A stretch of 64,000 nt of DNA from Galaxea fascicularis (Eukaryota > Cnidaria > Anthozoa > Scleractinia > Euphylliidae): NCBI GenBank assembly GCA_948470475.1, contig OX419346.1, positions 20,974,417 to 21,038,416 on the forward strand, read 5' to 3'. A program made the position numbers and the translations under genes. This document shows, piece by piece, positions 1 to 64,000 of this stretch. Positions within the stretch are counted from its first letter, which is position 1, and every line of letters begins with the position of its first letter. The notes under the pieces were generated by a model. The model saw nothing but the letters and a program-made list of their open reading frames with translations. It searched no databases and was not told the DNA's origin.

Positions 1-63
1 GGTAAAGTAGACGTACATGTATGCCCTGTGTCATTTAAAAGCTTTTGTTCATTTTCTCTTTAG

Positions 64-3000
64 GCTTGTCTTCAGTGCTAGAGAGGTATAAAAGCAATTC
101 AAACAGATCAATGAACAATTTTTTGAAAGCTCCTCCACCACCACGAAATAAAACCATCAAACAAGGGACTTCAGGACATGCTATAAATCATGTGGAGAAC
201 ACTTTAAATAATTCAAAGAGCAATATGCTTCAAGGAACATCCTTACAGAATAAGAGAACTTACTTAGATTCTATTGGAATGACAAATTCAAATGGTTTGA
301 CAACGTCAGTGTATGTGAAGCCTGATGCAAGCAGTCAGGCTATTAGTGACATGGGAAACATTGTAGCAAATATTGAAACGAATGTTTCTGGTGGACACCC
401 ACTAAATCTTGGACACCCACTGGGGGTGGCGGTAACCAAAGCACCCTTAGGTCCTGGCTCTAGTTTAACTGTTAGTGGAGGTGGTAACTTGGACTCTAGT
501 TTAAATCTCTGCTCAGCTCTAGGAATTAATTCTAGTAATGTTCAAGGGTCGATAGCGACCACACAGACTACTTTTGTTACGGGCAATGCTGCATCCATGA
601 TAACAGTTGCAAGTGGAACTCAGATTTCCGGTGTTACAACAATGACTGGTCAAATTCAGCCTGGATTTACGAATGTTAAGGAAATTCTTCCTGTACCTGT
701 GCAAGGAAAAATTGCAGTCGGTTCTGTGGCTTCAACATCATCACCTTCACCTGTATACAAAGGAGTTCAGGTTGGTAATGATTCTACCCTTTTCTGCTGC
801 TGACAGTTCCTTGCTTTAAATCCAGTAAAAACCACTTGTAAAGAACTGCCCTTTCATATTCTGTGGCATAATAGAGTTCTTAAGTGATGATGTCACAAAA
901 ATAAAACGTTAGAAATTATGGGGTATGATGCCATATTCTTTTAGAGCATCCCAAAAGATGCTCTCATCCCAGAAATTAGCTCTGATTTGCAATTCCCAGT
1001 AGAGATATATGGGATCAAAGTTTGATGACATCCCATACAATCCCTTCAAAATTTGTTTCAGTTCCTTCAGTTTAGAACTGACTCAAAATTAGAGTGATTT
1101 ATACTGTATGGGGCAGTATCAAATTTTAATCTTTAATATTTTGGCTGAGAATTACAATTAAGAGCCAATTCTTGGCAAGGAGCCTTTTTTAAGGATGCTC
1201 TATTCGAAAATGGCACCAAATCCCATAATTTCACAAATTTAATTTTTTGTGACGTCACACTTAAGGACTCTATCAAAAGAGAATTAGAAGAATAAACTTG
1301 AATGTGTCCAACCAACTCTGTTGTGCCAAATATTGTTTTTTATTTTAATGAAGTCACGCCAACTTACAGGATATTATTTTAAGCCAAAAGTTGAGAATGA
1401 TAGCTGGAAAATTTGTTTGTACCAAAGTAAAGGTTTTGTTAACAGCTGACGTGGATAACATGGTAAATACCCTGTATAATTAGTATTTATTATAATTAAG
1501 CTAGCCAGGAAATGTTGCACATGTAATGTGTTCACAATCACTTTGTTTGATTTAATTTCAGATCACAGCACAAGTGGATCCATCAACTGGTGGGTTTTAT
1601 CACACACATGGTTATAATGTTTTAATTGCAGTCATAAAATTGATATCTTGAGTGCAAGGCAGATTGATGTTAATAATTAATATCAGTCTCCCTTGATAAG
1701 ATAACCACAAACTTAGAGGCAAAAAATGCATCAAGACATATTTATCATTTATTTGGTACCTTCAATTTTGGAGTGCAAGTTTCTTGAGATGATTGTTTTA
1801 ATTAAAAGCTTTGAAATTGCAGTACATATCTCAAAGGTTGGTTTAGAGGTTTGACTGAAGCTAATTAATAGATTACTAATCATTTCTCATTCTAATTGCT
1901 GCACAGGGAAGATAACAACCTCTGCTGGTCAGAGGGCAAGTCCTGTGTTTCTCAAGCAGGTAAATATCAAATGTCACAGTATGTATCAGCAGTTGTAATA
2001 GTTCATTGTTTAAATGTTTATCATGAATCATTAGTAACAAGGGATTAAATCTTTAGTGGATTGCCAGTCAATTATTACAAGCAGTGCTTGCAAAATCCTG
2101 AATCTCAAAATTTTCATGCGTTCTGTCGTTCCTTTACCAGTAAATTCATGTATACTGTACAACTTATAACATGAAGTTAAAATCATACCTGGGAATCATT
2201 ACTGGCCTGTGAGTCCAGTACATAAATACATGTGGCTGCTGTAAAATTTATTGTCACTTTTATTGAGTAAATTGAACTCCTCACTGTTCTTTGCTGGCTT
2301 ATTTCAGGGTACCAATACTGTGCAAGTGACGTCAATGCCAAATGGAACTGGCCCCTCCCCACCTCCACCAGGAGCAACTGTCAAGAGCTACCCCCTCAAT
2401 TTTGTCATTAAAGGTAACGCAGCAAACCAGGCTGGGAGTACATCTGTTTCTGGAGTTACAGCGACGGTAGCAACTCCTAGCAGTGTGAACAAAGGACAAA
2501 ATGTTATATTTAATAACATGAATATATCCCAGCTACAACATCAGTCACAACTGATTGTTCAGCAGCCACCGTCGCCGATAAGTCAAAATCTGCATCAACG
2601 CGGTATGTAATTTAAACATCTCTACTTTAATATTTTGATACCTTTCATCTGAAGAGTACAAAATTGTCAATTTTAAAGCACGTAAGATCTTCAGGCATAC
2701 AAGTCACTCATACCTCTTGTTTGCCAAGCCATTTGTAATTATAAGTTCTTTTGCTCCTGGACCCCCACCCTCCCCCCCTCCCCCACTTCCCCCCTCCCCC
2801 ACTTCCCCCTTCCTTCACATTTACTAAAAAGTATCATTGTGAAGCAATTGTATTATTGGTGATCATTCTCTTTATTCTCAAGATCAGTCTGTCTGATCAA
2901 GTTTTGATTATCGTGATGTACTTAGAAATAAGTTTATCTTCAGGATAATTATAGGGTTAAAGAGGGCTTCCAAGGTGTAGTGGTCTGGGTTGTTTTGTAG

Positions 3001-3838
3001 CTTGTTCATGACTCTCTCTCTCACACACACACCTGTTTGGTTAAGGACAAATGGTATAGAGTTGTGCTGGTTTAGTGTGTCACCGTCAAAACGGTACTGA
3101 AGACATGAGTGAACAGATGTTGCCTTCATGGAATTAAAACTGAATTATCCTTGACACAAACAGTTGCCCTTTTTCTGAATTTCTGTCAGTTGTTGGTGTT
3201 TTGGGATAAGATTGTTTCCAGTTGTCGAAGGGCCCATTTAGGGGTTTTACACCAATTATTACTACTCACAGTGCCAATAAGGACATGGCTTATGTTCTGT
3301 TGTAGGAAAAGCAGGGAACGTTCGGCCAGGTACTGTGCACAAGGGACTCCAAAAGGCACCTTCACCATCATCTCAGGGACAAGTGCCCCAATCACTGTCA
3401 CCTCAACAGCCAACTGTGACACAGCAGCAGAAGACTGTGGTAGTGACAAGTCCACAGGGTAACCAGACAAAGCTGTTCATCAACCACAACAACATTGCAA
3501 GTTCACAGCAACCGATTGCACAACTCAAGCAACAAGTTGCTCAACAGATAACCATTCAGAAACAAATTCACCAACAGCAGCAGCAACAGCAACAACTTCA
3601 GCAGCAGAAACAAAACATCAACTCACAATTTATTAAACAGCTTCCCATACAACCACGATTAGCACCAGCACCGCCCACTCAATCAGTCATTTCACAGCAT
3701 CCTCTCACCGGACAGAATGTCATTGTTAAAGTAACGGAACAACTAAAGAGTCCTCCAAATACTGTGTTTGTAAAAACCGAACCTCAACAAAACATTCAGC
3801 ACATGGTTTGCCAGAAACCTCAATCTAATGTTGTTTGA
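64..3838 (+). CDS. Gln/Pro/Ser-rich nuclear-type protein, C-terminal part (5' end off window)
   Basis: Five exons can be joined in phase: 64-770, 1562-1589, 1907-1959, 2308-2602 and 3306-3838 (stop TGA 3836-3838). They give about 537 residues. The first exon starts after a pyrimidine-rich TAG at 61-63 and needs one base from an upstream exon outside the window. The visible protein is low in complexity. It starts with a basic stretch containing a PPPP run, continues with long Gly/Ser/Thr/Val-rich segments, has another proline cluster (about 2355-2370) and then a Gln-rich region with an eight-Gln run (about 3574-3600). A VFVKTEP-type segment close to the C-terminus resembles a sumoylation-like context. 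No folded domain, membrane segment or signal peptide is seen. This composition is typical of metazoan transcription co-regulators. I do not recognise the family; the diagnostic domain is probably upstream of the window. The exon structure is well supported by splice sites, the function is not. Confidence 0.72.
2759..2812. repeat. C-rich low-complexity tract
   Basis: An intronic run made almost only of C with scattered T and A, lying between exons 4 and 5 of the Gln-rich gene. It is a simple-sequence tract and no coding function is seen. Confidence 0.8.
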
Positions 3839-6800
3839 TTGAGTGATCTGGGTTATGTATTTCTCTTTCAATTCTGCTCCAGTGGTATGCAAGTGAATGT
3901 TAAGCGGTAAGTCTGGAAAGTGGCATATGTACTTCCTACCAGTTTGGCTGGAAAAGCTTCTTCATGGTACACTGGAATTGTGAGGTGATGGCTCAGTGAG
4001 TGGTTCTCTTCATGGAGAGGAATTTGCACTGTGGCTTCCTGTTAATACAAAAAGCTTTTTTTTTCTGCAGTAGTGAAATATTGTGATCAATTAAGTGGTT
4101 AGACTCAAAATACTCACACAAAATCTTAATTGTTGCACTTGTCGTCCTTACCAATGGTTTGAGTGCTTATTAATTACCGTTTCACTACGAAGAATTCTTG
4201 AAGTAATATTTAGAAAAAGAAATGCAAATTTCATGTTGCAATTTGCAAGATATTTAGAGACTCACAACTTCAGAGGGGTGTAGCACTCAGTCTAGCCTTT
4301 TATTTGAATGGTTGCACTTGAGGTAGCCTGCGACCAGCAGACGTATTTCCGAGCCGAAAAAACCAGATGCTCTCGCAGGCTACACTTGAGGTTTTCATCT
4401 ACAAATTCAAAGTTTATTACCCATCTTTTACAGCTTAATAAACAGCACTTCAGGAAAGTACAGCTCAGTAGCTTAAATTTGAATAGTCTCACTTTAGTAT
4501 TGCAGCCACAGGTGCAAAAGGCAGAAACACCTTGTGCAACAAATTCTGTTTGGATGTCTGCACTTAACTGACTGTGTTTACAGAGTCAAAATTAGGTAGA
4601 CAGATTATAGAAAAATGAAAAAGGTGGATTTTTCTGGCCTCTCTATCTTCCATGGCATTTTGAAGATAAAGCATGAAAGGGAATGATACAAAAACATACT
4701 TGAGAGAGTGACTTTAAGGAACAAAGTATTTATAAAAGTGATGTAAGTATGTTTTCTATAGGAAAAAAGTTATTTAATTTGAGTTCTCTGTGTGCTTTTT
4801 GTGTGAGCATGTTAGAAGCAATAAATAAATATAATCTGGATAACAGGGGGTATAGGTCTGGCTATCTACCTGTCAGACTTCTGTACTTTCAAAAACCTTT
4901 ATTTACACTATCCTGTTTTCTGGGATCAGTGGCATTTTTAACAAAGTGGGCTGGGTGAATTTATGACACTTCAGATTCTCAAAACTAATTGAAATTAAAA
5001 TTTGGTATTATTCATGAATAATTATAGTATGAAAGGTTAAAAACTAGCGCTGAAAATTCAATCTCTTAAATAATTTATTAATTAGACTAATTAAAAGTAG
5101 AGTTGAGATTTGTACATACTGCTGGCTTGCTCCTAACGTCATTACTCTTATTCATTAATTTTCTTCTACATAGCATTTTTAATGTGCGCATTGTGCAGAC
5201 AGTCTACCCATGAGATAAATATAATTCCACCATACTTTAATATTTTGATTCTTTTGATTCTTTGCTAATAAGTCCATCCTATACTGAAGTTGTCAAAGCT
5301 TGCATGTGATTAACCTACTCAAGCACTTGTTTCAATGAAGGCAACTTTTCTAGGTTGGGCCATTAATTCCACTCTTAAGGTGACCTCTTTGGATGTTTTT
5401 TGATGCACATATGGTGCTCATTTAAACTAAGTAGCTTAAGAAGAAAAATTCATTTATCTATAGCTTTCTAAGTTGAAATTTGGACAATGACATTTTTAAA
5501 AGTAGGATACACAACCCTGTTTGTGGCAAGCCAGCAATACAGTAATAATAATTGTCTTGATTCTTTTTAAACCCTTTTATCACAAAGTACTCTACAATTC
5601 TATTTTTGCCATTTGTGAGAATGTGGGTTGTTTATTGAAACTATTCCTTAACCTTTTAAACCCTAAGATCAAAATATCAATTCTCATTTGTTGTCCCTGC
5701 ACATTCCCTATTAAAGTAGTGGGGAGAAGTTGTCAAAACATCAAGCAAACTCTGCCCCTAATTCTCATGACCACTCTGTTTAAAAAAGCATTAAAATTGC
5801 AACTTGGAGAAATTTAATTAATAGTAACTTCCAGTACGTTCCAGGTAAAATCAGATGTTGAATTCTCCTGGAGGGTTTAAGGGTTAACTGCTATAGAGGT
5901 TAATTGCTCTTACAGGTTGTAAGTGTAGTTGTATTCTGTTGTGCCTCAGATGGTGACCCTTTTCTTGCTGAAAAGTTGATTGGACCAGTTTTTCACCCAA
6001 AAATAACAGAATTCATTGCAGTATTTTTGGATATTAAGGCTGAAGAAAATCATGCCCAGCCCGGTGTGTTTTGAATGTGTCTCTTACAGAAAATAATGTC
6101 ATGACTGGTTACAAAGGAAGTTCATTTAATGAGATGTAGGTGAGGAGTAACAAAACTGGCAGCCGAATAGAAGAGATTTCATACAAATTACTTTCTTTTC
6201 TTTGAAGGATTTGGTTGAATTGATTTCCATTGTATGTGCATTAATAATGGCCTGAAGTCAATGAGACCTTCAGAGAAGCAATAAGACTGGTAAAAAAAAT
6301 GGTGGGGTGGCTGATGTGCCTTTGATTGGCTTAGCTTAAAAAAATTAATACTTTGTTTCATTGAACTTGTTTTCCAGCTGTTATCATTCTTAGATGTACT
6401 TGATGATTTCTTTCAGTTCCTGAATTTGCACTGACTTTGATGAGTGATGACATGTTATTTGCCTTACCATAATCAGAAGCCAATAATTATTCTTATGACC
6501 TGTTAATTTATGCATCAGGCCAGGATTGCATACCCCAAAAACTGTGGAGTTAATAATTTATTTTAGTTGTTCACAATTTTTCCAGAGTTACTTTTTATGA
6601 ATTGTCTATCATTTATTAAAAGGATGGAGCAAAACATCCTATTCTATATTATTTTTGTGGGAATCAATAATGGTAACTTATAATGCAGACAAAAATGTCT
6701 GTACAAAAGTAATAATAATATTCTGATTAATTTTGTAGATTGAGTCAGTGGGTCTAAGGAACACAAAACAGGTTTTTTTTTTCTGCATCTCTTCTTTAAA

Positions 6801-8182
6801 TCTGCATTTTAAGTTGCTTTGTATTGACTTTAAATATTTTGCATACTTGCTGGTCAGTGAGTGGGCAGTAAAAAGTTCCACTCAATATGGTGGTAATGCA
6901 CACAGGCACCTGCTGAAAAAAGGTTATAGTTTCTACCATTAAATTCCTTGGTTATAAGGATTACTTTATTTTTATGCTCTAACCTGTGATTTCTCACTTA
7001 ACAATGTATCTTCTTTCATACTCTCAAGATGACAGATTCTGGTTAAGCCATTTGATTGGTTATCTTAATTTTTTCAAAAGGAGGACAGATTTGTAGAATC
7101 TCTAAGTTTTTTTTTTTGTCACATTATGTCAGGAATTTGAAATTCCACTACTGTTTTTGTTTAATAGCCATTTGCACATGTAGTCTAATGGTATATGTGG
7201 CCCTTTTCAGAGTGGCTGTAATGCTCCCCTGTTGGTTTGTCAGGTACAGACTTCACAAGGGAGTAATTCTTACAAACCATACAAACAGTGTAATGTTTAT
7301 TAGACCCATACTTTTGAAAAATGGGCACTTCCTTTTAAAAGACATTATCCTTATCTCAAGTAATATTTTAGAGGAAATGCTCTAAGTGCAGTCTTCAACC
7401 TTGAATATATCATGGCTTTAATACTCCTTTTGTTTTCCACACATTTCTTATTATGGCAGTTATGCAAATTTATCTCGCCCTTTAACTGACAATATCATCA
7501 TGTTCATGTTCTTGTTGCATAGCTCTATTGATATAGTAAGGAGATAATTAAATTTGATGGTGCAGTGAGGTCATATCCAATCTGCAACAGCAAAAGCAAG
7601 AGCTAGCAATAATGGGATCTGATTTCAATATTTCTTGAAACAGCATCAACATTGTAGGCGCAAATTATTTATTGATCATTATTAGAAACTAAGGAGTTGA
7701 CACCATACAGGCCACAAAACATTTTCCACAGTGTAACAACTCACAAGTCAAGCAAGAGAGGATGTATTTCAATAATGCCTTGTACATTCAATAAGATTTG
7801 AAATTTATTATTATGTCAAGTGAATGCACCTTTGTCCAAAGACTTACACTAAATCAATTTTGTACCTAACTTTTGTAAATAAAGTATTTATATGTTCAGA
7901 GATCTACAAAAGCTGAATGGTGTGTTCCTTTTATTGTAATCATGTACCTTGTTTGCATGGCCCTCTTTTGAACCTGGTTAGCCTGTGCCCAAGGTGAAGC
8001 AGAATCCACAAGGCATTATAAAATAAAGACAACATGCACCCTTGTTTTCCGGTTTATATTTTCAAGAAAACTTCGATGTGTAGTTTTTGAGACCAAAACA
8101 AAGAATAATACAATTACTATTTCCCCAGTTATTTACAACTTCCGGTAGTTTCATTTCCGGTGAGGAAATGAAAGTCACGTGA
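3839..8182 (+). other. 3' UTR and intergenic DNA of the Gln-rich gene
   Basis: About 4.3 kb of AT-rich sequence without a convincing coding exon on either strand. Possible poly(A) signals AATAAA are at 4820-4825 and at 7878-7883. The second is followed within about 40 bases by a GT/T-rich stretch and would make a good terminator for a very long 3' UTR. One foldback repeat is at 4323-4383. Short open frames here have no splice or homology support. Confidence 0.5.
4323..4383. repeat. Short foldback element (61 bp)
   Basis: The ends are perfect 10-bp inverted repeats: GTAGCCTGCG at 4323-4332 and CGCAGGCTAC at 4374-4383. The size suggests a truncated MITE. Confidence 0.6.
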
Positions 8183-8245
8183 ATGTCCGGGAAAATGGTG
8201 GACGACGGCACGTATTTGTGTCGGCCCTTGTCAGCCCAGGTTTAA
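8183..8245 (+). promoter_or_regulatory. Upstream ORF just ahead of the RAB29 start
   Basis: An ATG at 8183, with a second in-frame ATG at 8195, opens a 20-codon frame that ends at TAA 8243-8245, two bases before the RAB29 start codon at 8248. A still shorter frame, ATG 8168 to TGA 8182, lies further upstream. If transcription starts upstream of these, they could limit initiation at the main ATG. The transcription start site is not visible, so this is conditional. Confidence 0.35.
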
Positions 8246-8247
8246 AA

Positions 8248-9754
8248 ATGTCGGAATTACTATTTAAGGTGATCATCATAGGCGATGCTACCGTTGGGAA
8301 AACGAGCTTTGTTCAGCGTTACGTGAACAACCATCCGAGGCGAGAGTACAAGCCGACCGTCGGTGGTACGTAAACAAACGTTTATACTCAAGTTAATGTT
8401 TACGTTTGGTGCAACCCGTGACAAAGTTTAAGGTTAAAGGATTACCAGCAAACTCACTTCTAAAAAAAGGAGTAATTCCAAGGATAACGACTGCTCGAAA
8501 AATTTCATTTTCTTTTGGTCAGATTTTGGCATTTTTGCACCCAGACATTTATACCGGATTTAGAAACCCCTGTTCAAGACAGTTCAGCAGGGTTGTACCA
8601 TAAGCTCTTATTTGAGGATGTTAAGCTTAAGTTCATACGTAACAGACTCAAAACAGAGGCATCTTTATATGAGTTAGAGGTTATAGAACAAGTTAAATAA
8701 TGAGACCAGCAAAATTAGTTTAATCTTGAGAATTAGAGTGGGTATACATATCGTAAAAGTGCAATTCCGGTATCTCAGCATGATTAATTAATTGACATTT
8801 TCATTTTTGTTTGTTCAGTGAAAGCACTACGGACCCCTGAGTGCTGACCAAATTACCGGTGGCTGCATTCTAGTACAGTTAATTTCGGTTGAACAATTTA
8901 ATATTTACCACTTCAAGGTGTCCAACAACACACTTTGTTTCCCCCAAAAATATTTGACATACTAGCATTGTTTTCAGTTTCTCTTGGGATTTATTATCGA
9001 CCCAAGAGAAATCGAAAACTATGGACCTGGGACAATGGACAAGCAAAGTGTATTATGGAAATTGTAGACTGGAAGGGGGGTGGGGGTGGGGTGGTTTGAG
9101 GGTAGGGGTGGGAAAGGGTGACGCACCTAAAAGTAACAATCCTAAGGTTGGGAAGCAGCTGGGGGGGGGGGGGGAGGAGCAACACCATTTTATTCACTTG
9201 GAAAGCTATGGTGGGGTTTTGGATACTCCTGCAAGTTTACTGTAGCTTAGTGGCAGAACATTAAAACTAGTTATCATAACTGTCATAGGTTCAACCCTCA
9301 CCTGGAAGAATTGTGGAGTTCCAGAAAGTATCCATAGCTTCCCCCATGGAAGGTCAATGAAAATTCCAAGGGAGAGGGGATGACCCAAAGCAAAAGCTTT
9401 AATAATAATAATGATGATAATGAGGGACTTAAATAGTGCTTTATCCCAAGGATCAAGGCGCTTTACAACACTTAATGGGGGACTTTGCCAGACTACTTTT
9501 TTAGGCACAAATTGCAGCCATGCAGTTTACAATCTTAAGAATGAATAGTAGGAACAACACAGGTGCCCCCAGAACAGAATAAGTTATAGACCACCACACC
9601 TGACACTACGTCCCCTCCCCTACTCTTTCCAATCAGTGTGTGGGTTCTTTAACATCCCACACCACTACTGTGGGATGGAACCTCCAGTTTATGTTCCTTA
9701 TCCAAGAAGACTAGAAGTCTAACCATTTGAAGATGTCATTACAAAGGCAGCACA

Positions 9755-9790
<36 letters not shown>

Positions 9791-11843
9791 TGGTCAAGGT
9801 TTGAAACCGTGACCTCCCGCACAGCAGTCTGCTGCTCCACGGAGAGTTTTTATCAAGTGTGTTTGTATGTGTGACGATAGAAAATGATTCCCTCTTTCAT
9901 TTATTTACTATGCTTAAAGTGGACTATCTCACTTCAATTTCAGTACTTAATTCACTTTTATTTGTTATTTTTTCAAAGTGGATTTTGCTCTGAAAGTCAT
10001 AAAACTGTCAGAAAACACAACTATAAGGCTTCAGGTGAGTAAACTATGTGTTTCTCTTAGCTTCAGTAGAAAAATTCAATCCAGATATTAAGTAATTAGA
10101 AATAATTAAGGATGATAATTCACAATTTAATAAAAAGTACCTTTACATTGCTTTTCTGTTTCGTTTGTTTTTGTTCTATGTCTGTGGATTTGGAGAAAGC
10201 TATGGGATATTGCTGGTGAGTTTGGGATCTATCTTTTCATATTTCCAAGTTTGTTTCATTAATTATCACAAAAAAGCCACTGACCATGCCAGGAGGATAT
10301 TGCTATTATTGCTGTTGTTATAAGATTGTTATTCCCATTTCCAAAATAATTTGCTCCAATATTAACATTACTTATACAATGTTATTCCAGGTCAAGAAAG
10401 ATTTACATCAATGACAAGGGTTTACTACAAAGGAGCAGCTGCCTGCATCATCATGTTTGACCTCACTAGTCAACAAACATTCAACAGCACACTCAAATGG
10501 AAGAAGGATCTTGATAGTAAATGCACACTGCCAAACGGAAAGACAATTCCTTGTATTTTAGTGGGAAATAAGGTAACTATGGTAAAATATGTCTGTGATG
10601 GTATTGCCACATGTGTACAAACAATGACGTCATGGCTTAAGAAACATTCACACAACATTTTTGCCATCGAAAAATTATTGTTTATTGAATAATTTTGCTG
10701 CAAAGTAAAACCATTTTGGGATGTACTCCTTGGTCTCTGCATTGTGTACAATACATCACCATCAGCATCTTTCTCTGTCCTTAATATCATCACCTCCCCC
10801 TCCCCCTTCTCCTAGTCCTTTTCCTATTCCCCCCCCCCTCCTCCTCTCCACATCCTCATCATTATCCTCTTCATGATGGTTCTCATCATCATCTTCCTGA
10901 TCTTCCAAGTTTAATCTCCTTCCTCATCATCATCGTGATCCCCATCTTTATCCTCATTCCTTAGCTTCTTGTCATTGTCACCATTATCATTGTGCTTGAG
11001 TGTGGGGTTTAACCCCACTGTCAGGCCTTACTATTTCCTGGCACTTTTTCCTGGTATATGGCTATATAATTACACTGTCATTGTGATCCAAGGATTTTTT
11101 TGTTATCTTTAGAGTGACCTGTCAACCAGGCCTGTTGAAAAAGAGACAATTGACAAAATGTGCAGGGAAAATGGATTCTTAGGTTGGACAGAAATGTCTG
11201 TGAAAGAAGACATCAACGTCACAGAAACAATGGAGTAAGGCTTTTATTTTAAAATTTGTTCCTGTTTTAATGTTTGCTTTAGGACCCCCTGAGCTATAGT
11301 TTTAAAAATTGTCAGGACCGACTTTTAGGATATGTTTGGTGACATCCACTAAACTGTCTTGAACATATTTTGAAATAGATAATTAATAAAGGAGAAAAAC
11401 TCAAACAGCAAGGATTATTCAAAACTTAGGAAATAATAAATTAGCCAAACTGTCAACAAGGTTTTTTTAGTGCCTATTACTTTAAGTCAGCCATAATAAT
11501 TATTGTTATCAATGCATAATTAAAGCTGTTTTAAGTCTCTAAGGTATATGTGGTATCATGCACAATTCAGAAGTTTGTAGTGATGTACACTCTACAGATT
11601 TTAGATAACACCAGCTTAATGATTCCCTTTCTTCTTTCCAGTTAATCTCTTGATACTTCCTTAATTATCTTTTCCTATATTTGTCTCCTCAGCTACTTGT
11701 TACAAGAACTGATGGACAATTATAAAAAAGATGAAGAAAATGACACTCAAAACAAAAAAATGGAGACAGATCAAGGAGGGTTTATAGAACTTACCAGCAT
11801 CAAAAACCCTAAAGAAAATGTGAAATCAGGGTGCTGTTCCTGA
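8248..11843 (+). CDS. RAB29: Rab32-family small GTPase, RAB29 (Rab7L1)-like
   Basis: Six exons: 8248-8365, 9979-10034, 10200-10215, 10391-10572, 11113-11234 and 11693-11843. They total 645 nt, or 214 residues, close to the family's usual length. All GTPase motifs are present: P-loop GDATVGKTS, switch I ending TVGVDFALKV, WDIAGQERF with the Rab32-subfamily Ile in place of Thr, the NKSD guanine-specificity motif, and a TEMSVKE segment at the G5 position. The C-terminus GCCS is a Rab-type prenylation signal. QERFTSMTR and GWTEMSVKE match human RAB29 better than RAB32 or RAB38. RAB29 acts at the trans-Golgi and lysosome-related organelles and recruits LRRK2 in vertebrates; the coral-type role is inferred. 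Exon 3 is only 16 nt and carries WDIA of switch II. ATG 8248 is chosen because the open frame upstream has no other in-frame ATG. Confidence 0.9.
9072..9178. repeat. G-rich low-complexity stretch in RAB29 intron 1
   Basis: Several G runs, including one of about 12 G near 9162-9173, interrupted by short other sequence. It could form G-quadruplex-like structures but is otherwise unremarkable. The rest of the 1.6-kb intron holds trinucleotide AAT/GAT repeats near 9403-9421 and no exon. Confidence 0.6.
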
Positions 11844-13405
11844 GGCATAACATGGGAAGTGAAAACCTCCGTACTAAAAACATCCATATCCTCCAGTGGA
11901 ACAAGTTTTTGGTGTGAACAAGCCATCTAAGTTTAGGTCTTGAAATTCCATTTATTTAATTTTCATTTACAATACCCTGTGAGCATTTATCTGTGACCTT
12001 GACCCTCGCCTCCCCACTACATTCCTTCTCATGTCACCCTTTCTGAGATTTTCAAATGCTCACGGGTGGTGGCTGTGGAACTTTTCTGGTGTTGCTTCTG
12101 TTGTTCTGTCGTTGGAGCTAAACAAATTAAGGCTAAAAAAAGATCACCCCCTACCCCCAGGGTAACCCATAGGGGAGGGGATGATCCCCAGATTAGACTA
12201 TCACAATGTCATTTGCCTTTAATTTTTTTTAAATTTTATTGAAAATACAATAAAAAGTTCTAGATATCTTAATTCTAAATGTGAAAAAAAAAAAAACATT
12301 TTGTTCAAAGAACAAGAACTTGATAGGCAACACTGTCATTTATCAAGGGAAATCAATCTGCTGACAGCCAGTCTTAAAATTGAGATATTTTTGCTACAAT
12401 ATGGGCTGGTGTTTACTATTACAGAGGTTTTTGTATAATAGGGGAAATTATCATTACCGGGTAAATTAATTTTTTTTTGCCAGAATATTTGTTCTCTACC
12501 TCACTCCTTGTTACAGATCAAAACTTGTTGGAATACTTTGCAAAATATCTTTGACCATAACTTTCTTTTTGTTGGTTTCTTAAAAAAAATTGTCACAGGA
12601 CATAAACAATTAAAAAAAATGCCAGGTATTCCTGAAGTTGAAGGGGGGTGGGGGTGTGGTTGATTTGATCTGAATTGTCCAATCTCATCATTACAATAAA
12701 ACAGTGAACGTAAAATTATGTTGAATTTATTTTGTAAATTATAATAGAGAATATTCAAAATAGGATTCCTAGCCACGTGTGTAAATTGCATACACAATTG
12801 TGCTAACTTTAAGCATTTTCTATTATATATCTTTTGAGGCATAAAGAGAGATTGGCTAAGAGAATGATGTGTGTTACAAGGTACTCAATAAAAGGTAAAT
12901 TTTGTGAAAAAAATATATTTTATAACTTTTTGTAGGCCTTGTATTTACTATGCATTTAAAAGTAATAAAGATGGTCAGATTTCTTATCCAGTTTGGAAAT
13001 CATCACTCCATGCGTATGGGTAATTTTAAGCCACGGCTAGTAAGTTTGACAGTGACAAGCCCAATGTTTGTCTGGTCTTCGACATATCCATTTTTTTTTT
13101 ACAGTTTAAGGTCATTCTAGGGAGGAGGGGTATACCTTACAATAAAGTCATTTCCTTACCACCCCTTAGGGAGAGAGGGACGGCTTTTTGTACACTATCC
13201 ACATTACAGTACACCATGTGTCCCCATACACCAACTGGTAAACCGACGACCGTTTCCGTTTCAGTGAGCCTGCTACCCCCAGTCTCCGTTTAATTTCTTT
13301 CCTCGCTCGGTCTCGTTCGCCCGCCTCCACTATCTAAGAGCCTGGAACAAGCTACTCCTTCTCCAAATCCAAACCAAGAATATTTAACATTACAGGTATA
13401 GTAGG
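11844..13405. other. RAB29 3' UTR and caspase upstream region
   Basis: AT-rich non-coding DNA with an AATAAA at 12249-12254 that could end the RAB29 transcript. Further AATAAA-like sites are near 12886 and 12964. The last 150 bases before the caspase ATG are pyrimidine-rich and probably contain its promoter or 5' UTR; no TATA box is evident. No coding exon is supported. Confidence 0.45.
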
Positions 13406-15115
13406 ATGTCGAAGTTCAGTACAACCGTAATGGGTTGCAGTGGCAACATTGTGGTTGGAGATAATGCTGTTCTTACAATTGGAGCTTCACCTGAAGAAGG
13501 TAAGAGATCCTTTATATCGCCAAAAATTGATTTTGACAGGTATATTTCACTTCCGGATTTATCGAAGTAAACAGTCGTAAGACTTATTAGTAAATTCAAG
13601 TCTTCGACTTCCTTGATATTCTGCAATCCTGAGACCCACTTGGTCTCGCAAAACAAGAAAATGGGACTCCGAATGGCTTCGTGGAAACACCAAGACTGCG
13701 TTGTATATCCGTAACGCTCAAACCCAACCCTTTCAAGACGCGATGGATCCTGTCTTAATTGCTTCTCGAGTTTCACAGCTATCTCGAGTAGAGAATTTGC
13801 AGTTTATTAAAAGGCAAGGACGGCTAAATGATCTTATTTTTTTCTTGTGCTTTCTTCCTTTCGACTAGGTAGATAGTTCGTAACCAGTGTTTAAGTTTTC
13901 TATAGTCTTTTTTTGCGAATAAATGAAAAAAAAAAAAAGGAATGTGATGAACTTTCAATGCAGCCAAAAACGGGGTAGAAATTATTCAGTGCTATTCTAA
14001 AAATAGCTCGCGAGAGAAGGGGATTTTTTATGTTCATCCACTCTGAGAACCCTGATATGACAGAGTATTCACAGTTTGTTCTCTATTAGTTATGGATTGG
14101 GTAGTTCTAACTGACTGATAAAAGTGCATTATTTCTCATCAATACGTTTTCCCCATCGGGGTGGGGGGGGGGAGGGGTTGGAGTAGCATGGAAACAAACA
14201 GTGGTGTCAACAAGGGAGTGGGGATGGGGAAGGATTGTAAGTGAGAGTTTATTTGTCAGACCAGATAACAAAAATTATGTGGTTAAAACTGAACCTCCAA
14301 GAAGTCCAAAGGCCTGAGAAAAGTGCTTGATAAACATAATGGGCCAGTTAAACAAAGTTTACACAAGGTTTATCAAAAGCACAGTCCAACTACTTAACTT
14401 TTCAATCTGGGCAACTCAAACAGTTAGGCATTCTACATCACAATTGAAATCAAGCAGGCATATGTCACAGATTTCAAAAACATGGAAGAGGTCCATTACT
14501 TACCTTAAACCATGGTCAAAGTAAGACTTTTTTTAAATAATAGTTCCAATTTCTTTTTCCATTTTATTCATCTTAAGTAAAACAATGTTTTTCATATAAT
14601 TTTAGCAGCAGCAGCACAGCACAGTCGAGCTCCTCCAGAGGAGACACCAGCTACTGGAGCCAGTGGTAAGGGACATCCAGTCTAAGCTTACTTTCAGTTT
14701 CAAAGAGATTGATCAAGATATTGTTGGACTTCCTCACTTATCGTTGATGTTGCATGGAAATTATCGCAAAAATGTGGTCATGAATATCCTAACAATCTGC
14801 CAATTATTAGTTATGGAGTTTCCTTTTTTTCTCATCACGTATAAGCTTAGTAATGTGTTGATACTGTGCCTAAAAGAATAAGCCAATAACACAATATTAT
14901 TATGACTCAGTTGTGCTTTTTTAAGTTACTGCATAAGCATTAAGGACTTATCACCTCGGGGGGGAGGGGGGGACTCCCATATGGAACAGACGGGGATGGT
15001 CGTCGTCTCGCTTAGGGGTGTAAATTTTGGATTTTGGTCTCACTCGGGGTGGTCCGGGCAAAGCGCCAATATTTTAAGCCGCCAAGGTCTTGTGTAGGGT
15101 TCCGCGAAGAAACAA

Positions 15116-15150
<35 letters not shown>

Positions 15151-16484
15151 CTTTTAACTTGTGTTGTTTACCACATTACCTCTGTGATTATAAATCAAAG
15201 ATTTCTACAAATAGTAGAGAACATTATAATCTGATTAATCAGTGACAATAAAGGAAGCATTATTACAAGATGTCTTTGTGCTTTGTCTTTTGTTTGTCTA
15301 TAACAGGAAACTCAGCAGGTTTAGCGCTTACAAAATGCTAAAAATATCCGTGAGCTGGTTTCCCGTATTTGTGTGTTTTTAAGCGGTCTCTTTTAGGGGT
15401 CAAAATTTGCTTAAGCCACACCCAGATTGGTCTCCTTTAGGGGTCACAGAAAGCTTGAGCCACGCCCAGATGGTCTCCTTTAGGGGTTAATTTCAAAATT
15501 TCCGACAAGCATCCCCGTCTGATCCATATAGGAGTCCCCCCCCCCCCTCCCCCAGGCTTATCACCAAGAGAGAATTATCATGAGTATCTGCAGTATCACA
15601 GACTGGTACTGGAGCTGTAAGAAGAAATTACCACCAGTTGACCATTTCCTTTATTCTTATGACCTATCTTTTTGGCAGTACTTCAATCTTGTAAGGAGAA
15701 AGTCATTCATGGATCAATGTTTTCACTTGCAGAACAAGTACATTGCCAGGAATCTGCTGGTGATGGTATGAAGTACACAGCAAGAACTGGCTATGTCCTT
15801 ATTATCAACAACAATTTCTTCCCTTCAAGATCAGATTTTGAGCGCACTGGCTCAAATGATGATGTTAACAACCTAAGAAATCTATTTGATGACTTTGGCT
15901 TTAGAACCATGGTGTATGACAACCTAACCAAAACTGATATGTTGAATATATTGAAAGACACTGCAGAGAAAGACTTCTCCAGATATGACTGTTTTGTGTG
16001 TGTTATCCTGAGCCATGGATCAAAAGAAGGAATTTATGGAACAGATGAGCAAGTCATCAAGCCTGATGCCATTACATCTTTCTTCCGTCGTGATGAATGC
16101 CCCTCCTTAGAAGGGAAACCCAAAATATTTCTGGTTCAAGCTTGTCGTGGCAATCGACGTGATCAGGTACCCATTGAAAGCGACAGTGATCCTATCATGT
16201 TTTCCAACCCAGGTCTGCCAGCAGATGCTGATTTTCTTATCTGTTATGCTTCCTCGCCTGGTCATCAAAGCTACCGGCAGCCTTTAGTTGGTTCATGGTT
16301 CATATCAGCAGTGTTTCAAGTGTTCAAGGAATATGCAGACAGGGAGCATGTCATGGACATGATGTTGAGAGTCAACAACCAAGTGGCAAACCTGATCAGT
16401 GTTGAAGGTCTCAAGCAAATGCCATGTCAGATCTGCATGCTCACAAAAAAAGTATTTTTTGAACCCAGGTTCAATACATCTTGA
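13406..16484 (+). CDS. Executioner-type caspase with N-terminal RHIM-like motif
   Basis: Three exons: 13406-13499, 14606-14665 and 15679-16484, together 960 nt and 319 residues. All junctions are phase 1. Residues 82-319 form a full caspase unit in one exon. Arg107 and Gly109 fit the P1 pocket (RTGSNDD), His164 is in the SHG motif and Cys207 in QACRG (205-209). The p10 part has Tyr250-Arg251 and Gly256-Ser257-Trp258, as in caspase-3. Asp220 in an IESD sequence is a likely interdomain processing site. The prodomain has no DED or CARD. Instead residues 11-25 read CSGNIVVGDNAVLTI, very close to the RIP homotypic interaction motif of mammalian RIPK3. Residues 32-51 are an Ala/Pro-rich linker. RHIMs form amyloid-like hetero-oligomers that signal cell death and innate immunity, so this caspase may be activated by amyloid templating. 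A 602-bp transposon lies in intron 2. Confidence 0.88.
14956..15557. mobile_element. Non-autonomous DNA transposon, hAT-like, with 8-bp target duplication
   Basis: TTATCACC occurs at 14948-14955 and again at 15558-15565, directly flanking the element, as an 8-bp target site duplication. The ends are long inverted repeats: a G-run followed by GGACTCCCATATGG on the left, and CCATATAGGAGTCC followed by a C-run on the right, continuing inward to a shared CAGACGGGGATG core. The inside contains repeats of a GGTCTCCTTTAGGGGT unit (15388-15487) and no transposase. An 8-bp duplication is typical of hAT elements. It sits in caspase intron 2. Confidence 0.82.
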
Positions 16485-16627
16485 GACTTGTAGGTAAGCA
16501 AGCTGGATATAGGCAGGATTTGTCTTTTTATATTGAGCTCAATAACGTGTAAATCTCTGGGCCTATCTCAGGGTACCCACCTACATTCAACCCTGCATAG
16601 CAGTCATTTCCTTTTGAGAGTGTATAA

Positions 16628-16870
16628 AGGCCCTGGCAAATGAGAACACATTGTTGTGGACACATTGTTGCTCATGATTGTTTCCACGCTGCGCAAACTG
16701 GGAAACATTTGTTGCAGATACAAAATGTTTCTGAACAAAATCAGAAACACTTTTTGTGTCCTGGACACAAATTTGCTTCCACAACAAATGTTGTGCGCGC
16801 AGGCAAACAGGGAAACATTTGTGTTGGCAACAATGTGCCAGCAACAATGTGTCCTCATTTGCCAGGGCCT
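16628..16870. mobile_element. MITE copy 1, Harbinger-like (TAA target duplication)
   Basis: The ends are inverted repeats AGGCCCTGGCAAATGAG and CTCATTTGCCAGGGCCT, flanked by TAA at 16625-16627 and 16871-16873. A 3-bp TWA duplication is typical of PIF/Harbinger elements. The interior is an imperfect foldback built from GTTTCC, AACATTTGTTG and TGTGTCC words. It lies downstream of the caspase stop codon and encodes nothing convincing. Confidence 0.8.
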
Positions 16871-17549
16871 TAAGGTGCATGAAGGCAAGAGTTCAACAAG
16901 GAACAAAACAAGCAACATACCTTCTGCACTCAAAGAGAAATGCCTGTCACACAGGCATCCCATCCAGGGGTTAATTGGAATGTCTAAAACAGCAGCTCAC
17001 ACAAGAACATTTTTGAAGAGCACATTGATTTTGTAATAATTATTTTAATAGTTTCTTAAAAGTAGGACTCAGTCCTCCAAATATCTGCAGAGTTTTACAT
17101 TAGTCATTTTGTTATTTGATTGGGGTTTTAGCGCCTGAATTGCTCCAAAAAAGAGCTCTAAAGTCCAAGAATATATGAGAATTCTCATTTTTTGAAAGGT
17201 TTGATTCCAGGAGTCAGTGATTGTATGGGTTAAGTGTTTGCCATTTAAATAATAAATCATCATTCTGTTTTTTGCTCACTCAAAATATTTGAGAGCCTGA
17301 AACAGCCCAGTGTTATACTAGTGATGCACTATATGCTTTCAAGAAGCATATCGTTGAAAAGCCCAGGATTTACTTTTAGTTTCTAAGTATACACATGGCT
17401 TAAGCCCAGGAAACATTACTGACAGTGGGGATATTTTGTGATGTTCCATGGTCAGGCTCAAAGAAATACTATCCAGTATACAATTAACAGCTTTTTTTAT
17501 CATTGATTCTGATTGGCTGTGTTTTCTATGGCACAGTAGAAAAATATTA

Positions 17550-18028
17550 AGGCCCTGGGGGCCGTTTCTCGAAGCTCCCGGTAATTACCGGGCCCGTTAA
17601 GCTGTTTTGTTTTCCATTCCAGATGGGAGTTTCAAAAGCTTTGAATATTATACAGTAAAGTTATTAGCTAAAGAAACAAAATGGACTTTATTAGAGTTCA
17701 GAACACACCCTACTTTTCTTGAGATTTTGATTTCAAATCAAAATCTGATTTCGGGCCCGGGTCTTTCGAGAAACTGGCCCCTGGCAAACAAGGACACATT
17801 GTTGCCGACACAAATGTTTCCCTGTTTGCCCGCACGTACAACATTTGTTGCAGACACAAAAAGTGTTTCTGATTTTGTTCAGAAACATTTTGTGTCCAAA
17901 ACAAACGTTTCTTAGTTTGTGCAGCATGGAAATGCAACATTCATTTTGTGTCCCACGCATTTTCACTCCAAAGAAACATCATGAGCAACAGTGTGTCTGC
18001 AACAATGTGCCCTCGTTTGCCAGGGCCT
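17550..18028. mobile_element. MITE copy 2, same family, interrupted by a second element
   Basis: It has the same terminal sequence as copy 1 (AGGCCCTG at the left, GCCAGGGCCT at the right) and a TTA duplication at 17547-17549 and 18029-18031. The left end is broken after about 8 bp by an unrelated inverted-repeat element. The host sequence resumes at about 17782 with TGGCAAACAAGG. The interior shares ACAAATGTTTCCCTGTTTGC and related words with copies 1 and 3. Confidence 0.8.
17558..17781. mobile_element. Second inverted-repeat element nested in MITE copy 2
   Basis: The left terminus GGGGCCGTTTCTCGAAG and the right terminus CTTTCGAGAAACTGGCCCC are inverted copies with one indel. Adjacent CCGGTAATTACCGGGCCCG and CGGGCCCGG extend the palindromic ends. 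It sits between the first 8 bp of the host MITE and the rest. The length is about 224 bp. G/C runs at the junction make the target duplication ambiguous (2 to 5 bp). Confidence 0.75.
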
Positions 18029-18031
18029 TTA

Positions 18032-19776
18032 TAGGAGGTACAGGGCCATCACCAAATTAATACAGACTAGCTTGTGTGACAGGTGCTTGATTGTCAACCA
18101 GTTTCAAAATAAAAAACAGCTTTTCTTTCTTAAAATCACTGCTGGTAAGAAATTGAGACATAACACAAACACCCTCCCTCTCCCCCCTTCAAACTTGTTT
18201 GTCCAAGTTTCCATCATGGTGATGCACTGCTGGCAATGAGAAAGGGGGAGGGGGTGGAAAGGGAGAGGGAAAGTATGAGATCATAGAGACATCAGTGATG
18301 CCAAAATGATGCACAGTGACTCAAGTATTTTTGTATGGCAAGCCAAACACGACAAAAGTGGGTTGAGTTTTAAAATCACTAGTTGAGAAATAGTAATTGA
18401 CATGTGAGATTAGGAATCACTGTACGAGAATTAGAAATCAATTGAAATGTGGTAATTGATGTGTGAGATTAAAAATCGCCATACGAGAATGGGAAGTCAT
18501 CATCTGAAAATAAATATCTACCACATGAGAAGGAAATTTCGCATTTCAGAAGCTGATTGCATTACTCGGGAAAAAAATCGTGCAGCTCGGTACTGGTTGT
18601 TGAAAGGGGTGCAGAGGGGGACATAGGGTGGCTTATGGTGATCAAAATATGGAGTGCTTCACCATTGCATCTGAATCCCTTCTTCCATAATACAAGCTCT
18701 TTCTAGCCTCTTGCCACATGGGTCGATCACACTCGTTAAAATAATATTGTTTCATAAAAGTTATGTGTAGATTATTGTAAGAGTAGATGGCTGTAAAAAT
18801 TTGGCTTAGAATAAAACTTGAAGACTGGTACTTACTTACTCTACACCTGTCTGCTGTGCAGTGAGCCAGCTTCACCTCCAAGAGGGTGCAAGCCGCATCA
18901 AAGAATAAAGCACTTGGGTAATTAAATACCGTCAGCAATGAAACTGGCACGACCAAAATTACAATCATGACAACGGCCACATGACAAAACAAATTTTATT
19001 AAGATACCACAAAAGACTAACAAAAGATATACAGAAAAGTAGGAACTAACTTTTGATATTTTTTTCTGTTATAAATGGGAGGGATAGCAAAGAGCTGTTT
19101 GTTTTGAGGAGGGCTCTAACCTGCATAAAATGTAATGCAAGCTTCAGTAAAAACTCAATTTTATTTCAAAACCTCTTAGAAACTGTATACAACACTAACC
19201 GTAACGATCAAGGCAACACTGTCTCTCCAATAATCCTTTCAAGCAGATTCCACCGGCACAGAACGTGCTTCTTACATGAGGCTACTGTTGTCAGTGGCGA
19301 CTTAATTTAGAAAAGTTATTTATATAACGAACGATCGCTAATTAAAAAGTAAAAAATTGTCAGAAAAAGGACTATGGAAATCGCCAAGCGTTTATTAATG
19401 GACATGTGGCTAGAGGGGGGAGGGGTGTCATTGAATTATGTTGCCACTAGAGGTAACGTTCAGGTAACGGAGGAAACAGTACGTGACTTAGATTCCTTTG
19501 TGCGCTTGTGGTGGATCAGGTTTAACAAAACCTGATCACAAGAGGTGAAGCGGTAGCAGAACGTACAGAATCCCCACTGGGATAGAGTTTTCGCCAACAC
19601 GAAAGTCGTCGTAACGGGATTGAGATGAGATGACCACACGTGGACGAAGAAATTAGGTTTGGTTTTTCTTCTGTTCCATTTACATCAACTTATACGTGAT
19701 CCACTGCAGGTTCTGGGAGAGCCGATTCGTTTGGACTCGAGATGGCTGTGAGATGCTATCGCTGTCCAGGTTTATG
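18032..19776. other. Convergent intergenic region between caspase and periphilin-like gene
   Basis: Non-coding DNA between two genes that point towards each other. A 59-bp-period tandem duplication (units 18393-18430 and 18452-18490, sharing TGTGAGATTA and TACGAGAAT) is visible. The reverse complement of TTTATT near 19161 could supply a poly(A) signal for the minus-strand gene. A minus-strand open frame around 18838-18966 starts with a hydrophobic stretch and ends at a GTAAGT, but no partner exon was found. Confidence 0.4.
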
Positions 19777-22700
19777 TCACGTAGCGGGGCGAATCTGTTT
19801 CTCCAGCTCTTGCACGCATTTCTGACCCATTTCCTGCAGACTGTGACGAACGGCATTCTGTAACACGCTCTCCAACCTTGGGTCCTTGCTGACAGTGAGA
19901 GGAAAAATAAGATAAATCAGCAACAAGTATTGCGATAGTGTTCGCGACTAGGCCAGTTCCATTTGGCGCTAAATTAACCCTGAATCAGCTTCCAGTGATG
20001 CTAGCGAAGTGAAAATGAACCTGGATACATTCAAACCTGTAGTGACTCACCTCACCAACATCTTGACCACACGGATGACTGTTTGACAATCTTGTTTGTA
20101 CACCTACAACGGTACCGAAAATAACTCAATTTTCTTTTCTTTTTTTCTTTATTATGGGGGGAGGGGGGGCAGGGGGTAATGGGAGAGAGGTATGCGGCAT
20201 CACCGCGGAACTACTATCGTTGTCGTAAGTCCTTGGTACATGGGTTTCGCCGCAGCATAATCGATGACGATCCTTCTTCCCCCAGCCCTACACCCACCCA
20301 CCCTCCCTCCCTTAAAATAATGTAGATCACCAGAGACGGAGGCAAACGTCTATTTTTTCAAGAAGAGAGGGGGCGAGTGGGAGCAGCATTGAGCAACTGT
20401 CCCAAGCCACTTTATGACGAAAAATAACCTTGATATTTCTTTGCTACTGAGAAGAAACTAAGATTTTCCAGAAGAAATGTAACAAATCGTAGTCACCTGT
20501 TCTATTTCCTCTTTCTTCTTTCGTAGCCGCTCCATCTTGGAAGCAATCCAGTCACTTTCCTTTACCATACAACTCGCTTCACAGCCCGCTGAGTCTCCGT
20601 TAACTTTCGTACTTTCTTTCTCAGTGGAAAACGTTGGGTTGTGTTGGTTTAACTTTACAAGATGTTCTGATAAAGGTGACATGTTGATAGATGCAGGGCT
20701 TATACCATCACTTTGGCAAAGCACAGGGCTATCACTATCATTAGTGCAGTTGCTCTGAGGAGAGTAAAATGTCAACCGTTCGCTATCCACATCGTCTGAT
20801 TTATTGTCTTTTAAACTGTCCTCGCTACCAGTGTTATGCTCATGGAGTGATAAGCTGTCACCTCCTGATGCAAATTTCAAATCACACCGAGTGTCTTTTG
20901 AAGACGTGGTCTTCCCCATACATTTCGATCCACGCGAAAAGGTTGCCTTGTAACCACGACTGGGTGAAGGATTGGTCATTGCTGATGGAGAGGCTAATGC
21001 GGTCATTTCGTTACCATTCAAATTCCCAGAATCATTGACAACAAGCACATCCTCCGTCATACTATTGTTACTTTGACTGCCTGGTAAGCCATTACTTCCG
21101 GGTACAAGGTCCAAATCTGCTGACGTGATTGTGCACGAGTGGGTGCTCTTCGTGTATTTCTGGCCAAGATGAACCGCCTTTTTTCCGCCTCGACCAGGCA
21201 CCTGATTGGTCGGTATAAGGAGCCTTAGAGGCTTCCGCGGTACCTTACAAGTGTGTGATGCTTCATTTGAAGTCCCTATATGGCGCCGCTTGTTAGCAAG
21301 GCCACAGGATGAATTGGACACTGCTTTCAACTTTTGAGGTAAATGTTCAGAAGCGCTGCATGAGGATTCTTTATCCAGTGTACCCACAGCTTTCCCTCCC
21401 TCTGGACCAGCGCTTTCTGCACAGGTCTCGCTCTCTAACAAAGGAGCTTGACTGCTGTCATTCTCAAAGGTGAAAGACAAAGGCCCTTTTTCCGTCTTTT
21501 CAGATGTCACTGGAACTCGAACTGGCCCAACTTTCTCGGCACTAAAACTGCATTTTACAGGAAGTTCGTTTATTTTGCTTTTGGTCCGATGAGTGGTGAC
21601 TCGTCGTGCCTTCTTTGATCTTGATTTCAGAGGATCCTGAGGATATTTCGTGGTGGTCTTTGAAACCGAACTTTGTAGAAAAACACCATTAAATGTATTA
21701 GACGTCTTTGAAGTGGAAGCAATGCAATTATACATTTTTCCATTTTTATTGTTATTCGTTTCCTTATCTACATTCTCTTCACCACTGGCTGAATGCAAGT
21801 TAAAAACGTGACTGGCCACGGTCAAGCTCGTAGGAGGAACTCTAACATTTCCACTTTCGTTTCTACCTAAATCTGAACGAGCGCGTACAGCCTCTTTGAC
21901 TCTGTGGTCCTCTGCCAAATTGCAGACGGGAGTCGCCTCGTTTTGTTTCAATGCAGGGTCATTAGAACAGTAACGCGTGGTCAGTAAAGGATCAACACCA
22001 CTGCTAATCTTCGAAAATGATCGCAGCTCCACTTCCGAAACACTCAACCGTTCACTATTTTGGGATTCGGTAGTGGGCCCCACAAACGCCGACTGATTAC
22101 CTGGTGCCTCATCATGAGATGGTAACTTGGGAACTGTCTTATCATGGAATATTTGGATTTTGCTTTGAGGATCACTCTCAATAGGGAATTGATTTGTCTT
22201 CGTAGCGGGTATGTACTCTACTTTAGGTTTTGGAGTCACCGAAGGGAATGATCTCCTTGGATATCTCATCGACGGTTTTTGAGCATCTTTGACAGAATCA
22301 TCTGCTTCAGAATTATCCAAGGAAGCTGCACTACTACAATCCTTACGGGAAACACCTTGAATGCATTCGCTGTCGTTTTCCTTGCCTTGTGCCAAATCCC
22401 CTACTGGCATATCAACACTGACAGTACTTTTCACTAAAGGCACGTGATAAGGCGATCCAGACGTAGATTTTGTCGAGGTAGAATCCCCTGACGTAGCGGT
22501 ACCTCTATTACTAGTCATAATCTGGTTTATGGGTGTTATCTTTGCGAGTCTTTCATTCTTGTCGACTTCACTGCACATAAAACAGTTCTCGCAACCATCA
22601 GTGCCGATCTCTTCCCTTCTCTCAGTACAACTCTCACGAGGTTCACATTCCTGCTCGCCATAACACAGTTCCTTTGCAGGATTATTGTGTTCCAAATCAC

Positions 22701-25700
22701 CTTCACTCACGTTGGTCGGATGACTTGGGGAATACGGGGATGAATCATCTTTAGGGGGAAGAGGCGAACAATGGTCATCACTTTTCCATGTAGGGCTGCT
22801 TGGTGAATAAGGTGTAGAGGCAACAATGTATTTAGCGCTGTCTTTATAATCAATTCTAACAGCCGAGTTGCACGAACGTTGGAGCTGATGTTCATCATCA
22901 GAGATTTCCATGTCCACATGTTCTAAATTTTTCCTTTGCTCCTCGTTCTTTGAGTTGTTGCTTATCTTACCTTCATTCTTATGCAATATGCCTTCATCGG
23001 TATCACTTACAACTGGGGCAGTGGATATAACTTTGACATCGTTATCTGTACATGTACGATTCACTTCTTCTTCCGTTTCGCAAACGCTACAAACTCCTTC
23101 CCTGTTAGAGACCTCTTTCTGCATGTCAACAGTACTCACAACGACAATGACCTCTTCTGTGTTGTTGGCACACAATTTAGCATCTTTCATTTTGCTTCCA
23201 TCAGGACTCAGCCTATAAAAGTGACTATACTCAATGCCGTGACAAGAGTCTCCTGGCGTGACCTCTTCAGTAGGTAGAACCTCCTTCTCTTGGTATGTTG
23301 CATCACTCAAAGCATCGTCCAACTCACAAGTTATCTGCGTCTCACTGTTACCCTCTACTTTACCATCTTTCTCATCGATCTCTTGAGCATTGTAATCGCA
23401 ACTATATTCCGTATAGACGACGTCAAAATTCTCCGTTTTAGACGTTACTTCCGCCAATTGCCTAATGACCTTCGTTTCGCTAACCTTCTGACAAGCTGTA
23501 AATTCACTCCATTCAAGCTCATTTGTCTCTTCGAAATCGTCTCCAATAAAAGTAGCGTTCTCATCAATTGTCGCAAAGTCTTGGTCCTTAAAAGAAAGAT
23601 CGGTGTATTCAAGTTCACGTTTATGAAAAGCCTCCTCTATCCCTGAATAAAGACAACTATCATTATTTTCTGCAGAAAGGTCTGTACTGTCGTGAAATTC
23701 CTCAGCATTGTTCATGTCTGGTACAGAGTTGTCAAGATCGTAAGACACACCCAGCTCAGTGGCTGTGTTCGCATGACCAGTAATCTCCTCTTCGAAGGCT
23801 TCTTCCTCGGTTTCCCAGTCACACTCTGCCTGGTCTACTAAAGGAACACTTTCATTTGAACACACCAACTGTCCATCTTCCTCCAAGCAGAGTTTGTGGT
23901 TATCTTCAGATCTAACTGCAAGGTCACTTAAACTTTCTACATCCATTCTTTCGACACATTTAGCGTCGTAAGATGTCCCCTCTTTAGAGCCAACTGCATC
24001 AAGACCTGGTCTCCTCACGGAGATATTATCCTCTGCTAAGGATGCAGCAAGATCATGCAAAAGGCGATCCGCTCTTCCAGTGCTGGATTTCACCGGTGCT
24101 TGAGGCCTCGGCTGTGGGTTAAAATGAATCACAAAAATTGTCAGAAAAATATTGTAATCGTCACGAATTTTGATTTTACACCAGGAACTTAACGGACGTT
24201 GGTCGGCCTTAAAACTTATGTAGACCCAAAATCTACTCAATGAATGTTATCAGTTTCACTGTTTCTAAAACTTCTATGAATCTTTATGGTTTTGAAGACT
24301 TACGGCTCCTAAAAGTTTTAATTCAAACCGGTGTACCTCCAGTGTACTTCTCTTTTGCTTCTGTGGAGACCGCTTGCTTTCATTCGTTGTTTTACTCCCT
24401 TTGTTTCGTGGACTTTCACTTTTTCTCCTTGCTGCATCAGAACGGCTCGAAGTACGATGGTCGGTTTGTCTTCCTGTTAAAACACCCATAATGTTATCAC
24501 TTTCTTTAGCACTACAGTGTACTAGAAAATTCAAAGCTAATAGGTGTAAAACATTTCGAACGCAGCCCCTTTGGACTCCTTTGAAAAACACTGAAAGTAA
24601 GCAAGACCGAGCGATGCGAGTGAGAATACCCTCTTCCTTTGATTCATCAAGAAATGGACAACTAGCAGTTTAATGTGTGAAGTCCAAGTTTAACCGTGCG
24701 AATGCAACAACTGGGAAGTCATTTCTAGCGACATTGTAGGTGGTTCTAACGCTTGAGTCTGTGGATCAAATCTTTGTTGAACATACTTAGTGTGTACCTG
24801 TGGAGTCGTTTGCCTTCCAACATCTTTATAGCCGAATTGGGGAACTTTTGCAAATTTTGAGCTCGACTGAGTTATTTTAGCTTGGATCTCAATACAAGCT
24901 AATCAAATTTGAGACTATGGTGCTAGGAACGGCTTTGGGCCAGACTTCTACTTACCTTTTTTAATTGCGTCAATGTTTTCTTTGATCTTTTCATCATTAT
25001 CGTGGTGACGCTTTCTGTTGCCCTTTTTAGTTGGAGAACTAGACTCTGATGAACTGTGGGAGCTGGAAGATTTATCCAGTTCCCCTGTGGAGCTTTGTTT
25101 TCCCCTTTCCGAGAAAGGGTGCGTTTTTGCTTCATCCCTGGTCTTGATCCTTGGAACTGACGACGACAGATGTTTCTTGTGATGGTGAAGTGTCAAAGAA
25201 CGGCGAAGATCAGAATCCTTCTTACTATTAGAGCGCTGCATTCCCTTCCCGTGATGTTCTTTATCGCTGTGTCTTCCACTTGGGGAAAAGCTCCGACCAG
25301 CAATTTGCTTTGCTGCTGTGCTCTGTTCAGTACTTGAATGACTTACCCTGTCCTTGTGTGGAGACGTATCGTAACGCTCATAATTACAGCCTCTTTCACT
25401 CGATAAACTTCTCTTGATTTTCAAAGCAGCAGTGTTTTTTTCTCTGACCAGTAAATTGCTACGGCGACCATAAGTAGAACCAGCAGAATTGTTGCCATGC
25501 GGTCTATCCAAAGACGATCTGTTATCAAGTGCTTCAGGAAGACGATTTCGAATCTCAACCAATAGTGTACCTGGACGGTTGGAAGTTTTAGACCGCAAAT
25601 TCACTGGTGAAGCGCTATGGCGACCTTGTTTCTTATCTTGAGAATTTCTTTGACTTACTTTCAACCACTCATCTGATCTGGGTCTTTCATCAGCTAAAAC

Positions 25701-28700
25701 GCCCACACTTCTACTAGTTAAATCCTTACGAATGCTGGACGATCTTTGATCAGCTAAGTCTTGTCCTCGTGAATTATGGCTGGGCCTGTCACGAAGAACA
25801 TCCGGGTCAGACAACCTCCTACTGATTAGTTTTCCGGGAGCAGCAGCTTCCCATCGCCGCTGAAGGTCTGTTTGATCAAATGAAGAAAACCTGCTTGGGA
25901 CGTTACCTGTTGATACACAGAACAAAAATTTTCAAACTCGGTGAAAGTTCGGTGCCAGGAGATCCAAATAAAAAAGACTCAGGTCTGGTTATTCAAGCTC
26001 TGTCTCTGCTATTCTATTGCATACTTGTACAGATTGGGTAGTTAAGTGGAGCGGCAATTTCCCACCGATAGACGTCTTTTGTAGGTGGATGCCTTGTCTA
26101 ATGTGATACTTGGTCAGAGTACCAGTCACAGACAAGCACTGCATCTAACTCCTTTAGATAGTTAATTCACCTAATAAATGATCAGAGGGTACCCCCTGAC
26201 TAGTATTACAAGTGATCAAATCACGAACTGGACAACAATAAAGCCATAAAGGAAATTTAATTCATCATCACCATCATCTTCACTATAAACTGAAACAACA
26301 CAGAAAGGTGGGAAGCAAGGCGTTCTAGGGAATAACTATCATACAAGATTGTAGCCACTCATAGATGTAGCAGGGACCAACGAAGACACTTTGGACTTCA
26401 TATGATTCTCACGTCCACCCATACAGTGACTAGCTCCAATTCAAACAAACTCAAACCAACACTGTCTCATAGACAAACTTACCCTGGCTTCTGTTCTGGA
26501 TTCCTTCCATCTTGCAATGCTCTCTTGTGTCATGCCAGGCCCCCTTTCTCACACCTACATCATTAGTTCTGTAACCTATCTGCTGAGAAGATCTCTTGGG
26601 ATAATCACACTGCTTCTCTACATAATCCTCCCTTAAGTCATCCTGAAGTAATTCATAGTAAAATTTCCTGTCCATATCAACTTCAGGGTAATTGGTCTTG
26701 TAATCCCTTTGACCAGTTCTATCAATGAAGTCTTCTTGATCACTGTCAACATCTCCTTCAGGCCAAACTTTATGATGAAACAGGAGTTCCTTGTATTATA
26801 AATGCAGAATGAAGTGAGTCCTTACAAACAAGTTTAGCTGTATTATTACTTTTGCTACTTTTTATGACTTTTTACTTTTCTCAACGTTGTATTGTTTCTT
26901 ACACACAAATATGCCTACGTGCTGTTTATTGGTCTCAGTTTTGTATGGAACTATACAGAATAGCAAGAAGCCAAATTCCCATGCACAAACTGCAAACTGT
27001 GAAAATTTCCTGCAAAATAATATAAAAGTAATTGAACATTTTTACAAGTAAACTAACATAATAATAGGGATTGTATGAGCCTTGGATCATGTTAAATTTA
27101 AACTTAGACTCAATTTGAGTGCCATCTCATTTTTCGAGTGAAAAAATCAATTAAGCAACAACAATACAAACCTCTTGATCATAATAATCTCTTTCAGACA
27201 GATTGTCACTACCACAATTGTAATCAGAGTCCCAGTCAGTCACGTTTTCATCATAATACGCTCCTTCTGGTCCATCACTATCCCAATAGTCTCGTAAAGT
27301 TTTCTTGGTTTCCTCGTGGTGGCCTGAATGTTTATTTGCATCATATCTCCCAGACAACTTCCGTTCCTGATGACCTCTAAACGTGTCTTTTTCATCATAA
27401 TGCACAGTTTCTCTTGGTTTAGGCTTTCTTGACTCTGAACTCCTTTCTCTGGAATATTCCATGTTCCCTCTAGACCTGGCAGACACCTCGGTTTTGTCTT
27501 TAGCATGATCCCTGCTTTCCCACCTTAGACTTCTGTTATTTGAATCAGGGTTTTGGTTAGAATGTCTTGTGTGTACCGTGTTCCTTGGTGCTCTCCAATA
27601 ACTCAAGAGCACCCGATGTCCAAAAATGCTCTTTCCATTGTATCTTCAATAAAATAACATTAACAAATTGAATAAAATGTATTAAAGGATTAGCTGCAAC
27701 AACTTAAATTGTAAAATGTTAAGACACAAGCTTTCTTTATCAAGGCCTCCATTTTCCATGCTTCCAAAAACAATAGGCCATTAATTTACAACTTCAGTCA
27801 TAATAACAATACTGTGCACATTTAGGAAGTCCTTGTGCAAGGTCGTTTAAATGGGTATTAGTTTTATAAATGCATGTTATGCTTTAAGACATGAACGGTT
27901 TAACAAAAATGGTCTGTCTTGTATGGGGTCATCTACTCTTTTACAGACTGTCCTAATGGCTGTTTGTAATAAATAGATATAAGCTCTTAACTTAGATCAT
28001 ACAATGTACTTATTGGAAAAGGTCCACACCTGGCCTTGAAACTTCTCACCCCACCCCGTCAGACAATACATCAGATATCAATGGCGATTGCAAGCCTTGT
28101 GTAGTTGAAAGGAACCAGCCGGCGGGGAATCCTGGAGTTATTAATAAGTACACTAACAGGTAGACAGGACATGACAGGGAACAGTATTGCATGCTTTCAT
28201 TTATGAACACAGCTCAGGTTGCACGTGGTCGATTGATTGGTCATAAAAGTTTAAACAAATTTCGATCAAAAAGTTAATTTGTGGATTAGAAAGTAGCAGC
28301 CGCCACTAATCAATTCATGCCACGCAGGGTAAATTTATCCCGACGGAAAATTGACTCGAAGCGTGCATGCTTTCGTAAGCATAATTTAATATAAAATGAA
28401 CAACTGCTAAACCCATATCTATTTAATAGGCAAATTAAGATAAACGGGGCCAGGTGATCTTTAGGCGAATGTTAAACCTGTTAGTTGGTTAGAAGAATAA
28501 CTTTCAAGAAGAAGAAAAATTTTAGGGACGACAATGGGCAGACAAAGTACCTTGCAATGACACTTTCAGCGACCGTGGCAGATTTGAACTTTAGAGCGAC
28601 GAAAATCCATTTTTTATCCTTAGAAACGGTAGCTAATAACACAGAACATTCTCCTACTCTTTCTTGAAAGTAGGTCCTGCAAACAAACCACAACAATTAA

Positions 28701-28890
28701 AGAGACCGACATCACAAACCAAACACTCAAGCATGAACTTAAGCTTACGTTATAAGCTTACATAATTGATAAAGACACAGATGTCTTTGAATTACCTCAC
28801 ATCAAAGCTTTTTATGTTGGCGTTTGTTGGTAAACCTTTGATGAATATACTATCTTTCACCTCTAAAAATTCGTCATAGTTGGAAGGCAT
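19777..28890 (-). CDS. PPHLN1: RRM protein with periphilin-type C-terminal domain (HUSH component candidate)
   Basis: Nine exons on the minus strand, 5' to 3': 28890-28796, 28676-28551, 27643-27172, 26789-26483, 25906-24956, 24473-24304, 24111-20497, 20103-20051 and 19888-19777. They total 5901 nt and 1966 residues in frame. Residues about 10-95 form an RRM: SIFIKGLP matches RNP2, WIFVALKF fits RNP1, and the last strand is KSIFGHRVLLSYWR. Residues about 96-1895 are disordered, with Ser/Arg/Lys-rich and then acidic segments. The last 70 residues contain EEIEQVYKQDCQTVIRVVKM followed by KDPRLE, closely matching human periphilin-1, whose C-terminal Lge1-like helices dimerise and bind TASOR in the HUSH silencing complex. 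Human periphilin is far shorter (a few hundred residues) and, as I remember it, has no RRM. Orthology is therefore probable through the C-terminus only. The first ATG precedes the RRM with no earlier in-frame start seen. Confidence 0.8.
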
Positions 28891-29304
28891 TATTACACAT
28901 GAAAAACGTTGTTGAGCCCGGTTCGCACCTCACTGCTTAAGTCCAAGAGTGCATGATTGAAATACGATGCGGTCTGCTTGTTTACCGGATATGAGTCGGA
29001 TGTATGTATCAAAAATGTCTCACATACGTGTACCAATCTCCAAGCGCGACCTGTGTCGAAAGTGTAAACGGGTAAAAAATAGAAAAAGAGAGAAACTGAA
29101 ATTCAGTTACTGGTTAAGGGAATTCTTTTTTATCATATGTACGAAGATAGGAAGTTGAAAAAAACGAGAAAACTTCCGTTTTGTCTGACAACAGATTACT
29201 CCCCCCACCCTCGCTAAGGAGGTGTTGTTAGTCACTTTCCTACCCATCCCTAAGAATGTCATGCACGCTGGCACAGCCATGTGCTGTTCGTAATAAGTTG
29301 AAAC
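28891..29304. promoter_or_regulatory. Bidirectional promoter region, periphilin-like gene and QNG1
   Basis: The two start codons (28890 on minus, 29305 on plus) are only 414 bp apart and diverge. The interval has no coding exon and no TATA box in the usual place, which fits a shared housekeeping promoter. This is inferred from geometry only. Confidence 0.5.
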
Positions 29305-29862
29305 ATGCCGGCGTCCAGTTGTAAGCCTTTGAATCCGCGAGAATCGGCAAAACTGATATCTTCGAAAAGCCAGGACGTTTCTATCTGCGAACAAGGCATT
29401 GAAGAAGCGTCCGAAGTTATATTTGAGTGCTTAAAATCGAAAAGATATAGCTTCAAGATATGGAAAGAACACGAGCTACATCCCAAAGAAATGACAAAAA
29501 AAACCGTGGACTGGATTGCCGTGTTAGATACACTAAACTTTTCTTTCTGGACCGAACAAGATGTCGAACCATGGACTGTTCGATTTGAGGGGAAGAATTA
29601 CACTGGTTACTGGGCATTATGTGCCTCTATCAATAGAGCTTTAAAGGTAATAAGCTTAAGCTTAGACATTAAAATATAGTGCGAGAAGTCGATGATGCAC
29701 AGAAAGTTAACTTACATTGTTATCATGGCTAGTTGTGTAATAAGGAATGTTATTAGTATAGGTAATAGCATGACCTGTAGTGGTATTTGGCAGTAATACA
29801 GCGAGTGATAGTTCAAAATTGTCCAAAATACGACGAGCCGCGAAGCGGAGTGGTATTTGGAG

Positions 29863-29894
<32 letters not shown>

Positions 29895-31203
29895 AAAATA
29901 CCACGTCATGCTATTATTTTGTTATAATGGAAGCCCGAGAAATTTTCGGTAACGCACAAGAGACCTTGTTTTGTTTGTATTTTTGTTTACTGTAATTTGT
30001 TTTGTTTATAATGAGAGCTGAGAAATTTTCGGTAACGCACAAGAGACCTTATTTTGTTTGTATTTTTGTTTACTGCTTTTTCGGCAAGCTTTTGCATTTC
30101 TGCCTCGGAAATTTCCTAGAATATTGCTGCCATTTTTTTGAAAACAAAAGCAAAAACGTCATTGTGTTCAGAGTTGTCATGGAAATAGTGATACTATCAA
30201 CCAATCAAATCTCCGAAATTTCTTGGGTTATATTATAATACATGAAACTTGCAATCTCTTTTCTGATTGGCCGAAAGCGTACAGTGAATTATCCAATAAT
30301 CATGTTGAGGTCACGGGTAATCATGTCAAGTATGACCACAGTGCATGATTATTCAGGATATCACAAAAACCTCATCCAATAATTGTTGCTATTTCTCTTT
30401 GTACAGGTTCATTCTCTCCCTTCCCCTCATATTTCTCACCCTATTACTCCATGGATTCAAACTAATGCTTAATGTGTTGCTGTTTTTAGGAGGGAATCCC
30501 CTTCACCACACCATCTTACTATGCTGATATCACTACTGAGGAGCTGCAACACATCTTCAGATCAGAAACTCCAACTGAAATACCACTGCTCAAGGAAAGA
30601 GCAAACAATTTGAATGAAGTTGGCAAAATACTGGCAAAGGATTACAGGAACTCATTTACCTGTTTTCTTTCAGAGTGCGATAAAAGTGCAAAGAAACTTC
30701 TTGGAATGATCACAAGTACATTCAAGTGTTTTCAAGATGAATCAGAGTTTGATGGTACTAAAGTGTCATTTTACAAGCGTGCACAAATTCTGATTTCCGA
30801 CATCTGGGCTTGTTTTGAAGGAAAAGCATGGGGTTACTTCACTGACATCTGTTACCTCACAATGTTTGCTGATTACAAAGTACCTCAATCCCTTTTGCAT
30901 CTCAGCATCCTGAAATATACCAATAAGCTAATGGAGAAGTTGAAAAGGGGAGAGATAATCCCTGTTGGCGATCGGTTCGAGTTAGAAATTAGGGGGAATT
31001 CCATCTGGGCAGTGGAGCTTATCTACCAGGAATTGGTCAAAAAATCAAAAGCAGATTTACAGTTCTGTTCCTTGTCCCCAGGTGAACTTAGTTCTGTTCT
31101 GAATTCTGTTATTATCGATTTTTACCTCTGGGATTTTGCCAAAGAGAAGCTGGAGGGGGTGACACAGTTACCTTGTCATAAGACAAGGACCATCTTTTAC
31201 TGA
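29305..31203 (+). CDS. QNG1: Queuosine 5'-phosphate N-glycosylase/hydrolase (DUF2419, C9orf64 family)
   Basis: Two exons, 29305-29646 and 30490-31203, give 1056 nt and 351 residues; the human protein is about 340. The enzyme releases queuine base from queuosine 5'-phosphate so that animals can reuse the bacterial micronutrient for tRNA modification. The order of family blocks is visible: an N-terminal helical part with NFSFWTEQDVEPWTV, then YTGYWALCASINRAL, GIPFTTPSYYA, a central DESEFDGTKVSFYKRAQI block, LTMFADYKVPQSL, and a C-terminal part ending DFYLWDFAKEKLEG. The conserved blocks are those of the DUF2419 family, and the assignment rests on remembered similarity. A 3' AATAAA is at 31532-31537. 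The intron contains a MITE and a tandem repeat. In a cnidarian, queuine may come from food or resident bacteria, which is an inference. Confidence 0.9.
29764..29915. mobile_element. Small MITE in QNG1 intron
   Basis: AATAGCATGAC plus TGGTATTT at the left (29764-29788) pairs with AAATACCACGTCATGCTATT at the right (ending 29915) as terminal inverted repeats. The length is 152 bp and there is no coding content. An internal TGGTATTTGG copy is at 29850-29859. Confidence 0.65.
29917..30075. repeat. Tandem duplication, about 83-bp period
   Basis: A segment with GAGAAATTTTCGGTAACGCA followed by CAAGAGACCTT and TTTTGTTTGTATTTTTGTTT is present at 29917-29992 and again at 30001-30075 with only a few differences. 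It follows directly after the MITE in the QNG1 intron. Confidence 0.8.
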
Positions 31204-33248
31204 GACTGGTTGTTACATAAGGGGAGTGTTGAGGAAGTCCAAAGTGAAATTTTGAAATCCTGTCAGTAAATTCACACTGTACAGCATTGTTCAAAGAAAG
31301 AATGAAGTGTAAAAAGCTATTATCAGCCTTTTAGCAATTTTATTACACTGTGTAGCTAGCTTTCATCTTAGTGACTCAAAGCCCAGAGCATTAATGAAAG
31401 GTCTCAGTGTCATTTACTAGGTTATCAGTCACTACAACCGAGCTCTTTTCACATGTCACAAGCATTATTTTTTCAAATCAAACATCATGCATAACCCCTT
31501 TACCACCCTGAATATTGTTGGCAGGGTTCAAAATAAAATCAGAGCTTTTAGCCTGAATTTATAGGCTTTTTTTCCCAAGGCTGATTTTTTCGCTGATCAA
31601 TAGATGTAATTTTCTATTCCTTCCATGAAAAATTGCCGGCAAGTGTGACCAAAGTGCTGGCTGTCGCTGGCAGCCGGCTGCTATTTTGAGCCCTGGTTGG
31701 CCAGCAACATTTAACAATGATAGGCCATTAAGTTCAACTTGTTGTGTTGCTTTCAGCACTGTTAGTATAAAGGTTTTGTGTGCTGTTGAAATGACAGCAT
31801 CTAACAGCTGCAAACACCACCCACCATGTTGGGCCCATCAGTGCTGGAGTTATTGTCCAGAAATGTTCCTATCATTTCCACAAGCTTTAAGAATGAAAGA
31901 AAATAAAATTTATCCATACATTGTATTTACAAAACACAGTTTCATATACACACTTGTGTTAGGCCAGACTGCATCATAGAATGTAAGTTTGTTCTTGTTA
32001 TTCAAATCTGAGATCCTGTCAAAAAAAATTCTCAGTCAGGGAAGGATTGTTACCTTGCAGCAAATGACAATTCATTTTAACAAAAAGCTTATTGTAATGT
32101 TTATACAGCAATTTATGTCATAAGCTTTTAAGTGCATTTGCATTTAGGTATCAAGTTTTTCTATTTATCCAGTACCTCTGTTAACACTTAATTCCATTTT
32201 CAACATGTGTACTCTCCTTACAAGTCTCAGTTATTTCATACCTTATGTGTAGGGAGAATTTGTATAAATGTTAACTGATCTCTGGTGATCATTTCCTGTA
32301 TTCTCATACCCTGCATGCTTGATAAAACTAGTGATATGGTAGGGAGAAGACAAATCGTGGTAACTATTGGAATGCAAAGGGTTAAAGAACAGGGAATGAA
32401 GTTTGAGATACATTATAAATTTCCTGGAAACTTTATTACAAATTATTTATTTATTATTATCCTTACTACCTCAGTACATGTAGCAGTAAATAGATTAAAC
32501 AATAAATACTCTGTTCTTTCTCAATAGTTTACAAGTGTTTTCAGTTATAATATTGAACTTGCTACAGGTACACTGTATAGGTAAATAATTTTAAGTAAAA
32601 GTAAAATATTAAATTTTATTTTACATACCTCTTACTAACCGAATTTGAGGTCCGTACTGTAAGTTACGGACCGAGTTTTTCCTGTTCGCTTAAGGCTCAA
32701 GCGCGAAGCACGCGGGCCATAAATCAACGGGAAAAAATTAGTATCCGTAACTTACAGTACAGACCAAGAAAACAAGGTTAGTACGATATTATTTTATTGT
32801 ATCTTTGAGGTTAGTTGGGCATGCGAGAAAGAGAACTTTCAAATTTAGCAGGCCGTACAGTAAAGTATGGCCTACAAAATTGACCAATCATAGCGCGCAT
32901 ACTAACTGAGAGAAATAATAATGACATTTATTTTAGCTTACAGCTGTGACTTATTTGCTTTGATGTTGTTACTGTGTTTTGCAAGTATCAAACACTGCTA
33001 ATCAGTTGGTTTTATTTTGTAGTTTGTAACAATCATCATGATGAAATTTTTTTTAACATAAAGCAAAAACTTAATATCAAGCCAGTTGAAACTATGAATG
33101 AACTTTAATTTACAGTTGCCTGTGATGCTCTTAGTCAGTAATTTTAAGAGACTGCTAATGCAATGTGAAATTCATTCATCCTCAGTCAACAAACATTTGA
33201 CCTCCCAAGTATTTTTAATGAAACATGCGTGAACTGTGTTAATTTTGG
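31204..33248. other. Convergent intergenic region, QNG1 to TMEM168
   Basis: 3' ends of both neighbours face this 2-kb AT-rich interval. AATAAA at 31532-31537 and 31912-31917 could serve QNG1. A 151-bp MITE lies at 32632-32782. No coding exon is supported. Confidence 0.5.
32632..32782. mobile_element. MITE with TTACTAACC-type inverted termini
   Basis: The left arm begins TTACTAACC and carries GTCCGTACTGTAAGTTACGG. The right arm carries the inverse, CCGTAACTTACAGTACAGAC, and ends GGTTAGTA. The total is 151 bp. The centre is GC-rich (AAGCGCGAAGCACGCGGG) and there is no open frame. A further related GGCCGTACAGTAAAGTATGG word follows at about 32852. Confidence 0.75.
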
Positions 33249-35294
33249 TTAGCGAACAAGTTTGAATCCATGGCCTGTGTCATAAACAGTAGGAGGAAAC
33301 CAACGCATCTTCATACGGCGGCAGCCACGTGTCAACCAATCAAACACACTGAGTACATTTGTATTACAAGGCAAATGTGTAAAAATCTTTGTGATTGGTT
33401 TGATGAACCTTGGAAAATTCTGCTCGACGTGTAATGCAATGTCCTCTACTGTGGGCTCATGAAACTTAAAACAACACCATTCCCTGGAAACACCATATAT
33501 GGGTTTCACTTTCATACTGTTCTTGTCCCAAAAATTGTCTGGTTTCGAAACATCAGTGGTGTTAAAATCATCCCACAGTTTTGTCAGCTCACCTAAAGGA
33601 AACATATTTCCTTGCTCTGGATCAAATGTGGCTGTTAGTTTTCCAGTCTGGATTGCAATAAAGTCATTTTCAACTTTCCAAATGTCATTCACCCAGTTAT
33701 CAGAATGTGCAGTGTCTAAGAATAATATTAGTCTTGCTCCTGTTGATGAATTCTTATTTCTCCACCATTTTAAAATACTATCAAAAGAGAGTGTTTTGTT
33801 TTCTGTAAGAGCCCAATCACCACTATCGACAACATGCCCACTGTAGTATAGAATGTATGTGTCATAGTGTAGACCAGGAAGAACACGCTGCTCAAAAAAT
33901 GAATTGATCTTGCTATCAATATAATCAGGTGAGATGCCACTGGTTGAAAAATCTGTGCCAAAATTATGGATCATGTGACTTGAGAAGAATCTGGACACGG
34001 TGTTTATCAGCTCCATTGCTTTGGTGTTAACAGCTTGGTAACCATTCTCTGCAAGAATGACAACAGCACCCGTGGGACTGTACTTATGAGCAGGTGCAAC
34101 CACAGCATACCCAATGGCTGTTCCTCCCACAGACTTACCAAGCTTTGTAAGAATGTCACACATGAGTAGCTCAGTAGGAAGGACAATAAATAACATGCCA
34201 ATGAAAATTGCGTTAGTAGGCTGCCATGCTGATGCTATTATCAGAATAGTCGACACCAATGTATATAGTGTCACAATTTGGGATACTAAACAGAAGTGCC
34301 TGATGCCTTTTGATGCCATTATTTCAGACATGAGATTGTCACTAAACCCACCTCTAGTGTTCAAAACAATACAGCACTCTTCCAGTTTTCCTACAAATCC
34401 CCAGCAGGTTATGATAAACATAAAATGGAACCATACCCACGGAATGGAGAACAGCACAAAGACTGGTAGCCGGTAAACTGGTAAATCAGGTTCTTTGACA
34501 AGCTGTATGCAGAACCCATAGAATAGTGCTTCTAAAAGAAAGACTGTAAGTATCTCAAACCTATGAATGCATCGTTGCTGGAAGATGAACTTTTTCCAGG
34601 TCTCCAACAAGGACAGACGTGAAAAATAAATATCTATCAGTGATTCAAAGGCAAGGTGGACGATGAAAGCTGATAAGATGTATGGATTGTAGTTGACATC
34701 ACTAGCAGGAAAGAAATACACACTTCCAAGGACACAAAGTGCAACTGCACTCAACACCACAATGCTTGATTTCATGTGAAATGCAATCAGGTGAACTGTC
34801 ACCGCCAAGATTATTGTCAACATGCTGCCAAAGTGCATGGTTCCAGTGGTCCCTGATAAGAACCCCAGAAGAAATAGGAACTCTTCTGTTGTAACGAATG
34901 TGGACTGGTAAGTGGTTGTACTGCACGTTCTAATGACCACGGCTCTGAAACAATGAACACCTGTGCTAGACATTATTAGAATATCAGTCGCATCTAAGTC
35001 ATGGAGAGAGTCTATTGGGTGATCAAATGCAATCTCCGTGAAGGATAAAACACTGTAAAGCACGCCCATCCAAAAATGGCTGTATCCTTTGGAAAACTCT
35101 CTGTAGCCATAGATGTACGTGGCTAAGGACATCAAAACAGCAACTGAAGCTGCGATCGCAAGGAAATTTATGCTCCTATCTTCAGTATGATGAAGCCAAC
35201 GTTCTCTAATGCCATTTGTAGCGCCGGCAAAGAAGAGCATAAGGGAAAGAGCTGAAGAATAAAGAGCAATCTTGCTTGAAACTTGCGGCAGCAT
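33249..35294 (-). CDS. TMEM168: Transmembrane protein 168, intronless coding region
   Basis: One uninterrupted 2046-nt frame encodes 681 residues; human TMEM168 is about 697. The N-terminal two thirds have many hydrophobic segments expected to span the membrane, including the MASKG(I/M)RHFCL and SAWQPTN blocks that are nearly identical in human. The C-terminal third is soluble-looking: HNFGTDFSTSGIS, then DTYILYYSGH, SILKWWRNKN and LILFLDTAHS, ending WFPPTVYDTGHGFKLV, again as in human. The SGH and LD.A.S pieces recall a caspase/clan CD fold in which the catalytic Cys is absent. TMEM168 is reported at the nuclear envelope and other membranes in vertebrates; its biochemical role is unclear. 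There is no intron in the coding region, whereas the human gene is, to my recollection, split. It is head-to-head with SAMTOR, 312 bp away. Confidence 0.93.
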   Translation of the reverse strand: MLPQVSSKIALYSSALSLMLFFAGATNGIRERWLHHTEDRSINFLAIAASVAVLMSLATYIYGYREFSKGYSHFWMGVLYSVLSFTEIAFDHPIDSLHDLDATDILIMSSTGVHCFRAVVIRTCSTTTYQSTFVTTEEFLFLLGFLSGTTGTMHFGSMLTIILAVTVHLIAFHMKSSIVVLSAVALCVLGSVYFFPASDVNYNPYILSAFIVHLAFESLIDIYFSRLSLLETWKKFIFQQRCIHRFEILTVFLLEALFYGFCIQLVKEPDLPVYRLPVFVLFSIPWVWFHFMFIITCWGFVGKLEECCIVLNTRGGFSDNLMSEIMASKGIRHFCLVSQIVTLYTLVSTILIIASAWQPTNAIFIGMLFIVLPTELLMCDILTKLGKSVGGTAIGYAVVAPAHKYSPTGAVVILAENGYQAVNTKAMELINTVSRFFSSHMIHNFGTDFSTSGISPDYIDSKINSFFEQRVLPGLHYDTYILYYSGHVVDSGDWALTENKTLSFDSILKWWRNKNSSTGARLILFLDTAHSDNWVNDIWKVENDFIAIQTGKLTATFDPEQGNMFPLGELTKLWDDFNTTDVSKPDNFWDKNSMKVKPIYGVSREWCCFKFHEPTVEDIALHVEQNFPRFIKPITKIFTHLPCNTNVLSVFDWLTRGCRRMKMRWFPPTVYDTGHGFKLVR

Positions 35295-35606
35295 GCTAAT
35301 TTTTGTGCAGTCACACCCGATGAATGCAAATAAGCTTAATTTTTTGTTTCTCGACAGCTATCTTGGGTTGGACCACGACAATTGCACTGAGGTCTTCTGA
35401 AACGAGTGGGATTTTCGTTTCCTTTCGTAGAGATCTAACAATGATCGAAGCTTAGTATTCGATCTTTCAAGTCATGTCAAATGGGTGCTATTAAATTGTT
35501 TACATGTGCAGTGACACGTTGATCATCGGCCATCTTTATTTATTGGAACAGTTCGCGCACGCTTGAGATAGCATTAACTGCTGTACACCCAGGCTCAGTT
35601 TTCAAG
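35295..35606. promoter_or_regulatory. Bidirectional promoter region, TMEM168 and SAMTOR
   Basis: 312 bp separates the divergent start codons at 35294 (minus) and 35607 (plus). The sequence is non-coding and contains no clear TATA box. SAMTOR starts in the context AAGATGGCGG, whose GATGGCGG part also matches the YY1-like motif often found at housekeeping gene starts. Confidence 0.5.
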
Positions 35607-38172
35607 ATGGCGGACGAGTTGTTGGATGTCGAACAACAAAAGCTTGCAGATATCGTGAAAGGATTGCACGGCAGATTAAGAAAGCAGTTGAGGGAAGGTA
35701 AATAAGAATCTTATACAGTTCTTAGAAGGAGGTGGGTTCAGTATGGAAGAAGAATAGTACATTATTAATTTGTTGTTTTCTTGATTCCCATGTCTCTGGG
35801 CTAGAATCTTTTAAATACGCTTCCTTAAGTATCAACAGCTCTTACGACTATAGACTACACATGTTTTCATGTCTGGCTATTTTTATACAGCAAATGGTGA
35901 TCACAGAAAAGTCTGGGAGAATCACTGCACTGATAAGGAGGCTCTGGAGAAATATGCATCAGCTATGCGCGTGCTAGCTGTCAATCATTGGGCAAGCCAG
36001 TCACCTGAAGGAAGAGTTGAATGGTGTTACAACACAGCAAATGAGTTTTTCAGAGGAGGGGGTCTGACAAGCTTAACAGAGAAACAGAGAAGACGGCACC
36101 AGTTTTCTTCAGATGTGAATACATGCTGCTGTTGCTTTGTCAAAGACGATACTGGAAGTTTGTTGGATACCGAGTAAGTTGTTAGCTGCTGGGTGCAGAG
36201 GGAATTATGTACCAACTGGATGAACTATATGCACATACTGATTCAGGACCGTTTGCTTCATGTGATCAACTATACTAGTTGAATAAAAATGCACACTCTA
36301 CACTGATTACAAAACTGTGTAGCATTTTCCTCTTTAAAATTAGATTAAAAAGTAGCATTGCTAAAATGAGGGTGAGGGAAGGGTGCTTCCTTTGCTCTTA
36401 CCCTCACTCTCATCCTGACCCTCACCCTTGCCCCTGTTTTAGCAATGCCAGAATGAAAGGGCAAACTTAATACAATGCATAAAAAGTGGAAAGCTTGGAT
36501 CCTTACACTCAAGCTTTGAACTTGGCAAGAACAAGGGTGTCTGTGCATTCTTGGATTCATTCTCTCGCCCACTCAAGACATTTTGATCAAACAACATGCA
36601 TCCTTATCAAATGCAGAACTGCGACTATCAAGTTGCCGTGTATACTCAAACCAAATGAACTACTTACTGGACTTCAAACTGCTGAACAACTAAACAAACA
36701 CAACCTTTCAACTAACTGTGTGATTTAAGTAAGACTTTTTTGATTGTGGACACGTTTGTAACTTCTCAACAGATTTTCACAGTTAAGTGAAAAACCACTG
36801 CTTCTTGATGTTGGCAGTTGTTTCAATCCATTTGCAGCCTATGAAGATGTTTACCCAGTTGCTATAGATTTGCAGCCTGCAGATTCTGTAAGTTGTTGTT
36901 GTGGTGATTTAGACCAGCCATCCATCTGTCAAAACTCCTGAAAACTTTTCAGACCTATAAAGGTATCTTGAGTTCTCAACATTTAGCACCAAAAATGTGA
37001 TTGTTAATTACCCAGAATAGCAAAACATGTCAAATTCTCTACTTTTAAGTCGTATGTTAGGCTAATGAGCAAGAAACGTTACAACACACTAATAATTCTT
37101 TTCAGGCCTAAAAACTCTTCAGTGGCTTTGAAAAATGGGTGCCTGGTCTTTCACTGTAAGCCAGCAATTTTAGCTTTTTTGGTGATCAACTTACCCAAAA
37201 ACTGTTTTGGATTTTTTTTTTGTAGAATGAACTTGTTTTCTAGTTTGACTAGAACTGCTGTGTTGTGGTTAAGACTACGGAGAGCAATCGCCAAGACACA
37301 CTGTTGGACCAGTCTTTGCTGCACTCATAGGGAACTGTAGAGAACTGCTCAAAGATTTATTCCATACCAACGTCTTTTGTTAAAAGATTAACGTGGAAAA
37401 GGTTTTGATGCAATAGATTTAACCCAGTGAATTCCTGCTTCACTTTTTTCCACAGTCAGTGTACAAATGTGATTTTCTAAACCTGCAAATACGAGATGTA
37501 CAGAGCCCAAGACAAAACTGCTGCTGTGGGAGTGGTAATGAGGCAAAAATGACAAATTTGTCTCACGGCAACTCGTCAATAAAGAAAGAGGAAGAGAAAA
37601 GCATTATAACGTTAGCACCAAGTGAGAGGTCTTTATTGACATCAGGCAATTTAGGTTTGCAAAACTCTTCAACAGTCAACAGAACTAAAGCATTGTGTTT
37701 AGACGACTTTGTAGAAAAAGGCCAAGAAATCAGGAGCCTTCCATCAGGGTTGTTCGATGTGGTTGTATTTTCTCTCCTTTTATCGTATTTTCCTTCTCCT
37801 GTCCAAAGATGGCTGTGTTGCAGTAAGGCACATCGTATTCTTCGCACAAATGGTATCCTCTTGATTGTCACACCGGATTCCAGCCATCAGAACAAAAACT
37901 CAGCCATGATAAAATCTTGGAAGGCTGGAATCGAGTCTTTGGGATTTGTAAGATGGAAGTACAAAAAACAGACCCATCTACACTGTATGGCATTTCGTAA
38001 GGTTGCTTCATGCCACTCCTATAACCGTGGTAATGGAAGTGCGGAACTATTGTACATTCCACAGGATTTTCAAGAAGAAGAGGAGAAATTTGATGAATCA
38101 TTTACTTATGTTCGCAGCGAAGGGGAAGACTCTGACATTATGGAGTGGTTAAGTGAATTTTCCGATTTATGA
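35607..38172 (+). CDS. BMT2: SAMTOR/BMT2, S-adenosylmethionine sensor for mTORC1
   Basis: Four exons, 35607-35697, 35891-36173, 36773-36887 and 37456-38172, make 1206 nt and 401 residues (human about 405). SAMTOR is a methyltransferase-fold protein that binds SAM and, when SAM is low, holds mTORC1 inactive through GATOR1 and KICSTOR. The SAM site motif LLDVGSCFNPF (exon 3) and the acidic AIDLQP strand end are present. In exon 4, VYKCDFLNL, VVVFSLLLSYFPSP, RWLCCSKAH and ITPDSSHQN-like TPDSSHQN blocks match human closely. The N-terminal ADELLDVEQQKLADIVKGLH helix and the ENHC segment are also conserved. The C-terminus is acidic. An AATAAA at 38442-38447 is the likely poly(A) signal. Intron 2 contains a foldback repeat. 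Assignment rests on remembered similarity; no odd features are seen. Confidence 0.93.
36355..36448. repeat. Foldback repeat in SAMTOR intron 2 (94 bp)
   Basis: GCATTGCTAAAAT at 36355 and its inverse TTTTAGCAATGC ending 36448 enclose G/A-rich (GAGGGTGAGGG) and C/T-rich (CCCTCACTCTC, CCCTCACCCTTG) halves that are also mutually complementary. It looks like a tiny MITE or a hairpin-forming simple repeat. Confidence 0.65.
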
Positions 38173-38879
38173 GTCACAACAGTGGACAGTAGAAGAAACA
38201 AAAAACAATGCCGCAAACCATGGAAATTATGACAGCTCACATGTTAGTGCTGATAAATTTAGCAACTCTAAGGCGTATCTGCGGCCATCTTTCATACATT
38301 TTAACCTAAACCCAAAGGCCTGCTATTACAATGAGGCAGACTGGCAATCTGATTAGCCAGGCTTAGGCGGTGTAGCTTTCGATAGACCGCGTAAGAGAGT
38401 GCGCAAGAAAAATAGCTGAATTTTTACAGTAACTAATCAGAAATAAAGCCGAAGTTCTTTGTTCAATGGATTGATCTCTGAGTTATGGTAAAATACTACA
38501 CCGCTTGCTCTCGGTTTCTGCTGACTTTTATAATTAAAGCAAGGCCTGTAAGTCGATAGAACCCTCGGGCTAACCATCTGAATTGTGAACTGATTTTTAG
38601 AGTCGCAAGTTGCGCTTTGTTATGTTGCATTACGTTTACGCCCTTGTGAAAATGTAGGGTGGCGGAGAATGACGACGATTAACTCTTTATTTTCCAATAC
38701 ATAGGATATTTGGATTTTTCCAATGTGATTGTCTTTGCACAGTGTTCAAAGATTAAGACACTTTATTTAAATTGCGGTAAGAGAAAAAAACATAAGTTCT
38801 TCCAAAAAACATCTATCCAGCGGAAATCGAAAAAGAATATTTGTGATAGCTTTTTACATAAGTATATTGTAAAATCAGT
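38173..38879. other. Convergent intergenic region, SAMTOR to RECK-like gene
   Basis: SAMTOR 3' UTR with AATAAA at 38442-38447, then non-coding DNA up to the stop codon of the minus-strand gene. No exon or repeat stands out. Confidence 0.5.
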
Positions 38880-41800
38880 TTAAAATTCAGCAAGGTTTGA
38901 TGACCAGTACAAACCAACAACCATGTAGAAGTATACAACAATAGCTTGAGGACAAATCCGTTCATTTTTATTGTAAAATGGCTCGTGTTCATGATGCTCA
39001 GACCGCTTTTTACGCCGTTTCTTTGCGATTGATATCATTGACTCAGCTCTGGGTACAAGGGTCGGATCCGTATGATTTACGACAACAGCGGCAGCAAGCA
39101 ACGCCAGTCCAGGATCCAGGTCATCTTTGGCGGGAGAGTTGATGCGCGCGACGGTCTTTTCTGCCACTTGCGCGCACGCCACCTCATCCTTGATTATAAT
39201 TGGTTCATACACGACAGAGATATCATTGGTGTCCACGAGATCCGCTGTCAGATGACACTTGTCATAGCTTTCAAACTGGTTTGACAGGGTTTTCAGGGTG
39301 TTGTAGATGAGACCGATTCTGTTGAGTTGGTAGAATGGTTGGTGTTCGGGAGTTTTTAATGTGGTCATGTCTTTAGCTGAGGTGTCCAGTCGTATGCTTA
39401 TGGAGGTACCTGCAAGTACAGATATTCTTGTCTCTTAAGGCTCCACGTGAACTCTTTGTGGGGGCTCAAAAGTTATCGTTTTTAAAACAACCCATAGATC
39501 CGAAGTTAACCACGATGAAATGGAAATTTTAACTAGTTCTTGTCAACTTTGTTCTAATATTTTCTGGGTATTTTACACTATCAGCGTTATCTCATGTCTG
39601 TTCTGGTGAGGAAGGTTTTATGTTAAATGTTTGTCATTTGCCGAATTCAAGTCATCTGTAACAATAAGAAATGTACCTGGGGCTGATGGAGACAAAAGAG
39701 AAGGGGGTGGGGGACAGGCGATTCAAACACAACCCTGCTCGTGTGCTGTGATATTTTCTCGAGCTTTATTGGAAGTTCCGAACATAAAACTATTTTACAC
39801 CATCAGACTGTCAAAACGACCTCGTAACACTTGGTTCGTCCCATAAGAGACATGATGTCTGAACCAAGCCACACCTTTCTCGGATCTTTCGTCATATTTT
39901 TTGTCAATTTTGAGCAGTTCCACTTACCACACACAGGACAACAGCTCCCCTCGGGAATGACATGTTGTTTGCAATCTATGGGAGGGCAGCGAGCGAGCTC
40001 TTTCACAGTCTTACATCGGCGGTTGTAATATAAGTCACTGCTCGTCATAACGATGTTGTATTGTGGATCCACTTCGTCGCATTCTCCGGGGTAATCTACG
40101 TGACTGTTAAGAAGTGTTACGTGACAGTTACTGGGGAATGTCACGCCATCCACTCCACACATCTAGAAAATGGTGAAAAAAAAAAAAAACAAGTGATCTT
40201 TAAAAAGAACCTAAACTGTAAATTGAAATATTTTGTCAGTCTCTCTTCCAGTTCGGAAATGGAAACGCAGGGAAAACACTCTTCCGTTGTACGATTTATC
40301 TGATTAGGTTATGCAAGCAACTTGAGTGAGTGTGGAACTCTTGCGTGACTAGTCTTCATGACTGTCGTGTTTGTCGTTTGAGCGTGACCATCACGCAGTC
40401 ACTTATCTTACCCTTGGATCATCTCCGAGACACTCTTCTTTGCAAGCTCCATAGTAAGCGAGTGCGACTCCCTGGGCGAACATTGCACATTCATTTGAGT
40501 AGGTGATGTGATCCTCGCCACAAACCTTTCGCTCAAAAACTGAGCCACAGTCTTCTGAAGGATTGACTGGAAAAAGGACAATGACTCTGTTAATCTTTTG
40601 AAAGTTATTAATGCATTATTTGAAACAATTTGATGGGTGCAGTAACGGCTTAAGATGGAGTGCAGAAGTAGGACAATTTTAGTAAAACCAAGATCGATTT
40701 CAGCTCGACCTACCAGCGTCATTTTTTCTCAACATTGTAGCAACTTGCTGAAACATTGACCACGAAAATAAACAAAATGGTCACCGAAGGTGAAAAGCTG
40801 TGATGCTCACGAAATAACTGAAAAAAATATAAATGACTGTAAAAGCTTGTGTGGACGGCACCCTCCCTCCCCTCCCCTTCCCCCTCTTTCTCTCCGTTCT
40901 TGTGGGACACCCCATCTTTTGTTCTTTTGTTCTCTTACCACACTGGTACTGTCGACACTCCACTATATTGCCATCGGTTGTGGTAGTCGCCAAACAAGGA
41001 TCCCGCCTGCGAATCAGACATATCTCATTCTCTGCACAAAGTGCTTCGTCACAAGGGTTCTGAAATAAGGATTTAGACGCCCATTGAATGACTGTATCAC
41101 ATGTGACTTTGTTTAATGGGCCAAGTATAACTCGTGTTTTGATTGGTCGAGAAGCAAGCAATCAATTTATTAATGTCAATGCATGGGCTAGGTTGCCCTG
41201 TGTATCCGAGCCAGAGGCTCATCTATAAAACGCATGACAGAAACAAGATAAAAGTACAAAACTTACAAAGATACAAACTCCAATTTAAGATCTCAGATTT
41301 CAGGAATTTGCGATTTAAATATGGACGCACCAATGAATTCACTATCCGCAGAAAATTCTTGTATTCCTCCTTAGTAGATTTTTGGAGTGCTGAGATGATA
41401 GATTGTTAGCCAATCACAAGCCCTAATAGCCTTTCATTAACCCATAGGCGGGCTCTCTTGCTATTGAATTTGCCTCGCATCACTGCAACAGTCATTCCAT
41501 TTGGCGACACAAATGTTTCCCCGTTTGCGCAGCATGGAAACACAACATTCATTTTGTGTCCCGCGCGTTTGCGCGCCCAAAACACATCATGAGCAACAAT
41601 GTGTCCACAACAATGTGTCCTCGTTTGCCAGGGCCTTAAGATGACGTCAAAATATCATGATTCGAAGAGTAGACTTGCTTGTTCCTGTCATGTTTCTATT
41701 TGTTTTGTTAGTCTCTAGCCAGTGTCGTTGTACTCACCAAGGCCTCGCACGCTCCCTGTATCACATGTTCGATTTTATGACCTCCACAGTACATGGCATG

Positions 41801-44800
41801 GCACATTGATCGGTACGTTTTCCAGTTGGGCCCACACACTGGTGAATTCGGGTCGTAATCGCACTCCATGCACGGGTCCTTCCTTCTAATGGGCCCTTCA
41901 TATACATCAGGCTTGGATGTATTGTTTAGAATGTTAATGATCGCATGGTAATTGGTATAATTGTAATTTGCCAACGGACAGCGAACACGGGTACACAGGA
42001 ATTCACCTAGAAATAAAGCATTTGATGGAAAATAGAAAAGGCGACAGATATCAAATCACCAAAATCTTCTTAACCATCTCTTGTCTTCTGCAACGGTTAT
42101 TCGTTTTTATTCAGTAACAATAACGACGATGAGGATGATGATGATGGTGGTGGTGATGATGGTGGTGGTGGTGGTAGTGATGGTGAGTTCATATTAACAA
42201 AGGTGCTCACATGCACACAGCAATCAAATTGATCAAAGAGCTAGAGCTTTTTTAGGGAGGAGGGGGAGTCAGTTTTTTAAACCAGTTTCAGAGAAAAGAG
42301 GGAACAATCAGTTGCCAATTTAGTTTTTATCAGTTATTTCGGCTTTCTCGTCATTTGCAAATTTATTAGTTTTCAACAATATTTTGCAGCTTATATTCCA
42401 GGAAATTTAGGAGAAATATGCATCGTCTTACCATTTCGACACAAGCAGTTGTTACATCCATCAAAGTGCCTGTCACCATCAGCCATTGCTTTTCCTTTCA
42501 CCATAAAGCAGGGCTTTTTGTCATGAGGCTCAGCACAAAGTTCAGGTTTTGGTTCGCAGGTCAGTTCTCCCATTATGCACTGGCACAAGCGACACTCATC
42601 TCTGATGTAGATTATCTCATCGTCGGGTATCTTATCGGGAAAGGATGGATGACTGCATTGGGTTGAAGATGCTAAAAATGAGAAATATTTACAACAAGTT
42701 CGTAAGTCAAAGGCTGTTTTTTATTATTATTTTCGCTGACAACTGCCAGCGTAAATTTCATAGCTCGGTGCGAAGTTGCATAAGATACGAGCATACATGC
42801 ATAAATCAAAGACAATTGAATATCTGGGACCGGATTCACGAAGCCCTCCTGAATTAAGATCTATCTAAAGTAACAGTTTTCTCAAAACAGCCTGCTGTTT
42901 TGATATCAACAACCTATTGTTAGAAAAAAATACGTAGGAAACATCTTAACTTGGGAGGGATTCGTGAATCCTGCCCCAGGTTACTTGCTATCCATACCAA
43001 CAGTCGGAGAATTGGACAGAGCGGCCCAGTTTTAGTGGCGTCTGAAGTGCCTAGATCATGAGGTCCCACATGGTTTTAAACTACCTTTGTATACTTTCGT
43101 AATAGGAGAAATATGCCATGCATGCAAAACTCAGAAAGTGCGCGCTTTTACTTAAGAGGTACCGGCGTTGAAATAACAAGTATGAATCACGAATATAGAG
43201 CCTCACACCTAGCCTATAGTCTAACGAGGAATTCTCTTTATTGCCAAATTGCAACAGATGCCTCAAAGGACCCCTTGAGAATTTTTGAACAGCCTCAACT
43301 CCCTCATCTAAATTCTGTGCTTGTTTGGCAATCGGTTCTTTATCTTCTTCTACAATCTCGTTTCCTTCCTCAAAGTTTCTCATTTCCACGATATTCGGCT
43401 TCTCATGAGGTTTGTCATTTTCAGTAATGTAAAAATCGTCGTTATTCAATTCGTTGCTGAAATGCACTGGATTGATATTTCTGTAGGCTCTTGACTTCTT
43501 GGTAGAGCTGTATTCACTCCCTGAAGAATGTCCCTTTTCTGTTGACTTTGGCTGGTAAAGGTCTTTACGAACTTTCTTTTCTTCTCTGCTGTCTCGGCTG
43601 TGAAAACGTTTAACTGGTAATGGGAAAAAATCAAAGCCTTTAGTGTACTGCACCCTACATGAAAATACGTTTGGGCTTCCTGGATGTCTATATTTGCTCC
43701 TGGCTAATGATGGCTTAACAACCAATGCACTAACGTCTTCACCACTTGCAAAACCACAGCTCTTACACTATCTCAATTACTGAGGGACAAAAAAACAGAT
43801 TTAAAATATTCACCTTCTCCAGCAATGCGAAACATCTTATTGAAACTCAAAAATTTATTAAAAGAATGCCTTTGGTTTTGAGATATTCATGCACAAAATG
43901 CTGCAGAAACAGAGAATATCGTTACCTGTCCGCCTTTATTACGTTCTTTCAATATCAAGATTCTTTTTGCCAACTGTTCACTTTCTTTTCGTTACCATTG
44001 TAACGGAGACTTATAAATGTATTCTTTACACTTAATTGTAACTTTGCTACCGCAAAACAACTTTTAAGACTTAACCTTCATCATCGCGGTCTGAAATGCT
44101 TTCTTGCCTTCCTCTTGAAGGCTCCTCTATCTCACCAGATTCGTTTTCTATCCGTTTTTCTCCAGAAAGCAAATGCACATCACGTCGTTTAAAAACTCTC
44201 TCTTCCTCTTCAGCAGAAGATTCTCCTTCGTCGTCGTCGTCGTCTTCTCCCTCTATTTGTTGATCAGTTTGTTTCCTGTCCACGTGAAAATCACGTGTCT
44301 TGTTTAACTGCCTTACATTACGATGCACGTGCATCTCCCCCAAATTCTCATCATCCGCATTTCTTGCGTTTTCCAGTTCGATTGTTTCGTCCGCCACGTG
44401 GGAATCACGTGGGCTCCTCACGTGCGACATCTCCCTGTGTTTCTGCTTTGTTTTCAAATGTACGTGATCGTATTCTCGATTTCCTGAAAGCGGCCTATCG
44501 TCATTTTCCTCAGGTAAGACAGCATTATCATCTTCTGTCAAGTATCCAAACTCCTCATCGCTTCCTTTCTTTCTGAGCGAATGCAGATGCTTTTCAGAGT
44601 ATTCCCTGTCACTGTTTGCACGAGTTTTGCTTAGCTGGTTGTGTTTATAGTCACGTGGTGTTATGTGATGAAAAGAGTGCTTTTCATTTTCTTTGTTTAC
44701 TCCTGAAAATTGCTGGTCTTCATTGTCCGCCGCTTCTCTCGAGTTATGAATTTCTCTGATTTCTGCTCGGTGGCCATGTACTGAATAAAACAAATAAAGA

Positions 44801-46967
44801 ACCGTAACAGTCCTACTAAGGCTCGGTTCAAACGTTGAACTTCTCATGTGCCGAATCGAATGCTAATTAGGAAAATCTTTTGTTGCACCTCAGTTGCATC
44901 AGATTCGGCACATGAAAAGTTCGACGTATGAAGCGGCCCATAGAGCACCAGTATTCGCAACTTTAGATCCATTTAGTCGGTTTACTAGATACATTTCATA
45001 AAGTAATAGACTAGGAAGTGTTTATTTTGAATCATAAATGCCTGAGAACGGTAAGGCTGTATGATATGTCTTGTATTCTTGCTTTTAATAATCTAAGTGA
45101 AAATTTAACTGCATGGTAACTTCAAGTACCGTATAAGGACGGATATTCTTGAAAATGAAAAGCAGTAATAGAGTATTGGTCCAAAATAATGCCCTTAGCT
45201 TACCATCTCCTGAAAAATCCTCTCTCTCTTGGCGATGCTCTTGTACATGGCGATCCACCCCATTCAAATGAATCTCTCCATCTTTCTCATGACCACTTCT
45301 GCTGTTTATGTTGTCATGGTGACGGCCTGAGTGGTGTTCTTGATCAACCTGTTTTTTCTGAATCTGTTGCTCATGGATGTGACGATGCTGAGCATGCTCA
45401 AATCTAGCGGTACCGTCATTTTCTGGGATAATATTGTCTCTGTGCACGACTGGATTTGTCGGGAGGTCATCGTTTTGATTGGTACCTGCTTTTAAACAAG
45501 TCATATTAGGGTTGCGATAGAAATCTATCCCGTTCCCTTTTTTCTTTAAACTCGATATCCGAGAATCCATTTCCAGTTTCCAGACGAGCCCTAGAAAGAG
45601 AAACGTGGGGGAAGGCCGGGGGGGAGGGAGAAGGGAGGGGTGGGGCAAGGGGCAATAATACTGCCTTTGCGTGCGCGGGGGGGGGGGTTAAAAGGCGGAA
45701 AAATTGTTTGCAATAAATACTGGCTTCGCTTGGGTCCTATCAGCTTTGTTTTAGAAGAAAAACGAGAGTACGGACCCCTTTGTCCCTGTTGCTAGTTATT
45801 AAAACGGTCCTTGCATTACAGCCTATAAGCCCATGCCACACCATAGTTTTGTTGGCACCTCTATGTATATATAGCATTTAATGTCCATGGGAGCTATAAT
45901 GGTTTTGTCTTATCGATAGTGGAATTCTTGGCGAAGCTGCAAACTCGGACACCATTCCTTCAGACACTTTGATGCAGTACGTGGTAGAAGTTTCACGTTT
46001 TCCTGCTGTTTTCCTAGAGTTTTGGCTGAGATTATGGCTTATTTCTGCATTTTTTTTAATCTCATATCACCTGATCTCGTCTAAAAGCCGGTTTCATCTA
46101 CGCGCATCTCTTCTTACGACAATTTTTTTTTTGTAAGTGTCTTCTTGCTTTGTAATCTAAATGTACTTATAAATTATATATAATGGTTTCAATTAATATG
46201 GGCATCCTCGCCTTATGTTTTCTCTTTTCTTGGTCAGTAATATCTCTTGTAGTTTAATATATATTTATCTTACAATTTATCAACAAAGTGGCAAAAAAAA
46301 AACTGAAACTGAAACTGAAACTTGTCCTCCATCTCAGCCTTAATGTCGCCTTGTTTTTTTGTATTTTTTCGCAGTATCTTGGTTTTCCTTTCATTCGTTG
46401 TTAAGTTAAGTGACTTCGAATCGAAAATGTTTTCAAAGCATAAGGCGTAAGGTATGTAAGCTTATCAGTTATACGCTTAGATTTTGAAACTGAATTGCGC
46501 TTTACAAATAAAATAACTTACAGTGTTTACAGAGAGACTTAGAACTAATTGTCACCCTTCTGTTTGAACGATGCAAATCACTGCATTTAGGCTTTAATCT
46601 TAGAAAGAGAGTCGAAATGATTCATGGATCGGTTAATGTGACCGCAAATATCTGTGAGGTTTTGTCAGAGATGAAACTGAGGCATAAAGAAAAGTCAATT
46701 TCGTGTGCATTTCAATAGTCTGAATTAACTTAATATACAAACTATTTAACAGGCTGTAAATAAGTTTAACTTGGACTAAAGAGAAAATTTTGTGCGTTGT
46801 ACATGTATCCGTATTAAACTTGATGAAGGTACGTACTTGAGGAGAATTTGTCAATCTTAAGCTTACTTACCTCGATAGCTAGCTTTCTGAGTTCCACTCA
46901 TAATTTGGCTTGGATTGAAAAGAATGATAACTATAAGAATAGTTGTAAGTCGACACCCATATAGCAT
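38880..46967 (-). CDS. RECK: RECK-like secreted Kazal-domain protein with charged N-terminal region
   Basis: Ten exons on the minus strand: 46967-46871, 45590-45204, 44780-44076, 43613-43209, 42671-42432, 42006-41738, 41059-40939, 40566-40412, 40162-39928 and 39409-38880. The sum is 3144 nt, or 1047 residues, in frame. Residues 1-26 are a signal peptide (TTILIVIILFNPSQIMS). Residues about 30-530 contain few cysteines and are rich in Asp, Glu, His, Lys and Arg, with an acidic EGEDDDDDEGESS run. Residues about 535-871 are Cys-rich: VWC-like CRLCQC/CNNCLC repeats, Kazal modules at PVCGPNWKTYRSMC, KVCGEDHITYSNEC and MCGVDGVTFPSNC, then CCPVCGG. The order of these modules and the following domain resemble the C-terminal half of RECK, a GPI-anchored metalloproteinase inhibitor and Wnt7 co-receptor. 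A basic KKRRKKR/S site near residue 1007 is furin-like, and the last 20 residues are hydrophobic, as for a GPI signal. The N-terminal cysteine knots of RECK are absent. Confidence 0.75.
41501..41636. mobile_element. MITE copy 3, 5'-truncated, in RECK-like intron
   Basis: It contains the right half of the MITE family seen at 16628 and 17550: GACACAAATGTTTCC, GCAGCATGGAAAC, TTCATTTTGTGTCC and ATGAGCAACAATGTGTCC, and ends GTTTGCCAGGGCCT at 41636, followed by TAA. The left terminal AGGCCCTGG is missing, so this copy is broken. Confidence 0.75.
42122..42186. repeat. GAT/GGT trinucleotide microsatellite
   Basis: About 65 bp of GAT and GGT triplets in the intron between RECK-like exons 5 and 6. Confidence 0.85.
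46290..46323. repeat. A-run plus CTGAAA tail, possible LINE or SINE 3' end
   Basis: A run of nine or ten A is followed by three to four CTGAAA units inside RECK-like intron 1. Short repeated tails of this kind often mark the 3' end of non-LTR retroelements. No body of the element could be recognised. Confidence 0.3.
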
Positions 46968-48769
46968 TCTGTAAAACAATACTAAAAAACTGAATAAAAA
47001 CAAACCAAAAAATAACGTTTTGTTTCGTGAGGATATGTTAAAATTCGTTTACCAGTGAAACGCCATCGTGACGTCACAGGCTCGTGCAATGGGTTTTTCT
47101 TTTCAGGGAGGGGTGGGTAGCTGTCTGACGAAACTTTCAAAAGACAATACAAACGAGTATACAGACGTTTATAAAATGTTCAGTGAAACTTCATGAAACA
47201 ATATCTTTGCGATATTAAAAGGCGTCTTTCAAACTTGGCTTGTTTATGTTTGCAGCTATTCTGTGCAATATTTGGAATGGACTTTGGCAGTTCCCAAACG
47301 CCAAAAAAAAAAAAAACGATTTAATAAAATATATGATTCAAAATAATTGTTTTCGACACTGGTAAAAGTTGCTTCCTGACTTTTCCTCGCGAATTCATCA
47401 TAGGCATCAGAAAGCAACGGTAAAAGCCTTTTTTAAAGGCTGGGCTTCCTTAAAATGTTTGCAAACCGCAATTCTTGAAGTATGTGTCACTGGTCATCCG
47501 GCAATTGTTAACTGTTTCAACTAAACGTTTCCATTAAGAGTGAATAGCGTATCAAATCTGCAAATTTTGGGCGATTTAAACTGATTAACGTCCGTGAAAT
47601 TCGCAAGAAAGCGAGCTTGCCTTTTAGAGAACTGTCTTTCCGAAGTTCATACGGGGTTACTTGCTTTCACAACAAGATTCTGTAAATTTCGAGGTTTTAA
47701 TTTGATTAGGTTCTCGAGCTTGTTTTTGTACGCAAGAAAAGCAGGTACTTCGTTGAGGTACCTGTACTTCACGAAACTCTAATTTTTAACGTTAAACTAG
47801 TATCTAAACGCCAGCGAGGAATTTCCTGAGTAGTAACAATATTATATTTAACTCTAATCGATTCGGGTGAAGAAAAAGCACGACACTTTGCGGTAATAGC
47901 ATATAAATGGTTTTGTTTTCATCATGAAAATTTCATTGCTACCCGCAAAGCAAGTTAAACACGGCAGTCTTCTCCTTGGAATACCAGAAGTTCGCGTACT
48001 CTTGTTTGATTCTTAAGATATTCCACCCACTTCTTTATTTAATAGTACATTTACATACAAGAAATTCGCAAAATTCGCTTAAATTTGAAAAAAGCACAAA
48101 TGTCAATTCAAGCCTGCATTTCACAGGTTTACATTCAACATGCGATGACATAAAATTAACTTTCTGCTCTGTCATATAAAAATCGAAAAGCTTCTTTTTG
48201 TCCTCAATATAAACCTATTTACAACGCTAGATCAATTTTACGAACTGTACTGTACTGTATTGTACTGTACTGTACATATATTGAGATAAATATTAGCTGT
48301 TATTCTACAGAGAAATTAAAAGGAACCCTACTACTTTGTATGACCGTCAAAAAAGCCTTCAGGGTGTGGCGAATGAGAACCCTATTCCCATAACAACAGT
48401 ATAATTTCTCATCAAGTGCTGTACCAAGGGAAAATATTCTTCCAAACGCAGTAAAAATGTTTTCAAAGAGCATTCGTCGCTAGTTAGCAAATTCTGACTT
48501 TGCAGAATACGGCTTGTCGTCTGTAATGTGTGTGTAAACACGAACTGTCGCTTGAAAATATTCAATCCGTGTGTCCGTTATCTATCGCCCGAAAAAATAA
48601 TTGTTCAGATGTAGAAAATTCCACTTTGCTTCTTATTAAAGCAAATCTCCTCGAAATCTTTTAACCCTCGTGGTTGTGCATTCAATCTTTTTCTCTAAAC
48701 TGATGGTGATATGATGATAAATGTCAACTAAGCTAGCGATGAAGCGTACTCCGTGCTCATATTCCAAGG
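46968..48769. other. Region between RECK-like 5' end and first CaaX gene
   Basis: It contains the presumed RECK-like promoter on the right side of its ATG and the 3' flank of the CaaX gene. A CTGTA pentanucleotide repeat lies at about 48245-48275. No coding exon is supported on either strand. Confidence 0.45.
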
Positions 48770-49063
48770 TTAAATTATCACACAACAACATCCCTGGTCT
48801 TCCTCTTCAGACGAAGGCTTCTTTTCTTCATCTTTCTTCTCTTCTCCATCAGTTGATTTCTCCGGATCCTTTTTTTCCTCCCCTCCACCGCTATCAGCTG
48901 CGTCTTTCCCGGCTGCTTCACCTTCGCCAGCTTCTCCTTCCGCCGGGGCTTCGTTGGCGTTTTCCTCTGCGGGTTTATCTCCACCACTCTCGCCTTCCCC
49001 TTCAGCTGCGGCTGGTTGTTCCTCCGCGGGTGCTTCGGCTGGCGCTTCCCCTTCAGCCGACAT
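48770..49063 (-). CDS. Small acidic Glu/Ala-rich CaaX-box protein (97 aa)
   Basis: An intronless 97-residue frame starts at ATG 49061-49063 and ends at TAA 48770-48772. The body is almost only Glu, Ala, Gly, Lys, Pro, Asp and Ser, with no predicted fold. The last residues are GCCCVII: CVII is a CaaX box for prenylation and the two preceding Cys could be palmitoylated, which would tether the acidic chain to a membrane. The plan resembles membrane-tethered disordered proteins such as BASP1 or GAP-43, but those use other anchors and no homology is claimed. A second, similar gene is 2 kb upstream on the same strand. The compositional bias could arise in a random frame, but the exact CaaX end and the ATG make it credible. 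Confidence 0.65.
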   Translation of the reverse strand: MSAEGEAPAEAPAEEQPAAAEGEGESGGDKPAEENANEAPAEGEAGEGEAAGKDAADSGGGEEKKDPEKSTDGEEKKDEEKKPSSEEEDQGCCCVII

Positions 49064-50379
49064 TGTTAAACTCCCAATAAAACGTGTGACTCACTTACAA
49101 ATAGACTTCTATCCTATCTCGCAGCTTACAGTGTTTATACTTCAAACACCTCCGCGTTCTTCAAACAACACGCGCGAAATGGCATAAAATATTTACAAAG
49201 CGTTCATTTGGTCGTTTCTATGACAATTACTTTCACTACTTGGAAAATTGACAGACCGGGGGTAACTATCAACCAATCGCGTGGCTTCATTTGGCTTTCT
49301 GCGCGAAGCTTACTCCAACCCACCTGCAAAATTCTTCAGCATAAGATGACAAAATCTGGCGTTGAAATAATAGCTGCCAATAAAACTATTTTTTTCAAAA
49401 ATAAGTTATGTGCATTTATTAAACCCGGCCCCTACAAAGAAAGAGGAATATTTAGTTGCTTATCAATGACTTATAATTTCATAATTAAAAAAAAACTGTA
49501 ATATCAACTTTTTAGCATACATTTAGTTTGAATACGATCTTGTTTACTTGTTTCAAAATTTATCGGGTTAAAAACCCCTGCTATGAAAACCTGTTGCACT
49601 GTTTTGGCGTCCCCTAGGTAAAACGCCGATAAATGTCTTTTAAGAGTCAAATAACCAACCATCATTTAGCTAACTGCTGTGTTGTTCGAACGATAAGTTA
49701 ATTTTGGAATTTTATGATGTTAAAATGTATCGCAACGTAGCGAACAACATTAATCTTCCGTTTTGAGTCAATGCGAACTAAAGAAAGTAAGGCGTAATAG
49801 ACTTAGTATAGAGTCGAACAAATAACACGGTTATAGTAATACAAGATGTAATAGCCTATACTGTACACGGCAACAATCTTTCCAGTCCAGGAAATAGTAA
49901 AAAATTCTAAAGGTGCCCCTAACATTGATAAACCTGAAAAATGAAGTGTAGCATACTGCAACTATAAATGGAAGTTTTTCTATCCGAAGAAATTTGTAAA
50001 AGAGCAAAATACGAGTTGTGTGTAGTGAGCAGTACAACTTTTGTCGTAGTTTTCTGAGGTAAAGAATGCATTAACGGAGTGCTTTTAGATGTGTGTACTG
50101 TAGTTTTGGCACTGATTTTATAGTGTTTTTAAGTGTCACGAGGTTCTTTAGTACGTGCTTCCTATAACTGGCGATCAGGTGTTCATTAATTAATGTGACA
50201 TTTCAGTTCCAAACCAAAGTAACACGAGAAGCATACATCACGTGACGACGAATGCACAAAACTTCTAGAAAGATGCACATGACCTCGGTCTCGTTCCAGG
50301 TCTTTTGGCCGTTAGACTCCTCCCAGCTAACTTCTCTGAAGACGTAGCGACATAACGGCTTGTGGAACTTTCAAGTTTC
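49064..50379. other. Upstream flank of first CaaX gene
   Basis: Non-coding AT-rich DNA. The first 100 bases (49064-49160) probably hold the 5' UTR and promoter of the CaaX gene. No repeat or further exon is clear. Confidence 0.4.
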
Positions 50380-50556
50380 ATGGCAAGTAGAAATAATCAC
50401 TTTCAGCAAATCAAAGAGTTTTATGAGCCCATCAGAAACACTGACAGACTCAAATCCTTCGCGGGGCGAAAGCAGTCTCCTACAGTTGAAAACTTCCCGC
50501 CCGCCTTTAAAAAGTGTTTGTTCGAGAATTTTCCCTTTTTGGGGGGTAAGGAATGA
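50380..50556 (+). CDS. Possible small ORF or first exon (58 aa)
   Basis: ATG 50380 opens a frame of 58 codons to TGA 50554-50556. Alternatively a GGG/GTAAGG donor at 50545/50546 would make it a 166-nt first exon ending in phase 1. The sequence is not low-complexity (SRNNHFQQIKEFYEPIRNT) and looks protein-like, but no downstream exon or family was recognised. It may be a chance frame. Confidence 0.22.
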   Translation: MASRNNHFQQIKEFYEPIRNTDRLKSFAGRKQSPTVENFPPAFKKCLFENFPFLGGKE

Positions 50557-51028
50557 GTTTATATACTAACAAGAACGTTCTTCTGTGGATTGGAGCTCCT
50601 ACAACTCTTGGACTTTGAGTGACGTTGGTGTGCCTGTGAACTTCGTAAAAGACAGCAAAACATCATATAGGTTTCTTTACTTCAAGGTGGTCCGTCGAAG
50701 AAATCCTAAAGTGTTGCTATTCAAGGGAAGGCTATTAAGCAGTACTTTCCATAGGTGCTATCTGTTAGGCTGTATATAGCGAGCATAGATTCTAAGTCGG
50801 TGACAAGTGAGAGCAGCTGCCATTAGAGCGGAGTAATTATTCCAGTGGCAGAAAATGACCGGTGATTCTCTGGTGTGACATTCTTTTCTAATTTTTCTAT
50901 GTATTTTTATACAAAAGGAAAATTAGAAATTTTGCCAAGATTGCCAATGTCAACAGTGAACTTGCTATGGATAACAATCGAAGGTGATTTCAATAGACAT
51001 CGATGTTTTATCCGTCAGAAAACAGAGT

Positions 51029-51247
51029 TTAAACCAGTACACAATTGCAGCGTTGACGTGGCCTTGGTTCGTGCGCAGGGCAGATTGCTATGGGACCAGT
51101 TCCTTTTTCCCATGCGTCATCGTCTCCCAAATTTTTCTCGCCTTCTCTTTGACCAAAGGGGCTCTCGTTCTTGATTTCTTCCGTTGGTTTTTGACCCCCG
51201 ACGTCTTCCATGGAGACTTTAGGTTTTTCAGCTTCGGACGCAGACAT
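51029..51247 (-). CDS. Second small CaaX-box protein (72 aa)
   Basis: From ATG 51245-51247 to TAA 51029-51031, intronless, 72 residues. It starts MSASEAEKP, like the MSAEGEAP start of the 97-residue neighbour, is hydrophilic and charged, and ends RCNCVLV, where CVLV is a CaaX box with a second Cys two residues earlier. An open frame extends upstream of the ATG without another in-frame ATG, so 51247 is the best start. The two genes lie in tandem on the minus strand about 2 kb apart, which suggests a local duplication followed by divergence. No known family was recognised. Membrane tethering by prenylation is inferred from the C-terminus. Confidence 0.55.
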   Translation of the reverse strand: MSASEAEKPKVSMEDVGGQKPTEEIKNESPFGQREGEKNLGDDDAWEKGTGPIAICPAHEPRPRQRCNCVLV

Positions 51248-52811
51248 GCTGATCAAAACTCTAATGCACCTACTTCTCAGTAAGTCTTTCAACAAACTAG
51301 GCCGCACTCGCAAGCTGAATACATTCGGCAAATCTGACCTGCTGTGGTAACATGTTTCACTGAGCTTGATCTGGCAGACCGATTAACATTTCAACCAATC
51401 AATTTCGCAATCAACAGTTTGTGGTATTGTAATTTATCTTTTATTAACCGCTCATCCTTAAATACAACGAGCTCCTGCTGAAACCCTACTAGAACTGAAA
51501 TTAAACTCCACGGGAGATGTTCGGACTTTGAACACGAATTTGAATTTAAGGCCTTATCCTTTTCATAGCTAGATGAAGCACGATCGTTCGGATGATTGAA
51601 GTCTTGTAAAGGACTGTTTGAGGTGACGTTGACTGACGTTTTGACAACCTGAGCGGAATTAAGTCGTCATCAGAATCAAGATGATATATTCCCCAAGTTA
51701 TGATACAAGTCCTGGGTTCAAACCATTTGCGGTTTTCCCATCCTATGTGAAGGGGGGATTTACTGTTTTTTTTTAATGTTTTTGCTTTTGCTGAAAAAAC
51801 CGTTATATGAACCCACAAAGAAAATATTAAGAGCTCTTCAGTTTCTTACTGATTCGATCTTATTCATTTAGTCATAAACCCGGTGTGTAAGATAATAACT
51901 GTGTTGATTAACCTGGTACAAACTATTATCCACTTATGTAAATTGTTGAGGTAATTAATGTTTTAGAGTCGATAACCTCAACCTCATCTGGACATAAAGT
52001 AATTTCATTTGTGTCATTAGCTGAAGTTTCTGTGGTTATGTTCAGGCTTTGCCAAGGTATAATCTTGGTATCAAACTCTGCCTTGAAGCTAAGTGCTGCG
52101 TGAATTACTGTCTCTACCAAAACATTGTGAAGCAAAATGAATTATTTTTTATCTGTTGGTGTTAAAAACTAAATTGTTTATGGCATGTGGAAGACCCTAA
52201 CGAAAGAATACGTAAATCAACCTCGAAACTGTAAAAACTCCCCTCAGTTTATTATGCTAGGTAGGTAGCAAGGGTGTAGAAACTGGGAGGCTCAGCAAAT
52301 TGGTCCAAGCGAAGCCACGCCTTCTCCCCTTCCCAGCCCTCGTCGTAGGCATTACGGAGTCTAAGGTGGAACGACGACGATGGCAAGGAAAACATGAAAA
52401 TCAAAGCAATGGGTTTAATATGCAAAACATTAACTATGCACATTCATCACGCTTAATTTACAGCACATTTCTTTATACCAATTTCACGTTTTATGGGAGA
52501 CGTAAACACCCGATGACAAATTTTTGTTTTTCTTTTTCAACTTTAAATGACTGCAGGAGAATTCGCCTACAATTTCGCGAGTTGAAGAATCGCGATGAAG
52601 TTGAAAGAACGCGAATCCACTTTATAGATGATGTCTTCGCCATCCTTACAGCAGTCATGGTATTTTTTGGTAAAGTTGTTTTTTAATTTTCAAAATATAT
52701 GAAGGGGGGGAAGTGAACCCCCCTGCCCCACCCCCTGTTACTGGTCTGTATGCAGAGAAGCAGGCCGAGAAATTCCTAACAAGGGAACCAATAGCGTGTG
52801 TAATACATCGT
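51248..52811. other. Region between second CaaX gene and JMJD8-like gene
   Basis: Non-coding. It includes the 3' flank of the JMJD8-like gene and the 5' flank of the CaaX gene. A dispersed repeat lies at 52551-52647. A plus-strand open frame at 52300-52686 overlaps this repeat and is not believed. Confidence 0.45.
52551..52647 (+). repeat. Dispersed repeat, copy A
   Basis: CTGCAGGAGAATTCGCCTAC followed by AATTTCGCG, a GAAGTTGAAAGAACGC word and TAGATGATGTCTTCGCC. The same order of words is found at 57154-57245 with about one change in ten bases. Confidence 0.75.
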
Positions 52812-55800
52812 TTACGTTAACTTTTGTGCTGTTCGCATGGCAGCTTTAGCTCCATCTTTGTCACCAAGTTTCTGAAGACACTGCGCCAGGTGGTAAAAGC
52901 CAAAAGCTTTGTCAGGTCTTAGTTTGGTTATCTGCCGGAAGAAACAAAAAACCAACAACGTGCTAAGAAACAAGTGAGAATGCAAGAAATGAAACGTAGT
53001 TTACTGCTATTAGGTTTTCTGTTCTTTTCTCTACTACTCGAAGCTCCATAATCTAGCTGACATGATGATAGCATACAATGTACTCGAACTAATTACACCA
53101 AACCCACTGCAGTTTCATTCCGTCAACAGAACCAATCATGACTTGCCATGCCAACGTTTTCCCGCGCTTGTTACGAATGTCCCTTTTTCCCGCGCTATAA
53201 ACATGCAACCGGATATAAACTACCGGTGGCATGGGTTTGTGTTAAGTAGTGACTGTTCATTGGTTGTTTTCATTGAGCCTGTGAATGTTAACATCTGATT
53301 GGCTATCACGTTTCTTGGTTTGATTAACAGACTCGGCATATAAGTGTTACGAAAAATTATTGCGTGACACGCGTTACTGTCTGGAAGTGTCTAGAATCTT
53401 CTGCATATTTAATTAGTACCGTATCATCGTGATTCTGCAATTCTATTTTAAGTCGTTTGCGTATGTAACTGTAAATAGTTCCTTATTGTAATGTTTCTTT
53501 ATTTAGCTGAGTCGGAAAGTTCTAGAATTTTAGGTTAAAAAGGTATATAAGCCGATCAGTGTAGCTTTAGAGTTTTTTCTAAGCAGAGTGTTTGTTGAAG
53601 AAAGTAAAGAGAAGTAACTTGAGAGCTGAGAGCTGAGAGCGTTTGGCGGAGGCCGTGTTTATTGAAGTCTGACAGAGGTCGTGTATACAGTTGGCAGAGG
53701 TCGTATTTATTGAAGTGTGACAGAGGTCGTTTATACATTTGGCGGAGGCTGTGAGTATTTGAAGCGTGACGGAGGTCGAGTATAATTTTATAAGCCTAGT
53801 GTGAGCTTATTGTGAAGTCTTGTGCGGAGTTTACTACTTTCATTTGGAATAAATAACCTTGTTGCTGTTCCGACAACCCTGCGTTCTGTTTAGTCTACAA
53901 ACAACCCACTTCTCACTCACCAACACAATCGAACTCGTAACAATAAGTATGATTAACCACTCGGGAAATTTTGTAAATTATCTTTCGAACACGTAAACTT
54001 ACCTCTTTAAATTGACTTGCTGCGTTTTTGTAGTCACCCTGGTTTACAAGAAAACTTTAAAATTAGCCGCCATATTTCTAAGGGATAACGTAACAATTAC
54101 GGAAACATTTGTTTGGGTAATTAATTTTATAGTCAATATATCACTCCCCTAGTCCAGTCTCAGGGACGGTTAATCAGAGCCGGTGGGGCTAGGCACGAGA
54201 TACGCATGTCTTCAAAATCAGCTCCAAGCCGGCTTCCGGTTGCCAGCAAGACTGAAAGTCGATCATTTTAGACTTGGTGTTACTTGGTGTTACTTCTTAT
54301 GTCTGCACAAGAAATCTTATAAACGTCATTAAAACTCTTCAGCTCTTCTAGTTTCTCACGTCGCAGTTTTTTGTTTTCAATTTTACGGAGATAAAATTAT
54401 GGTTTCAAGAATCAAAGATTGGAAACTCGCACTTAAGGGTATGCCAATGTCGATATCAAACACCCGACATAACCAACGCCAAGTTTCGATACTCAATATC
54501 GGTTGTATCGACACCTGCCAATTCTAACCACTTGACCACTGCTTCTTCCTGGCTGCGGGCCTGCGCTTTCAATTAAGTCATCTCATTAACATTTCGTACC
54601 TTACTATATAGGAAATTCCCATAGTGAATGTGTCCATCAAAACTATCAGGATGAAGTGCTAGTGCTTCTTGAAATAACTGTTCTGCTTTCTCTGTGTTAC
54701 CATGGTGATCGTAATACCTTGCGAGGTCGAGTCTGGCAATTACGAACAAAGGATCCATGTCCACTGCGGTCTCAAGTGCCTGCAAACGGAAATACCCTAC
54801 TCGTCAAACAAGCTCATGCATGAGTTCATGGGGAAACTGCTTATGATCAGCTCACATGCAGCTGGGTTGATGTTTTGACTTAGATTTACCTTGATGGCTT
54901 GTTTAACATCTCCATTTCGAAAATATTGGTCTGCAAGCTTATGAAGAACCTCAGTACTTTCTGAAAGTAAGAAATGTTGTAGGAAATGTTTAAAATATTA
55001 CCCAGTGCCTCAGATATAGGAACGTTTATAGCCTCTGTGTTCTACAAGTAGAAGCTTATTTTCTGTACTCGCCGTAACTAGGTCAGGAATGAATAGGACT
55101 AGTAAATAATGACAGTAATGGAGGAAAAAATAATGAATGAATGAATGAATGAACGAACGAACGAACGAACGAACGGACGGACGGACGGATGGACGAACGA
55201 ACAGACGGATGAATGAATGCAGGAATGAATGAATGAATGAATGAATGAGTGAGTGAGTGAGTGAGTGAGTGAGTGAATGAATGAATGAGTTAATGAGTGA
55301 GTGAATGAATGAGTGAGTGAGTGAGTGAGTGAATAAATGAATGAATGAATGAATGAATGAATGAATGAATGAATGAATGAATGAACGCATGGATACTAGA
55401 TGGAAGAGTTAACAGAGGGATAGATGGACGGAGGGAGGCGGGCGGATGGGAAACTTTGAAGTACGTGCATTGATGTTGATATTCTATATTACAAATTGAT
55501 TAAATACCTGGAAGTAAAGAAGATAGCTCCTGGAAAATTTCCAGATCTCTTTTTCCTTTTCCAGCTGTTAGAAAAAAACAGTAGTTGAACACGTTTATAG
55601 AACCTTGTTACACAGGTGTCCGAGGATTTTTAACTCTTTAACCACTAAGAGTGATCAATACTTAATTTCACCTTATAGTAACACTGCTCAATCAAACATG
55701 AAGGTTGTGAGAAAAAAAGAAGTGATCAACAAGTAACAAAGGTCTTGATTGTTTGAAAAATTCTCCTCATCATTACCATAGAAAATGTATGAAAAACATT

Positions 55801-58769
55801 GTGGAGAATTTGCATGCTGATATTAGGATTAAAAATGTTAAAACTGTAGCCACTACCTTTGTAAAACAGCTTCTCGATTTTCGTGTCTGCGTTGTACTTT
55901 TGGATTCCTATTGCCATCGTGTCACCAATATTTACTGTTCCATGGTAGTAAGATTCAGGCTGAAAAAGATGCAAAAATAACGTAAGGAACACATACGTAC
56001 TTAGAGAAAGTAAATTTCTGGGCCATTTGCATAGTTTTTCTTATATAACACGGTTCTCAGTTGAAATTAATCAGACCAGCGGAACTAAGACCCATATCAC
56101 GATCAACAGTTTTTGCGTGCATTTCTTGACAATTAAATGCAGTAAGTGAGACTATCAGAATCTGAAAGACATTACAACAGCCGAAATTTGTGTGGGAAAA
56201 ATTGTGCCACCAATTAAACACCCATCTCCTCGCATACCTAGTTGTTACTCAAGCTTTAGCAAATATCCTGTTAGTGACGTCACGACGTCACCGACACTTT
56301 TGTCTTTTTTGCTATTTTTTGCTTGTCTGTACATATTGTGTAAGCCATTACCGATAAAAATTAAACCACCTTTGGACTTGAGATTTTATGACCGGTTAAA
56401 CACGTTAAAAGAAACACAATTCCTCAGCTGTACTCACCAAATACAGAATTTCTCCTTCCTCCTGCACACATTCCAGAGGTTTGTCCTTCGGTCGTAAGTT
56501 GGGATAAACTTTATTTATCCAGTCGAGCTGGGAGAAACTTGGCCACACACCTAAGAATAACAACGTGTGCTGTGTGATGTGTGCTGCATGGTGTTGGGAT
56601 GATTAACAATCTTCAAGTCATCCTGTCTGCCCACGCGAGTTAACGCGCTCGGAGGGATTCGAGCGAGGAGATGGGAAACAAAAGTATCATAAAAGGGGTA
56701 TTATAACATCCGACGTTCCGGCAGTGCTGCCTTCATCAGGGGAAATATACCCTACCGTTACTGTTCGATCGCGCATGCTCCATCTTACCTCCAGGAGGTG
56801 TTTTTTGAGGTGGATAAAGAAACCAGCGTTTTCTTCCAAAAATAACTCCGTTCCAAGCGTCTGCATGTTTATGAAAACTTACTCCAGAACCTGAGCCGCC
56901 CAGAAAGAATATACTGGAATCCACACCGTCCTAAAAAAATAATTTTCAGTGAGCTTCACGAAAACCAAACACAACGTAATTACTCTGGCGAATCAGAACA
57001 AGTGCAAAACTAGTGTAAAGCACCGATAAGAATTCGAAGTAACTTGCCTTTTATTGGTTTGAAAAAGTGGCCTAACTTTTGCGAACCAATCACAGAGCCC
57101 AGTAATGTCAGTTGTAATGTAACGGAGTAATGCAACCGCTCCGTAGAATTGGGCTGCAGGAGAATTCGCCTACAATTTAGCGGGTTGGAAAAATCGCAGT
57201 GAAGTTTGAAAGAACGCAATTCACTTTGTAGATGATGTTTTCGCCTCTGTCACCGTCATTGTTTTTAAATTTCTGTGGGAGCTTGAGCCAGTCCCCCCCT
57301 CCCCCACCCCCCTCCTGCCTTTCTACCTGGTTCGAGCCTGAGTATGTCTACCTGCGCTTGACACCTGCTGGACCACCTTTCCTGTCGTCGCTCCTCTTGA
57401 TCATTCCGTTTTCCGAGTTCTTATTGGTTTTCTTATCTTCTTTGTTCTGATTAGCTCGCAACCTCGTCCTCAGCGCGCTTTTCCCGCCCTCCCACATTTG
57501 AAGGGAAAGCGCCCTGGGGAAGAGGTTGATTGGCTCGAACTGACCATGTTAAAAAAATCATCGCGTGTGCTGAGTTCTTAGAGATAAATTATAGTTGTTC
57601 AGTATCCGGGAGAGCGAGTCTTACCTTTATTCTGAAATACTCTGGTACTTTTATGCTCTGTGGAAGGTCACTTTCATTGTAAAATGATCTGTCAAATACG
57701 TACCTATCATAAAATAAATACAAGGGATTAGCACTGAGAAATGAACGGAAAATTATTGAAGAGTCTTAGGGAGTTAAAAAAGGGAGTCATGGTCAATATA
57801 TGATCTCGTATTATCTTCTACCCAGATCCCAAATTTATACATTCGCTGCGGGAGATACCAAACCTACTCGTTCGCAGGGCCCACTCCTTTATCCATCAAG
57901 TCCCTTGCACCACAAGAGTTCAAATTTTAAATTGTAAAGGACTCACATGGGCTCCTCGTTATGTTTTCTTTCGTGCATCATGTCCAGGTATTCATGAAAA
58001 GATGTTCTTGTGTCGCCGTTACCGCCTCCCCGTACAATATCTTCCGATGTCCCACTCAGAATGGACCAATCACTGTACTTCTTGAGCAGACTTGCCTTCG
58101 TCCATTTCATTGGATCTGTCCAATCAGAAGCTCCATTTTTGAAATGCACGATTAATGGCTTCTTGTGTCTAGAAAAGAAAATCAAAGTCGCACGTGAACC
58201 ACAGGCTGAGAAAACAAAAACACAAAAGAAGGCTTAAATTGGCAAGGATGTTGATAGACGTTTATACGCTGTAATGCGTCAAAAACCATACCATATTCAA
58301 TTTTCAGACCAAACAGCTCAAAAACATTTCAGTGGTCTGCCCATAGTTGCTTTGTCCAGCATATTTAGGTGTGTACTCCCTCCCCTGGGGCCAGCTTCCG
58401 ACACGTTCGGGACTTCTGTATGTCTTACCTGTAAACTCTCTCAAATTCGCCATGATCCAAAGTCTCAGCGTCTCTTTTTTCAATTGTGCATAAACTTGTG
58501 TTGTATTTCGTTTCCTCTGCAGCCGTTGCTCGCTGCCAACCACTTACTTCCTGGGCAAGATGAACTTGAGTATTCGTGGTTATGATTGACGGCTTGCTGA
58601 TGACGTAATAGACCACGATGCATGTTACAGGTAACACTAAACTTGCTGTTACCAGATAAGGAGAGGCCCACTCTCTCTCGGTTTCACCTGGACTTTGATT
58701 TGATTTGGTCCTGTCTTTATTTGTCTTTCTGGTTGTTTGAGTGTGACGCTTGTTTATAGCATTTTTCAT
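52812..58769 (-). CDS. JMJD8: JMJD8-type JmjC protein fused to TPR-like repeats
   Basis: Eleven exons on the minus strand: 58769-58429, 58168-57947, 57703-57625, 56930-56789, 56550-56438, 55959-55857, 55564-55508, 54960-54890, 54779-54600, 54038-54003 and 52931-52812. The sum is 1464 nt, 487 residues, in frame. A basic N-terminus precedes a single membrane anchor (about 38-57). Residues about 100-333 match JMJD8: CTIEKRDAETL, the LIVHFKNGASDW block, GSGSGVSFHKHADAWN, GRKRWFLYPPQKTP, PLECVQEEGEILYL and ESYYHGTVNIG. Residues about 353-480 form TPR-like helix pairs, clearest in LDLARYYDHHGNTEKAEQLF and the last exon. Human JMJD8 is an ER-lumen protein of about 264 residues that stops after the JmjC fold, so the TPR part is extra. 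The usual HxD iron motif reads HKH, followed by HAD, so catalysis is uncertain. A solo LTR sits in intron 10. Confidence 0.87.
53345..53942. mobile_element. Solo LTR with 5-bp target duplication
   Basis: The element begins TGTTACGA and ends TCGTAACA, an inverted terminal pair typical of LTRs. It is flanked by ATAAG at 53340-53344 and 53943-53947. The length is 598 bp. An AATAAA (about 53850) and a T/GT-rich stretch lie in the last 100 bases, as expected for an R/U5 region. Three degenerate tandem units containing GGCGGAGG/GACAGAGGTCGT words lie at about 53641-53782. No internal retrotransposon genes are present, so it is a recombined solo copy. It is within intron 10 of the JMJD8-like gene. 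Confidence 0.88.
55133..55386. repeat. Tetranucleotide microsatellite (GAAT/GAGT/GAAC)
   Basis: About 250 bp of TGAA, TGAG and CGAA tetramers with small interruptions, in intron 7 of the JMJD8-like gene. Open frames here (Ser/Phe/Ile/His repeats) are artefacts of the repeat. Confidence 0.95.
57154..57245 (+). repeat. Dispersed repeat, copy B
   Basis: The same word order as copy A at 52551: CTGCAGGAGAATTCGCCTAC, AATTTAGCG, GAAAGAACGC, TAGATGATGTTTTCGCC. It lies in intron 3 of the JMJD8-like gene. It is a family of at least two copies here; the reading frame is not conserved, so it is probably non-coding. Confidence 0.75.
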
Positions 58770-60942
58770 CTTTTGAATCTAACGAGTTCCAAGAATTAAA
58801 TTAAATGTTCTTAGCCTTCTCAAATAAAGCAATTTTCGACGTAAAAAGTTCACTGAACATATCAACCACAACGGAGTACCTGAGACAGGAGCACAGTTCG
58901 TGTAGAAAAATGCGCCGTAACTTACAAGCAGCGTTGTTATCGATATCATCAAATTTAATTTAAAAAGTTTTAGCAGTCATATTGTAACCAGTACATTTCT
59001 TGAACAAAGGGTTGGTCTGAGTTTCTTTTTAAATAGGTTACTAGACTTTCACACTACCGGAAAATATTGATTGGTGTGTAAAAAGTATATCAACTTTTTT
59101 CCATTATGGGGATTTTGCGACAACTGACTTTGACATTTTTAGCTAGGTAAAAATATTCAGCGCTAAATTTCGCAAATCTGGTGACTGATTTCGTCTTGTG
59201 TTCCTCTACTCTAAAAAAGCGAATTAGAAGGCTGATATTCGATTTTGCCTTTCAACCAAGAACAATTGAATTTTGCCAAATGGAATATACAGTTAATAGC
59301 AGAACAATAACGGATAAAAATGATAGTGAAATTTGTGGTTAATCTTTGCTACCTAGAGCAGTTATCAAGGAAGTACTGGTGAAGCTAAGTCTATATCTTT
59401 CAACTGAAAGTACACCTTATACGCGCTGTTGACGTTGTTGAATCTGGAAAATTGATGATCGCGACAATGTGGTTTATGACAGAGAAATTTCTACCCTACT
59501 GTACCGTTTAAAAGATCAGAAAGTACCGTTTAACGTTTATCCGGAATCTTAAATTATTAATATTTGAAAATAATAATAAGTAAAGGTGGCGAAATAGATT
59601 AGAAAACCGTAATTAATGAACCTTTCGTTTATCTAAATTCTCATATAGCCCTAGATGAATGGTGAATATTAATTCAAGGAAAATTTCAACACTAAAAATT
59701 TGATTCAGTTAGTTACAAGTTGAAATAGACGAATTCAAAATAGCAAAAATATGCATTTATTTGCGGAGTAATGAGTGAGACTAAAACAGTTAAATAAATA
59801 CAGAAAGCTTACCTGTAGGAAAGTAACTTGACCTGTTAAAGAGTCGGTTGCTTTTGAACGCGGCTGGATTTTAAGGCTGCTATTGTTATTTCAGTTATTA
59901 TAAGGTAAATATAATATTAACGTTCGGGGTTTTCATTGGCGACTCGTTGTTCCGGGAAACCATTAATAGGCATTGAAAGAAAAGCAACATTTTTCCCGCT
60001 ATGTTTAGAAGTCATGGCAATATTTTATGGGTGTGTACCAGGAGCCCCTGGTGAGTACAAAAAATACTCTTGTGGTATGAGGGGGCTGGTTCCTGAATCG
60101 CACAGGAAACCTAATTATTAAACTGGTTGTGTTGTGTTTTCGTACACTGGTTGCTACTAAGAGCCATAATCTTGCTGCTACATATTAATTGACGTTAAGC
60201 TTTAGGTTTCCTTATCACACATCTACGTAATAATCTCTCTACTAGAAAAGCCACTACTGTCTTCCCAACACACGTTCGAAATATTGAGGGCGCTGTCGAG
60301 GGCGCACATGACCACATTTTGACCGTGTTTTGCAAGTCACAAATTTGGTTGATAACTAAGTAAGTAAACTTTATTTAGCCAGGGTAGCCCATTCAGCTAC
60401 GAGGCTGGTCTTCAAGGGGCCCTGGGAAATAAAGAAATGTACAAATTAAAATGGTCTGAAATTATTTACACCCTAAAACTTCTAAACTCCTATAATACAC
60501 AAAATCCATAAATTTCTAAAAAGTAAAGATTATGAATAATAAATATAATGCTTAATAAGCAAACTTTAAAATTACTTAAAGACGGGACACTTTTAATATG
60601 AATGGGTAAAATATAAAATGAATAGTCCGCATACCTAAAAGTTTCCTATCCCATATTTGGTGGGTATAGGTCGTTGCTTCTTCTAGTTCCATAATCATGG
60701 GACGCCTTATTTCTTATGAAATACTCAGTTAAAATGCATTCGTGTAATTTCCTTTCACGCGCTAAACTTAACCAATCAGCAAGTGGAAAGCGTTCTTTGA
60801 AGTTGGTTGCGTGATCAAGACTTTTTATTGCGTGAGATGAAGATTGCGAGCTGGGATCTGGGCAGGATAGGGCATGTGACTAGTCACGCATTCCTAGGGT
60901 GTGTGCACACACAAAGATCAGCACAGAGGTAGAGCGAAAGAA
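58770..60942. other. Divergent intergenic region, JMJD8-like gene and membrane protein
   Basis: About 2.2 kb of AT-rich DNA between divergent starts. A segment near 60360-60430 (ACTTTATTTAGCCAGGGTAG and onward) has the look of a dispersed retroelement tail, but no second copy is in the window. No coding exon is supported. The promoter of the plus-strand gene is presumably in the last 200 bases. Confidence 0.4.
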
Positions 60943-63479
60943 ATGGCAGATAAAACAGCTATAACCGCTATTGCCGAAGAGGAGGAAGACAGCACCTCTC
61001 TGCAAAACAGCCTAAGAAAGAGAACTACGACAACGGCCATTGGAAAGGTGGGCGATTTCTTCTATTACTGAACAGCTAGTGACAGTCAAATTTAGCAGCT
61101 GTTTTGAGACTTTCAGTTTCCTCAAGTTGGAGTATCTTAAGTTCCATTTGAAAAGATTCAAGGAACGAAAAACACCACGGGGAATTAATGTTCACAGTGG
61201 CTTTGAGTTGGTTGAGCTTGTACATTTTATAAGCTTATACTGGAAATTTGGGACATTTCTTGTGAAATAGCTACGTACAGTGTACTTTTGCATAATTTTA
61301 ATTACTTAATTAAGCTTGCTTCTTGCTTTTCAGTTTAGGTTATCAGACTGCGTGATGAGTTTTACCTTAATGACTGTGCTTTCAGATACCTCATAATGCA
61401 TAAACGTAAAGTCATTAGATCTATCTTGCCATGCAGGCTTGCATGTGCTGGTCATTCAAATATTATACCCTTAAGACTTAACTTAAATTTATTTCTAATT
61501 TATTTTGATGTCACACTTTACGAATAGTTTTAGACCACGCAGAATGAAGTCAACCAATTACAGCAACAGCAGTGAAGCAACAATAAAATAATTAGTAATG
61601 ATGATAATGGAGTCATAATGATCATGATTATTTGAGCATTTTCAATTGAGTGTTGAAAGTAATGCAAGACTTCCGCACAGCTCTCTGCATTCATTATACA
61701 TTCATTTTGTGACTAAAACTCTATTTGTTTTTGGAACCGGGTTAGCATGAAAGGGAAAGATTTCCACACGACCCCATACATTAATTACATGCATCACTGT
61801 CATACTAACCCTGTCCCGAAAGCGAATAGAGTCTGAGTCATAAAATGCGTGCATAAATTTATGTATGGGGCTGTGTGGAAATCTTGCCATATGAAAGTAA
61901 TGCATTTGTAATAAGTATGGTGCTGTGTAATTTGCATTTGCTTTGGTTTTGCTTTCCTTTGCTTTGTGATTGGCTGACAGAGCTTGTGCTACTTTCTCAG
62001 GCAATGAGTTGCATGAGTGCATATTGCCATGCTTGGCACCGGTTGCATCTAATTGCTTCAAATTTGGATTGGTGCAGTTTAAAGCTGTCCACGTCTCATG
62101 TGATTGATCAGAGTATTGCTTTAAATTTGGTCTTATGAAACTCAGTGGAAAACCACCATCTGATGATCATATAACATAGATGAATTAATTTTCTGAGTTC
62201 AGTGTTTCATAGCCTCTTCAATGTGAATTTTAATGTGTGTTGCATTTTCAGGGCTGTGCTCTAGCGGCGCCCGGTCACCCCTAGCAACTTACTTTTGCCA
62301 TTGGGCGACCAGGAAGTATTAGTTTTTGCACCAAACTTATATGCTGGGCACCCTGGATTTCAAGGGTTTAGAGGTTTGGGCGTTCAACTACTTTTCTTAG
62401 AGCACAGCCTTGATTTTAAAGGTAACATACATTGTAATTTCAGGTGAAAACGTTTGCTGGTCTGGAGGCTGTAGAGTGGGCTTTCCTAACTATTTCAGGG
62501 ATAAATATTCTGGTGGCATTTGGTCTCACCATAGAAAGGCTGGTTGAGCTCCGCAAAGATAAACCAGACTACACATTTGCAATCATAGTCTTCATCAATA
62601 TTGGTAAGTATATAGGAACAATGCTGTTTACAAACTTGCATATGTAAGACTTACCGTGAAACTCAGAAAACTGGAAACTCTAGAAATAGTTATGGAATGT
62701 CTATAATTTGATTTTGTTACAAAAGAAAACATTAGATAAAGATGGGTAAACAGCAAACTGCAACGTAATTTACTTTTTTTTCTAGTGGGCAATCACATAA
62801 CAACACAGTTTTTGTTAAAATACACAAACTTGGCAAAACAAGATCTAAATTCCTTTCTTTATTTTATTTTGGCACTGAGGTATCATGTTCATTGATAATC
62901 ACAATACTGAAAATTGGATTGCCTTCTCTGCAGTATTCATTACATTCTTATTCAACATTGCTTGTGGCAAGATAATCCACTAAGTAAAGTGTACAAAATA
63001 TATGGAATAATGATCACAATAATTGTGATCATTATACCATATATATTATTGTTCTAAAAGTAAAGACATTACTTGCATCTTCGTTTCCATATGTAGCTCT
63101 TGAGACGAAGGCTTCTTAGCAATCTAACATGGCGGCTTTCTTGTGATGTTATTTTTTAGCGCCTGCGCAAATACGCCGGAAGTGAGGTTCATGGAAAAAT
63201 TTGATGATGAAGAAGAATGGACAACATTTTTAGACTCAAGCCTTCCACAGGAAGCCCAATCTTATAGTTCTTTTAAATTCAATTAAATCACTGTTAGGGC
63301 TTATTACTGACAAACCTTTTAATTCACTTTTTTCAGGTTTCTGTTTGTTTTACGCTGTTCATGGAGTCTTGAGAGAAAGAGAATTTGAGCTGTATGCTTA
63401 TGTTGTGGCAATTGTGGTGCTTGTGGTTTATATTTCCATTGATCTCATTGTTAACAAATCAAGAACAGCACTGAAATGG
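60943..63479 (+). CDS. Unrecognised multi-pass membrane protein, N-terminal part (continues off window)
   Basis: Three exons are visible, 60943-61047, 62444-62603 and 63337-63479, joined in phase 0, 1 and 0; together they encode 136 residues. The GG/GTGAGT donor at 63479/63480 shows that it continues beyond the right edge. The first 35 residues are hydrophilic, with an acidic EEEED cluster followed by a basic, Thr-rich stretch (LRKRTTTT). Three hydrophobic segments follow: around WAFLTISGINILVAFGL, FAIIVFINIGFCLFYAV and YVVAIVVLVVYISIDLI. The loop after the first is charged (ERLVELRKDKPDY). There is no signal peptide, so the N-terminus is probably cytosolic. I do not recognise the family. ATG 60943 is the first one in frame after a purine-rich AGAAATGG context. 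Confidence 0.7.
61759..61884. repeat. Foldback repeat in intron 1 of membrane protein gene
   Basis: AGATTTCCACACGACCCCAT at the left and ATGGGGCTGTGTGGAAATCT at the right are inverted with one mismatch; CATACATTAATT and AAATTTATGTATG extend the arms. The length is 126 bp and there is no coding content. It is probably a small MITE. Confidence 0.7.
62998..63044. repeat. Near-perfect palindrome in intron 2 of membrane protein gene
   Basis: ATATATGGAATAATGATCAC and its inverse GTGATCATTATACCATATAT flank a short AATAATT centre. The 23-nt arms have one mismatch, enough for a long hairpin or cruciform. Confidence 0.75.
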
Positions 63480-64000
63480 GTGAGTTGTTCAGTGCCATGC
63501 TTAACCCTTAACCCAGAAGTGATTGGCACATAACCTCTCCTTATAATATCAAATAAATTGTCCAGCAGGCAGGTGATGAGAATAGACAAATGTATCAGCC
63601 AAAAGGTGTTATCTTGATGAAATCCCAAATTCCCTCAACTAATGTACAAGGGACTGTATAGCAGGCAGAAAGGAGAATTAATAATCAGATCTTGGTTATG
63701 TGTAGTTCCAGAAAATATTTAATATAACCCTCCCAAGGATTACGTTTTTTGGTTTGCACACCCCACCTCTCTGGACATTCCAATTCAGCTCCTTATACTT
63801 TTCTTTTAAAAACTTTTGCTTTTACCACCCCCCTCTCCCTTGGCATTTCCACTGACCTTCCATGTAGGAGGGGGGGGGGGGGGGTCACATATATGCCTAC
63901 TTTGTTAAAGTAAAACACTGCTAAAAGGTGAATCAGATGTGTATCAGTCCTTAAAAAATATCTTCTTGCATTGTGTTTAATTCTCAAATTAATTAAGATT
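63480..64000. other. Intron 3 of membrane protein gene, right edge
   Basis: Non-coding sequence to the end of the window, with a G-run of about 14 at 63870-63883. No next exon is seen before the edge. Confidence 0.5.

What the first reader, a model, noticed from the sequence alone, without database searches (positions are those of the whole stretch)
13406..16484. A caspase whose prodomain is a RHIM-like amyloid motif
The first exon encodes CSGNIVVGDNAVLTI at residues 11-25. Human RIPK3's RHIM core is CSGVQVGDNNYLT, from memory. C, S, G, V, G, D, N, L and T coincide after one insertion, including the central I/V-x-V-G tetrad. The usual Gln is Val. The motif is joined in phase to a complete caspase (His164, Cys207, QACRG, GSW). 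Animal caspases known to me use CARD, DED or no prodomain; a RHIM would link amyloid templating directly to a protease. In mammals RHIM kinases reach caspase-8 only through adaptors, so this would be a one-protein shortcut between necrosome-like amyloid and apoptosis.
Basis: partly seen in the sequence, partly recalled or inferred. Interest (0 to 1): 0.95.

Follow-up and report, generated by a model that had tools for sequence, protein, structure and literature searches.

The report
Self-cutting RHIM-like prodomain on coral caspase
A coral-type caspase gene begins with a short stretch, conserved from stony corals to a sea anemone, that resembles the RHIM amyloid motif of the human cell-death kinase RIPK3; it would likely let the enzyme molecules cluster and then cut themselves free.

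Summary
Exons 13406-13499, 14606-14665 and 15733-16484 join in phase into a 301-aa caspase with CSGNIVVGDNAVLTI at residues 11-25. Seven other caspases carry the same N-terminus: Oculina, Montipora, Stylophora (two), Acropora, the anemone Exaiptasia, and one unnamed. A profile of those seven, without the window's sequence, ranks human RIPK3 RHIM first among 177,635 distinct PDB sequences, though weakly (E 0.039-0.058; next 1.3); one reversed and one column-shuffled profile do not find it. It is not a canonical RHIM: the tetrad Gln is gone in 8 of 8 and the following Asn in 7 of 8, and Pfam RHIM misses it. The Gln-to-Val change makes residues 16-19 VVGD, a V-x-x-D site; the coral VXXDase OfCasp3b loses its first 20 residues by cleavage after VIGD (PMC7586219). 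Best reading: a RHIM-like clustering prodomain with a release site through its core. Assembly is inferred, not shown; a plain self-removed propeptide is the main rival. The named paper searches showed no RHIM-type caspase.

The parts
13406..13499 (+). Exon 1: prodomain residues 1-31 (first base of codon 32), phase-1 donor
   Evidence: same N-terminus in 7 relatives
13436..13480 (+). RHIM-like motif CSGNIVVGDNAVLTI, residues 11-25
   Evidence: sequence; profile rank against PDB; flank-shuffle test
13451..13462 (+). V16-V17-G18-D19, predicted V-x-x-D self-cleavage site overlapping the tetrad
   Evidence: Asp in 8 of 8, P4 Val in 7 of 8; OfCasp3b is cut after VIGD Asp20 (PMC7586219 section 5)
14606..14665 (+). 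Exon 2: Ala/Pro-rich linker, weakly conserved
15733..16484 (+). Exon 3: end of linker and complete caspase domain with stop codon
   Evidence: PF00656 E 1.5e-61; tblastn of four relatives
16014..16016 (+). Catalytic His146 codon (SHG)
16143..16145 (+). Catalytic Cys189 codon (QACRG)
16173..16184 (+). I199-E200-S201-D202, predicted intersubunit cleavage site
   Evidence: OfCasp3b and PaCasp3 are cut after VESD in the intersubunit linker
14958..15550 (.). Element with 48-nt inverted ends inside intron 2 (not part of the mechanism)
   Evidence: pair I4

Best explanation
The window holds three predicted in-phase exons for a caspase-3-like protease whose first exon codes a 25-residue prodomain that is conserved from stony corals to a sea anemone and has the RIPK3 RHIM as its best-ranked match in the PDB; the prodomain is predicted to bring procaspases together by stacking and is likely cut through by the enzyme itself after V-V-G-D19. 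Shown: the reading frames and splice signals, the conservation, the ranking, the Asp in 8 of 8 members and a V-x-x-D tetrapeptide in 7 of 8 (V-x-G-D in 6 of 8). Shown by others for a coral caspase that is likely a relative (OfCasp3b): V-x-x-D specificity and removal of the first 20 residues after VIGD (Asp20). Inferred: that OfCasp3b belongs to this family (its sequence was not held here), and that the window protein is cut at the same place. Inferred: three short beta segments (around F4-V8-C11, I15-V17 and L23-I25) form a RHIM-like beta-arch that stacks between molecules. Inferred: stacking places caspase domains side by side so that they cleave each other at IESD202, and the active enzyme then cuts D19 in the middle of the stacked core, freeing itself and ending the assembly. 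The replacement of the RHIM Gln by Val would thus be what gives the site the P4 Val that a VXXDase needs.
For: Conservation in 8 sequences (7 plus the window), the 7 from at least five genera; Phe4 and Asp19 invariant; residues 4, 8, 15, 16, 17, 23 and 25 hydrophobic in 7 or 8 of 8. RIPK3 RHIM chains are the top 3 of 177,635 distinct PDB sequences with the full profile (E 0.17-0.25) and without the window's sequence (E 0.039-0.058, next 1.3); as a rough yardstick, a single-sequence search with the RIPK3 fragment finds the five RIPK1 sequences at E 0.0085-0.21. Reversed profile: best E 1.1, no RHIM among 5 hits; one column-shuffled profile: no hit to E 10. 0 of 20,000 shuffles of the RIPK3 fragment reach its score on either profile (about 16,000 reported a score); with VQVGD held fixed and only the flanks shuffled, again 0 of 20,000 on either, so the likeness is not only the cleavage motif. 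[quoted passage not shown] Insect cRHIMs without Gln (VHIG) still give thioflavin-positive aggregates in cells (PMC9531809, passages). AlphaFold2 of the Oculina relative: residues 1-66 below pLDDT 50 with no secondary structure, as for a free N-terminal motif (low-confidence model, 7 sequences).
Against: No E-value of a coral profile against RIPK3 passes 0.01. Single-sequence phmmer of the prodomain against PDB found nothing at E 10. Pfam RHIM reports none of the coral sequences given to it. Gln is absent in 8 of 8 and the RHIM Asn in 7 of 8. The coral profile disfavours the RHIM Gln where it stands: of the 60 orders of V, Q, V, G, D in the RIPK3 fragment, two score above the real one on A3 (QVVGD, VVQGD). 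The matched C, D and L-T are absent from RIPK1 as printed, and RIPK1 likeness is weak (150 and 897 of 20,000 shuffles). One member (P0034) has lost the Gly, and 4,950 of 10,000 shuffles match its score. The flanks are only moderately conserved: pair identity 0.39 (residues 2-14) and 0.41 (20-26) against 0.28 for residues 27-51, 0.44 for 52-66, 0.35 for the whole linker 27-66 and 0.67 for the caspase domain. Hydrophobic columns outside the cleavage site are 4 of 19, against 3 of 40 in the linker. A simple aggregation scale (values recalled) ranks the best window of the N-terminus only 29th of 295 in the protein. Published short-prodomain coral caspases eluted as dimers, probably after the self-processing in E. 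coli that the paper reports. No partner protein was found (5 candidates, none passing).
Confidence: 0.48

Rival explanations
1. The prodomain is a plain removable propeptide. The V-x-G-D is conserved because the VXXDase cuts there during maturation, and the RHIM likeness is a coincidence of a short hydrophobic stretch.
For: OfCasp3b is cut after VIGD Asp20; Asp invariant in 8 of 8, P4 Val in 7 of 8; the RHIM Gln and Asn are mostly missing and Pfam RHIM fails; RIPK1 likeness weak.
Against: Conservation runs outside the site: Phe4 8/8, Lys3 7/8, Val/Ile8 8/8, Leu/Val23 8/8, Ile/Val25 8/8. With the core held fixed, the flanks alone still set RIPK3 apart from 20,000 shuffles. PaCasp3 is cut after SSTD Asp31, so a coral short prodomain can also be removed at another site.
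Confidence: 0.34
2. The prodomain is a non-amyloid docking peptide: a beta-strand that binds an adaptor, an inhibitor or a groove on the caspase domain, and is removed on activation.
For: An N-terminal peptide bound in a hydrophobic pocket was seen in the coral PaCasp7a crystal structure (PMC7586219, passages); alternating conserved hydrophobic residues fit a strand.
Against: That peptide lies just after the CARD cleavage site, and the authors state that there is no such evidence for short-prodomain caspases. No docking partner is known to me. The best-ranked sequence match is a self-stacking motif.
Confidence: 0.13
3. Exon 1 does not belong to the caspase transcript, and the motif is a chance reading frame.
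For: No RNA-seq for the window's species; many of the 106 database entries viewed start inside the caspase exon.
Against: The same N-terminus is fused in phase to the same caspase in 7 proteins of several genera; canonical splice sites in matching phase. The truncated entries look like single-exon calls on unspliced DNA (inference).
Confidence: 0.02

Closest known systems
RIPK3 RHIM (human; Pfam PF12721)
   Same: Best-ranked PDB match of the coral profile; C-S-G, V-x-V-G-D and L-T in register; three short beta segments around a V-x-V-G core are inferred here and described for RIPK3 (S shape, PMC9444067, passages).
   Different: Gln in 8 of 8 and Asn in 7 of 8 replaced; N-terminal on a protease, not C-terminal on a kinase; contains a V-x-G-D site.
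Insect cRHIM (PGRP-LC, PGRP-LE, IMD)
   Same: V-x-[IV]-G core without the Gln in PGRP-LE and IMD (VHIG), yet thioflavin-positive aggregates (PMC9531809, passages).
   Different: Sits on receptors and an adaptor, not on a protease; sequences were not compared here.
Coral short-prodomain VXXDases OfCasp3b and PaCasp3
   Same: Caspase-3-like, short prodomain, VESD intersubunit site (IESD in the window); OfCasp3b prodomain removed after VIGD Asp20 (PMC7586219).
   Different: Authors describe only a 'short pro-domain'; 'RHIM' and 'amyloid' occur 0 times in the main text. Their sequences were not held here.
CARD, DED and DD caspases (cnidarian and other animal)
   Same: An N-terminal homotypic-interaction segment before a caspase domain (PMC4715348, PMC3196919, passages).
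   Different: Those are helical death-fold domains (recalled: about 90 residues); this is a 25-residue stretch with beta-type pattern.
Fungal PP and bacterial BASS3 amyloid signalling motifs
   Same: RHIM-related short motifs that switch on cell-death effectors by templating (PMC7889193, passages).
   Different: Adjacent NLR-effector gene pairs; no second copy of the coral motif in the 64-kb window.

Membership tests
RHIM | Core tetrad (V/I)-Q-(V/I/L/C)-G (PMC9444067) | tested here: not met
   IVVG in the window; Gln replaced by Val in 7 of 8 and Ala in 1 of 8 members.
RHIM | Asn three residues after the tetrad Gly (as printed for RIPK3 and RIPK1) | tested here: not met
   Asn in 1 of 8 (P0047); Ala or Ser in 7 of 8.
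RHIM | Match to Pfam RHIM PF12721 above its cut-off (20 bits) | tested here: not met
   RIPK3 fragment 39.6 bits; no RHIM match at E up to 10 for 4 prodomains alone, 8 full-length proteins or the window's two forms.
RHIM | Overall sequence likeness to known RHIMs above chance | tested here: inconclusive
   RIPK3 top-ranked but E 0.039-0.25; 0 of 20,000 shuffles; RIPK1 150 and 897 of 20,000.
RHIM | Forms amyloid and mediates homotypic signalling | not testable with these tools
   Needs fibril and cell assays.
Caspase (Peptidase_C14) | Catalytic domain with His/Cys dyad and QACRG | tested here: met
   PF00656 208.5 bits; His146, Cys189.
Caspase (Peptidase_C14) | Closest solved relatives are executioner caspases | tested here: met
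   Caspase-3 (also named apopain) and caspase-7 chains fill the 60 rows shown of 227 hits, best E 1.7e-47.
Coral short-prodomain VXXDase (OfCasp3b type) | V-x-x-D about 20 residues from the start and an [VI]ESD intersubunit site | tested here: met
   VVGD at 16-19 and IESD at 199-202 in the window. In the family the Asp is at 18-21 in 8 of 8 (P0005 counted from its inner Met); the tetrapeptide is V-x-G-D in 6, VVSD in P0034 and AIGD in P0007.
Coral short-prodomain VXXDase (OfCasp3b type) | Measured V-x-x-D specificity and self-removal of the prodomain | not testable with these tools
   Published for OfCasp3b only as to a VIGD site.
CARD/DED/DD caspase | Death-fold domain before the caspase | tested here: not met
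   Only PF00656 found in the full-length protein at E up to 10; residues 1-68 alone give no hit.

The most novel reading that the evidence does not exclude
Hexacorals own a caspase that switches itself on by stacking its N-terminus into a RHIM-type functional amyloid, with no kinase or death-domain adaptor, and then dissolves that amyloid by cutting through the tetrad. The RHIM Gln has been traded for a Val that turns the amyloid core into the enzyme's own V-x-x-D substrate.
Probability: 0.38. Interest if true: 0.92.

Novelty: new variant of a known kind. Interest (0 to 1): 0.72.

Why it matters
Caspase prodomains described in the passages I saw are death folds, dsRNA-binding domains or featureless short stretches. 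A RHIM-like prodomain of beta type, conserved from corals to an anemone, would be a further way to gather procaspases, and would put an amyloid-type motif directly on an apoptotic protease in animals in which RIPK1 homologues were not found (PMC12119088, passages). [quoted passage not shown] A cleavage site inside the motif would explain why recombinant enzyme, which loses these residues, did not show assembly. The idea is testable with a 30-residue peptide and a few point mutants.

Tried and rejected
Pfam RHIM: no coral hit. Second motif in the window: 2,105 six-frame ORFs of 20 aa or more scanned, only exon 1 hit (1.3e-19), next 0.87. Second caspase in the window: tblastn with five queries gave nothing better than E 0.15 outside this gene. 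Neighbours: of 46 ORFs of 110 aa or more listed, I gave 8 to Pfam; 3 matched (queuosine salvage; Bmt2-like; Amnionless, below its cut-off), 5 matched nothing at E 0.01, and no known immune sensor domain appeared. Non-caspase proteins with the motif: a chimeric 745-aa query scored on residues 1-40 gave 5 candidates, none at E up to 10; this search is insensitive and is no evidence of absence. Alignment search for more members: 335 hits, 120 listed, 24 of them new, no new bearer of the prodomain among the 130 proteins fetched in all; 18 of 130 reach 60 aa or more upstream of the caspase start, 7 of these carry it. Aggregation scale with recalled values: not discriminating, the RIPK3 fragment itself scores only 0.44 against 0.58 for the window's N-terminus. 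AlphaFold2 model too weak for a fold search, so none was run. Two column shuffles were printed; one was searched. Own-genome search did not complete. Kajava 2014, the paper on RHIM evolution, is not held and is known to me only from citations.

Literature: no RHIM or amyloid-motif caspase seen in the listings of searches (CC-licensed PMC only; one search was on insect cRHIM). Passages were seen of PMC12119088, PMC9342958, PMC12881547, PMC7586219, PMC4715348, PMC7889193, PMC9444067, PMC12261475, PMC9531809, PMC3196919 and PMC7836458; only section 5 of PMC7586219 was read whole.

Full report
What is there. The plus strand holds a three-exon gene: 13406-13499, 14606-14665, 15733-16484. The exons join in phase into 301 residues with one Pfam domain, Peptidase_C14, at residues 71-293 (E 1.5e-61), His146 in SHG, Cys189 in QACRG, and GSW. 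The closest solved structures by sequence are executioner caspases-3 and -7. The best-scoring protein relative is from the coral Oculina patagonica (69% identity over 99% of the query).

The N-terminus is a conserved family. Of 130 proteins fetched in two searches, 7 carry the same N-terminus: Oculina patagonica, Montipora capricornis, Stylophora pistillata (two), Acropora muricata, Exaiptasia diaphana and one unnamed source. Many others start inside the caspase exon and say nothing either way; 18 of 130 reach at least 60 residues upstream of the caspase start. In the 8 sequences Phe4 and Asp19 are invariant; residues 4, 8, 15, 16, 17, 23 and 25 are hydrophobic in at least 7 of 8. Mean pair identity is 0.46 for residues 2-26, 0.35 for the linker 27-66 (0.28 for 27-51, 0.44 for 52-66) and 0.67 for the caspase domain. 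The prodomain is thus kept somewhat better than the linker and less well than the protease.

Is it like a RHIM? I built a profile from the 8 prodomains and searched 177,635 distinct PDB sequences: the three best are the RIPK3 RHIM chains, in the RHIM register (E 0.17-0.25). As a rough yardstick, a single-sequence search with the RIPK3 fragment finds RIPK1 sequences at E 0.0085-0.21. A reversed profile finds no RHIM (best 1.1) and one column-shuffled profile finds nothing. None of 20,000 shuffles of the RIPK3 fragment reaches its score on either profile (about 16,000 reported a score); nor does any of 20,000 in which VQVGD is held and only the flanks are shuffled. So the resemblance is real in rank and is not only the core, but by E-value it stays weak. 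Against it: among the 60 orders of the core letters, two beat the real VQVGD on profile A3, because the profile does not want Gln there.

Is it a RHIM? By the definition in print, no. The core (V/I)-Q-(V/I/L/C)-G (PMC9444067, passages) is not met: Gln is Val in 7 and Ala in 1 of 8. The Asn three residues after the Gly is kept in 1 of 8. Pfam RHIM finds the RIPK3 fragment at 3.2e-10 and none of the coral sequences given to it. RIPK1 resembles the coral profile weakly (150 of 20,000 shuffles reach it on A3, 897 of 20,000 on A2). Against a RIPK3+RIPK1 mini-profile, between 3 and 65 of 10,000 shuffles reach the score of 7 of the 8 coral prodomains, but 4,950 of 10,000 reach that of P0034. Loss of the Gln need not end function: insect cRHIMs reading VHIG still give thioflavin-positive aggregates (PMC9531809, passages). 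I call it RHIM-like.

The cleavage site. PMC7586219 (section 5 read whole) reports that the coral caspases OfCasp3b and PaCasp3 are VXXDases with short prodomains, cut in the intersubunit linker after VESD, and that the first 20 residues of OfCasp3b are removed after VIGD (Asp20), while PaCasp3 is cut after SSTD (Asp31). In this family the invariant Asp lies 18-21 residues from the Met (P0005 counted from its inner Met); the tetrapeptide is V-x-G-D in 6 of 8, VVSD in P0034 and AIGD in P0007. The window has IESD at 199-202. OfCasp3b is therefore very likely a family member, although I could not obtain its sequence. The Val that replaces the RHIM Gln is the P4 residue of this site. That paper does not use the words RHIM or amyloid in its main text.

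Mechanism. I favour a RHIM-like beta-arch that stacks procaspases, brings the protease domains together, and is then cut in its middle by the active enzyme, which frees the enzyme and ends the stack. Shown here: sequence, conservation, ranking, site. Shown by others in a likely relative: cleavage and specificity. Inferred: stacking, induced proximity, and disassembly. The strongest rival is a plain propeptide whose only conserved task is to be cut. Against that rival stand the conserved Phe4, Val/Ile8, Leu/Val23 and Ile/Val25 and the flank-shuffle test; for it stand the missing Gln and Asn and the weak E-values. An AlphaFold2 model of the Oculina relative leaves residues 1-66 without structure (pLDDT below 50), which fits a free motif but is a weak model (mean 51.8).

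Novelty. In the listings of my searches (CC-licensed PMC only) I saw no caspase with a RHIM or other amyloid motif. The surveys of amphioxus, bivalve and Acropora caspases hold 0 occurrences of 'RHIM' in their main texts. Kajava 2014 was not held, so an earlier mention there cannot be excluded.

Limits. No transcript of the window's species, no other part of its genome (own-genome search unanswered six times), no partner protein, no biochemical data on this protein.

Noticed in passing
window 14958-15550: Intron 2 holds an element with 48-nt inverted ends, 88% complementary (I4), like a small non-autonomous transposon.
   Followed up: partly
window 16627-16871 and 17779-18025: Two palindromic elements of about 245 bases, with ends about 91% complementary and related to each other, lie just downstream of the caspase (I5 and I7).
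   Followed up: partly
   Followed up: no
P0004 (Oculina patagonica): A close caspase relative has a quite different N-terminus of about 95 residues with no Pfam match at E 0.01; prodomain exchange or a faulty gene model.
   Followed up: partly
window 30490-31203 (+): ORF matching queuosine salvage protein (PF10343, E 1.3e-86).
   Followed up: no
window 37423-38172 (+): ORF weakly matching Bmt2-type methyltransferase (PF11968, E 1.5e-4).
   Followed up: no
window 13390-13803 (-): A 137-aa open frame runs antisense across exon 1; no evidence that it is a gene.
   Followed up: no
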